This document shows positions 1-64,000 of a stretch of 64,000 nt of DNA, in pieces; within the stretch, counting starts at the first letter, position 1, and the number at the start of each line of letters is the position of its first letter. Both the position numbers and the translations under genes were made by a program. The notes beneath the pieces were generated by a model that was given only the letters and a program-made list of their open reading frames with translations, did no database searches and had not been told where the DNA came from. The DNA is from Schoenoplectus triqueter (taxonomy: Eukaryota; Streptophyta; Magnoliopsida; Poales; Cyperaceae): the NCBI GenBank assembly GCA_964058805.1, contig CAXKVV010002174.1, positions 1 to 64,000 on the forward strand. Reading direction: 5' to 3'.

Positions 1-1020
1 ATGAGGATTTTTACACACATGATATAACATTTAGAACGATTAGTCAAGACAAGAACATCTTGACGAAGAATAACTGAGGCTTAGACAGCAATATGAGAAG
101 ATATGTCGAGACAAGAACATCTTGACGCTTGATGAAGAATAACCAAAGCTACGACATCAACATGGAGAGATATGTCGACTCTGAGGAAGAAGAACATTAC
201 GATGTCCGAGAGAAGTGACATCTTAATGACTCATCACCATGAGCAAGTAACTCATGACTAAATACGCTCACACAAGGGGTGTAGGGCAACATAGTAATTT
301 TGCACAAGTAATGCAACATATAGAATGATTAGTCGGGACAAGAACATCTTGACGCTCGCTGAAGAATGACTAAAGCTACGACATCAACATGGAGAGATAT
401 GTCAACTTTGAAGAAGAAGAACATTACGATGTCCAAGAGAAGTGACATCTTAATGACTCGGTGTCATGAACAAGTAATTCATGACCATTTGAGCTAGTAA
501 GACTGAACTCATCCGTCGATGAGTTTGTCTTCTGGTTCATCTCCCGAGATTGTGAGATTGAATCGTTCTGTAGTAGATTCATCCACAAAACAGTGAATGT
601 GAACCGTTCTGTAGGTAGGTTCCTTCACTAACACATGCCTCAATGTTAAGCTGGCTCAGTGCTTCAGGTTTAACATTGTGTGTAACTGTGTTTCCTAGGT
701 TTATGAATCGGCTTAGTGCTTCGAATTCATGATCTAGAAGATCGGTGAGAAGAAACACGTGGGCCATATCCACCCTTCTCCAGATTCACCAACCTCAAGA
801 TCAACCGGCTCAGTGCTTCGAGTTGTATTTTGTGTGATTGGTTGTTGACTAGTTAAGATTGAACCGTTCTGTAGTAGGTTTATCTTCTAGATCAACAGAG
901 GTTGAGTCCTTCTGTAGTAGACTCACCTCAAGCCCCTTCAAAGAGGTTAATCTGATCTGTAGTAAGGTTATCTCTTGAAGCGGTAAAGACTGAACCGATC
1001 TGTAGTAGGTTCGTCTTCCA
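1..1020. repeat. Array of short hairpins with constant loops and variable stems
   Basis: About seventeen short inverted repeats lie head to tail. Family I (556-583, 593-628, 855-886, 898-929, 941-976, 986-1017) has a loop close to GTTCTGTAGTA flanked by stems that differ between copies but stay complementary. Family II (641-678, 703-730, 796-832) has a loop close to CGGCTCAGTGCTTCGA. The left part has loops CAAGAACA (43-64, 106-127, 331-352), CGAGAGAAGT or CAAGAGAAGT (195-228, 422-455) and CAAGTAA (238-256, 463-485). 40-265 and 328-487 are two diverged copies of one segment. There is no convincing ORF. The origin is unknown and the array may continue left of the window. Confidence 0.75.
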
Positions 1021-1480
1021 TGGATCCCCTTTTGTGAACCCAGACGACCACTTGACCATCTTTTAACTATATTATTTGCTTCTCCCTTTCAAAGATCCAG
1101 AGGTGCCTCGAGGTTAGTAGCCCAGGGTAATTAACGGTGGGGGCTTGCGCCCACCGGAATCTACAAGAACTCACAATCACTGAAAAAAACCCCCTGAATG
1201 TGCATCCAAATCTCTCTAAACGGCAAAATCAGCCGGCACCTAGCAGATGCACGCTTGGGAGGGATCTCCGTGTCCTTCTTCCGCAACCCATCGCCCAGCG
1301 GCGGTGCGGAGCGCGCGAAAAAGGGTCGCACAAGTTTTTTTTAAGGATTACAAAATAAAGCACGCAGATCTAAATATCCATATAGAATCCATAATTGAGT
1401 TTTAAATCTGCAATTAGAAGTCACTTGGGCTTAGAATTATAGCGTTCTTCCCTAATACGTGGCCATGCTGCCGAATGCCG
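1021..1480. other. Unrecognised stretch, locally GC-rich
   Basis: This stretch follows the hairpin array. 1120-1340 is GC-richer than its surroundings, and the 73-codon plus-strand frame at 1137-1358 resembles nothing I recognise. It could be the edge of a decayed retroelement. I see no gene, terminal repeat or promoter I can defend. Confidence 0.3.
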
Positions 1481-1489
1481 CCGTGTAAA

Positions 1490-2325
1490 AGTATTGGTTT
1501 AATTGGATTTTAGTCGAACCATTAAATTTTTAATTAGTTCTGCTTCTCGTTTAAAAATTCCAGTTCAGTTGAAAAGTTTAGCTAAATTTATTTTCATTCT
1601 TTGATTTGATTTATATTTTTTTTAATCAGATAAACGGAATAAACCGAATAGTTCAGAGTTTATGAAATAAATTAATTTTACTTGATATAAATAATATCAT
1701 ATTAAGGATAATTAGAATATATTTATTTTCTATAGATTTTATTTAATTATTTATTCTATTTTTTGAACTATTTGTTTATTCTATCATTATTTTGGAACTA
1801 TTTGTATTTTTCATCACTCTTTAACTAATGTAATTTTGGTTTGACCAAATAAATTTCGGTTATAATTCAATCGGTTGATATTTTTTAAATTTGATTCAAT
1901 TCATAATTAAAAAGTTTAACTAATTTTATTTTCGTTCTTTGATTCAATTTATGTTTTTAAAATCAGATAAACGGAATAAATTAAATAGTTTAAAAATTAT
2001 GAAATACATTAATTTTATTTGATTTAAATAAAAATCATATTAAAGATAATCAAAATATATTTATTTTCTGTAAATTTTATTTTATTGTTTGAACTATTTA
2101 TTTATTCTATCATTATTTTGAAACTATTTGTTGATTCTATCAATATTTATTCTATCATTATTTTGAAACTATTTATATTTTTCATCACTCTTCGTCTAAT
2201 ATAATTTTAGTTTCGTCAGATAAATTTTGATTTGTAGTTTAATCGATTGATATTTTTATAAATTTGATTAAGTTTATAATTTAACAAATCAAACTAAATT
2301 TCAATCAATGTTACGTTTTGTAGCG
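1490..2325. mobile_element. Two degenerate copies of the GGTTCGGTT-type hAT MITE family
   Basis: Two adjacent AT-rich blocks (about 1490-1890 and 1890-2320) repeat the inner sequence of the intact element at 8724-9225. Both carry GGTTTAATTGG-like text, then TAAACGGAATAAACCGAATAG-like text, and then FATTTA-rich spacer with CTATCATTATTTTG repeats. Termini and target duplications are no longer recognisable, so the limits are approximate. Confidence 0.5.
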
Positions 2326-2372
2326 TTGTCTCTCTACAAAAAGAGAGAAAAAGGGAAACACTAATATTATTT

Positions 2373-2724
2373 GAGAAGGTATCAGTTAACAATGGGTTAT
2401 TTTGACAACCTTGATAATGAGTCTCTAAAAAAATATAAATTTAAAAATAGAAAAAAATTTAAAATGTGTTTTTTTACCTTTAGATTGATGGTCATTCAAA
2501 TTTCATGTAATTTCATTATCATTTGATAATCCGTCAAAGATCATTAAATTGGAGCCGTTGTAAATTGTATGAAAATTTAATGGTCTTTGATAGACTATCA
2601 AATGATAATGAAATTGTATAAATTTTGGATGATCATCAATCTAAAAGTAGAAGAACTTTTTTTATTTTTTAGAGATTCATTATCAGAGTTGTCAAAATAA
2701 CCCATTGTCAACTGATCCCTTCTC
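2373..2724. mobile_element. MULE-type foldback MITE, copy 1 (9-bp TSD)
   Basis: The element is one long inverted repeat. Its left end reads GAGAAGGTATCAGTTAACAA and the right end is the complement of GAGAAGGGATCAGTTGACAA; the arms stay alignable almost to the centre. It is flanked by perfect 9-bp direct repeats ATATTATTT (2364-2372 and 2725-2733). A 9-bp target duplication with long inverted repeats points to the Mutator superfamily. The element is non-coding at 352 bp. Further copies lie near 14325-14655 and 14747-15685. Confidence 0.8.
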
Positions 2725-2733
2725 ATATTATTT

Positions 2734-3625
2734 ACCCCACGTGTTGGAAAACCAGCACGATCTGCCTATTCTGTCTCTCTCTCATAGACTCAATCCAGTG
2801 CACGACTTACATCAAAGTGGTGAGCAGACAATGGATATATAGTGCGCATTTCCTGGTGTGATTTTTCATACACTGTCAGTCTGTCACTGCGTCTTTGGAA
2901 ATTGAAATATGTGGTCAACTCATGGTCAAGCCTTTTTTTCCGAAAATAAATAAAGAAAAGACAACAAATTAAGAAAAAAAATGAACATGCACTTGTCTTG
3001 TTGTGACCACAAGACAAAGTTCACGAGCCCATTAAAATGAATTTATGTTTTTTTTTTATTTAGTTTTTTAACTTTTTATTATGCAGTAATCTTCATGTAG
3101 TAATAATTAAATTTTGTCTCTAGAAATTTACTTAAAAAATAAATATATATTTTCAGCAGTCAAGTAGCAAACCATACAATGCAATCTAAATACTGAAATG
3201 TTACTTGCTTGGACCATCAGTGAATACAAAGACAATTGGAGAGGATCCGAACCGACTATCAGCGTGCATTTGGCCAGAAAATTACAACATTGCATCACAT
3301 GCTACCACTATTGAAAGCTCCATGTCACCAGTTACCTCCAAGCAGCAAGCACAAGACAATTCCCAACCAAAATAAGCCAGGAAAATTAAAATTTCCGAGG
3401 AAGAAGTGGGCCCGGCAGAGCGTCAGTGGTCCCAAAAGTGCACCCCCCTACGGCCCACACCCCTCCAAAGCGACTAAAATAGTATCCATGTAGCAGCAAT
3501 TGATGGCCTACTTTGTTTGGTATTCTACATGATATGATAAGTTTCCTTTTATGTGCAAACATGAGCAGTTACAAAAAAGGCTCAAAGGAAATATTACACA
3601 TCAGACCTTCTACTTTCTCCGATTT
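2734..3625. other. Intergenic, downstream of the FD-like gene
   Basis: This is the 3' side of the minus-strand bZIP gene. No gene, RNA or repeat was recognised. The 85-codon frame at 3236-3493 has no family resemblance and no exon-like borders. Confidence 0.4.
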
Positions 3626-6260
3626 TCAGAAATCTGCTGAATAAGTCCTCCTCAGTTTCTTGGTGGATGCATTGGCAGCAGCTAGTGCAGATTTTAGCTA
3701 ATACAAAACAAATTAAAAGGGTTTTCATTAATTACAGAGGAACTAAAACAGTTTTATTAATCACCTTTGATGTTTGGTATAATTGCATAAGCTGCCAAAG
3801 TACTGCGCATTGATTACTGTTGTGAATAAGGACAGCATGCACAAATTATTACCTTTGATTGCCTGAATTGCAATTATTACTGCGGTTGTGGACCACTAGT
3901 GTAATAAAACGAGGCGGGTCGGGTCGGGATGGGGCAAGTTTGTACGAGTTGGCGGGTTTTGACGGGACGGGTCAACGGGTTTTCACAGAACGGGTTAGGA
4001 CGGATTCATTTTGGGGGTTTGCTGCGATCCGTCGGATCGGGAACGGAACGGATCGCCGGTTTTTTTTTTTTCAAAATTCAAAAACAACCCAATAAAATTC
4101 AAATAAATTCTCAAAATTTCTGAAAAATTCAAAAATAATTATTAAGAAAATTAAAAATATATCACTATTTATATTTTGACCAAATTTTTTTAATTTTTCC
4201 GCATTTTTTTGAATTTTTCCGGGTTTGCACGGGTTTCTCGGGTTGGGTCGAGCAGGTCGGGGACGGGTTTGCACAGGTTGGGCGGGTCGGGTCGGGTCAG
4301 GACGGGTCCAAAACATATCGGATCTAGCATGAGTTTTTTTAAAAAAATTTTGCCCGAGCGTGTGTTAGACCCGCCGGTTTTAACGGGTCGCGGGTCTGAC
4401 GGATCGGATCGCGGCTACGGATTCCGCGGGTCGGGTCGCGGCCACAGGTTCCACGGATCAAATCTGACGCGTTCGGATTTTTTTACAACATTATTGACCA
4501 CAAAATCAAAATGTTAGATCTTTGCATTAATTCCCATCATATTTTTTTCATTTACGAAAATGCATTCAGTTCATTCCAAAACAAATGGAATGATTAAAAG
4601 AGAAATATATTTGGTTTCCTTATGATTTTTTTCTTAAGAAAATGAACATCAATTTCTCATTGCAAGTAGTAGAAACCTCTGGAAAGGAAATACAAAAAAG
4701 ACCAAATTATAAAGGTAAAACATAAAAAAAATGTTTGTAGGGTAACTATGGTTTTAACTTCTCAAAAACAAAAAAAAAACACAAAAAAAAACCAAAAAAA
4801 AAAGGAAAGAGGAAGATAAAAGTAGCGACATAGGATAGTTACCTCTTTACATTGTTCCTTCAGCTTCAGATTTTCCTCCTCAAGCCTTGCAACTTCCACT
4901 TTTAGCTCGTTCATCAGAGCCTATTTTTATTTTTATTTTTATAAAGAAGTAAACATTTTTTATGAACAAAGTGTGGGAAAGCTACATATTTAGTTACTAT
5001 TACGGGACAGAGATGAACTGTGCACAGTTCTCCTTCATATTCTTATTTTACTTTCTAAGGTTCTGTGAGTATTATTATATTTATTAATTATTAATATTAC
5101 ATTACCACATTATCTTTATCTACTCATAATAGATTATATGTTCAATCTCTTATCTGTATTTTTGGGTGAAATATATGGAAATTGCGCAATTCAATTATTC
5201 TTTAAGTGGATACATTTCATGTGGTCAGATAATTTTAATTTACTGTTTTATCACAGATTTCTTTTTATACATGATTGCCAATTGATTTAGGGTCTTTGTA
5301 TCATTCTGAGGTCCTCTTGGATGTTGCTGATATTCAACGGGTGGTGCCGGTGTCTGCTACATTGGATTAGTTGTTTTATTGTGTTTTTTTTTCTGTTTTG
5401 GTTATTGCTGGTATTGTAAATTGTTATATGACTTGTTTACTTTTTGGCAGTACTGTATCTACTGTTCAGATGTTTGGAGATAAGGGTGTTACTTTCGGGA
5501 TTAAGTAGGGGTTTTATCTTTTAATCTGATATGGATGTTTAATTTAGACTGATATTTTATATGTATTTTATGAAAAAAAGAAATGAAAACTAACAGATGA
5601 TTTAATCTGCTTTATTAAAAAAAATTATTAATACAACATTAGAAAAATTGTTTTATTGTTATTTTTTTTGTGGGGGAAAGAGGGTTTACTACCATAAATA
5701 GTTAAATACTAATTGCCACAAATAGGATGTTTCTAGAAGAGGAGTTGAATTCCATCTCCAACTTTATCCACCAAAACGAGAATAGGATAAAGCAGAGACG
5801 AACAGTGACTCCAATTTAACCAGTATACATTAGCTGCTTACTCCAAAAGAAAATAAAATTAATTGACGAAAAATTGTGGCTAGATCCATATACAAACCTG
5901 TTTCCTAGCTCGAGATCTCGTAGCGGATTCTCGGTTCTTCATCAGCCGCCTCTTTTTAGGATCAGCGAACTCATCCGAGTCGCCGGCATCGGCCAGCTGC
6001 TGCTCCAAGGCTCTCTTGCTCGCACAGTAATTGGTTACTTCCACAGGCGTGAGGGACTCATCAATGGAACCCAGCAGCTGGAAATAAGAGGAGGAGAAGG
6101 TGGAGGTGTTCTCCTCTCCGATTTCGGGGATTTGTGCAGAGCTGAGAGAGAGAGAAGTGGAGATGGAAATGGAGGGGCTTGGAATAGGAGCAGGAAGAGG
6201 AATTTGGAATTGATGGTTTGTAAACGTTAGTGTGTCTCTGTCCTTGCCTTGGATTATCAT
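3626..6260 (-). CDS. FD: FD-like bZIP transcription factor (group A), three exons
   Basis: This is a predicted nuclear DNA-binding bZIP protein of the FD/FDP type. In the family, FD works with FT-like florigen through 14-3-3 proteins to switch on floral identity genes. Exons on the minus strand are 6260-5898, 4920-4843 and 3697-3626; all junctions fall between codons with GT-AG borders, giving 170 aa. Visible features are a Ser/Pro-rich N-terminus, the basic region KKRRLMKNRESATRSRARKQ at residues 102-121 with the invariant N109-x7-R117, zipper leucines at 127, 134 and 141, and a C-terminal LRRTYSADF. That tail matches the FD phospho-motif R-x-x-S/T-A-P-F that binds 14-3-3, with Asp in place of Pro. 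The basic region ends exactly at exon 1, as in FD genes. Intron 2 (about 1.1 kb) carries a GGGTC-rich repeat. The start is the first ATG of the open frame. The paralogue FDP or another small group A bZIP remains possible. Confidence 0.85.
3900..4470. repeat. GGGTCGGGTCGGG-rich repeat inside intron 2 of the FD-like gene
   Basis: Two GC-rich flanks (about 3905-4060 and 4215-4460) are built from CGGGT/CGGGTC units and enclose an AT-rich core. This resembles the GGGTC-rich hAT MITEs elsewhere in the window (19274-19670, 28395-29225), but I could not find TAGGGG-type termini or a target duplication. It creates spurious proline- and arginine-rich frames. Confidence 0.5.
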
Positions 6261-6800
6261 TGCTTGTAATTGGTAATCTTTTCTGGGTTTGTTTCTATGC
6301 TTGTGATTTTTTGGTATAGTGGATAGGGAACTGTGTGGGAGATGGAAGGGAGGCGAAGATATAGAGGGAGAAGGTACAGTTGATTAGGTCTTTTTTTTTT
6401 TTCTAAACACTTGTTATTATTTTACTTTTTTTATTATCTTGTCTTTCTGTTTAGCTTTTTCTAGTAAATATTGCTTTTGCAAGCACGTTCTTTTCACTGG
6501 GCCCGAAATATTGTAAAATATAGTCGACACTTAGATTTTTTTTTGCTATTCTATATTAAATACCTTTTGGTAATATTATGGAAGATTTTTAAATTTTTAA
6601 TGCAGTGATCAAAATTGACTTTGAAATTTTTAATTCCAACAAATGTTTTTTTTTCTTTAAGTTATGCATACAGTGGCAACAACCCCAGAGAACCAATATC
6701 CTAACAGCCCCAGAGAACCAAAATCGGTAATATCTGACCCTCATTTGTTACGTACAAAGTAAATGATCAAAATGCTTGTATAATTTTTAACAAAATCTCA
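6261..6800. other. Upstream region of the FD-like gene
   Basis: This is presumed 5' UTR and promoter of the minus-strand bZIP gene. No clear TATA box or other regulatory motif could be defended. Two near-identical short phrases, CCCCAGAGAACCAA, lie at about 6684 and 6708. Confidence 0.35.
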
Positions 6801-6867
6801 ACACGTAGGGTCGGGTTCGGATCGGATCAGATTAATCTATCGGGTCGGATCGATAATTTATATCTCT

Positions 6868-8164
6868 ACATCACACTAATATAATATACAGGGGTGGATG
6901 TAGGATTTTGATCATGAGGGGTCAGTAATCGGATTCAGTAGCATATTGGGTTTAAATTCATTAACTAACCGGTATTAAATAAAAATATTAAAATAATATT
7001 TTTTATATATTAAAAATAATAAAATAATATCTTTTATATATTAAAAATAATAAAAAATAAAAGATAAAATAATAAATAATCATAGCGATAAAGAAAAATT
7101 TTCTCTATAAAACTTTATATTTTAAATTTTTACTAATTCTTTCATTATCTACGATATTAAATATTTTTCTCAATGAAAAATAATCAGACAATTCAGGGAA
7201 TTAGAAATTTGATCCAAGAGGGAGTCAGATTAATAAAACTTTAACCTAAAAGTATTATTTTTTAAAATCCAAAAGTGATCAACTGAACCCTTGCAATATA
7301 CTAAATCCGCCCCTGCTAATAAATATATGTGCTAGATGACTGATTTATATGTGTTTATTATTAATTCATTATTCTTAAAAAAATGTATTTCTTAATTTTT
7401 TCCCTCTTTAAAACACAATATTTTCATTTTTAAACATCAGATTTCTTATTCTTTACCACATATTATTATTATTATTTTGTATGAATAATTGTTAAAAAAT
7501 CTAATTCTTTTTTAAATCTTATCACTATTTCTTATTTCCATTTATCTATTTATATTTCATAATTTAATATTTTTATCTATTAACAATAATTAATTATTTT
7601 ATTTAATCTAATTATTGTTAACTCTAAATTTGTGTTATATTTGTTTTTTCATGTTATCACACTAATTGTATTTATAAGTAAATTAAATAATCATCATGTT
7701 ATACCAAAAAAAATATTATCATTGAAAAATATAATATGTATTGGTAAACAAAATTAATAGCTATAAAAATTAAATTAAATACTATAAAATATAGTTTCAA
7801 AATAGATATAGAGAATAATCGTGAACAAAAGATAGATGATATCATAACAAAAGAATGGATAATAAATAAAATTAAGTTTTGTACAAATTTAGAGTTAACA
7901 ATAATTAGATTAAATGAAAATAATTAATTATTGCTAAAATATAAATTATAAAATTATAAAATATAAACAGATAAATAGAAATAAGCAATAGTTATAACAT
8001 TTAGATTTTTAAAAAATTACATCATTTAAAAATTAATCATACAAAATAATAATAATAATAATAATAATATGCAGTAAAGAATAAGAATATAATGTTAAAA
8101 ATGAAAATATTGTGTTTTAAAGAGTCAAAAATTAAGAATAAACACAAACAACTCCATTATCTAG

Positions 8165-8195
<31 letters not shown>

Positions 8196-8204
8196 GTGCG
8201 ATGT
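6868..8204. mobile_element. Large foldback element split by a hAT-type MITE
   Basis: The outer arms are inverted copies. ACATCACACTAATATA at 6868 mirrors TATTAGTGCGATGT ending at 8204, and the inner arms 7316-7633 and 7882-8204 are complementary over about 320 bp, including ATTAGATTAAAT and the (ATT)n runs. The loop is 7634-7881. The left arm is interrupted at 6889-7315 by a second element. No coding sequence is present. Long arms suggest a MULE-like or foldback transposon; no outer target duplication was found. Confidence 0.7.
6889..7315. mobile_element. MITE with CAGGGGTGGAT / ATCCGCCCCTG termini (hAT-like)
   Basis: The termini CAGGGGTGGATGTAG and CTAAATCCGCCCCTG form an inverted repeat. 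The flanking octamers ATAATATA and CTAATAAA match at 6 of 8 positions, compatible with an old 8-bp hAT target duplication. The element interrupts the left arm of the surrounding foldback, so it is the younger insertion. Relatives lie at 23996-24489 and, degenerate, at 13017-13166. Confidence 0.65.
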
Positions 8205-8715
8205 GCAAATACTTATTTCAGGCCATAAATGTACTTATTTCAATTACGGACCAGGGGTTTTCTTTTTAAAAAAAAAAGCTGGACCGGGTTTAAATTACGG
8301 ACCACCCTATCCGATCCATTTTTTTTTTCTCCATGTTAGTACATGTAAAAAGTGATCTACTCATACTATTATATGGGAAAGTTTTTTTTTATTTTTCTAT
8401 TTTAAAAAAATTGAAAAAACACAGGTCAACTTCTTATAATTTATGTATTATCGAAATCATATATGTGAAATTTTTGTGAAACGATGAGATGTTTGCACAA
8501 TAGCACCCTCATCTTCTTGTTAAAAAATACCTGTGAAATTTATTTCTTATCATGTTGTGATATGTCAAAGTTTGCTTAATAAATCGAATATGAAATGTAC
8601 ATCTCTACCTTCTTTGACTTGCATTCTTGCACTAAGATTTTTATCATCTCTTTGAGCACTTCTGGAAAGAATTAAACATATAAATCTCTACCATCTTTGA
8701 CTTGCAATTAGATAG
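8205..8715. other. Intergenic, nothing recognised
   Basis: AT-rich sequence with poly-T runs. CTCTACC(T/A)TCTTTGACTTGCA occurs twice (near 8603 and 8686), marking a small local duplication. No gene was found. Confidence 0.4.
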
Positions 8716-8723
8716 CCTAAGTT

Positions 8724-9225
8724 TAGGGGTGTGCAAACGGATCGGTTTAATTGGTTTTGAACCGAACCGTTAAATTTTGGACCATTTGGTTCAGTTTTTC
8801 GGTTTAAAAATTTCGGTTCGGTTAAAAATTTTAGCTAATTCGGTTTTTGTTCTTTGGTTTGGTTTTGTTTTCTCTAAATCGGATAAACCGAATAAACCGA
8901 ATAGTCCAAATTTTTTCAAATAATTTTATTTTACTTGATATAAATAAGGATTATATCAAAGATAATCCGAATATATTTATTTTTTATAAGTTTTATTTAA
9001 TTATTTATTTTATCCTTTTTACTATTTATTTTTTCTATCAATTTTTATAACATTTGATTTTTTTTTCTCTCTTTACATGATACAAGTTCGGTTTATTCGG
9101 TTTTCGGTTTATTCGGTTGATATTTTTAGAAGTTTGGTTCGGTTCATAATTTGACAAACCGAAAAAAACTTTGAATTCATATAATTATTTTGGTTTGAAC
9201 CGAACCGACCGTTTGCACACCCCTA
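8724..9225. mobile_element. hAT-type MITE, GGTTCGGTT family, intact copy
   Basis: The termini TAGGGGTGTGCAAAC and GTTTGCACACCCCTA are perfect inverted repeats. They are flanked by a perfect 8-bp direct repeat CCTAAGTT (8716-8723 and 9226-9233), the signature of the hAT superfamily. The subterminal sequence is rich in CGGTTCGGTT on the left and its complement on the right. The element is 502 bp with no transposase, so it is non-autonomous. It is the reference copy for the degenerate relatives at 1490-2325 and 13176-14111. Confidence 0.9.
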
Positions 9226-9233
9226 CCTAAGTT

Positions 9234-10257
9234 TCGTCTGTTTGCTAGACGTATAAATAGTTATAAAGAAATCATACTAATCACCCAAAAAAAATCATAG
9301 AAAACGAATAAGCAATGAGAAAAGCTTCTAGTGTCATTTTCATACAGTTCCCCTGTCAATTTCATTCAAAACGTCGATCTATTAAGTTCTCATCTCTATC
9401 ACAAATCATTTTTTAATTTTTTTTCTCAAGACTTATAATTAAGTACTGTAAATTTTATCCTGATCTGGTGGCCGGTGATTAATTAGATGACCAATTAAAT
9501 AATATATACATAAAGTGCATGCTGTGTTTCATATATTATATCGATAATGTTTGAACTCCATCTTTCAGTGTCCACTCAGTATCCATCTTAATGCAGCAAC
9601 GCGCATGAGAGTGTATATTATTCTACGGAGGACAATGGTTAAACTAAATTTTTTTTATATATTATTTTTTTAATAATCATATGTTATTATAAAATATATA
9701 TTATAATAATTTTATATATACGTGTAATAGACTAAAATACATTTTATTAGATGAAAGCTTTATGTCTTGAAATGAAGTAAACATTTGTTATAATAAAATA
9801 GCTAATTTGATAAAAAGTTGCTGACACTTGTCATCACTCATAATTTGGTTTTGGGACCACAAAATACAATAGCGTTCAATTATTTTCGGGACCAAATTAA
9901 TACGATAGGTCGATAGCTTTCAATCTGCGACTTAGGGAGGATACTTTATAATGATATCCTCTCTATTTGTCTAAACTTAATTTTAATTAATAAGTAATTA
10001 ATTAAATTACATCATAAATAAATTCTAATTAATATAAAATTTAAAACTTAATTAAAAAATGCACAATTAAGTTGAGATACAGATCAAAAGTTCTTGACCA
10101 TATCAGTTTATTTTTCTCTCGAATCATTTCGGTCAGGTCAACTCATTAGATCAGATTAAAAATAACACCTGTAAATAACTGGTAATCATATAAGATTATA
10201 AGCAACTGACAATTATGATCATTCGTCAGTTGATTTTGGGACCGCATAAATACGATA
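9234..10257. other. Intergenic, nothing recognised
   Basis: AT-rich sequence without recognisable gene or element. The phrase TTTTGGGACCRCA recurs at about 9848 and 10234, hinting at old duplicated material. Confidence 0.4.
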
Positions 10258-11248
10258 CACTACAACAGATCTTGTATTTAATAATGATTTTTAAAACCTT
10301 TTAACAACGGTTCTCCAACCGTTATTAAAAGAGTGTTAAAAAAAGTATAAACAACTATTGTTAAAAATACGTTGTTAAAACTGTTTATGGAAGACATTTA
10401 ACAACGGTTCTTAACTAATAATCATTGCTAAAGGATTCATTAATAACAGTTATTAAATAAAATCATTGTTAAAGGGTTCTTTAACAACTGCTCTTAAATA
10501 AAAACCGTCGTTAAAGGATCATTTAACAACGGTTTTTAAATAAAAACCATCATTAAAGGGTCATTTAACAACGGTTCTTAATAAAAACCGTCGTTAAAAG
10601 GTACCTTAGCAACGATTATTTATTAAAAAAAATAAAAAATATTTAGTAACATTTTTTAACTAATAATCGTTATTGAAGGACCCGTTAGCAATGGTTATTA
10701 GTTAAAAATCGTTGCTCAAAGGCTTTTTTTTTAAATTTAACTTTCTTTAAAAGGTGCGAGTCAGATTGATATTGAGTCGTATTGATTAACAGTAAATAAT
10801 GAATATATAGTCATATTGAATAGATAAGAACAAATATTATTATATATTATTCATTCAATAATTGATATGAAAGAAATATAATTGTTCATCAAAATAAATA
10901 ATATTTACTCAAAAATACATACATCTTGCTCATACAATATTATGAAAACTATATAATTTCTAAGAAAAAAGAAAAAAAAAATTATGAGTTTTTGAGCTTG
11001 AAGACGATATTTTTTGGCTCCGAAAATGACAATAACAGTATAAGAAGTTGAGATGGTCGAGTTTTGATTTTTTATTTCTTTTGTCTTTCTTCTCTCTTCT
11101 TTCTTTCTCTGTCTCTCTCTCATCTCTTTTTTTATACATGAAAATAGATAAAAATGATTAGTAATTAATGTGAATCATTTAAAGGAACCGTTACTAAACG
11201 CATCATTTAACAACGATTCTAAACACAAAACCGTTGTTAAAGATAGTG
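10258..11248. mobile_element. Non-autonomous CACTA (En/Spm-like) element
   Basis: The left end is CACTACAACAG and the right end is TAGTG, the complement of CACTA. Both subterminal regions carry many direct and inverted copies of AACAACGGTT with its complement AACCGTTGTT (10300-10720 and 11185-11240), the arrangement typical of transposase-binding subterminal repeats in CACTA transposons. The 991-bp interior has no transposase. The flanking triplets (ATA, TAA) do not match, so the exact borders or an old target duplication are uncertain. Confidence 0.7.
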
Positions 11249-11544
11249 TAATGTGAATGATAATGTACATCAAAAATTTCCTTACAGCAATAAATGTTTA
11301 CTACTTTTAGTTGGAAATGGACCAATCAGGTCGGTATCTTGGAAGAAAAAAAAAGTGTGCTTTCGATCCCATGACAACTATCTTTCTGTTCAAGCTGGTG
11401 AAAAAGAAATGTAAAAAAGAAGCCTCTTTTTTTCTCTTCATTAGTTGTCTTTTGAACTATCTTTTTCTTTTTTCAAATTTTCATCTATTTTTTGTCCATT
11501 TCTTTGTCATTTCTTTTATTCTAACAAAAAAGAGTTTGATGAGA

Positions 11545-11690
11545 ATCAGTATTTAATCTAGTAGTAAAAAATAATGTCTTTTGTGTGAGAAGTTATAGGT
11601 TCAAAATTCGGATGATTAAATTTTATGGATATTTATAAAATTTGATGGTTTGACTATCATCTTTTTTATAAAAAAAAATTATCTTTCTTC
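11545..11690 (+). mobile_element. Possible tRNA-derived SINE fragment
   Basis: TAATCTAGTAGTAAAAA resembles a pol III A box and, about 35 bases on, GGTTCAAAATTC resembles a B box. This is the usual spacing in tRNA-derived SINEs. No clear 3' tail or target duplication was seen, so this is a weak call. Confidence 0.3.
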
Positions 11691-13010
11691 ATTTGAAGTG
11701 TTAAGCAAAGAATTATTAAAGAAGACAAATTTTGATTCAATTTTAACAAACTCAAATAGTAATTGAAGAGCTGAAGTCTTACAGCAAGTGTTTAAAAAAG
11801 AAATTCGATCCTAACTACTTAAAGAAAGTATATTTATATATTTTAAAAAACTTAAAAGTTTAACATTCTTTATGTATTAAAACTTATTCAATATTTAAAA
11901 ATAAATATACAAAAATAAACTTACTCATAATTGAATGAAATCCATAATTGCAGAGCATCCTACTTTCTGTTATGAACTTCCTAGCTTCCCTCATAGGCAA
12001 GTTTATTAAAGAAATACCTTATTCTTCCCATCTTATTGGATTCCTGCTTTCAAGTTTAATTTTATATATAAAGAAAGATAATCTCAGTGAAAGGAGTGTC
12101 CATCACAGCTTTAAATGCACCATCTTTCAACATGAGCTAGCATCTTTCAACACCATCTTTCACCATCTTACCAATTATGATTTGAAATTAACCTTCCACT
12201 TTAGAATTCGAATTTATGCTTTCTCTCCCGTCGAATCCTGATCCTCTGGTATACTGGTAGAAAGGAATATTGATCTTCTGGTATACTGGTACAGAGTTTT
12301 TTTTGGAAGCAGGAGCTGGTCCAATTTACTAATAGACAGATCCGAACTATATGAAACAGTAAACTATGCACAATATAAATGAACTCTAGCGTAGTAGCTG
12401 TAGCGCCGCCTTCTCTCCTTCTCAAAATTGGAAAAAATCGAACCTTATTAAGGAAAGTCCCCATTAATAAGTAGATTTGCTAAAGGTTTGGAAAAATCCT
12501 ATTTATTAGCAAATTTTTGCTTTAAGAAAAGACAACATAAATTCATAAATTTACTTTTCTTGATGGAGGTTGCCCCACGTACCTCCCCTCCGACGTCCTT
12601 CTCATGCTTCGTTGCTTTATTTTAGTTTGATGTCATTTATTGTTTTTTTTTTATTTCTTTGAATTATCTGTTACGAAAATTTCTTCTCCAGTCCTTTTTT
12701 TCCTTTTTGTTTTTGGTTTCAGGCACCATCCCTGATCCTTCATTCATTGTCCTTACAAGTTGAGCATCAATTATCCGAAATAATTACATCAGATGGATTC
12801 AGACTTTGGTTTAAGGATAAAAATTGAATTTTTTTTTCAGGAGACTCAAATTAAAATTTTTTCTTTAATAGAAATATATTTTTTTAATTTTGCTGAAAAT
12901 ATACATAATTATTTATAAGGATGAGGACGGCAGGTATCTCAGTGACTCCTCTTGGATCCGTCCCTAAATTAGATGCTCTGTGATTTTTTGTGAAAACATT
13001 TTTCTTAGGT
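11691..13010. other. Intergenic, nothing recognised
   Basis: No gene was found. A short tandem phrase GATC(C/T)TCTGGTATACTGGTA is repeated at 12239-12290. The 81-97 codon frames here are phenylalanine/lysine-rich chance frames. Confidence 0.4.
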
Positions 13011-13016
13011 GGTGAC

Positions 13017-13166
13017 CACGGGCGGAGACAAGAGGGATCATGGATCTGACCCTCCATGATTTATGTAAATGTGAAGAAAAGTTATGAAAATTAATTATAT
13101 TTAATCATTTAATATTTTGGATCCGTCAACCCAACCCTTTCTATATTTAAATTCTGGCTCCACCCT
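13017..13166. mobile_element. Small degenerate MITE with CGGGCGGAG / CTCCACCCTG ends
   Basis: The ends CACGGGCGGAG and CTGGCTCCACCCTG are imperfect inverted repeats related to the 6889-7315 element. The flanks GGTGGTGAC and ATGGTGATT share TGGTGA, compatible with a worn 8-bp duplication. Confidence 0.4.
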
Positions 13167-13175
13167 GATGGTGAT

Positions 13176-14111
13176 TAGGGGTATGCAAATGGATCGGTTT
13201 AATTAATCTTGAACTGTATCATTAAAATTTGGACTATTTGGTTTGATTTTTCTGTTCAAAGAGTTTTGTTTGATTAAAAATTTTAGTTAATTCGATTTTA
13301 GTTTTTTGGTTTAGTTTTTATATATATATTTTTAAATTGGATAAACTAAATAAACTGAATAGTTCAAAATTTACCAAGCAAATTCATTTTTCTTAATATA
13401 AATAAGAATCATATCAAAGATAATTCGAAATGTTTATTTTCTTTAAGTTTTATTTAGTTATATTTTTATTTTTTATTTCTCTTTTAACTAACATTTAATT
13501 GAATAAACTGAATAGATTGATATTTTTATAAATTTTATTCGGTTCATAATCTAACAAACCCAATAAAATTTTGGTTGCATAGGCAATTAGTTAATAGATG
13601 CATACTGTGTAAAAATGCATAAGAAACAGTGGATCACTTATTCAATGACTGTCTATTTTTCAAATCCTAATGGTTGGAAGCATAACGTATGTTAAGACCC
13701 ATAATAATCAATTATAGCATAGATATATGCAGCTCTCGAATTAATCTACTCAGCATGCCTCCTCATGCTACCTATTAATAATTCTTTAGCTCAACGAGTC
13801 CTGATGATAACATCATTTATATCTTGGAGGGATCGCTGCACTCCAATATTCTCACAGCAATTCAAAAACATTTCTATACTTCTACAAGAGATAAGCTCCG
13901 AGATTTAGTTTCACAGATTAATTAAGCTATTTTTATTGTACTTTTCATATTTTTAATTGATTTCCAAAACTCCTATGATAATAAATTTACTGTAGATATT
14001 TATTTATTAATAAAATTTAAGAAGTTAAGGACTTAATTTTTATCTTTATTTAATTTTTTAATTGTATATATTTATTTTGATTTAAACCGAACCAACTAAT
14101 TACAAATCCTA
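13176..14111. mobile_element. hAT-type MITE, GGTTCGGTT family, split by a LINE insertion
   Basis: The left end TAGGGGTATGCAAAT and right end AATTACAAATCCTA correspond to the termini of the intact copy at 8724. The inner sequence follows that copy until about 13580 and resumes at about 14060 (ATTTAAACCGAACCAAC). The flanks ATGGTGAT and GTAGTGAT match at 6 of 8 positions. The intervening 13582-14060 is foreign. Confidence 0.7.
13582..14060 (+). pseudogene. L1-type LINE 3' fragment with a decayed zf-RVT motif
   Basis: A plus-strand frame reads LCKNA-stop-ETVDHLFNDCLFF and then, after a stop, WLE. This matches the zinc-binding region at the end of plant L1-type reverse transcriptase polyproteins (LCxxAxETxxHLFxxC...W). 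Stops interrupt it. It lies inside the hAT MITE and is flanked by TTGCATA and TTGTATA, a short diverged target duplication. It is a dead, 5'-truncated insertion. Confidence 0.6.
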
Positions 14112-14324
14112 GTAGTGATCCTCAAGCAGAAACCGTAGTTCTTTATTCATCCACAACAAATTTCAGTTTCAAAGTGAGCAACGATTTAAGATGCTCATCA
14201 TTTGAGTCAATGAGTATTTGATTGAAGAGTTCTTTATTCATGCCACGAAAAGTTTTTTCAAAAGGTGCAAGAGAAAATTTTATATTGCATTTGATTTTGA
14301 ATTTTTAATATGATAGCTTCTGGG

Positions 14325-14655
14325 AGGGATCATAATGATTATTTTGATAAATTTGACAATAAAAATTTAAATAAATATAACAAATTATAAATATATTCTT
14401 GAAGTTGTAGATCCATAGTGTTTTCAATTTGATGTAATTTCATTATTGTTTGATGATCCATCGAAAATAATTAAATTAGAATTGCTATAAATGATATGAA
14501 ATTCTGATGGTCTTTGTTGAAATATCAAATGATAATAAAACTATATAAAATTTAAAATATTATTAATCTATAAATTTAAGAATATATATATATATATATA
14601 ATTTTAAGATTTTTTTATTTTTATTGTCAAGATGGACAAAATAGCCGTTACCAAG
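14325..14655. mobile_element. MULE-type foldback MITE, copy 2 (degenerate)
   Basis: GAGGGATCATAATGATTATT at the left mirrors the complement of the right end near AAGTAATCCCTC, and the two arms share text with copy 1 (TCATTATxxTTTGATxATCC, ATCAAATGATAATxAAA). Arms are more diverged than in copy 1 and no clear 9-bp duplication was found. Confidence 0.6.
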
Positions 14656-14746
14656 TAATCCCTCGCCTTTCTTAATTTAGTAGATTTAATAGATAAAATA
14701 TTTGTATTTTAATGAACATGTAATGGTTGCCCGCTGATTTTCAGTG

Positions 14747-15685
14747 GGATCTATTAACAATAGGTTATTTTGATAACTTTGACAATGGATCTCTAAATAA
14801 ATATAAAAAAATTTAAAAATGAAAAAAAAATTATAGATGTGTTCTTCTACCTTTAGATTGATGGTCATTCAAATTTCATGTAATTTCATTATCATTTGAT
14901 AGTCCATCAAAGACCATCAAAATTTCACGTAATTTTCAACGGTTTCAATTTAACGGTATTTGATGGACTATCAAATGATAATGAACAACAACAACAGCAA
15001 CAACAAAGCCTTTAATCCCAAATAAATTGGGGTAGGCTAGAAATAAAATCCAATCGGAAAATATAAGATCAAAGATCTCAAATATCAGTGATAATAATGA
15101 ATTTGATGGAAGAAAAAGAAAATAAATAAATATAATAATAATAATAATATATAAATAAAGATGATAATGATAATGATAATGATAATATACTAATAATAGT
15201 AGCAATAATAACAATAATAATAATAATAATAGTACAATAAACCTCTATTATAAAATATATTTCTAAATCCTAAAATCCTATTTTAAAACCTAATTCTAAA
15301 TTCTAAATTCTAAAATCCTATCTAAACCTCTATTTATGAAATCTTTTTCTAAATTCTAAATCCTAAAATCCTAAAAAAAATATGAAGTTTATAACTCTAT
15401 TAGACTCTAACTTCTAAATCATGATTCAGGTACATGAATCGCTATCTTCCATACACTCTTATCCAAAGCAAGCTCTTTGGGTATATTCCATTTCTTTAAA
15501 TCTCTTCTGTATTATTTCATACAATTTCATTACCAAATGATAATGAAATTATATGAAATTTGAATGACCATCAATCTAAAGCTAAAAGAACACATATATA
15601 AACTTTTTTATATTTTTAAGATTTTTTTATTTATTTAGAGATCCATTGTCAAGGTTATCAAAATAAATCATTGTCAATCAATCCC
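14747..15685. mobile_element. MULE-type foldback MITE, copy 3, split by an RTE-type insertion
   Basis: The left end GGGATCTATTAACAATAGG mirrors TCATTGTCAATCAATCCC at the right. The arms match copy 1 (2373-2724). The element is interrupted at 14986-15533 by a retroposed fragment; without it the element would be about 380 bp. It is followed directly by a (CT)n(TA)n microsatellite at 15686-15742. Confidence 0.7.
14986..15533 (-). mobile_element. RTE-type LINE (or Au-like SINE) 3' end inserted into the MITE
   Basis: On the minus strand the fragment ends with a sequence like CTACCCCAATTTATTTGGG, then AAAGGCTTTG, and a (TTG)n tail, the usual 3' end of plant RTE retrotransposons and of SINEs that share that tail. 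It is flanked by a perfect 14-bp duplication CAAATGATAATGAA (14972-14985 and 15534-15547), the mark of target-primed reverse transcription. It carries no readable coding sequence; the insert is 548 bp and probably 5'-truncated. Confidence 0.75.

Positions 15686-15742
<57 letters not shown>
15686..15742. repeat. (CT)n(TA)n compound microsatellite
   Basis: About 10 CT units run into about 16 TA units, directly abutting the next foldback element. A mirrored (CA)n(CT)n(TA)n tract follows that element at 16140-16186. Confidence 0.95.
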
Positions 15743-15746
<4 letters not shown>

Positions 15747-16139
15747 GGCTATGGTGCTTCGCGAAGCACAAAACCTCCCGTGCTTTGCGTCCGTATCTCG
15801 AATTTGAAAGTTCAAACGACCGATCCAAACCGTTGAACATGATCTTCATATTGAACTATCTTTGAAGATCAAAATTTATATATTTTTTGAATTTTTTGCT
15901 ATTTTTTAGATGGGTACAAAACCACTAGTTTTGGATGATGAAGAAATCGTTATATCAGCAAATTTGTACCCATTTAAAAATTAGCAAAAAATATAAAAAA
16001 ATATAAAATTTGATCTCCAAGGATATTTTAATATGAAGATCATGTTCAACAGTTTGGATTAGCCATTTGAAATTTTAAATTCGAGATACGATCACGAAAC
16101 ACGGGAGATTTTGTGTTTCGCGAAGCACCATAGCCTCAC
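15743..16139. mobile_element. Palindrome-tipped foldback MITE, GTGAGGCTATGG family, copy 1
   Basis: The ends GTGAGGCTATGG and CCATAGCCTCAC are perfect inverted repeats, and the arms stay complementary across most of the 397 bp. Just inside each end lies a 16-base palindrome, GTGCTTCGCGAAGCAC on the left and a one-mismatch version on the right. Both sides are microsatellite. A second copy lies at 42270-42666. Confidence 0.8.
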
Positions 16140-16154
16140 ACACACACACACTCA

Positions 16155-16186
<32 letters not shown>

Positions 16187-16361
16187 CAAGCTTTTAAAAA
16201 ACAACCATTTAAACTCTATTTTAAGTTCATCAAAATATTTAATATTAAGTAAAAAAAACTTCGTTTAAACCGTTAAATAACCTGTTTAAATAATTTTAAA
16301 TCAAAATTATTGTCTAACTGTTAAAAACCATGAAATATTTTGTAAAAGTTTGATATATATA

Positions 16362-17050
16362 GTAAAAATATCGTGAGTTTAAGCTCACAGAGGTTTTCTG
16401 TGAACTTAACTCAAAAATTACATCAAATCATCTCTAAATTTTAATTTATCATGCTCATTAAATTCTTTGTATGAAAATCTTGTGAGATATACAAATTTGA
16501 AGTGTTTTAGGCGAATATTTATTTTATGAATGGAGTTCAATGTTCCCCATTAATTTATGAATTATTTCTACTTATACAGAAAATTTCTATTATATATGGT
16601 TAATATTTCTACATAATTTTATAAGTGAACTCCATTGAAATTTACTTTGAACTCTATTGTTGAACCCCATTATTTTATATTTACGTCAAGTCGGTCTCTT
16701 CTAGATATGTTTAGCATTTATTGCTAAAAAAGTCGAAAAAAATATTTATGAATATATAACGGTACATAAATATTTTATTTTATAAATAAGTGAACCCCAT
16801 AAGAAATTTTTTTAGCTCCGCCACTGGTATTGAGATTTTGAAATCATCGTTTTTTATTTTTAAAAATAATATTCAAACATTAAATATTTATTATTATTTT
16901 AGAGCTGATTTTTCAAAAACTAAAAACCATGACTTAAAAAGTTTAAAACACTTCAAATTTTTGCATCCCATAAATTTTCATATAAAAAATTTAATGAGCA
17001 TGATAAATTAAAATTTAAAGATAATTTGATATACTTTTTAAGTTAATCTC

Positions 17051-17056
<6 letters not shown>
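16362..17056. mobile_element. Foldback MITE, GATATCGTGAG family, copy 1, interrupted
   Basis: The left arm starts GTAAAAATATCGTGAG with a GTGAG...CTCAC hairpin tip and matches the element at 42702-43103. The right arm (about 16870-17056) is its complement and runs into (TA)n. About 16525-16830 is foreign material ending AGCTCCGCCACTGG, probably a decayed member of the GGGCGGAG MITE group. Confidence 0.6.
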
Positions 17057-17086
<30 letters not shown>

Positions 17087-17745
17087 ATGATTTGCCTTTT
17101 TCAGCAAGATGAAATTACGGTTTCAGAAACTATTCTTGGTTTGGGGGGGGGGGCACTTTTTTTTTTAATATCCAGTGTTTGCTAAAAGATGAAATTAACA
17201 TTTCTGGTTCCAACAATTTTTTGCAACTTTATGTTTTCAGACTAAATTTATCTATAACGTATGTATTTGACATTGGAGTATAGTTAGTTCATACATTTAT
17301 TTTACAAATCCAGAAAATTTTCAAATGTATTTAATAGCAAATAAAGAATTAAAAAAGGCAACGCTGGCCCAAACCCAAAGGAAATTCTGGAATGACGTCT
17401 TTCCTCATATTGGTAGAAACGAAAAATATCAAATGTTCCAGAGTTATCCAACAGTTAGTAGTTGGAAAATAGAGGTCATGGATATCACTTTGGCATGAAA
17501 CAAAGATCAGGTAACCACAATTCAGTAAAAAAATAATAGATAATGGTGGCAGCATGTTGGAGATTAGGATGATATTAAGAAATTAGAGATGTGATATTTT
17601 GGAGGTACAAAATTTGTACAGTAAAATATATAACAAGATTTTAAGAAATAAATAAAAGGTTTTGTTCCAGTCTAGTGCCTCTATACTGATCAACAATTTC
17701 TTATACATCCTTCCGATTTGTTAAGATTCTTTTTCTTTTCCTTCT
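17057..17745. other. Intergenic, nothing recognised
   Basis: A (TA)n tract, a G8 run near 17143 and T-rich sequence. No gene was recognised. Confidence 0.4.
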
Positions 17746-17754
17746 AAAATTAAA

Positions 17755-18213
17755 AGGAGAATTCATTTAATGGTCTGTAAACTCTAAAAAAGGTCAGTTT
17801 AGTTCTTAAACTTTTTATACTAAGTTGGTCCTTGAAAATTTTATTTTAAAGTTATTTATATTTTTTCCTAAAATAGAAACAAAATATTTTATGAAGAATT
17901 CATTAAATTTTTTTATTTAAAATTAATTAATCATTATAAACAAAACATCATCATGGATCAGTTTTTTAAAATTATACGGACCGGATTAGTTTTTATATAA
18001 AAAAATCAAAAAAATATTTAATATTCCTTAAAGTTTAGAGATAAAATTTAATTTTTGAAAAAGTTTAAAGATAAATTTATTTTTTTAAGAATAATTAAGG
18101 ATCAATTTTGATTTTTTTAACAAGTTTAATGACCAATATAGTGCAAATAAAAGTTTAAGGATTAATTTGATTTTTTTTCGTAAAATTTTAGGGACTAATA
18201 TTTAAATTCTTCC
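17755..18213. mobile_element. Foldback MITE with 9-bp TSD
   Basis: The left arm (GGAGAATTCATTTAATGG, then repeated TTTAGTTCTTAAACTTTT-like units) mirrors the right arm (AATTTAAATTCTTCC). Both sides carry AAAATTAAA (17746-17754 and 18214-18222). The 9-bp duplication again suggests a Mutator-type origin. The inner arms hold several GGTCCTT/AAGGATC phrases in opposite orientations. Confidence 0.65.
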
Positions 18214-18222
18214 AAAATTAAA

Positions 18223-18940
18223 TGTATCCTAAATCGTGATCTCTCCCCTGTTGTGATAGATCGTGGTCAATGGCACGATTGTAGCACCTCTCTTCGCATT
18301 AGAAACCACAAGAGCCTCTGTCATTCCTATTGAAGCTTGAAACTCCATATCTTCAATTACCATTGCATATCTATATCTATATGATATTATAAAAAGCGTA
18401 TGAATTAAAATTCTCCATTAATATAATCAAATAATATGTAATAACTGAAATATTTATATTCAATTTATGATTAAGACCAATTAATTTTATAAAAATACAG
18501 GTTCATATTTCAGTCAAATCCATTTTTCCTCTCGATTTCATTTGCTATGTTTTATCGTACATTTATAATAGGTCTAAAAATAAAAATTATATATCAAATA
18601 AATTAAACACATCAACTACTATTACGCTTTATTGCAAAATGAAAACTACGCATTGTATAACTTCACTCAGAAACAAAAGTATTATCTTTTGTAAAATAAT
18701 AAAATTTTATTTAAAAATTTAAGAATCTTTGTATTGATTTAGATATAAATTATATCCAAGTAAAATATATTATTTTTATAAAAATATTGTTAAATACAAT
18801 TATTTTGTGAAAAAAGTTGGATATCAATAATTATTAAATTTTATTATAAAAAAATAAAGCTACATACTGTATAATCTTAATCAAAAATAAAAAATATTAT
18901 ATTTTATACATCATCCAGAAAAAAGACGAAAGCAGCGGTT
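18223..18940. other. Intergenic, nothing recognised
   Basis: AT-rich sequence without recognisable gene, RNA or complete element. Confidence 0.4.
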
Positions 18941-18944
18941 TCTT

Positions 18945-19269
18945 CCATAGGTTGAGTTGGATCATCATTATTTTTTTATTTTTTTGATCCTACCCAACCA
19001 AATATGACTCATTTAAATTCATGTCAAAAAATCTTAATCCACACCTAACTCGATCGGGTCACACATTGAGCCGATCTAACTCGTATAATTAATTAAGTAT
19101 ATATTAATTATTTTATATAACTTTAAGTAATTAAATCTTAGTTAAATTATAATTAATTTTAATTAGTATATATTTAAGCTTTAGTTAGTGTATATTTTGT
19201 TTATATTAAATCACAAAATTACTTGAAAAATATATTTAAATATGATTGGGTAAATAATTGATACCCCTA
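18945..19269. mobile_element. Old, degenerate GGGTC-type hAT MITE
   Basis: The interior parallels the neighbouring intact copy block by block: a T-rich run, GATCCTACCCAACC, CTCATTTAAATTCATG, AACTCGATCGGGTC, then AATTAATTAAG. The right end ATTGATACCCCTA corresponds to a terminus of the family. The left end is worn. Confidence 0.55.
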
Positions 19270-19273
19270 CATG

Positions 19274-19670
19274 TAGGGGTGTCAATGGGTCGGGTTCAGT
19301 CGGGATCGGGTCATATTAGTTTTTTATTTTTTTTGACCCGACCCGTTTAAATTCGGGTAAATTTTTTTTGACTCATACTCGACCCAACCCGATCCAACGC
19401 GTGTAAAATAATTAATTATTTATTAATTATTTTTGCATAATTTAAAATGATTAAAAATTAATTAATCTTAATTAGTATATAATTAATATATATTTAAGCT
19501 TTAATTGGTACTAAATCACAAAATTATTTCAAAAAACATAATTAATCAGGTTGTGTTGGGTTGACCGAACCTGACCCAACCCGATTCGGGTCAAAAAAGT
19601 TAAACCCATACCCAGTCCATTTATTTTCGAATCATGTTGGATCAGATCAGATCAACAATTGACAACCCTA
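19274..19670. mobile_element. hAT-type MITE, GGGTC-rich family, intact copy
   Basis: The left end TAGGGGTGTCAAT and right end ATTGACAACCCTA are inverted repeats flanked by a perfect 8-bp duplication CCTACATG (19266-19273 and 19671-19678). GGGTCGGG on the left and GACCCGACCC further in give the subterminal repeats. It is 397 bp and non-coding. Confidence 0.85.
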
Positions 19671-20763
19671 CCTACATGTTAGTCATATGCAATTTTTATT
19701 ATTATTTGTAGAAAAGTAAAAAAAATATGAGTGATTGTTTTCAGATGAGATATATATATACCTTGGATTTTTGTTCGGGTCTATTAAAAAAAATCAAAGG
19801 ACCCGAAAATTTATTTCTGTCCCTTCATTTCTATATTCCGCTGCTCTCCCCGGACCCGGTTGTCATTTTCATCCGATAGTGAATGACCCTAATTAAATTC
19901 TCGGGTCCATTCTTTGGGACCAAAAAACATAGGACGGTCCTTTCGATTATTTTGTTAAAATAGTTTTCATTAGCTTTTAGTTAAATTTAAAAAAAAAATT
20001 ATGCTTTAATTAGTATAGTTACGTCTTAACTAGTGTTTAATCTACAGCGCGACATAATATTTTGAGCAATAATTCCATCCAAACTTTGAACAAGAACTCA
20101 ATAACTCAGCAATTATTCAAACTAATAATTTCTTTTTGTGTTATTGTACTTTTTTTTAAATTTCACTAAACGTTTTTATAAATTGTACTTTTTAATACTG
20201 ACGTGCGTACTATATTGCTTCTAATATGATTGGTTTCTTTTATGTATACTGTATAGAAACTTCACAGCACATGTAAAAATAAAATTAAGTAAAAAATAAT
20301 GAAAATGACAAAATACCAGTCATGTCAATTTCATTATTGTTTCTAGATAATTTTAGTTTTACATGTGCTATGAGGCATCCATTCATACTAATAAAACAAT
20401 CATGCTAATAAAAAAGTACAATTACAGAAAGTGATTGGTTTCCATTATTACTTTTACTTAATTTAAATCATAATTAAAACTAAATTTTAACATTATTGAA
20501 AGCTAGTTAAAGCCTAATTATACTAATTTAAATTATAAAATAATTTTAATATTGATAGGGCCCAACCATATTGGACCCGATCGATGCTTAAACCCATCAT
20601 AGAGTTTACCTTGAATGCTAAAAAAAAAATAAGTGCGAAGACTCATCAAACGTCTGATCGGAATAGAAACCCGACAAATAATTTCAGCCTCAAATCTAGG
20701 CCTATAAATAGAGATCATACACCTAGCGAAAAAGGAGCTAGAAAAACCGACACATCCATATTT

Positions 20764-23096
20764 TGGCCATATTTGGTTGAGGAGTAAGTACGGTTATTCC
20801 TCATTTAAGGAGGCGAATAGTACGATTTGATAGGATTTAATATCTTTTTCAATACGAATTGTGAAAATGTATCGGAGACATTGTGAATCGTGTGAATCGT
20901 GTGAATCGTCACATATCGTTTTGCGATTCACGATTCAGAATTTTATACTATTAAATGCTAACAATGAAAATCAAATTCAGGCTTCAGCTCTCTCACACTT
21001 AGCTTCTTCCCCACACACAAAAGTTTTTTTATAGTTTTCATCTTTTCAATAGCAAACTCTACACCGCCGAGCGAGAGAGAATGAGCATGATCGATAAAAA
21101 AATAAGAACCAAACCGATGGAGGTAGAAAACGAACAATAAAAAAAATGCAATTGGATAAGAAAGAAAGTAATCTAAAATCATGTGCGTGGATAGATTTGA
21201 TTCATAATCTTCTAGTAAAAAAAATTTAAACTATTAGTATGGTACATAGTGAATCAGAGTGGGTCTATGGCTCTCACAAGATATTTTTCAAGTTGATTAT
21301 TCAACATTTTAGCTAGAAATTAGAGGTACTTTATTTAACTTTTTATCCAATATATTTTCAAGGATGTAGTCCGCAACCATTAAACTCTTTATTGTAACTA
21401 TATAAATAATATACAACTAAAAATATAAAAATATTTTTCATCTATGATAAATAATTAATAACATCAGAGAAAATATTGAATAAAAATAAAATAATTTATC
21501 TAATATATTAATTAAAAAAATTTATCTTTGTTGAATTTATATATACTATATGTGATTTAATTTCTATGATGACTCAAATAATAAAGTACTATTCATTAAT
21601 ATTTAAGTTATCAGTGTTAGTTGACTTATTATATGAGTTATACGTTTATATATCATTCACATAGTGCACATCATGTTATTGTACAATATAAATACGATAC
21701 GATATGATAATGATTTTTTAATAAAAATTTCACTAATTTTAATAGTTTACTATTTTTTAAGACAAATTTAATGTATTTTAATGATACAATATGATACACG
21801 ATACAATACGAAATACAACGATTCATGATACAAACTACGATTCAATAACATTGGAGCCAAACATGCATAATTTAAGAAGTCATAAGTAGACATAAAGGAA
21901 AGTTATGACTCCATAACTTAAGGAGCCTCCCAAGGTGAAATAAGTTATTCCTCAAGATATGGAGCTATGGGACCCACAATTCATACTATTATAATTTTTA
22001 TTTTATCATTATTTTAATTATAAGTATTTGATTATTATTGTATTATTATCATTATTATTAATTATTATCATCATCATTATTATTAATGATTAGTATTACT
22101 AATAATTTTAATTATAAAATATATAATTATTGTTATTAACTATTATTATTATCATCATTAATCTAAATAGTTAATGATAATTGGTTAATTATTATAATTA
22201 AATATTTATTGATTCTTATCGTTACATTTAATTACTATCATTACGATTTAAATCTATTTCATCATGATTTTGGTTATTAATAATATTATAATTATTTTAT
22301 CATTTTGCTTTTAATATGATTATCTATATTAGAAATAAATTATTGTTGATATTAATTATATTTTACTGTAATTTTGATTATTTCTATATTTATTATTATT
22401 ACTACTATTATAATTAATTATTATATTACTAGTACTTTCAATTATAAATATTTAATGATCGTTATTAACTATTATCATTATCATTATTCTAAATAGTTAA
22501 TAATAATTGGTTAATTATTATAGTTAAATATTTATTGATTATTATTATTATATTGAATTATTATTATGATTTTTATGTGTTTCATCATGATTTTGGTTGT
22601 TAATAATATTATAATTAATTATCATTTTAATTTTACTATAATTTTTTTATGTTGGAAATAAATTATTATTATTATTAATTAATATTTTATTATAATTATG
22701 ATTATTCTTGTATTTATCATTATTACTTTATTATTATTATTATATGGCTACTATTTTTAATTGTAAATAATTAATGATAATTTGATAATTATAATTATTT
22801 AGTTAATATATTTTATACTATTAATTATTTTTCATGATGATGATGATAGTAATAATGATGTTGATTTATTATTTATGTATTATTATTATTAAATTTATTT
22901 TTATTGTTGTTGTAATAAGAAAATATTTTATTAGTAATATCATTGTTATTATTTGTATATTTTAATATAATGATGTAAATATTATTTATTCCTATTCATC
23001 TACTTGCTTAACCAAATATGAATAATTTATAATGACATAACTCTACATAAAAAATTATGCCTCCATAACTTTATGCTCTAACCAAACACGGGCTTT
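20764..23096. mobile_element. Possible PIF/Harbinger-like block with further insertion
   Basis: GGCCATATTTGGTTGAGG near 20764 and the complement of CTAACCAAACACGGGC near 23090 resemble GGNCNTGTTTGGTT termini of PIF/Harbinger elements. Repeats of AGTTATGACTCCATAACTT type near 21903 recur near 23030 in the opposite sense. Around 20835-21850 a separate element with TGTGAATCGTGTGAATCG and complementary GATTCATGATACAA text appears inserted. No transposase frame survives. Confidence 0.35.
21990..22980. repeat. Low-complexity ATT/ATC-rich block with an internal tandem duplication
   Basis: Nearly 1 kb is made of ATT, ATA and ATC triplet runs. Segments of about 330 bp starting near 22130 and 22465 are diverged copies: both contain CTAAATAGTTAATxATAATTGGTTAATTATTAT and, later, TTTCATCATGATTTTGGTT. 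A third, shorter copy begins near 22760. Confidence 0.7.
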
Positions 23097-23345
23097 GAGT
23101 GTAAAGATTCGCGATAACTCAGATCAACAATCTATCTAAAATCTAATTAAAATTCTTTTTACATAATAAAATACTAAATAATTGAAAGGATCCGAAACAC
23201 TCGATTATTTTTTGGTCCAAAGAATGGGTCCGAGAAAATAATTTGGATCCTCCACTATCAGATCAAACGTTGAAAAGCGGGTAGCAGAATATAGAAATGA
23301 AGAGACTGAATTTTTTTTTGGGGGCCCTTTGATTTATTTCTAAAA

Positions 23346-23987
23346 ATAATAATTGCAGTTATATGGATTCTGATTTTAATAATGCTCGGTGAATTTAATG
23401 ATTACAGTATTAATTTGGAGACTACGAATCAGATATATTCTATAAAGTGAGCTCTACCAAGGTTGTAAATAGTCAATTAATAGCATTTTGGTTTACAAAA
23501 TTGCTTAAGACGATGATATTGATTAAGTTGGTCGCATGCACAAACCATTAATATGCATCCATATTGGTGTCAATTGTCAAAATTAAAATTTCATACCACG
23601 TCATGAAATTGATAATTTCTTTTAAGAATAATATCTCTGAATAGAATAAAATTGTCAAAATAGCACTGTCATAATTAATTTTCTACTCATTTACTAACGT
23701 GACTTATCAAATGGACTGTCAAATTTAGGCAATTATCTATTTTTATATAGTCTCTACATCTCTAAAATTAAAATTATAATTATCAAATGAGATTTGACAA
23801 TCAATTTGACAGTGTGATGCAAATTCTCTCCTAGCCGAATTAGGATAAACTAACTCAAGTATTTTTTTCACAACAAATATACAAGGCATACTTAATTTCC
23901 TTTTAAAAAATAGCACGTCTTTCGTCACTTCCTAATAGGATAAATGTTCACTATATATAAATATATACATTTCATTAATTTTAATTA
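23346..23987. other. Intergenic, nothing recognised
   Basis: No gene, RNA gene or complete element recognised. Confidence 0.4.
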
Positions 23988-23995
23988 ATGTGTAG

Positions 23996-24489
23996 CAAGG
24001 GACGGATCTAGTAAGAGCTAGGGGGTCAACTAACTTTTCTGAATTTTGAAAAATAGTATTTTTAGACTAATATTTTATTAATCTGATCACCTCTGGATTT
24101 AATTTTTGACCTCCTAAATTTTGAAAAATAGTACTTTTAGACTAATATTTTGTTAATCTGATCCACTTTGGATCTAATTTTTGACCTCTCTGGATTGTCT
24201 GATTATTTTTCATTGAGAATTTTTTTTAACACCGTGAATAATGAAATAATTATGCAAATATTTAATAAGGAAAGTTTTCTTCATCGACATAATTATCTAT
24301 TATTTTGAGTTTTATTTTTTGTTATTTTTAATATATAAAAAGATATTATTTTTATAGTTTTTTTAATATTTCAAAAATGTATGTTAAATTATTGATTTTT
24401 TTTATTTAGTATCCGATTAGTTAATGAGTTTGAATTCGATAAGTTATTATAATTCGATTACTGACCCCGATCAAAATCCTGCATCCGCC
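23996..24489. mobile_element. hAT-like MITE of the GGCGGAT family with 8-bp TSD
   Basis: The left end CAAGGGACGGATCTAG mirrors the right end GATCAAAATCCTGCATCCGCC. It is flanked by perfect 8-bp repeats ATGTGTAG (23988-23995 and 24490-24497). The last few terminal bases are missing on the right. About 24040-24200 is a tandem pair of roughly 85-bp units (AAAAATAGTA(T/C)TTTTAGACTAA). Confidence 0.7.
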
Positions 24490-24497
24490 ATGTGTAG

Positions 24498-26890
24498 GTT
24501 TGGAAACTCTTCCCTGCCTCTAGGCTGCATTCGAAAATCTAAGTTCTACTGCCACCGCGACAGGGCCCCACGTAACCAACTTGATCGACTTCAATCTCAG
24601 GCCCACATGGCAAGAGAACGCACCATGCACTTTTTTTTTAAAATTCTCATAAATTTCGATATATATTATTTTTTATATTATTTTTTGAAATTTAAAACTT
24701 GCTAACATATATAGTAAGCCTGCAATTTCTAATAATTTTGTTATTATAATTGAGAAAACTAGTTTCTTAATTTGATAGACATTTTCTGAAGGTTTTGTAC
24801 TTTTATACATAGACTCGTTATATCCGAATGATACATGAAACTCTCAACATTAAAACATAAAAATGCGACTCTTTCAATTTATTTTTTTAGTGAACGACTC
24901 TTTGAATTATTTAAAGCAGTGCGCAGGCCTGATGTACGGTTGTTTTAATTGCAATATTAAAGCAACAAATGTGAACCTATTTTGTAATACTGTTTGATTG
25001 TCTTTCACGGCTATGTATAACGGGCCATTAATGCCTTGGTAGAATTAATGTTTGGGCTTTTTATAGGGTGAGTCCTATTTCTCTCCGTGTTTAACTTGAC
25101 ACAATTTTTTTTTCTCAATTGGACCTTTTAAACTCAAAATGTCTTCACAAACAATAAAAATGAGCATGCCGTCTATCAGCCCATTTAATCAATTTCAAAG
25201 CCGAACAATATTATGGGCCGTACATTATTTTTTTTATATATACTTTTGTCATGTAGATTATTTTGAGTGGTTGGAATTAATTTTAGATGGTACAAGGTGT
25301 CTTCCTGCTGTCAGCAAAATTTCCTGTGTATTTATGTTTAAATCAAAAGTTCAAAACATAACAGAGAAAAAACTGTCCAATCTTCATTGTGGATAACAAA
25401 TTTCTTATATGCTTGATGATGGTTCAACTAAAAAGGAGACTGAGCCATGTGAGCTTTAGGCACCACAATGCCATTATCGAAAAGTCAGGTAATGAGAATG
25501 AAATGGCTCCAAATAATTCCATTATTAACTACTAAACTACCTCTACCAGTCTTATATCCACTGCCATTTCCCATGATATGAACATTTTTGTTGTTGGACT
25601 CCTGTCGTTATAGTTTTGGCAATTTCTAGTTAGCATGCCGTGTAAACTAAGAAAATAGTGGTATACTCTAATAATGAGATGGGATTGGCTAGCTACACAA
25701 CATAACTCTACGAATATTATACATGTGTAATGTTGGATACAATAGGCTATAAAAATGGCACTTGCATTTATTTATGGTACAGATGTATATATTGCAGATT
25801 ATTTTTTTTTTCAAATTTGATTCGCTTTTATATAATGTTCTTTGTCTTCTTTCTCTTTTATTTTCCTTCCACAAGTTCAAGCTCCAAAAGCACCCACAAC
25901 AGGGGCGGACCTCCATGTCTTCTCTTTCAGTTTAATTTACAATTGTTACCAGAATATGGTCTATATGGAAAATTGGGTGCTTGAGCATTGCTGAATTTTC
26001 AATAGATGTAACTAATGCATGTACTTGAGCATTGATGGAATTTTCAACAAATGTAACTACTGCATTATATATATGTGTCCAAATTACAAAATGCAAAAAA
26101 ATAAATATATATTTGATAGGTTAAGATGCTTAGGTCATATGAAAGAGATGTAGTGTAGAGGGTGTTTGACAGTTTGTAGGGCGTGCACGAGAGCTACTTT
26201 AGCCTACATACTTTGTGCGTGTGATCCTCTCTCAAGTCCTTGGAAGGGCTTTATAGAGATCATGGCAGTTAGTGTGCATGATCGTGTCTGATTATAACCG
26301 CTTTACATGATCATGTGCAATTATGAGAACAAATATACTCGAGGTGAGTACCGAGTAGTTCTCGAGCTCGAGAATTATTTAAGATAAATGTTGGGTGAGA
26401 TAGGTCTTATAAGGTCTAGTGAATTAGTGTTTTAGGGCTAAGTATTAAGGCCTAAGATAATTGGACCTTCGAAAACACAACCCTGTTAATAGCTTCTAAA
26501 GTCGAAATATGTTAGAACGACATTTTCAGATTCTATACTATGTTTCTAGATGTTTTAGAATTATAGTCTCATTATTAGTTTCCAACATCGGAATGTGTTG
26601 AAATGACACTTTTGGGTTCTGTCATCATGCAGAACTCATGGATTTGGAGGTCCAGTCCAACCCCTGAGGTAGATTGTATGTAGAAGAGAGAATAAGAGGG
26701 GTATATGTGTTCATACAATAACTACTCTGATCTATATGCTCTTGCACATGTGAGAATGACTATTCCCCTTTAAGTCGTTAATATGACCTTATATTAGGGA
26801 GAATAGATGTAATTCATTAATGTGAGTTAATGAGCCATTATCTACTAGATTGTGTCATGTGTAACGGTAGTGAGTTATTGAGCATTTATG
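24498..26890. other. Intergenic, possible retroelement relics
   Basis: No gene was recognised. 25978-26066 is a two-copy tandem repeat of about 44 bp (ACTTGAGCATTGATGG type). Around 26500-26640 and 27040 three diverged phrases GGAATGTGTTGAAATGACACT recur, suggesting a decayed repeated element. Confidence 0.4.
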
Positions 26891-27129
26891 ACTTTATATC
26901 GGTTATAATCAAGATCAATGTCAAGTTATTCTCAAGCTTCAGAAATATCCAGTTCGAAAATGTTTCTAATGGATTCCTTAATGGATTTATATATGCACCA
27001 TAAGATCCACCCAAAGAATGTCTTAGGATTGTATCTGAAGCTCAGAATGTGTCAGATGACACTTTCAAAATTATCATCTTGTAGAACATTATATCAAGGT
27101 TAAGATAACATGACCTTGTAACTCGAAAA

Positions 27130-28140
27130 ACATAAGGATCAATGCTCTATCTTTTTTTTTCGAGGATAAGTATTAAAATATCTATGTAGGAGTATAGAGA
27201 CATAAACTCTACCTTCCTTAAAAAATATAGAGAGCAATACTATACTTTTCTTTTTGGGTGTAAATATAGAAATATCTCTATAGGAGTATATGAAGTCAGA
27301 CTCTACCTTCCTTCTGACCTTACAACTAAAAAAAAAATATATAGGGAACAATGTTCTATCTTTTTTTTGAGAGTATGTCAATTAATAGTATGTATAGGGA
27401 TCTAATGCTCATAATATTTCTCCAACTCTTAAATTACAGGGAGTCAAAACTCAAGACTTTTCTTTTCGAGATAATAAATGTGTGTACAACCTTTATTTTC
27501 GAGGTAACATTTATATTTGAGAGTATAAGGAGCTCAACTCTTCCTTCCTCTAACTACTCAAGAAGCATAGATAGATAAACACATAACGTTTCTTTTCGAG
27601 AGTATGTCAATTAATAGCATGAAGTATATAGAGTTAATACTCATAACTTTTCTCCAACTCAAAAAATATAGGGAGTGAAAACTCACTACCTTCCTTTTTG
27701 AGGTAGTATATATACGACCTTCCTTTTTGAGATAATATGTGTATTTAAGAGTATAAGAAGCTCGGTTCTACTTTTCTCTAACTTTTCGAGAAGCATAGAG
27801 AGATAAATTCAAAAATTTTCTTTTCGAGATCATGTCAGTTAATAGTATAGAGTATATGGAGCTGATGCTCACAACCTTCCTCCAACTCGAAAAGTATAGG
27901 GAGTCAAAACTTGTAACATTTTTGAGTTAATATATGTATTTAAGTATAGAAAACTCGACTCTACCTTCCTCTAACTACTCGAGAGGCATAAGGAGATAAA
28001 CTCACAATCTTTCATTTCGAGAGTTTGTTAATATTATATAGTATAGAGAGCTAAATTTCATAATCTTCCTCTATGTGTGTGAAAAATATAGGAAGATAGA
28101 TTCATAACCTTTTTTTTCTTTATGTGATGAAAATCAAGAA
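27130..28140. repeat. Degenerate tandem repeat, unit about 195-230 bp
   Basis: The phrase GAGAGTATGTCAATTAATAG starts units at about 27369, 27598 (CAATTAATAGCATG) and 27825 (CATGTCAGTTAATAG), with a fourth more diverged start near 28019. Each unit contains CTCCAACTC, then ATAGGGAGT(C/G)AAAACT, then CTTCCTCTAACTACTCGAG. A half-unit precedes the first. The sequence is non-coding, AT-rich and CT-phased. Confidence 0.75.
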
Positions 28141-28394
28141 GAAATAAATTTATAATCTTTTTTCTCGAGTATACATTAGTTATATCTATTGAAAAATCAG
28201 CAATGTTTAAGAAGGGTCTCAACTTACGTTTATTGGCAAATAAGTTAGTGACTTTAATGAAATATTGAATTTTTTTTAACAGTTTTAATAAAAAAATGTT
28301 AAAATGGAGGAGCGGATGGAAAATCACTTTTAAAAAAAATGTTAAAATGGGGCATTTATGTTATTTTATTTATTTATCTCCATATTACGGGGAC

Positions 28395-29225
28395 TAGGGG
28401 TGTTAATTATTGACTCGATCCGATCTGAATCCGATCCGACCCGACCCGACATGACTCGAAAATAAATGGATCGGATATGAGTTTGATTTTTTTGACCTGA
28501 ATCGGGTCGGGTCGGGTTCGGGTCAACCCGACCGACCTGATTAATTATGTTTCTTGAAGTAATTTTATGATTTAGTACTAATTAAATCTTAAATATACAC
28601 TAATTAAGATTAATTATAAATTAATTAATATTTTATTACTTAACTAGCTATATACCCGCGCGTTGCAGCAGAATTTTTTATTTAAACATTAAAATATTAT
28701 AAGATAAAAAAATTCACATTTATTTAATATTAAATTATAAATTCACCAAATTATAGAGAAAACATATAATAAAGACTATATTTAATCTTGGATGAGATTT
28801 TTGCACAATATGAGTTAATGATTCATGATTTTTATGGCAAGAAAAGTAAATTATTCTAACATATATTATCACCATTAATTTCTTACCAAATATGCACAAG
28901 GTTGCTAAATAAAAAAAATTATGGAAATAATAGTATATAAGGGAAAGAAATGGAGAGAAAGAGGGGATCAATGGATGCGATCACATACGTTCGATCAACC
29001 AACAATAAATATTATCCGTCTAATTGAGGGATAAAATGGGTATAATAAAAATTTACCATGACAAAAAATGGACCCTCCAATTCTTAGATACTTTATATAA
29101 TAGTATAGATATTATATAAAAATAATTAATAAATATTTAATTATTTTAAACAGATCGGGTCGAATCAAATTCAAATCGGATAAAAATAATAAAAAAATAA
29201 TGTGACCCACCCATTCACACCCCTA
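28395..29225. mobile_element. hAT-type MITE, GGGTC-rich family, carrying a nested Helitron
   Basis: The left end TAGGGGTGTTAAT and right end ATTCACACCCCTA are inverted repeats. GACCCGACCCGACA, CGGGTCGGGTCGGG and CGAACC-type text match the 19274 copy. Flanking octamers ACGGGGAC and ACGCGACA agree only partly, so the target duplication is worn. Removing the Helitron leaves about 365 bp, close to the 397-bp intact copy. Confidence 0.7.
28644..29109 (-). mobile_element. Non-autonomous Helitron
   Basis: Read on the minus strand the element starts TCTATACTATTATATAAAG, a classic 5' TC terminus, and ends ACGCGCGGGTATATAGCTAG, a CTAG (CTRR) 3' terminus with GC-rich sequence just inside. It sits between A (29110) and T (28643), the host AT dinucleotide expected for Helitrons, with no target duplication. 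It is 466 bp and non-coding. Confidence 0.8.
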
Positions 29226-30387
29226 ACGCGACACATCTGGTATTTAATTTGACAATTTGCAAGTGCGGACGTGGAATCGCCACTCATTGAAGAATGAAGA
29301 TGCATGGATGGCAACGCAACAATGAGTGGCGACAAGAGAAATGGAGGTGGTGGTTACAAAAGGCCTCAATCCTATACCTATCTTAACCCAACAATTGCTG
29401 TGTACCGGCCCACTGACCACTGTCTAGCGCATGGGACCGGTCAAAGGTATAGCAGCTTAAAAGCAAAGTATGATATTCAATTGGTCTATCAGCTATCTAC
29501 TAACGAAAATATTCCATTTAATTTGATTTTCACTTTTTTTTTAGATAATTATATGAATTCCATTTGCCAATAAAATGCATAGAGCGGTTAAAATTTCTTA
29601 TATCTTAACCTTCATAAAACGATCCCCTTGGAGGTTACCTCCAAATGCTATAGTACAACAAGTGGACTTTACAATCTTGTCTACAAGTGCTTGTTGTGGG
29701 GCCGGGGTGGGTTCACATTTTTGACCTTTCAACACTGTAAACACAAATAAAGCAAAGTTTGTTCCCCTTTAATTTGTACTTGCTATTTGTTATTGTTGGA
29801 CCTTACACAATACAATAAATATCAGGGGAAAATAATTGATCAACCTAGGATTGGGTTTTATCTTTTTTTTTTTTGCATATATATTTGTTGAAATGTTTCT
29901 ATTGATAGAAACAAAAAAAAGAAATAGGAGAATAAAGGACAGCATACCATAGTCACCTTAATAACATGGAATCAAAATACATTGTTGCGAAACTGTATAC
30001 ATGTAACAAGCACACAGAAACAGAACCTTCTGTAGTTCTAATATTTTATTTGGAATCATCAATTATTCCATGTATCATTGCTTCAGAACCATAAAAGATA
30101 ATTTCCATTTATCATTGCATTGTTTACTCTTTCTGAAACAAAAGGTGGTACATGAAATTATTTGTCAAGATATATGAGCGCCTATACCCAAATAGATGAC
30201 AGGTAAGGTAACATGCACTATTGCACACATACATCTTACATTGGTAAAAGCCAGCCCAAATAACAAACATTCATTTCTAACAAGAATCTCTCTAAACCAA
30301 ATAAATTTAATTATCACTCCTTTTATCTTACCCCAATTAACAACCACATTGGCATGCATGTGGACTCCTCTAGTTTTTTATTCTCCC
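29226..30387. other. Intergenic, upstream of the peroxidase gene
   Basis: No gene was recognised. The 89-codon frame at 29304-29573 begins with a glycine-rich stretch but lacks family resemblance. Regulatory motifs for the peroxidase may lie here but none could be assigned. Confidence 0.4.
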
Positions 30388-30395
30388 TATAGACA

Positions 30396-30404
30396 GTATA
30401 TATG
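30396..30404 (+). promoter_or_regulatory. Candidate TATA box of the peroxidase gene
   Basis: GTATATATG lies about 70 bases before the start codon, leaving room for a short 5' UTR of roughly 40 bases. Confidence 0.5.
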
Positions 30405-30470
30405 ACCTATCTCTCTTTATCCCTTTTCACATCAGAGGAAACACCTTTTGTGGAGTGAGGAGGAAGAAGG

Positions 30471-33400
30471 ATGGAAGTTCCTCTTGTTTCACTTCTTATT
30501 TTCTGTATCCTACGTGCAGGCAATGGGCTTAGCCTAAATTACTATGACAACACTTGTCCGAATTACGAGGCGACAGTGATGGCCGCTGTGAAGCAAGCAA
30601 TGGCCACTGATAAGACAGTTCCCGCTGCATTGCTTCGTTTACATTTCCACGACTGCTTTGTCAGGGTTTCTCTCTCACTCTCTCTCACATACTAACCACT
30701 CTCTCACACAGTCACACACCCACACACTAATATGTATCGTCGTTAATGTACAATTTTTCCGGATGAATTTGATATTGTGTGCAGAAGGAAGTGCCAGCCG
30801 ATGAAGTCTGGTACATCGGTATCTTACTCAAAACAGAGGATGTCCAGAATATCATACACACACACTATTTTTTTTCTTCTTAAAAGTTTATTCAAAAAAA
30901 TTTCATGTTTTTTACATTAAAATAAAAATAATTTTTAACATTGAGATAATCCAAATTTTCTTTGATGGATTCTGCATTTATGTATGTGCAGCTTCACCGC
31001 CAGCACTTGTGTGTTTTGATGCCAAGTGTGACTACTAGTACTAATATCATTAATTTTATTCTCCATTTTTTTTTGAAAAAAAAACATAATAATTGTAGTA
31101 GTCGTCCTATAAAAAATCGTTCCTAAAAAAAGGTGAAGGTAGGAGTCAATTTATGTATTAAGAAAAACAAAAGAAATTGTCACGTGCATTTGGGGGGAAA
31201 CTGCTTTTGTTTCAGGTTTAGTTTTTTACTCAAAGTTTCTAAAAGTAGAAGAATGAATGAAAGAAAAATGAAAAAAAGGGAAAGGAACACTAAAGTCCAT
31301 TAAGGTTTATAACTTTATGTATCATGTCGACGTCTGGCAGTAGTCTGCTTGCCATGTTATGTGTCTCTTTCTCAAAGCACCTTACTATTTGTTCCTCTTT
31401 TGCAAGTTTAATGTTTCTCATCATGCAACTGAGAAACAAAAAAAAAAGGGAAAAATATACAAGTATATGTTTCATGTCAACATCTCAAGTTCTGTTGTTC
31501 TGAGCAATGCTGTAACATGCGTAAATTAGGGCTGTGACGGATCAGTGCTGCTGGACTCAACTGCGAACAATACAGCTGAGAAGGCGGGCCCCCCGAATGT
31601 ATCTCTCCATGCATTTTACGTCATCGACAATGCCAAGTCAGTAATCGAGGCTATGTGCCCTGGTGTCGTCTCCTGTGCCGATATCCTCGCTTTGTCAGCT
31701 AGAGACGCAGTCGCCCTTGTAAGTCCAATTGTTTGTTTATGCTTTCATATCATAAATTCATAATCAATTGATCAAAGTAACTTGAAAAAATAATTAATGA
31801 GTGTTAATTTAGAGGAAAACAAAAGGAGGTTGTTAATTAAACATGAACAAATGGAGGGTAAAAAAAAAAAATGAGCAGCTGTTTGATTCGTAGTAGTGAA
31901 GTTTACTTTCAGCCTCCTAAAAAAGATGATAGTTGGTGGTAGGGCCACCACTCAAAGAAGATTTTTTTTTTTTTTTAAATTGTACTTAATTAATATTTAA
32001 GCTGTCCTTCGTTTATATTTAAGAGATAATATATAAATATCAAAATTGGTTACAATGATCAGAATATATAAATATCAGCATTGGTTACCAGTACTTGCAA
32101 ATATATGAATTTTGGTGTACTATGACTCTTTCATCTTTTCTTTTTCCCTTATTTTCTGCTTAATTTGTTTCCTCTTTCGTACTGCGTTGGGTTTTATTTT
32201 TATAAAAACATCATATTTTTCTGTTACAGGTGTAATATTTACATTGTTCTCTTTTAGAATCATTGTAATGTTTGAAATTATCGTATGTTTAATGTTTTAC
32301 AACAGAATTTAACACAAAATGATGTTTTGTGGTTCCACCTGTTGTATGTTAACAATTGAACTGAACTATTAATTGCCCGCAAATCTTCAAATACCTTGTT
32401 GTACTAAATGCATGCAGTTACAATACTGTTTATGAGAACCACCATTTTTCTGTTTTCTTTAGCCCAAACAAAAAATAAAAATTCAGTCCTTGTTCTAATT
32501 GGCAGTCAGGGGGGCCCACATGGAAGGTTCCGGTGGGGAGATTAGATGGAAGGATATCAAGAGCAAGTGAAACATCACTGTTGCCAGCTCCAACTGCCGG
32601 TTTTGCACAATTGCAACAGAGGTTTAATCAGCTTAATCTCTCAGTCAAAGACCTTGTCACTCTCTCAGGTACAGTCTATACCTACAAATATCACTGCTCC
32701 ATCAATTACAGTAGTACCAATTGCTAAAACAGGTACATAATATTCTTATTCTGGTACTTGTTTACCGTGATCAGTTACCCACTTACCCTTCTTGATTAGG
32801 AAAGTAAGCCAAATTATGTTTTCACGTGAGGAAGATAACATGTTCAGAAAAAGAAAATGGAAGATTATAGAGTGAAAGCATTGCGCTTGATGTGCGTGCA
32901 AATCTACGATAGATTCGTGTCAAATTCTTACAAACTGGTAAACTCTTGTTGTACGATAGATTCGTGTCAAATTCATCAGAAATACTTTATTAAGTTTAAT
33001 TTTATTTTATGGTTGAAAATTATCTGGTCCATGACACAACATAGTGGGCTAATGTCCTAGCACATGCGATTTGACATATGTTTTTGTCTTCTAAGTACCT
33101 CACAAATTAGATTACTGAAGCACAAATGCTTTATTATGATTAGTCCTTATGAAAATGCATGCTTGCTCCTTTCCAACCAATAATTACATTCAATTGTCAG
33201 TGACCTACTGCTCTTCCAAGCCTCTCTAGAACTTCACAATTTATTATATATTTAACTCTGAACTACCATATTAATTGTATGTATTGCAATATCAAATGTA
33301 CATATGGATATAAATTGGAAGTATCCCAAGAGAGAAAAATTAAATAAATTGGGACCATGATGTGTATGCAGTTCTAGTGGAACTCTAGAAAGAGAACAAA

Positions 33401-34485
33401 ACACAGCACACCGGTTCTCTGGAAGTGAGCATGACAGGAATACATTCACAATGCAAGACAAATATCGCTGTAGACATGAACATGTGCATTGCTACGCTGT
33501 TGTTATTCAGTAAAGAAACTGGTTTAAATAAATATGTGATCATTCTTCAAATATTCTGTTTGAGCACCGTATTTTAATTTAATGTTCTAGTAATAAAAAA
33601 AAATTATTATATACATCTGACCGACCTTTTTCTCGATATGGTCTAATTGTATGCTTCTCCTGGCAAATTAAATTTATAACAGTTAGTAAATTTGCTATTA
33701 CATAATTGCCTGTGCACTTATGGCCTCATCACTTTGCAATATCTACAAAAAAGAGGTAATGATTGAGTAAATCTAATTTGTTAATGTAGACTGATTCTCA
33801 TAATTCAACATTTCTTAATTAAGTAGAAAATAAATTGATCATGTCAATATATTAACTATCTAGCTGAAAACTGCAAGGATACGAATGGAAATATTTTATT
33901 TGAAGGGCTACCTATGCATATTGGAACCTTTAATGTGAAGACCCAGATAACACCAGGATAGACCTGACCTACCAAAACTTGTCACTTTGCATAAACCTAA
34001 CATGTTCATGCACGTCCAATTATTCACGTTCTGATTAAAAAAAATAACAAGGAGCCTTAATGATTAACTATCTAATTTTTATTATTACAGGTGGGCACAC
34101 TCTTGGTTTTGCACACTGCTCAACCTTTCAAAACCGAATCCACAGTTTCAACTCAGTAAATGACATAGACCCAACACTGAATCCATCATTTGCATCCAGC
34201 CTAAGGAAAGCATGCCCCGCGAACAACACGGTGAACAATGCCGGTGCGACAATGGATGCTACCAGCACAGTGTTTGACAACATGTACTACAAGATGCTCC
34301 TGCAAGGAATGAGCCTCTTCTCTTCAGATGCGGCGCTCCTCACACACCCAAAGACGAAGGGATTTGTTACAACGTTTGCAAATTCACAACAGGCGTTTAA
34401 CCTCGCATTCGTTAAATCTATGTTGAGAATGAGTAGCCTGACGGGTGGTCAGGAAGTCAGACTGAATTGCAGAAAGGTGCGATGA
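30471..34485 (+). CDS. PRX64: Class III peroxidase, PRX64-like, four exons
   Basis: A secreted haem peroxidase that oxidises phenolics with hydrogen peroxide in the cell wall. PRX64 in Arabidopsis acts in lignin polymerisation, including at the Casparian strip. Exons are 30471-30665, 31530-31718, 32506-32668 and 34091-34485, all GT-AG, giving 313 aa. Visible features are an N-terminal signal peptide (about residues 1-20), distal RLHFHDCF with Arg56 and His60, [20 protein letters not shown], proximal [13 protein letters not shown] with His185, eight conserved cysteines, and a C-terminal LNCRKVR. LPAPT and VGRLDGRIS are also family hallmarks. The whole chain follows Arabidopsis PRX64 closely, as I recall it. 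The three-intron layout is the ancestral one for the family. Introns are 864, 787 and 1422 bp. Frame and motifs are intact, so the gene should be functional; the exact orthologue is an inference. Confidence 0.93.
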
Positions 34486-34990
34486 AATTAGAAATTTGAA
34501 TTGTTCAAGAAAATTACTGGTGCTTGTGTCTTTTTTTTTTTTTAAATTTTGTGTTGATATCTATAGAATAATAGTGTATTTGTATTCCTTTTCTTATCAA
34601 AGTAATAAAGCAAAAGGGGAGACCACAAGTCAGGTTTCACCTTTTTGAGAAATCTGTTTGTACATGCTGTTCAAATTAATTGAATCATTTGCAAAGATTC
34701 ATGATACCTTTTTCATGATTTGTGACATGCTCACAAAGTACGTGATTCTTCTTTTGTCACATGAATTGTGTAATTTAATTGTTGTCTCTATCATGAAACA
34801 GAAGGATAATATATATCATCCAATAAACCTCTTTACTATATTTGACTTCATAGGATTCCTTAATTTTGGAATTTGAAAGGATCACATTATTTAATCTGAT
34901 AGCTAAATAAGGCCAGATGTCTCTCTTATATTAATGACTAATTAATTTGTGCAGATTCGGCTTTTATTGCACATTCATTTGAGAGAATAT
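34486..34990. other. 3' flank of the peroxidase gene
   Basis: Presumed 3' UTR and spacer. Nothing further recognised. Confidence 0.4.
34604..34609 (+). terminator. Candidate polyadenylation signal of the peroxidase gene
   Basis: AATAAA lies about 120 bases after the stop codon, downstream of a T-rich stretch. Confidence 0.5.
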
Positions 34991-34999
34991 TAGGTTAAA

Positions 35000-36170
35000 T
35001 TTGTCTTCAGAGTAAAGCACAGAACTGGCTTCCCAAGAGAACATCTATGGGATTTTGCAAACACAACGGATCATAGTGATCCAAATCCGTCCACAAGCAG
35101 CGTAACTCAGCTGTATATTGATGCACTGACTTTTCTTCATGTGTGGTGACATCAATCTTCTCTTCTACCTTCATCATTGTCATCACACTCCCAACTTCAG
35201 AGTACATCCATGTCAATACATTGTAGACTTTTACAACACCGCTAATTAACTCTATCATCCCAGCTATATTGGAGAGACAAACGTCAATAGCCAAAACACT
35301 ACCAACGAATTGGTATTACTCCATATTCTCCATTCTACACCCTCCTTATTCTTAGACTCAGTATATTCACTAGTCGCATACTTCTTAAATTTTTTGACTT
35401 GAATTTTTAATAGTGCTCTTCGAGACCAACTTAAATAGTTTTTTGCTTCCCTAATACAACAACTCTATCCTTTGCATCACATATGATAGTTCCAATATAT
35501 ATATTGTCTTATCAGATGAGTTTCTTCCAATTTGACCTGAAACATTCTGACATCCCCTCCATAACCCCCTTCAAATCCTAACTAGTCATAGATATTATCA
35601 TTTTCACAATTAAATTGCTTTAGTGTCAAACACAATGTAATTAGAAACTAGATTCACATACAAACCGTGCGCGCACACGCGATCACAGCCTTCACCATTT
35701 GTCAGAAAAAACAATATCATATGTCCTCAACATTTTTTAAGCAATCACAAATTATATCAGAAATAAAAAAAAAATGGAAAAACAAGACAAAAAAACGAAA
35801 ACAATACTATCGCATGGTGTGCCTAAGGAAAAACTGAGTACTCGGTGGTGTGGTGAGGATGTGCTCGGCTAAGTTCCGAGCTCAACTGGTGTTGTACATA
35901 GGTGAGCCACGGTAGTCGCGAGGTGGAGGTAGAGTCAGACGGCGCGTCAGAGGTCATGGTAAATGCTAGAGATCCGAGATAAGCGAGATGTCAATGACTT
36001 TGATATCATATAAATAAGAGAGATAATTTGAATAAAATTAGGGTTAATCTCTAGAGCTTGTCCCTTTATATATTGATTATGATAGAATTACAAATAAAAA
36101 ACTATATAACTAGAATTACTAATTGATACTTTTTATATAGAACAATAAGTACAACAATTTTAAAGGGTGT
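35000..36170 (-). pseudogene. Ty1/copia retrotransposon relic: 5' LTR end, primer site, gag fragment
   Basis: On the minus strand, frames broken by stops read NYLSWSRRALLKI, then WRIWSNTNSLVVFWLL, then NIAGMIELISGVVKVYNVLTWMYS and EKSVHQYTAELRCLWTDLDHY. That is the order of copia-type Gag (LxGxNYxxWSR...; SISPDIA...; W...LxxxYS; SVxEYxxxLxxLWxELDxY). Upstream, near 35996-36008, ATGATATCAAAGTC resembles the initiator-Met primer site TGGTATCAGAGC, preceded by LTR-like sequence (about 36010-36170). No pol or 3' LTR remains. It is a dead copy. Confidence 0.7.
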
Positions 36171-36870
36171 GGTTGTCACACCCCAGAAATATGAAATGAA
36201 TTTGGGGTGTAAATCCCGCCACGTACGCACGACGAGACGCGCGTACGAAAGGCTAAATGAATAATATAAAAAAAGATCACAGAATAAACAAAACAATAAT
36301 AATATAATATACATGACCATACAGTCCAGAATGAACAGATAAATACAACGCCGACATCGGCGGGGCTAGCTCCATCGGAATGGGCAGCAAAATCTCTCAA
36401 AGAAAAACCCAAAAGAATAAATAAAACTCTAAACCCGACAGATCCTAATCCACTACCCTGCTCACATGCGGAAGTGGCGAAGCACCTCTGTCACCACGCA
36501 GGACTGTCCCTAACACTCGCTCCAAGAAAATCCCGAACCTGAAATATCTGGATCCCACAACCACCGTGGAAACGTGAGAAATTTTAAAAATTTCTCAGTA
36601 CGGATTTAGATCCAGCCTTAAGATTTGATCTTCTTTCCTAGACTGGACCCAAATACCGATACCGAATTTAAATGCAATGAATTATTTTAATATATGTTAA
36701 TGTATTATTATTTTATACATTTCGAGAACACCTCTACATGAATGACATGAAATGATAAATAACCCCGAAAGAGAAAATCTGTGAAAATAGTAATATAATA
36801 TAAAATATAAGGTACGAGAAAACATACACCCGAAATAAATATCCCAATTTGCAAATCACCAGATCTATCC

Positions 36871-36960
36871 CAAGCGGGCGCCACCAGCGTCCCAACTTAC
36901 GAACTTGGGCCTTGCCTAAGCGGGCGCCACCAGCGACCCAACTTACGAACTTAGGACTTT
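36871..36960. repeat. Two-copy tandem repeat, about 45 bp
   Basis: AAGCGGGCGCCACCAGCG followed by (T/A)CCCAACTTACGAACTT occurs twice in direct orientation, separated by GGGCCTTGCCT. Confidence 0.85.
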
Positions 36961-37169
36961 ATGTTTATGCGACGCCAATGCCGCATAAACGGCAATTCGG
37001 GCTCCCGAGACGATAACGCCCTAGGAGAGTGAGCGTGCATAAGCACGTACTCTGGTCTGCTAAATCTGATAATTTACCTTACAAAATAAAAACAAACGGA
37101 TAAATATGTCTTCAGTTGCCATATCGTCAAAATGAGATAACTACCCAGGAAATAACAAATCGGAAACTA

Positions 37170-37432
37170 ATACAAATGGGAGCCTACACTGTACCAACTA
37201 AGGGTCAGAGGACCGCATCCCGAAAATAATGACAAAATGAAATATAATACAGATGGGAGCCTACACTGTACCAACATGGGGCCAGAGGACCGCATCCCAA
37301 AGGGGAGCCTACACTGTACCAACCAGGGGCCAGCAGACCGCATCCCGAGAAATGACAAAATGATAGATGATACAAATGGGAGCCTACACTGTACCACTAA
37401 GGGCCAGAGGACCGCATCCCGAGAAAATAACA
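37170..37432. repeat. Four-copy tandem repeat, core about 47 bp
   Basis: Four direct copies of GGGAGCCTACACTGTACCA followed by GGCCAGAGGACCGCATCCC-like text start at about 37178, 37256, 37304 and 37378. Spacers of about 30 bp (AAATGACAAAATGA type) separate copies 1-2 and 3-4 but not 2-3. Confidence 0.9.
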
Positions 37433-38359
37433 AAATAGGGTAGAATCCAGACTCGGATATGGACGCCCACACTAAACACTGAAAGACATGGTAACCTAAT
37501 CACTCAAATTTGGATTGAAAATTTAATCATATAAAGAATAATAATAAGATATATAATAAAGATCAAAAGAAAACACTCCGACACAGCCAAACCCGCCAAA
37601 TGACGGGGTCAGTGGATAACTGACAAGCAAAGGTGCGCAGTGTATATACAAACCAAAGGAATATAACCCGTTGGTTTGGTTATATAAGGCAACCTCAGAC
37701 TGAGATCACCCGGCCCGCCTCTCAGCACTTTCCCATGCATTTTGCATGATTAATTGTCTAACTAAATTAATAACTAATGATATTAATAATATTAATCTAC
37801 TAATTATAATCTATAACTTTATTTATTTAATTCTAACCTAGTCCTATCTCGGGACTATTTCCCGAGTCCTATTCCTATCTTGTCTACATGCATTATGATA
37901 TGATATGACATGCAAATACTGGTATGTCTCAAATATGCTGGTCAAGTACTGAATGTATATGACAGTTCAATTCGGGTCTCTAAATAATGTTTGGTCAAAA
38001 AATACCGCAGTTCAGATTTATTTTAAAAACATTTATTTTCGGTTTGGGTTTCCTAATTCTGAAAAAAGAAGATGAATCCCAGGAAACCGTACCTGGGAAT
38101 AATTTGGTTAGGTCAGAACGTCAAATTGCTAAATCTCGGGTGGCGCATCACGATCTTGTCAGATGAGCCGTTTCATCTCGAGTGTATTCGTTTGTCGGCT
38201 CGTCAAGATATTTTCGAAAACCTATGAAGTCAGAAATAGATTAAATTGGCGAGTATCATATTCACATTGGGTCTGATTGGGTCAGGGTATACCGGACTCA
38301 AAGGCGGGAGTATTATTATTTGAAAATTATAATCATATTATGTTTATTTTGATACATAT

Positions 38360-39205
38360 AATTAACTAAATTTTATTTAGATTTATTAAGTTACCTTAAC
38401 ATTATCACTTAATTATTTTAATTATAATTAGAAAATTCAATTATTTAGAAATAGAAAAATTAATTAATATATATTTATAGTATTTATTATTATCATTATT
38501 GTTTCCATTTGTATTCTTAATAATAGAGAAATCGATTAATATATATATATATTTTATAATATAAATTTTTATTGTATTTTAATTATTATTTTGTAAATCT
38601 TAATTATTTAAATTATTTTCTTCAATTATATTTTATTTACATACTTATATTATTTTTATAATTTATAGGTTTGTTATATGAAAATAAAATAGAAGTGACA
38701 GACATTAACAAAACTTAATTAACTTAATTTAATTTAATTAAATATTATTATTTTAGTAAGTGTGTTGGTGTTTTGAGATTGTATTATTCGATTAATGTAA
38801 CTAATTTAATTTATTTAAAATAATTAAGTTAGCTTAATATTATCTCTAAATTAATTTAATTATAATTAGAATAATTATTATTTAGACATAGAAAAATTGA
38901 TTAATATATATAATATTATATAATTAATATTATTCTTATTAAAAATAGAGAAATTGATTAATATATATTTTATGTTATAAATTATTATCATACCTCAATT
39001 ATTACTTTAAAATTTCTAATTATTTATATCATACTCTTTAATTATATTTTATTTTATATATTTATATTATTTTCATCAATTAGAAAATATACTACATAAA
39101 ACTAGAATTTAAATTAAAATAAAAACTAAATGAAAGTAATTAAATTCAATTAACTTAATTTTAAATTAAACATTTTTATTTATTTAAACGTGTTGGTGTT
39201 TTAAT
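38360..39205. repeat. Tandem duplication of about 430 bp, AT-rich
   Basis: Segments 38360-38785 and 38808-39205 are diverged direct copies. Both run AATTAAGTTA/ACCTTAATATTATC, then ATAGAAAAATTGATTAATATATA, then AATTATATTTTATTT, and end GTGTTGGTGTTTT (38761 and 39188). Confidence 0.75.
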
Positions 39206-41090
39206 GTTCGGGATCATACGCTGACTACCAAATCATTGGTGCCAATGCACCGATATCCCGAATCGGGGGCAGTCAGGGAATATAATCATTTCTCGATTCT
39301 TTAATTTTACGTATTAGTCCATGAATACCGCCAAACCTTTCGGGGCGGCTTTCAATTAATCAATCGCATTTTTAATTTATCACTTAATTATCTTGTGACT
39401 TTTAATATTGGGCCTTTATTATTTTAATACTCATCCTAATTAAATTTTAAATTAATTACTAATTCGATTATCGGCCCAATGAGTTTTATTTTCTTACATC
39501 CTGTTTTATTTAGGATGGGCCAATCCTCAACTTTCTTTGCATCCAAATTCTAACTTCTTAATTTCTCTTACACAGTCCACTAAACCAACCCATAAGAACA
39601 TCACAAAACCGACTCAATGGTAGTATGAGTATTTCATAGACAAGGGGGGTCAGGGGTTTCAAGCAAGAATTAGGCAGGGATAACCAACCACACAGTCATA
39701 CCAGAATCAACAATTTAGAGACAATCTATACAATCTAGCGTTATTAATAAGACCAACAAAGTGGGCAGGTGACATTAAGGGTTGAGGGCATGCCATCATG
39801 AATCAGAATATCAGAAAGAAAATCAACAACGACTTTCAAAATCCAAACTAGGAAGCCCATTTACTAGTAATTTAAGAACCAACTCAGGATTAGATCACAT
39901 GCCAAGGCCAGGGATCACCAGAATCAACCGAGATAAACAACAGTTTACTATTTTATGACCCAAAGCTCAACGATAAGTTAAACCATATCAGGTTACTAGA
40001 ACCGAGGAACCGCCCAGAAGAAGGGCAACACAAAAATAGAAACACGCAAGGGTCACACCACGGAGAGCAAAAATGGGCAAGGATCAAGGTCCAGGCCTCG
40101 CATCACTGGTACCGCTTGGTACTAGTGTACCAAGGCACGTTCTTGAGATATTGGTAATACACAACCACCACAACAAGCAAATAGGGCAACAAACAACACA
40201 CATGTCAGCAAAGACCTCAAGGCGCCAGTCCGTCCTTATCAGAGATATACCAAATCAACCAAAAGAAACCCAATCATCACCAACGACATACTGTTACAAG
40301 GCAAACAAACATACATCACATACCCAAAAGAGCCAGCTACCAGCACAAGCAACAGATGGTACAGATCGGTGATAACTCACAAGCATGACACTCAATTTTA
40401 AGCAACCAACAATAAGCTACGGTGCCATCCAACAACCATAAAAAAATGTATCGGTACCACTGGTACGAATTGATATCGAGCCCAAACCATAAGCAAGCAA
40501 TCACTGAAACTCACATGGCACACAACAACAAAACAAGATAAGGTCGGGCTCAGCCCAACACACGGCTCACACAGCCAGGAAAGTAAGGAGAGAGGTTACC
40601 GGGGGTGACGCGAGGCAGCGAGGGGGGTGATTAGGGCATTGAGGTACCCCTGCTGGCGAAAGGGTGCTCAGTCGCTAGGTCAGTGGCATTGGGTGCGGGT
40701 TCGATCGGCGACTGTGCGCGCGAGTAGGGTTTTTAGGCGCTGCCTTGAGCAGCTAGCGGAGAAGGGTGGCATTGCCCTATGTGAGGTGCGATTTCGAAAA
40801 AAAATGAGGAAGAAGGAAGGAGGAAGGAGGTAGGCGTGAAGAGAGGGGCTCGGCTCCGTTTGAGACCGAGAGAGCGAAAAAGAGAGAGACGCGAAGATTC
40901 CAAGGAGAAGAAAGGTCTGTCTCGCCAGTCTAAAAAAAGTATGGATCGTCACAGAAATTAATTTAGCTGGGAGAGAAACGATTGATGGGACTGAACGGTG
41001 AGGGAGAGGAAAGGGGAAACCGGGGGAGAGGGGGAGCGAGAGAGAGAGAGAGAGAAAACTGACTCCTCTCGATTTTCTGTGGCCGAGCTT

Positions 41091-41815
41091 GTGTGATCAT
41101 CTACGTATCAGAAATTTATTATCAGAATCTGATCGATAACTTAATTTACTCTCAATTTAAATTTGATTATTAAATCTCATTTCATTTAACCAATTACATT
41201 CTTTAATTAAGTTCTGATCCTTGCCTTTATTAATTCGGATATTTCGTTGTTACTTTATCTTAAACTGCAAGTTTGACTATAAAAATCTAGATTCTAAATC
41301 GAGTCTTTCATCATATATGTTATACATTATAGTTTACATTGGCTCAAGATAATTTGATATTAATTTCTTTATATCTTACCGACTTTTAATTTGATCTTGG
41401 GGTTTTGGTATTTGATAATTAATCTCTTGGTCCCTTCTAAACTCGTTCAAAATTTGTTTGATCCATTATAAGTTTGTATCAGCAGTTAATTAATTGAATT
41501 GTTTATGTTCTATGTATATGTATATACCCACATTTATTTTTCATATAATTATTTAAGCCTTGTTAAATTATTTATCAATTTATTTATCTATTTATTAAAT
41601 TATATATATATAATTATATCCCTTAATTGTTGATCTAAATAATTTATTAATTTATATTTATTTATTTTAATCATTATCTAAATTAATTATTATTAATGCT
41701 TAATTAAAATTCTCGGTTTAACAGTGGTTGTACTATCAATCAACAAAGAAGGTTTTGGATGACACAAACTGAGAGTCCTTTCATGGGCTTCAAAGCATGT
41801 ATGTGTGTTTATATA
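41091..41815. other. Intergenic AT-rich spacer
   Basis: No gene or complete element recognised. Confidence 0.4.
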
Positions 41816-41822
41816 TATATAG

Positions 41823-42218
41823 AGTTTGGCTACGGTGCTACGCGTAGCACAGATGATTCGTGTGCTACGGATTGTTTCTCTATTTTTAAAATTTAAATGG
41901 TCGATCCGACCGGTCAACATATTTTTCATATGAAAATCTAGTTGGAGATTAATTTTATATTTTTTAGGATTTTTTTACTATTTTTTAAGATAGCTAGAAA
42001 ATGACTCCTTTTAAATGGCTCATAATAATTAAATCAAGCGATTTTCTAGCGATCTTAAAAAATAGTAAAAAAATTCTACAAAATATAAAATTTGATCTCC
42101 AACTAGATTTTCATATGAAAAATATTTTGACTGATCGAATCGATTATTTTAATTTTGAAGATGAAGAAACAGTACATAGCACATGGGTCATCGTGCTACG
42201 CGTAGCACCGTAGCCAAA

Positions 42219-42221
<3 letters not shown>
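41823..42221. mobile_element. Palindrome-tipped foldback MITE, GAGTTTGGCTACGG family
   Basis: The ends GAGTTTGGCTACG and CGTAGCCAAACTC are inverted repeats. Just inside each lies a perfect 16-base palindrome GTGCTACGCGTAGCAC. The arms continue as an imperfect hairpin (GATCTCCAACTAGATTTTCAT and its complement). (TA)n lies on the left and (CT)n(TA)n on the right. Confidence 0.8.
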
Positions 42222-42269
<48 letters not shown>

Positions 42270-42272
<3 letters not shown>

Positions 42273-42666
42273 GCTATGGTGCTTCGCGAAGCACAAAATC
42301 TCACATGCTTCGTGCCCATATCTCGAATTTGAAAGTTTAAATGACCGATTCAAACCGTTGAACATGATGTTCACATTGAAATATCCATAGAGATCAAATT
42401 ATATATTTTTTTAAATTTTTTACTATTTTTTAAATGGGTACAAAGTTTGCTGATCTAATGATTTCTGCACTATCCAAAACTAGTAATTTTTTACCCATCT
42501 AAAAAATAATAAAAAATTTTAAAAACTATATAAAATTTGATCTCTAAGGATATTTCAATGTGAACATCATGTTCAACAGTTTGAATCGGTCATTTAAACT
42601 TTCAAATTCGAGATATGGGCACAAAGCACGTGAGATTTTGTGTTTCGCGAAACACCATAGCCTCAC
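42270..42666. mobile_element. Palindrome-tipped foldback MITE, GTGAGGCTATGG family, copy 2
   Basis: Nearly the same as 15743-16139: ends GAGGCTATGG and CCATAGCCTCAC, inner palindromes GTGCTTCGCGAAGCAC on the left and GTGTTTCGCGAAACAC on the right, both perfect. It is flanked by (TA)n(GA)n on the left and (TA)n(GA)n on the right. Confidence 0.85.
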
Positions 42667-42668
42667 TC

Positions 42669-42701
<33 letters not shown>

Positions 42702-42702
<1 letters not shown>

Positions 42703-43103
42703 TAAAGATATTGTGAGCATATACTCACGGAGGCCTTCCGTGAATTTAAATCAAAAAAAATATCAAATTATTTTTAAATTTTAATTTATCATTCTCATTA
42801 AATTCTTTATATGAAAATCTCGTGTGATGCAAAAATTTGGAGTGTTTTGAGTTTTTTAATTCATAATTTTTAATTTTTAAAAATTAGCCCTAAAAAATTA
42901 TAAAATATTTAATGTTTGAACATCATTTTTAAAAATTAAAAACGATGACTTAAAAAATTCAAAACACTTCAAATTTTTGCATCCCATAAGTATTTCATAT
43001 AAAGAATTTAATGACCATTATAAATTAAAATTCGAAGATTATTTGATATAATTTTTGAATTAAACTCATGAAAGGCCTCCGTGAGCTGCTCACGATATCT
43101 TTA
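42702..43103. mobile_element. Foldback MITE, GATATCGTGAG family, copy 2
   Basis: The left end GTAAAGATATTGTGAG and the right end CTCACGATATCTTTA are inverted repeats; the tips can themselves fold (GTGAG-CATATA-CTCAC and GTGAGC-T-GCTCAC). The arms pair along the 400-bp length. (GA)n precedes and (CT)n(TA)n follows. Confidence 0.8.
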
Positions 43104-43104
43104 T

Positions 43105-43164
<60 letters not shown>
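43104..43164. repeat. (CT)n(TA)n microsatellite
   Basis: About 13 CT and 16 TA units join the third foldback to the truncated LTR of the next element. Confidence 0.95.
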
Positions 43165-43168
<4 letters not shown>

Positions 43169-45081
43169 GTAGAAGTTGCTAGAAACTCAAATTATTATTC
43201 TCTATCTCCTCTTCTCATTGTCTATTATAAAATATATAAATAAAAACAAGATCAACGTGCCACAAAATAATTCGGACTATATTCTAATAATTTCCATCTT
43301 GAACCGAATTGTATCAAAAGCAAACTAAACATAAAACTAATATAAATAAAATGCTAGACATAAAGATACTAGCAAAAACTAGTAACAAAAGTTAACACAA
43401 GGCTAAAAACCAAACATACAAATAACCCGAACAGGCTCCGCCTTAGCTGAAATTATGCTCCAAGCAAACATTGCTAGACCAAGCATAACGAACACAACAC
43501 CAAAAAATGAGTAATACCTTCATGCAATCCGAATGAGACTCAACGCCTTCGTAGCCTCAAATGATTGTCACAAACTCGATCTCGATGATTGGTTAACGAT
43601 GAATAAAATATTAAAATATAAATTGTATAACCTCCTGAGTGACAACGACATAGTCTCAAAATGCAATATCTATCCATACAACCTATTAGGGGGCAAAAAC
43701 TTCAAATCATATGAAATACACACATCCCTAAATCTAGGACAATAATGGTACCAATCCAAATCTTCAAATCCCATGAACATCAATATTCCGATGCCGGGAC
43801 AACGAAAATACCATCCACCACACTAATAAAAAACTATATCAAATCGGAACATTTGATCTTACCTAACGTCACTCCTTCAAAACCGAAATGAAGGTCACAA
43901 CCATCATCCAAGTACTCAAACCATAAAAAGATAAATGATATCAAACTCTCATAATACATAACCCAAGCCAACACAACTCTACCTTCTTGATGATTGTTTT
44001 AACTCCTTAATGGTCGGCTAGAATGCACAATCTCATGCCTTAATACCAACTCAACAAACGTTAATACCAATCACACAATCCCTAAGGTGATAAATACTTG
44101 ATATCACAAGAGAGCATAAATATGGAACCGACAAGACACACACATAATGTTCCAATGGTGCTATGAAAGGCTATATCAAGGTCCATCCAAAAATAAGACA
44201 TTCTCAAATCATAAAACACCAGTACCTGAATCATCACATACCTCAAGTTTCACAAAACACCAGTAACCGATTAATTAACTGTTAATTCAATAAAATACTA
44301 CCACCAATCCAGAAACACTGAAATCACACAAATCTCACTAAATGATCAAAAATCTCAATCAAAACCAGAAATACTGACCATTCAAATTGAAAATGAGAGT
44401 CTACTCACATGATGTAACGGAAAGAAAAAACGACAAAAAACCTTAATCATTTGATAGCAGTTCACCAACCTTAATTTGTTGGTATTTACGTGGCTAACAA
44501 GGAGTGCACAAAATAAAAAAAGGTGTTTGCGCGGTCCAACAACAAATGAAAAACGAAGAGATGCCTTGGTCCACAATTGCGGTTCACAAAGTAGATCGTC
44601 AAAATGAAGAGGAGAGGTCTATACGCGTCTCGATCTGATCTTCGCAAAGCTCATCCAAACAAAATCACCAAGTGATGGTTGAGCAAACACACAATGAAGG
44701 AACAAATCAGACTGAACAAACAACAACAATGATGACGATGAAACTTGGCTGAAGACACGAAAGCACGAACTAGTACTCTGATACTAGTTAGTTAGCGTGA
44801 ACATGCTCTAAATAGGATAATCATTAATTCAAAGAGAACAATCTCACGCTCAAGTAGGATTGCATTTGTTAAGGTAAGAATCGGCGAGGCGAGGGCCGAG
44901 GGAGGTCATTGCATGGCCTCCACGGCGGATCTAAGGTTCTATTGGAGAGAGCAAGAGACAATAGAAGCTGCTAGAAACTCAAATTGTTATTCTCTCTCCT
45001 CTTCTCAGTGTCTATTACAAAATATATAAATAAAAATACAAATTTAACGGGACACAAAATAATTCAGACCATATTCTAACA
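43165..45081 (-). mobile_element. Small copia-type or TRIM-like element with LTR remnants
   Basis: Direct repeats at 43166-43285 and 44951-45081 share GCTAGAAACTCAAATT, TCTCCTCTTCTCA and AATATATAAATAAAAA. On the minus strand the upstream copy starts TGTTAGAATATGG, a common copia LTR start, and runs to about 44790, where TAGTATCAGAGTACTAG resembles the initiator-Met primer site TGGTATCAGAGC. The other LTR is cut short at the microsatellite. The 1.5-kb interior shows no gag or pol, so the element is non-autonomous or gutted. Confidence 0.6.
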
Positions 45082-45890
45082 TGTTTAACTCGGGTGACTT
45101 AATCTCATCTTTATCCCCCCAAAAAAAATAATGGTACAAAATAACACACAATCAACTCCTTATTCGATAAGTATTAATTTTCTTTCCTGAAATTCATATT
45201 TATCTGATGATGAGTTAAAATAAATGTTCTCACTCAAAGAAACTCCGTTTCCTGGTTTGCAATTAGTTAAAAATATATGTATCAACTAGTAAAAGTAGAA
45301 CACTTTTTTTATATAAAATTGTACACCTTATCAAAAGATAAAATATAAGTAATTGCATCGAACGTTGTTAATTCGGATAAATAGATGAAACTTCTTACAT
45401 TTTCGTGTACAAAGAAACAAAATTTTCCATAATTAAAATTATTCAAAATTTTATCCGCTTCCATCTTAATTAGAATCTTACATTTCAATATCGTATTCGA
45501 TTATTCAATTTCAACCGTAAATATTCGAACGTATATAACTTTTCATGCACTTGCATCCTATTTAATTTGTCTCTCTTTTGAAGAGAACAAAAAAAAATTG
45601 TTATAAAAGTTCTTTTTGAGTTTCCCCTCGCCCCCTATTTTGTTGCTTCAAAAAGGATGAAAACTACGTGTCTTAATTAAAGGTTGTAAAAATAAAGGTC
45701 TGTAGCGTGTGGTCTTTTGCTTTTACCAATCAAACCTTGCCCCAAATTCTACAAAAAGAGTTTGAGAAGAGAGCAAACGCGGCTACCATTGAATTGTGAC
45801 CACGTGGAGCCCACACAATTGTCCAACAATCTCATCTAATTTATTTTCCTTTTCCTGTTACTAATCCAATTCCTCGTCTCCACCCTCTAC
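45082..45890. other. Upstream region of the UPF0496 gene
   Basis: Presumed promoter and spacer. CACGTG-like CCACGTGGA near 45811 is a G-box-type core. No gene was seen. Confidence 0.4.
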
Positions 45891-45897
45891 AACCCTT

Positions 45898-45916
45898 ATA
45901 TATAAATATATATAAA
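45898..45916 (+). promoter_or_regulatory. Candidate TATA box of the UPF0496 gene
   Basis: TATATATAAATATATATAA lies about 90-100 bases before the first ATG at 46001, which would leave a 5' UTR of about 70 bases. Confidence 0.55.
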
Positions 45917-46000
45917 CAAACGTAAACGCTGTTCAATTTTCCATTGTTGCCATCTTAGATTTTGAATCTTTTCTCCTAGTTATTTCTTTATATATACCAG

Positions 46001-48062
46001 ATGATTATGGATTGTCCCAAAATCAGAATGCCACGCAATTTGAAGCCTCGTTCTGCTGCTAGATCGCACAAAATCGAGAATTTAGCATCAGGCAAGTTAA
46101 TTATAATCTATTAAAATTTTGAGTCTTTTTTTGTTTCTTTTCCGTTCGTCCTTTTATTTTCTTATTTGTTCTTCTATTTTGGCATCCCTTCACTGGAAAT
46201 GTTGGTTATAATAAGTAGAAATTTGGTTAAATGTTAGTACGTAGTTTACCTAGAATTTGTCAGCAACACTTGGATAGTATAAATTTTAAAATCATTCTAA
46301 ATTTAGAGATATTTAATCCATGAAAAAAAGGAAATTTGACATAAGTAAGATTTAAACACGGTATTTGTCCAAGTAACATTCTTGCACATTTGTCCAAACA
46401 TATTATTTTTATGTATAATCTTATAATCTCCATTTCCGATACCAAGTGCCCCAACATTTTAGTAGCTTGGTGTCCAATCAATGCCTTGATGTAACAAGAA
46501 ACAGATTACCCTGTTTTCAGAAATGGAGATACTATATATGATGAACTATTTGACAGTGTTAAAAAAACCTTTTTAATTTCTTGTTATTCTGGTATTACTT
46601 GCTTCATAAGGAACCAAATGCTCCCCCCCCTCCTCCTCTGAACCTTCTCTTCATGCAAATGCAGAGAATGAAACAAATCAAAGTTCAAGTACATTTAGCG
46701 GGAACACAAGCCCCTTTAACGTAGAAGATGAATACAACGCAAATCTACGCACACAATCATATATGAGCCTCTACACAATGGTGCATCCAAACCGGATTCC
46801 AGGCGGCGATCAAAACCAAAATCAAAACAAAAACAACAATGGAATTCAGTACCAAAATCTAAATCCAAGTCCAAACCGAAATACTCACCTCTCTCCTATA
46901 TCTTCTGGCTTCTTTAGAAACCTTCCACATTTTATTCTCAGCCCCAGCCAGGAGAACTTGCGGGGCCTTACAATATCATCAATTTTGGAAGAATATTTTG
47001 AGGCAACTATGGATGCTTGTGTTGCATGTGGTGTGCTTCTTGCATCACTAGATAAAGCGAGACAACACCATAGATACATCAGGCTTTTGCTAATTGGATT
47101 GTCTAAGGTGGCAGTGGGGAAACTGAATGATCGACCGGGACAAACTGTCTTTGCAGAGTTGGAAAAGCGAGTCGACATAGATAACCCACTTTCATTGGAT
47201 AACCTCTCAGTCTTCCATAGTACACATTCAAGGTGTGTTTATTTATCATAATTTTCTCTTGGCATGCCCTAGGTTTCTTCGGCATTGATTTGAGTTCTGA
47301 AGACATAGAAAACATCACTAGTTAATTAGTTCCTTGTAAGGCAGAAAAAAAAAGCAATCCAGAAAAGAACAGTTGTCCGACGCTTTTGATGTCCTACATG
47401 CCGCACCCTCAATTGATCATCATCCCCCCTTCACCGATAAATACTTTACCTACCTTGTGCATGGAGTTAGGACCTATCGGACATGCAAAGCGTGGGACAA
47501 CATTAGGCCAAATGAGAAAATGAGGATAATGTTGAGCTTAGCTAAGGCTAACAACATTCATTTTGATAATGTTTTGAATGTTAATTCAATTTATGAAGTT
47601 CTTATGATCAAATTATTTGGCAGATATCATCCACTTGTATTACGACTCGCTGATGCCCACAGAAGAATACTTCGCCAAGTTCGCTTTGTCCGTGTTGCTA
47701 TGAAAATTTCAATTCTCGTGACAGTCAAATGCTTTGCCAAAAAAATCCAACAGAATGAACATGCCGATGTACAGATGGACATGGCAGTGAAGGGGGCATA
47801 TATTGTAGAGAGGGATTTCGACACAATAAGTAGGCTGGTGCAACGGGCACATGATCAGATTGAACACGGTCGAGACGTGGTTAGGATGGTGCTTGAAGAG
47901 AGAAAAAGGCAGCTAGTGAGAGAGGTGGCAAGAGAAGTGGTGGAAGGAGAGGATTTTTTGCAGAAATTAGAAGAACTAGAAGAGCATGTATATTTGTGCA
48001 TGATTACAATTAACAGGAGTAGGAGATTGGTCGCACAAGAGATTTGGGCAAAGCACAGATGA
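46001..48062 (+). CDS. UPF0496 (DUF677) family protein, three exons
   Basis: A plant-specific family of unknown biochemical function, resembling the Arabidopsis At3g19250/At3g19330 branch. Exons are 46001-46091, 46665-47232 and 47345-48062, giving 458 aa. Intron 1 has a GC-AG border (CAG|GCAAGT); the frame continues only with this donor. Family marks in order are VEDEYNANLRTQSY near residue 50, a helix with SSILEEYFEATMDAC near 135, NPLS...FHSTHS near 205, VKGAYIVERDFDTISRLV near 367, and ELEEHVYLCMITINRSRRLV near 435. Family members have two membrane segments between the last two blocks; here only KISILVTVKCFAKK is left. About 90 residues between THSR and RYHPLVLRL look inserted relative to the family. 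The second in-frame ATG (46007) could also serve. Function is unknown. Confidence 0.8.
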
Positions 48063-48415
48063 TTTGAAAAGATTTTTCTTGCTTTGTTTTTGTCATTTTG
48101 TGAATTTTAATTTTAACTTTAATTTTCTAAGGTTAGATTGTGAATATAGTTATAGAGAAAGAGAGCAATTAAGCCATCCATTAAATACTAAAATCAATTT
48201 CCTTATAGTTTGCATTTTTTTTTTAACTGCATAAATTTGGTTGTGGAAAGTTTTGAAGATTGGATATTAAATTTCACATGACGAATCCGAATTTCTCTCT
48301 CAGTACATCACGGAAATTGGAGATGTGGGGCAATATAACCTTAGAAAAAAAAATAGTTGTTTTCAATCAATGAAAACAACTATTGATCCCCGTAAAAGTC
48401 TAATATTTTAAAAAT
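48063..48415. other. 3' flank of the UPF0496 gene
   Basis: Presumed 3' UTR and spacer up to the tRNA gene. Nothing else recognised. Confidence 0.4.
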
Positions 48416-48488
48416 TGGAGATGCGGGGTATCGATCCCCGTACCTCTCGCATGCTAAGCGAGCGCTCTACCATCTGAGCTACATCCCC
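48416..48488 (-). tRNA. tRNA-Ala (anticodon AGC)
   Basis: The minus strand reads as a 73-base cloverleaf beginning GGGGATGTAGCTCAGATGG (acceptor and D arm with A box), with an anticodon loop TTAGCAT giving AGC, and a T arm around GGGGATCGATACCCC (B box GATCGATACCC). The acceptor stem GGGGATG pairs with CATCTCC with one mismatch or wobble, and the discriminator is A. A T5 pol III stop follows directly. No intron is present. Bases and stems are all intact, so it is likely functional. Confidence 0.95.
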
Positions 48489-49362
48489 ATTTATACTTTT
48501 ACTACTGCTAAGATAATTGACATATCATACTTTCAATTTAGCAAGTAATCATTATTCATTAAATATCAGGAGAACGTCTAAGACGTACAAGACCTGCCTT
48601 CTTTCGTTAATTTCTGTGTTCCCAGTTAATAGTTATCTAAAAGAAAGCCTCAATATCAAAAGATAATATCTAGTTAATGAAAAATTTTAAATAGAAAAAT
48701 CAACACAATCTTCACACCACGTAGGCTGGCTCCACTCGTCCTTTCAAATCTGCCTAGGAAAAAAAAAGAGGTGAAACTCTGCTGATTTGAGTAGGAAATC
48801 CCTTTTACACCGCTGCACGCTCTACATACTGTCATGTGCAGCCATTACAATTTTTTTCTTTTTATTTTTCTTTTTATTTTTTAATTTTTTTTTGAGAAAA
48901 TTCTTCATTCATAATCATCTGTCACCACCTACTGGGAGAAAAAAAAATGAAAATCGGAAACATAGCGTTGCAAAGTTTATAAATACCAGACCTTTAGCCC
49001 AGAATAGAAGTCCATGGAAAGTTTATATATACCAACGAAGAGAGGATCTACTTGGTACCATAGATTTTATTTTATAACAGAACATAATAATGAATTCATC
49101 AGCAATTATTAATTTACTGTAAGCAATTAGGACCCATCTTGCATCTCACCTTGCTTGCAGCTACATTTGCTGCCATTCCGCTCCACAGTAATACATAACA
49201 ATCAATATATTGTTAATTGTTTCTGATAATCAATATTTTAATAAACGAAGGATGGCGGGCAACTAACGACCGATGAGAAGCATGCCTCAGCCACCCTGAT
49301 CAACCACCCATCTTTACATAGTTTATCATAATACATTGCATCATTTGCCAGATTTTATCATG
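48489..49362. other. Intergenic between the tRNA and expansin genes
   Basis: No gene was recognised; the 96-codon plus-strand frame at 48787-49077 is phenylalanine-rich low complexity. The right part should hold the expansin 3' UTR. Confidence 0.4.
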
Positions 49363-50451
49363 TTAGCTGAATTGCACACTGCTGGAGAAAGTCTGGCCAA
49401 ACTGCCAATTGGAATTGACAATATTAGTGAAGAAAAGTGTCTGGCCATCAGTAGCTGTGAGACGGAAGGAGAGGGATTGACCGTTGAGATAAACAGTTGT
49501 CTGCCAATTTGCACCCCAATTTCTGATCATCGGTAACCACTTTGTATTCGAGCCCTTGACTGACATGTATTTGATCGACCCGGGTCCGGCAACATTTGTC
49601 AAGAGGACCAGCTCCCAGTAGTTAAACCCATTTATCGTAAACCGAACTCCACCCCTCTTTACACAAGGAACTCTGCATTCAGAACAAGACCCTATTAATT
49701 ATTAGCAAAATACAGAGAGGAGATTGATTGGGTACATCTTTCTTTTCAATTAATTTTCATCATATTCAGTTGTCAAAGCACCCTTCTTACAGGAATTCAC
49801 TAATTGCTTAATTAATTGACTATAGATATATGTTCCCTGTCCATATGGGGATAAAACATTCACCTTTGGTACATTACGGGGATAATGCCGGCCCGATAAA
49901 TTCCAATCTTCTCCCAGATTGGTTGCGCCAAATCAAAGTGCTTTCGAGGAGGGTTGCACCACCCCCCGGCATTACTAGGCAATGCATAGTTTGGTGGGCA
50001 GTAATTGGTGGCTGTGACAGTGATCATTACACCCTTTTTGCACCACTGTGGGGTGGCATCATCACGGCAATACAAATTGTAGCACTGCCCGCAACTGGCC
50101 CCGTTATTGAACAATTGTGTACTCAGTGCTGCGGTACTGGTCCCGTATCCTTGCGTATACAAGTTGCCATAGCCACAAGCCCCACCTATATCCATCACAA
50201 CTCAAAAGGTTTTCAAATCAACAAATTGAGAATCTAAGGAAAAACAAAAATGAGAGGCTATATTATAAAAAAGCAAAGCAAACTATTTTTTAAAATCTCT
50301 TGTTTTTTTTCATACCCATTGTGCCGGCAGCATCACTCCCACCATAGAATGTTGCATATGCCTTCAACCATCTTGACGGTGTCAATCCAGAAACACAAAT
50401 AGCCATTAAATTCATGGCAAGCATAACTAAACAAAATCTTGGGAATTCCAT
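49363..50451 (-). CDS. EXPA: Alpha-expansin, three exons
   Basis: A secreted wall-loosening protein that disrupts non-covalent cellulose-matrix contacts without hydrolysis. Exons on the minus strand are 50451-50316, 50185-49864 and 49672-49363, GT-AG, giving 255 aa. Visible features are a signal peptide ending near residue 21, [20 protein letters not shown] and then YGNL at the start of the double-psi beta-barrel domain, conserved cysteines in CGQCYNLYC and [22 protein letters not shown] with the HFD motif, then a C-terminal CBM63-like domain with [22 protein letters not shown] and NWQFGQTF. Intron positions fit the usual two introns of EXPA genes. The HFD motif and alpha-type layout exclude beta-expansin. 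Subfamily number cannot be assigned. Confidence 0.93.
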
Positions 50452-50558
50452 TTATATATTTTCTCTCTGTTACTCCTCCAAGTCTACCGAATGGCCAATT
50501 TGATGAATTGGTTGAATTTGTGAAATGTGTAGGAATGATAATGCAACGAACATTTTCA

Positions 50559-50566
50559 TTTATATA
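50559..50566 (-). promoter_or_regulatory. Candidate TATA box of the expansin gene
   Basis: TATATAAA on the minus strand lies about 110 bases upstream of the start codon, consistent with a 5' UTR of roughly 80 bases. Confidence 0.6.
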
Positions 50567-52790
50567 GAAATGACAAATGAGAAATGCTTCCATAAGAAGT
50601 CTATACTCGATGCAGCAATGTATTGCATGTGAGATGAGCCTACAATGGCGGAGCATAAAAGTAGAATCGACTCTCTTTTCATTGCTTCATTGATTTGAAA
50701 GACTGCCCATGTTATCTTTTCTATTTTAAATTGCATAATTTAGATACATACCTTAAAGTGCACCAAATCCATTTAATTCTTTTTTTTATTAAAGATAGAA
50801 CTAGGATACGCATGTTCTCGTAACTTAAATTATTCTCCTAGTTTGGGTAAATAAAATTATAGTTCAACAACATGGTAGCCACATTTTGTAAGTTAGACTC
50901 TCATATTTCTCTAAAAAAAAAATAGAGTTTAACAGGGATAGTTTAAATTGAAAGTAACCAAATTAAGTCGAATGATAATGTTTCAATCATGGATCTTGAA
51001 ATGCCAAGATGCTTGTCACTCAAGACAGTAGAACTTGTGGTACAAAGGGTACAAAAAACGTATATAATTAAGAATTGTCATCTATTTATATACGTTTTTA
51101 AAAAACTTTTTTTCCAAAATTCAAAAAATAAAAATTGTTGAGTAAATAATTCTGCTGGCTCAACTAAAATACATGTAATAATTAAAAGAAAAAAAGACAT
51201 GCCATTTATTTGACTAAGCAAACAAAGACGAATACATTTCCTAAAAAAAATGCCTACATGGTAACTTGAAAAAAATATAAATGAATGAATGAATTTTTCA
51301 TGAAGTTCACTGGGCTGAACTTATTGCGGCTGAGAACAATTCACCCTTCCCCTTTTCTTATATTCGTATAAAGTAATTATGAGGGAAATCAGTATTGCAA
51401 GATATCTCTAAAAAGAGATGATTAAACGGAGGAGACCAACTTATTACAATTCTGATGCAGCAATGGAAATATTCAATGCTTGAAGGTTATTCCTCATTAA
51501 TCCCTCAAAATTGGGCATAGTATGAAATTCAGTATTGCTGCATAGTATTTTCCTGTCCAATGGATTTAAAAAAACTACGATTTTATTGTTGACATGAATT
51601 ATAAGAAAAAATGACTGTCAGTGGATTTAAACCATGATGCTAATTGAATCGCATTTATAATTTAACGTATACTTCAATTTTCCGATAACATATATCGCAT
51701 CAGTGTATTTATTACTGGATTTTCAACACTACACAACACGTGCATATTTTACTAGTTAGCAGTATGTCTAAAATAATTGTTAAATATTCCATCAGGTTTT
51801 TTTGAGAGAAAATAATCCATCAAGTTATTCGAACCTAATCATGTAGAGGCCATGACTCGTTGGGGTCTATTTGTGAAAAAGTTTGTGATTCAGATATAAT
51901 TTGGTAATATTACTCTCCTTTTTACAATAACGAACAATATAATAGTTAATATCATCTAATTTTCAAAAGTACTAAAATATTTAACATGTTACGTTCATAG
52001 AAGTATATAGAGACAATCAACTTTATTCTACGACTTTGATAATTGACTAACTAATCCCAAGTATCAATTATTAGAATTATAAGTTTTCTATGGTTTAAAC
52101 ATATATAGGACACACATTGATGTGCTTTTAATCTTTAAATAGAGAAAATATTTTTAAATTACCCAAATCATGAAGATTTTTATTGTTTAATGTTGATAAT
52201 CATTAAATCAATAATTATCATCATTCTCAAACAATTTTGACAACAATATAACTTATTGTTATAATTATATCATAATTTTTTCAAAATATGTAACATCATT
52301 TTAAATTTTACAATACGCATTTTAATGCAAATAAACATAATTCGTGATTTATTGATAAGTAAAAAAACGAATTATTCATGATAAATAATTCACAAATCTT
52401 TCTCCTATGGATAATACTCCTATTTTTTATGTAATTTGAAAACAGATTGCTATACACGGAGACTGGCTTGAGCCGTACTGTTCTAATTTTGTAGAATAGA
52501 CGGAAGACCTAAACTTGTGCATCCGGATCTTAGGTCTTGGGGATTCCAAATGTCAATCATGAATCGAGTAAAAAAGGAATAAAGAGAATATTGTCAACTG
52601 TTAATTAGATCTCAAGTGTCGCCCACACTTTATGACTTCATGTGATTTGCAGTTGGAGATAGTATATGTAACTTAAAGTGGAAATTGTCCACTTTGTTGC
52701 TTGTAAGAACGGAGATCAATGCTTAATGAAGTAGTAGTTGTTAAATAAAAATTAATTGTGGTTGAATGGTAAGTAAGTCCGATTTGCAAT
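50567..52790. other. Intergenic, nothing recognised
   Basis: AT-rich sequence with no gene, RNA gene or clear element. Confidence 0.4.
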
Positions 52791-52811
52791 TTAAACTAAA
52801 CTATTGACAGT

Positions 52812-53345
52812 TAGGCATCGTCCTTAAAAGCTGAGTCAAGTTTCTCAAAGTCAGACTTAGTGGGTCTATGAGAGAGCCAATTTGATAAGGACTTTTAGAG
52901 GATTATGTTCATAGAGCTTGATTTTTGAGGGGTGAGTCTGATCCTTAAGAAACCCAGCCGTTATCAAGTCTTATGGACTCTAAGAGTCAGGTAAGGGCTT
53001 GAAAATGATCGACGGATGATAGCTTGATATATATTATTTTAACGATTATATATTTTTTAATATTAATTTATATTTATATAAAAATATTAAATTATATTTT
53101 TCTATTTTTCTATTTTATTTTAATTATTTTCTATTTTTTTAATTTTTTAAGTGTAATGGCCGAAAAAAGTTAGATTTGATAAGAACCAAGTTATAAGGAT
53201 CTGTTTTTTAAAAAATGAGTTCGGTTCTTGAGAAATCTGACTCTTACCATTAAAAAGTACTAAACTGGACTTGTAAGGGCTAGATTAAGACTGAATTTTT
53301 TAAAAAATCAGCCAAGCCAGGTTCAAAAACTGAGTCTTTATGGGC
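52812..53345. mobile_element. Possible decayed foldback MITE
   Basis: AAGCTGAGTCAAGTTTCTC at about 52828 and further CTGACTC/GAGTCAG, TTATAAGGA and AAGGACTT phrases recur in both orientations up to GACTGAATTTTTTAAAAAAT near 53291, with an AT-rich centre. Termini and target duplication are not clear. Confidence 0.35.
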
Positions 53346-53439
53346 TATTTCTACTTATCGCAAGTTAGTTTAATATTTTTAAACACAATTTTCCAAAAAT
53401 TTAAATTTTAGATGTACTCTTTATTGTTTAAAATGTTTT

Positions 53440-53490
53440 GCATCTCTTTTGTCATATGATTTCATCTCTTTTGTCATATGATTTCATCAA
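53440..53490. repeat. Two-copy 23-bp tandem repeat
   Basis: CATCTCTTTTGTCATATGATTT occurs twice in immediate succession. Confidence 0.9.
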
Positions 53491-55604
53491 TTTCATTAGT
53501 CCACCGGACATTAAACTAAAAAAAAAAGACTAGAATCAAGACTTCCCATCAGAATGCCAGTGAATCAAACTATTAAGAATAATTTTGTGCAAATTCAACA
53601 ATTTTTATATCATTTGATTTAATGGATAATCAAATAATTTTTACATTCCGTAAAAGACCTAATATCTAATTCATTATTTTTTTGAGTAAAAATGAAAAAA
53701 AAAATTAACAATCAAACAATGCATTGAAAATTTGAGACAAATTGCACAATTTGTTGAAAGTCACTAGAAGATAATATCCTCTTTAAGTCCGTCCAATCAT
53801 AGCAATGTGTATACTCTGACCGATGATAATCATCTCCAAAAAGCTAGAGAGTGTGTGAACTGAATAGCAGACCTACAAACTTTTTTTTTTTAGAAAAGGT
53901 CAATTATTTTCTCCGGATCTAGTGTGATAATTTTTTTACAGAACTAAAAGAATCGAGATAACATTCTTATCCTTTACATTTTTAATTTTTTATACTATTT
54001 TGTATTTGTAAAATGAGACAAAATATGAAGGGAACCGAGATAAAAAAAATTAGTTCCTTTGAAAGTACCAAATTTTTATCGCGGTCCATTTTAGTTCGTG
54101 TGAGGAAAAGCAATCATACTAGATTCTGAGACAAAAATATATATTTTTTAAATAATAGAATTATGTGTAAGAAACCCACTATTTTATACAGAAATATAAA
54201 CGAAGTCGTCAAAATTGACATGTAGGACTTGCCTGCTTACCCAAAAACTATTTTTGCAATCCCGTGCAAACTATTGACTAATTTGTAGACTTGTAGTTTG
54301 GGAAGAATGATTTTTAATATTTTTCTTTTTCTGAAGCGCGTCCCTGTGCATTCAAGCAGTTTAGAACTTGCAGATCGTATGTTGAGTAGTCAACTAATCG
54401 AACTGATTAAAAAATTGTTCCATTCAACACGAATTTGAAGATTTTTTTTCTATCATTTTTTTGAGAAAACTTATTTATATAAAAAATAACCCCATAATTG
54501 AATTATTATTTTTAGCATACATCACAGAATGTGATGAATACATTTGAGAGGGAGATCATTTTTTCTTATTTTTTTCTTTGTGCTATTCAGCAGTTCATAC
54601 CTAAAAGGATAATCTGAATATAAATACAGGTAAACCAATTTTTCAATCGGATCATTTTTTGTTACTAATACAGGTGAAACATTTTTTTTTTCTCTTGAGT
54701 TCCACCACAGCCATAAACCTCTCTTTGTCAAATTAATTATTTAATTCATCATTTGATCTTCTGTGATGGAACAGTAAGTACAAAATGATATTATGTTCTT
54801 TTTATTTGATTTTTAAATATTTTTATTTATATTTTAAATTATTCATATTTACTAATTATAAAAATGAATAATTCGAAATTATATCCGAATTATTTCTGAA
54901 TCACAAATTTTTGATCACCTGACGATTTCCAATCAAGGATAGTTAATATGCATAAAAGAAAATAGGCAACACAGACCGACCGACTATTGCGTTCCACGTT
55001 GCTATGTTTGTTGTTCGTAGGAAGGGCCCCACAATGCAGCGGCGGTCGCTGCCAGCGAGACTGACAAGACCGGGTGCATCCAGCTCATTACCAAACTGGT
55101 GCTACTGATGCCAACGGGATCGGACGGTCGATGATGCAACACAGAAGTTCACCGATTGTAAAGTATTCTTCTCCCCTTGCATCCATTGTGGTTGTGGTTT
55201 ATTGTTTAACCCGTGAAGTAGATAATTTTACCCACGACATAAAATGCTACACAAATTTGGATGCCGAAAAGGTGGAGAAAAACGTGACTCAATCTCAACT
55301 GTTTGATTTAAGAAATGTGCCAATGCTGTAACCTAATTTAACAGCCTCAGAATTCAGAAACACCTCAAAGGCTCTTGTTGAGGGGATAAGATATCTCTGC
55401 TTGAATTTCTACCACGAATTAGGTAGTAGCTTTTTATAACATAAATCATACTTGCATACCAAAATACAGGGCACATTGTTAGCAAACAAAAAAAAAAGGA
55501 GCATAATTAAGTATGCATCTGTGAAAAATTTATAAATGAAATATATTTATGTACGAACTGGAATATATATGTACAACAACAAATTAAAGAAAGGCTGAAC
55601 GGAT
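53491..55604. other. Intergenic, nothing recognised
   Basis: No gene recognised. 55020-55075 is a short GC-rich patch (GCAGCGGCGGTCGCTGCCAG folds on itself); the 85-codon frame at 55074-55331 has no family resemblance. Confidence 0.4.
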
Positions 55605-55613
55605 AATTACAAT

Positions 55614-56664
55614 GGGAGAATTGGTTAAATGCCATCCCAAAATATGAGATTTTGAAAATTACCACTTTAAAATTTGAGTTTTGAAAAATGCCACTCTAAA
55701 TTTCATAATAAGTTTTTAATTTTGCCACTCTCATTGTTTAAATATATAATTTTATTATTATAAATTAAGTATTTTTTATGATACCTGAAATACTCTTGAT
55801 GCCTCTCTTTTTTTTCTCTCTTGTGCCTCCCGCCTCGGCCACCCTCGCTCCATCCGAGCCTCTCCAACAGTCATGCCAGATTCTGGTATATAAGTATGTT
55901 GAGAGTAGTTCACTGGACAAGGTGCTGTTTTGTTTCAATTTTTGTCTGAAATGGAGACAATGGTATAAGATTGTGTTAGACGTGACAAGAGGACTTGCTT
56001 ATCTCCACCATGACCGGTCTGAGCATACTTTTCTTTTGCTTTTTTTTTGTCTTGAAATATTTCTTTCCCAAAGCAAACAACTAGTAATGAGGGGAACTTT
56101 AGATTTGAGTTGTTAGAACTTTGAATTCGTCAATAACCAGATGATTTAAAGCTTCACATCTTCAAAATTGGTTAGGCTCCACTTGTTGCCCCTGCAGAAT
56201 GAGAAATGGACATTTGGTCTTCCCATTACTTCCGAAGTTGATGTCTACAATTATGGAGTGCTGCTACTTGAGCTGGTTATGGGGGTTCGATTTTCAGATT
56301 GATTGCTAAATAGTAGTGAATTAAAGGCAGAAATGGGATTAAATGGCCTGGTCATAGTGCTTGCTGATAGAGGTGTTGAAGAGCGATGAGCCATATCGGG
56401 TGGTAGATTTTGCCGACTATAGATTTGTCCAGTGGAGGAGGCGCGGAGGGAGACGAACAGGGAGTAGAGGATTGAATAATAGTGAGGGTATTTTGGATAT
56501 TATAAAAAATATTAAATTTTAAATAATAAAATTATACATTTAAACTGTGAGAGTGGCATGATTAAAAATTTCTGATGTTTAGAGTGGTATTTTTCAAAAC
56601 TCAAATTTTAGAGTGGCATTTTTCAAAATCTCATACTTTGAGATGGCATTTAACCAATTTTCTC
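55614..56664. mobile_element. Pack-MULE-like element carrying receptor-kinase fragments
   Basis: Terminal inverted repeats of about 160 bp (left end GGGAGAATTGGTTAAATGCC; right end the complement of GAGAAAATTGGTTAAATGCC) are flanked by perfect 9-bp duplications AATTACAAT (55605-55613 and 56665-56673). Long repeats plus a 9-bp duplication identify a Mutator-like element. The interior contains no transposase but two pieces of a plant receptor-like kinase, the definition of a Pack-MULE. The whole element is 1051 bp. Confidence 0.85.
55877..56302 (+). pseudogene. Captured receptor-like kinase fragments inside the Pack-MULE
   Basis: Piece 1 (55877-56026) reads ILVYKYVESSSLDKVLF, then WYKIVLDVTRGLAYLHHD, matching the hinge and pre-catalytic-loop part of plant RLK kinase domains. 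Piece 2 (56201-56302), after an intron-like stretch ending TGCAG, reads WTFGLPITSEVDVYNYGVLL and then LELVMGVRFSD-stop, matching subdomains VIII-IX of the S-domain/ZmPK1-like group. The catalytic loop HRD and DFG region between them is missing, so it cannot encode an active kinase. Confidence 0.75.
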
Positions 56665-56929
56665 AATTACAATATATTAAGAGAGCTAACATTAATTAAG
56701 CAACATTACCGGCAGACCCATCATGAATAGACGCATCAAGATGTTCAACGCGTTTGATGCACTGACATGTGGGGACAACGAATTCATGAAGAGAAATAAA
56801 ATTTGGCATGAACAAAATATTATATCCATATTACAATGCAATCAACATATCACAAGAAGTCATGACAAGCAGCATGACGATAATAACTTACCAGCAGCAC
56901 AAGCAAATCCTGAATTACAAAATCATTAA

Positions 56930-59900
56930 TCAATGAAGTGGGAGCAACATAAGGGTTATCGAAATAAGAGATGCCACGGCACTAATTGCGGCAGAGAAGC
57001 CAACAGAGCGGGACAGTGCACTATTATCAGATTCCATTGCTGGGGAAGGTGCTAATGTGTCTGGATATGGTGTGTGAGCAGTAGGGGCAGGAGCAGGAGC
57101 AGGAGCATCTGTACTGTTATTCTGGCTACTGAAGCCTGTCAATATTTACAGTGTATAAGTAAGAGTACTTTTTACATGTACAAACCTTCTGTTATTTCAA
57201 ATCAATTATATGAAAACAAAAAAGTAATTCCACATATTCTGAGAACTTACAGTTGGAGGGCTTCCAACCTAAGACCTGTCTCTCTCTATCAAATACGATT
57301 TGTTGACCAACCAGGAAATTCTCTGCATTATAACAAAATAGATAACATTAAATGAAAACTAAATGAACGTGAAAAATGGATCGAAGTTTCTTAATTACCT
57401 CCGATTATGTTGATACTGGAGCGGATGATGCCCAAGCAATAAGCAAATGGTCGGTCACTGTTCTGATTTGATTCATGACAGAAAGTATCAATCAGTTATA
57501 TCATGTGGTTAACATGACCGTATACAGTACTAATCATTTGTGATGTATAAAGAGATGAATTCTTGTGACATACCCGTTCAAAAAGTAAAACAGAAGGGTA
57601 GAATGCCCTAAACGTGCTTCCACCTTTGGTGGTGAAGTAAACAGGAGGTAATTTAGGCGTAGTTTGATTGGCACTGAACAGACAGAGAAGAATTGGTTAC
57701 GCCAAGACATATATCAAGACTTTCCTATAGTCTACTGCGACTTGAACGTTTTTTTTACAATAACAATAAGAAATTTGACCTGATTTAGTTATAACCAGTG
57801 GTGGAAATAAGGAAGGACACTAAACTTACAAAATTCCTCCATATTTTTAGATATCTGATACACATTTTCAAAAGTGCTCGAATTTATTGATTCCATTGAG
57901 TAAAGACTGTAAAGTTATTGATTCTATCACATTTTCTTAGGTTAATTACCTTATTTCAAAACAGTAATCATAAGGACTGCCTTCTACTTGTATTGATTTT
58001 TCTGAAACTTGGGCAGAGAACTAGTAATAGAAACAACAAAATTATTAAAGGTTAATCAAAATTCTTCAATAGTTAGTAAATATCACTTTTATGAACTGCA
58101 AGAATAAAGAGTTACACTGCTGGCAAGCTTCATGTAAACGTTATCAGTAAATTTTGAGATTGAAGTGCCCGAGTCGACAATAGCAGTAAAAGATAATTTG
58201 CTGGCATTTCTCCCAACTGAAATTCCTGTCAAACTGATATTGTAGAATAGACTGGGAAATAACAAGAATGCATTCGCATATGTAAGAAAACAACGTTAGC
58301 TTGCTGAAAATTCAAAATCACTGGGAGGGGAGATAACATACTTGGTATTAATGTTAAGTTTAGTTTCATTATGACCAAGTCTGCTTCTGTCTCCGAAATT
58401 AAGCCGGCCATAACCACTGACCCCAAAGCACATGGAAAAAGAGTTGGATGTTAACCCACTGTTTGCTATCATGGAAGGAACTGATATATTACTAAGTCCT
58501 AAGCCCATTAGACCATTTGGTGGCCCACCGTTCAGTAAATGGCCAGTCTGGAACTGTCCACAGCTGACAAATTTCAAATGAGAGAAAATCATTAGTTATA
58601 CTGAGCATTAGATTTTTCAATGGCAAACTCTCTCCACAAATAATAATTTGATTTTCACATAGAACAGAGTCCAATGCCTCACTTCCTACAATTGGCATTT
58701 GCCATAGTATGTCAGTCGACACCCAATGTTCTTTTGAATAAAACTTAAAAAAATGTTATGGAAATAAGTAAAATAACAAAAACATAAATGCCTGTGGTTA
58801 TCATCAGCTTAAAAGAAGTCAGCATGAAAGGTAAGGATCATTTTGGATTGTTAACATACCCAAATACAATAGGGAGCTTGACAATTTCTGAAGTTATATT
58901 TTGATTTATCAAGTAAAGAACATCCTGAACTAGTGTCCCAGAGGAGGAGGTGTTTTGGGCTCCATATTTGATTGTGTAAGTACAATCTGTTGATGTATTG
59001 GTGCATTTGGAACTCGAGGTGGTGAAGCATTGATCACTCCCACATGAAATATTCTTGCTTGTTGTGGACATATTAGGCTCGTAGTTGCTAAAAGTATTGT
59101 TCTGTCAATGTTCAATTAATTAGGACAAATAAGCAATGGTAAACCAAAGAACAAAGTTTAATATTACTCCATTAGTATAATTAAATTTGATTAGCATGAA
59201 AAGAGCTAAATATAGAAATGAAATGTGTTTCAATGTGTATGGAAAAATAGATAATAAAACATACACCATATGAGGGGTCAGAACTAGGAGCGCATTGTTT
59301 GCAGTTGCAGGGCACCCAGAAGAGACCACTGCCTGTGTCCAGTGCCACCAAGAAGGTTTGGTTTGGTGTTCCAAGATCCACAAAAGCATAGTGCAAGCTT
59401 TTTTGTTGTTGCGAAAGGGGCATCCAAAAGGAATGAAAAAAAGTGAATTCATCAATTATATAAGTGCATTTTCTCAAGTCAGGTTAATTAGGCATTTGGG
59501 AAAAAGAATTAATTGAAAGCATACAAAATGAACCAGCTAAATTATTCTTTGATTGGTAACTGATGTTCAGGATCAAGAATATGCTCAGTCAACTAATATA
59601 CTTTGTTCCCAAATAAATAGATGGTACTTTCTTGGTAAGAAAATATAACACTTATCCGTTTGTAGTTTGTCAAAAAATTAACATTTTTATTTTCAAAACC
59701 GAACGAGAAATTTCAAGGACATTGATGATTCTGGTAAGAAATTACACGCCTCTTCAACCTAAAGAATGTTCTTGAGCAAAGCAACACAGTTAAAAAGAGA
59801 ACTTAATTAACGCACTTGTCGAGATACTGGAAGGTCTTATTTCCATGGCTGAATGAATAGAGGTCACCTTCAACTGAGAAACAGCTACGGTGTCGGTGGA

Positions 59901-60105
59901 GGTCGTACTTGAAAAGTCTCTTGTGGTACTCTACCGAACCATGTGGAGCTTCCTCTGGATTCCAACTAGGCGGTAACCCTCGAGAGTCAGTCCATTCCCG
60001 CACCTTGACAGAGAAACGATGGTGAAAGTCCAGACCAAGCTTGTTTCCATAACAAGAGGTCAGAGTTGTTAAAAAGAGGACGAGAAAAACAGAGGAGTAG
60101 GCCAT
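56930..60105 (-). CDS. GPI-anchored aspartyl protease (APF1-like), ten exons
   Basis: A pepsin-type (A1) aspartic protease of the plant APF1/At3g51330 group, expected at the cell surface. Exons on the minus strand are 60105-59816, 59397-59265, 59101-58860, 58563-58342, 58251-58116, 58020-57950, 57673-57574, 57462-57399, 57322-57251 and 57135-56930; all GT-AG with matching phases, 511 aa. Visible features are a signal peptide (MAYSSVFLVLFL...), first catalytic Asp117 in VALDTGSGLFW, GLMGLGLSNISVPSM, SFSMCFG, second catalytic Asp322 in IVDSGTS, AYCLGIIRSSINIIGENF, and a proline/alanine repeat before a hydrophobic C-terminus ending ISITLMLLPLH without charged tail, the mark of GPI attachment. 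An upstream in-frame ATG at 60150 would add 15 residues; 60105 is chosen because it gives the better signal peptide. The next gene is a tandem paralogue. Confidence 0.9.
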
Positions 60106-60168
60106 TGGGTCGGAAGAGGAAAACAAGAAATCTGATGTGGAGAAATTCATACTGCGCAGCACATTCCA

Positions 60169-60178
60169 TTTATTTAAA
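60169..60178 (-). promoter_or_regulatory. Candidate TATA-like element of the aspartyl protease gene
   Basis: TTTAAATAAATGG on the minus strand lies about 65 bases before the preferred start codon. Transcription starting about 30 bases downstream would exclude the upstream ATG at 60150 and support the start at 60105. Confidence 0.35.
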
Positions 60179-61072
60179 ATGAGATGGATTGGGTCAGAAG
60201 GAGAAGAAGAAGAGAAGAGTGGCAGAGTCGACGAGTAACTACCAGAGAGAGAAAGGAATTGAACTTTGATTTCTTTTTTTTTAAAGGACAAAATGCTAAC
60301 AGCTTTCATTTCCTTTTAAAAGTGATACAAGACTAATTCACAAGTACGTGATGTTAAATAGATTTAACTAATAATTATAAAAACCAAAAGAAGCTGTAAT
60401 ATATAGATATAAAAAAAAACAGCTTCAAAGAAGAAGAAACAAGCTGCAATATATAAAATAATTGAAACTTGAATCAAGGGAATGAATTTGATAGGACAAA
60501 CGGTTTGTCAGAAATTATCATTTTTACATGTTACTAGTTTGTAAAAATGTTAATTTTTAATGCCCTTGAATAATATTTTCGTCCTTTCATGTGATTTAAA
60601 GAGAATGATAGTTGTTTTCTCCAGACTGATTTCAATTAAATTATAATTAATTAGATCCAGAAAATTAAAATCAAAATTGACAACGTTTATTGTGAGAGAC
60701 GATCTTCAACTTAAAAAACATTGTGAGTAGACCTAAAAATTTTGTCTTGCAAACCCAATTCGTTTTCCAATTCAAAAAAAACATCCTCCATTACAATGTT
60801 CCGATGTCTTATGCAATTTAAGAGAAATTCACGTTTTTCTTTTCTTTTTCCTTTTTTTTTTTCTATATTAGTCAATTGATTCAAGACGCGTCCAGCTTCA
60901 GAGGATAAAAATATTTCATTGTTCGTTTAACCATAAACAGCATAAGAAATGAGTTTGTTGGCTATATATTAGTAATTTTAGGAAAAACAATAACGCTAGA
61001 CTTAAAAACAATTCTAAACACTGCAATTAATAAGTTCAAAATCCTGGATTAGATTAATGTATTGTCTAAAGC
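60179..61072. other. Intergenic between the tandem protease genes
   Basis: Presumed promoter of the first protease gene plus spacer. Nothing else recognised. Confidence 0.4.
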
Positions 61073-61080
61073 ATCTTTAG

Positions 61081-61367
61081 GGGGTAATTTTTTAAGAGGT
61101 CACTCAACTTTGATTCATATTTGATTACTGAATTTTTATTTATGCATTTTTAATCATTAAACTTTGATGTTTATACAAATTTGATCACCTTCATTATTTT
61201 TTCATCTAATATTAATAGTAGTGATTGCTAAATTTGAATGAAAAAACTAATAGAATGATCAAATATGGATAAATATCAAATTTTAGTGACTAAAACTGAT
61301 AAGTGAAAGTTCAGTGATAAAATATAAATAAATATCAAAATTAGATGACCTCTTAGAAAATTAACCC
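61081..61367. mobile_element. MITE between the protease paralogues, 8-9 bp TSD
   Basis: Left end GGGGTAATTTTTTAAGAGG mirrors the complement of GACCTCTTAGAAAATTAACCC. The inner phrases ATTTGATCA and TGATCAAAT alternate. It is flanked by ATCTTTAG (61073-61080 and 61368-61375; a preceding C also matches), an 8- or 9-bp target duplication. It is 287 bp and non-coding. Confidence 0.75.
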
Positions 61368-61607
61368 ATCTTTAGATATAATCCCCCAAAAGACATCCAA
61401 ACAAGCTCAATAAACAAACAGATAGAAAAAAATCATCACCAGAAATAAAATTCGGTAAGAACAAAATAGTACATCGCACATTACAACGCAATCAAAATAT
61501 TACAAGAAACTTCTGATCATCCATAGATGCATCACAAGCCAGCATGCATGACGATATATAATAACTTACCAGCACCAGAAGAAAATCTTATTTAGAAAAA
61601 CCATTAA

Positions 61608-63869
61608 TTAATAAAATGGAAGCCACATAATGGTTATAGAAATAAGAGATGTCACAACACTTAATACAGCAGAACTACCAACAGGACGGGACCAGGCGCT
61701 GTTTCTTCCAGGAGGGGAAGGCGGGGTCACATCGAATTTGCTAGGAGCAGGAGGAGGAGCATGAGCAGGAGGAGCATGCGCAGGGGCTGGAGCAGGTGTG
61801 TTCATAATCTCGCTACCAGAACCTGCCGTTGTTTAATATTGGAAGGAGTTAACGGTATTTTTCTGTTACACAAATTTTCGATTATTTCCAGTCAATTGCA
61901 AGTAAACAAGAAAGTTATTTCACGTATTCTGAGTACTTACAGTTGTAAGGCTTCCAACCTAAGACCTTCCTCTCTCTATCGAAGACTATCCGTTGGCCAA
62001 CAAAGAAGTTCTCTGCATCAAAATGAAGCATGTAAATATATAACCAAAGCTAATCAGTTCTTCATAAATTAATCAGAGTTATGTAATTACCTCCGATTAT
62101 GTTGATGCCATAACGTATGATGGCCAAGCAATAAGCGAGTGGTGCGCCACGTTCGGTGTATATAACAATAATTCGATGAACCGGCCCAAACGTGCTCCCA
62201 TCTTTGGTCGTGAAGTAAACTTCAGGCAAAAACAAATCAGCTTGATTCGCACTGAACAAACAGAGGAAAATTGGTTAAGCTCATTTTATTCTGAAGCACA
62301 GACAATAAAATGAAATTTCCACCATAATTTCTTTATATTTTAAAGTCCATCTAAATGTATGTGAATAAAAGCTTTCAGATATTTTGTACAATGACAATGG
62401 CAAGCTTACTTCTACTGGAATTTAAACATTTCTAGCATCCGAATGAGGAAATGGATCTTAGTTGTAACCTCTGGCAGAACTAAGAGACACTTAAAATATT
62501 GCTCTGTAATTTTTAGAAGTGCAATCATTAATTGCTTCCAGCAAGAAAATTTTATTCGTCGGCACCAGTGGTTAATAAATAGAATTATTTTGCAATTCTA
62601 CCTTCTTTTCTTAATTACCTTATCTCGAAACAGTATTCAAAGGGACTGCCATTAACTTGTATTGGCTGTTCTGAAACTTGGGCAGAGAACTAGTAATTAG
62701 AGGAACAAAATTATTATAAATAAAGTGAATCCCAAACTTTGAATAAATGGAAAATGTCACTTCTGATGAACTACAATGCTAAAGAGTTACGCTGGTGCCA
62801 AGCATCGTATGAATGTCAGCAGTAAATCCCGAGAATGAAGTGCCAGAATCAACAATAGCAGTGAAAGACATTTTGCTGTCATTGCTCCCAACTGCAAATC
62901 CCGTCAAACTGATATTGTAGAATGGACTGGAATATACAAGAATCCATTCATAAATGTAAGAAAACAGAAGTATTTCATTATTTTTACAGAGTTTAGATTA
63001 TTTCAGGTCAAACACAATTCAGCCAGTACTGTGACACCAAGAGCAATAACTCTATTGATTAACAAAAAATTATTCATTGCGGCTTTACTTGTAAATGCGC
63101 AAGAAACTAATCGCAAGTTACAAAACAAAGGTTTTTAATCTGTTACTGTTAGTGCACACATAAATATAGAGAAGAGGATGGTAAAATAACATACGAATTG
63201 GCATTGATGTTAAGTTTAGTTTCATTTTGGTCAGCACTGCCTTGGTCACCAAAATTAAGCTGGCCGTAACCATCGGCTCCAAAGCACATGGAAAAGGAGT
63301 CGGAGATTAATCCGGCATTTGCTATCAAAGAAGGAACTGATATATTAGTAATTCCTAAACCCATTAGGCCATTGGGCGGCTGACCCTTGAGAAAGCCTCC
63401 TGTCTGATTCTCTCCGCAGCTGATACATCAAAAGTCTAAAACTGATTAATGATTCTGAATATTTTTGTAATGAAAACCTATCTCCATCTAATAAGACTTG
63501 GTTACAAAATTATATAGCACCAAACTCCGAAATGTCCTTAAGAAGATTCCAAAAAAATAATTTGGAAACAATTATAAACATATATATATATATATATATA
63601 TGAATCAAATTTCACTGATGATTATCCACATACCCAAATACAATAGGGAGCTTGACAGATTTTGCAGTCATGTCCTGCTTTATCAAATAAAGGATATCCT
63701 GAATTAGTGTCCCGGAGGAGGAACCTGATCCATATTTTTTACTGTAAGTACAATCTGCAGATTGATTGAAACACTGGGATCGGGAAGTGGTGAAGCATTG
63801 GTCGCTACTGCATGAAATCTTCTTGCTTGTTGTCGATTCGCTAGGCTCGTAGTTTCTAAAAGTAATGTG
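61608..63869 (-). CDS. GPI-anchored aspartyl protease paralogue, 5' end beyond the window
   Basis: Tandem copy of the upstream protease gene. Exons seen on the minus strand are 63869-63634, 63419-63195, 62926-62791, 62689-62619, 62251-62091, 62012-61941 and 61822-61608. They correspond to exons 3-6, 7+8 fused, 9 and 10 of the neighbour; exons 1-2 with the signal peptide and first catalytic Asp should lie past 64000. The second catalytic Asp is in AIVDSGTSFSGFTADIH. Other marks are GLMGLGITNISVPSL, FSMCFGADGYGQLNFGD, AYCLAIIRYGINIIGENF and a Pro/Ala-rich linker before a hydrophobic tail ISITIMWLPFY. The frame is open throughout. The intron that splits exons 7 and 8 in the neighbour is absent here. 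An (AT)n tract lies in an intron at about 63580-63600. Confidence 0.88.
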
Positions 63870-64000
63870 CTGTGGATGTTTAATTAAGATTTGTTAAGCT
63901 TCTGCAACTATTTGAGATTGTAACAAACCAAACAAAATTACATGAAAAGAAGGTTCGTCATCACACCATTAGTATAAATTATATTTGATTGGCATGAAAA

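Follow-up and report, generated by a model that had tools for sequence, protein, structure and literature searches.

A hairpin array in the LTR of a gypsy-type retrotransposon

The window analysed here, a stretch of 64,000 nt of Schoenoplectus triqueter DNA, starts with the first base of contig C2086 and opens within the long terminal repeat (LTR) of a retrotransposon (Table 1), a setting that the earlier note on this DNA had overlooked. The lineage is a high-copy gypsy-type retrotransposon with an LTR of about 5–6 kb. A complete copy is located on contig C2065, where the two LTRs (about 5107 and 6325 bp) are 99.5–99.6 % identical over their aligned parts, and the copy is therefore young. Its termini read as TG..CA, the target duplication as AAAAT, and TGGCACGCCCGGTGGGACC there resembles a primer site. 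It contains a gag ORF with the gypsy-type domain PF03732 (Retrotrans_gag) and, adjoining the 3' LTR inside the copy, an antisense ORF of 648 aa with a plant mobile domain, PF10536 (L051:2284-4227). A scan of five ORFs found neither a pol nor a reverse transcriptase domain, and for this reason the copy is probably non-autonomous. Two ORFs at L050:1721-5864 resemble each other in a zinc-knuckle-like stretch (CPYHR..GH..C), as though the terminal part of gag had been duplicated.

Table 1. Positions in the window of the LTR segments and of the hairpins of families I, II and III
Feature	Position	Strand	Remarks
LTR, 3' part	1..1332	+	Ends ..GTCGCACA; 5' part lost at contig start; both LTRs of the C2065 copy align with it as far as 1332-1333
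LTR end, putative core promoter/R/U5	1050..1332	+	Better conserved than the array; CTATA(C/T)TATT at 1067-1076
Family I hairpin S0 (seventh member)	499..531	+	Stems AAGAC/GTCTT and GAACT/AGTTT; T bulge; loop in the window itself self-complementary
Family I hairpin 1	552..586	+	Inner stem GAATC/GATTC, 560-580
Family I hairpin 2	592..629	+	Inner stem GAACC/GGTTC, 601-622; larger internal loop replaces the single bulge; loop in the window 12 nt
Family II hairpin a	641..678	+	Loop ..GGCTCAGTGCTTC..; pairing kept no better on internal than on terminal branches
Family II hairpin b	702..731	+	
Hairpin III	744..790	+	Two-part stem
Family II hairpin c	796..832	+	
Family I hairpin 3	855..886	+	Inner stem GAACC/GGTTT, 861-881
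Family I hairpin 4	898..929	+	Inner stem GAGTC/GACTC, 904-924
Family I hairpin 5	942..975	+	Inner stem AATCT/AGGTT, 949-969
Family I hairpin 6	986..1017	+	Inner stem GAACC/GGTTC, 992-1012

In the complete copy the hairpin array is located 302–850 nt from the 3' end of the LTR, and a conserved TATA-like segment follows closely. In 73 distinct aligned tails most columns of the LTR end are at least 90 % identical, a stretch at about 1205–1255 being more variable, and we infer that this segment acts as promoter. From its position just upstream of the TATA-like segment the array would belong to U3, and would thus be present in the RNA only near the 3' end. An antisense transcript from the LTR would also cross the array.

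The earlier note had described six family I hairpins between 556 and 1017, and all six were borne out, together with the five inner stems that it listed; the inner stem of hairpin 5 was missing from its list, and the seventh, orthologous member at the left of the array had escaped it. A lone unpaired T between inner and outer stem, which had been claimed for at least four copies, accompanies a 5-bp inner stem in five of the six, hairpin 2 being the exception. Family I loops in this part of the window are 11–12 nt long and near G(A/T)TCTGTAGTA. Three family II hairpins, with a loop that is GGCTCAGTGCTTC or one mismatch from it, and hairpin III are situated between family I hairpins 2 and 3. The CAGTGC of the family II loops resembles that of iron-response elements, but a matching stem is absent and this reading was rejected. 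RNA folding of positions 481–1020 gave z-scores of -6.65 for the + strand and -5.03 for the - strand.

Upstream of the array, three more hairpins (43–64, 105–126 and 332–353) share a constant loop, CAAGAACA, and have the stems GTCAAGA, GTCGAGA and GTCGGGA, each facing TCTTGAC, so that their differences are G-T wobbles of the + strand only. The same part of the LTR contains two copies of a direct repeat of about 168 bp (91–258 and 318–485; 87 % identical and 227 bp apart), further partial copies of which are found in several other LTR copies.

A genome-wide search with GAACTGATCTGTTTGTAAGTTC, allowing up to three mismatches, gave 771 forward and 719 reverse matches, and the same pattern read backwards gave none on either strand. 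The matching places are spread over many contigs, which makes an assembly artefact unlikely. Rfam covariance models gave no match at E values up to 1 in window positions 1–1400, and the exact C-type hairpin had no match in viral and prokaryote collections, which possibly hold no records of the window's own genome.

Compensatory change among orthologous hairpins

In an alignment of ten family I hairpins from LTR subfamilies A and B, 98 of the 100 cells are paired, a count that is favoured by the structure having been drawn from the same sequences, and eight of the ten pairs change on both sides. The covariation score of this alignment is 0.616 as against 0.323 ± 0.042 after shuffling, with none of 500 shuffles reaching the observed value, and when the partner column was slid only 30–50 % of cells were paired. 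Orthologous pairs also switch between Watson–Crick states, many of them showing G-U in some copies, across 72 distinct arrays (one of them C-type): pair 996–1008 is C-G in 36 and T-A in 34, pair 990–1013 T-A in 34 and C-G in 32, pair 898–929 G-C in 36, A-T in 29 and G-T in 5, and pair 951–967 T-A in 35, T-G in 20 and C-G in 17.

These copies are related to one another and not independent, and frequency and tree tests were used to tell change before copying from decay after insertion. Variant pair types of family I present in at most two copies were paired in 29 cases and unpaired in 61, while those present in at least six copies were paired in 13 and unpaired in 3 (p=4.5e-4). With all hairpins included the test gave p=0.0054, rising to 0.069 after eight left-out pairs had been returned; families II and III alone gave no difference (p=0.29 and 0.36). 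Among common types, slid partners gave 13–19 paired and 23–34 unpaired, compared with 21 and 11 in the true register.

Changes were then placed on two trees of the copies, the first built from 87 rows with family I stems and loops left out and the second from all columns. Double compensations on internal branches numbered 12 in family I on the first tree and 8 on the second, and none was found on either tree when the partner was slid by one, two or three columns in either direction. The ratio of kept to broken pairing was 44:15 on internal and 133:134 on terminal branches of the first tree (p=5e-4), and 43:17 and 126:130 on the second (p=0.002). This contrast was absent in four of the slid controls. 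However, a slide of -3 gave a stronger contrast than the true register (38:5 internal and 68:48 terminal; on the second tree 31:6 and 66:46, p=0.006), perhaps by reason of stem composition, and a slide of -1 gave 30:10 and 69:51 (p=0.06). The kept-to-broken contrast is thus unspecific to the true register, and it is the double compensations and the frequency test that carry the case. Stems and loops also changed less on internal relative to terminal branches (0.26 and 0.22) than the rest of the array did (0.41; p=0.0013 and 0.00025, respectively), with corresponding values on the second tree of 0.25, 0.25 and 0.41 (p=0.0019 and 0.0054). Family I therefore shows compensatory change beyond chance and relatedness. 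The earlier claim of covarying stems as a selected structure stands to the extent that pairing in orthologous copies has been preserved about a loop and bulge that are nearly fixed; genomic copies whose flanks pair no better than chance, which had been named as counter-evidence, are not what was found.

Families II and III provide an internal comparison. They have one internal double compensation in 45 pairs, as against 12 (8 on the second tree) in 68 pairs of family I, and their kept-to-broken ratios are 19:21 on internal and 91:81 on terminal branches (25:20 and 89:78 on the second tree). On internal branches families II/III differ from family I in this respect (p=0.010, first tree), and with no internal excess of kept pairs a maintained structure is unsupported for them.

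Evidence on the strand is weak and mixed. The sense RNA had the lower folding z-score in 4 of 16 arrays hand-picked out of 90, and a sense-strand RNA is not supported by such scores. G-U and A-C states occurred at 20:12 on internal and 96:57 on terminal branches, which do not differ, and fixed G-U (seven pairs) did not significantly exceed fixed A-C (three pairs). In the pattern matches listed, which are related copies rather than independent events, U-G exceeded C-A by 19 to 7, a borderline result (p=0.029, or 0.075 against the linker rate).

Such changes could also arise by mutation, without selection on a structure: in reverse transcription or replication, one arm may serve as template for the other through template switching or quasi-palindrome correction. 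Such a process has been described for RNA genes, where it can maintain hairpins (PMC8794818); it would give no strand preference, as observed, and would suit what look like double changes on one branch, 12 of them internal and 7 terminal. That family II and III hairpins, in the same array and with stems at least as long (up to 12 bp), are hardly compensated and not kept paired nevertheless argues against a general palindrome-correcting copying process. Moreover, the asymmetric bulge survives, G-U pairs stay uncorrected in whole subfamilies, and some changes pass via wobble states (T-A, T-G and C-G at pair 951–967). A process of this kind would not preserve the loops, yet their changes on internal branches are few and concerted. 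The contrast with families II/III, the persisting bulge and the fixed wobble pairs all weaken this account, which the earlier note had itself put forward as a copying process that regenerates inverted repeats, and we consider it unlikely.

Loop types and subfamilies

A first look through 82 Mb gave 718 A, 699 B and 673 C candidate arrays, in overlapping sets from each of which 40 were scored. Identity to A is about 86 % for subfamily B (L052:2330-2960) and about 78 % for subfamily C (first met at L019:2835-3640). In the stretches fetched, arrays of related LTR subfamilies contain from 7 to about 20 hairpins; 20 stretches of types C and E had 342 candidate loops between them, from 5 to 23 per stretch, and in every one of these stretches more than half of the candidate loops had five paired inner positions. 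In a typical hairpin, outer and inner stem are each 5 bp long and separated by one bulged pyrimidine, and the loop has 11–12 nt. Among 316 candidates whose loop is 12 nt long, the bulge position is T in 260 and C in 39. At the 100 places listed of 314, with any combination allowed, the loop-closing pair is C-G in 55, T-A in 39, T-G in 3 and C-A in 3, which are counts of related copies and not of events.

The loop, taken as constant in the earlier note, is not strictly so: it is near-fixed and changes in concert between subfamilies. The consensus is G(A/U)UCUGUAGUA in A and B and GAUCUGUUUGUA in the divergent subfamily C; typical loops are GTTCTGTAGTA in A (hairpins 1–4), GATCTGTAGTA in B, GTTCTGTAGTT in D and GATCTGTTTGTA in C, with E mixed and F having ..TCAGTAGTA in hairpins 2–6 (by eye, in one copy). 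The F loop was found beside the stems of hairpin 3 or 6 at 11 exact places, and beside both at four loci. With orthologous hairpins named by their order around the family II block, the identical loop change falls on one tree branch in three to four hairpins while the inner stems GAATC, GAACC and GAGTC stay distinct; the direction of these changes depends on midpoint rooting. At L106 (G000:C170:5350-7450) E- and F-type arrays abut in opposite orientation, one having been inserted into the other or beside it. At G000:C44:2612-2872 and C7:27023-27312 an A-type hairpin 3 is followed within 300 nt by 12-nt C-type loops (GAACCGATCTGTTTGTAGGTTC), and at both places a single LTR thus seems to combine two types of loop.

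Homogenization of a tandem repeat, in which the likeness of units reflects recent duplication without any function, should also be considered. The array is indeed tandem-derived, with a unit of about 42–46 nt, and it expands: L042 and L047 each have 13 candidate rows, a few of them by chance, and some C-type units are near-identical at a spacing of 42 nt. However, homogenization would move stem and loop together, whereas here orthologous stems remain distinct while their loops change jointly, and compensation occurs at single pairs. As a full explanation we regard it as very improbable.

What the array may do

Repeated and palindromic elements have been described in other plant transposable elements, and two of these bear on a regulatory role at the DNA level. 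In Sireviruses, palindromic RM boxes precede the TATA box of the LTR and number 8–32 copies per element (PMC2829016). The resemblance lies in the many dyad-symmetric boxes within a plant retrotransposon LTR, but in Sireviruses, which are Ty1/copia elements whereas the element described here has a gypsy-type gag, the arms (CGG..CCG) are conserved around few intervening bases, while here the arms covary and a centre of 11–12 nt is conserved (PMC2829016). The CGG..CCG core is absent from the stems listed here, and the arms vary between boxes. The targets of VANC proteins in VANDAL elements are arrays of short non-coding motifs whose units diverge together and have been proposed to track their binder (PMC5735166, PMC10398659). 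They resemble the present array in being repeated motifs that change in concert in non-coding parts of a transposable element, and differ from it in being DNA motifs of a DNA transposon; the words 'hairpin' and 'palindrom' do not occur in the texts PMC5735166 and PMC10398659.

By analogy, the family I units could be dyad boxes upstream of a promoter that are bound by a DNA-binding factor, for example an anti-silencing or activating one, in which case pairing would be a by-product of dyad symmetry or would act through extruded or single-stranded DNA. The place of the array immediately upstream of the TATA-like segment, as for the Sirevirus boxes (PMC2829016), the absence of a strand preference and the joint change of units, as in VANC targets (PMC5735166), are all consistent with this. 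Yet the arms differ among the hairpins of one array and still pair, which a single half-site specificity fails to explain; the conserved part is an asymmetric centre of 11–12 nt, and stems of 5–10 bp with such loops would probably make poor cruciforms. We therefore think a DNA-level array rather improbable, albeit the likeliest alternative.

Retand elements offer a third comparison. These gypsy elements have antisense ORFs and family-specific tandem arrays between pol and the 3' LTR (PMC11963269). The element described here is likewise gypsy-type with an antisense ORF next to the 3' LTR, but its array is in the LTR rather than between pol and the 3' LTR (PMC11963269), and 'hairpin', 'stem-loop' and 'secondary structure' are absent from the text PMC11963269. 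The five ORFs scanned in the C2065 copy, which we would place in the Tat group, gave no match to TRP28, the domain reported for Retand. Titles, abstract beginnings and passages of the open-access literature yielded no description of a covarying LTR hairpin with a near-constant loop; repeated cis-elements in LTRs being already known, this hairpin appears to be the added feature.

Since it is pairing and not arm sequence that is kept, and since conservation centres on a large asymmetric loop, our best guess is that the array has a role in RNA. Multivalent RNA hairpin sites are familiar from phage coat-protein hairpins and from the packaging and export elements of retroviruses. As in those sites, loop and bulge are conserved here and stem sequence is free as long as it pairs; the difference is that the binder is putative in the present case and that the array would lie near the 3' end of the RNA. 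Our working hypothesis, which we favour tentatively and regard as quite possibly correct, is that family I forms a multivalent hairpin array, a putative cis-element that probably acts in the RNA of the element and is read through its loops. The stems would merely hold up the loops, and a loop-reading protein, either the Gag/nucleocapsid of the element or a host RNA-binding protein, would bind many loops at once on the genomic RNA. The most likely task would be to mark the RNA of the element for packaging or export, and concerted loop changes may reflect the array following a shift in the specificity of its binder. A pairing of the A loop with the conserved LTR end (CTACAAGAAC), noticed by eye, was dropped as post hoc, because the states vary by subfamily and B loops do not fit.

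To our knowledge, little is established about how plant LTR retrotransposons choose their own RNA, and it is interesting to speculate on a more specific form of the multivalent array. Up to about 20 RNA hairpins in the LTR might constitute a code, with loops that are recognized by a protein co-evolving with them and that switch together when its specificity changes, so sorting the RNA of one subfamily, including that of non-autonomous copies, from that of another; we hold this to be doubtful. These arrays, with their graded numbers of hairpins, their naturally occurring compensatory variants and their four or more natural types of loop, provide a test set for a search for the binder and for co-evolution of loop and binder. 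If the hypothesis is true, it would also show that an LTR can maintain its tandem repeats as structures.
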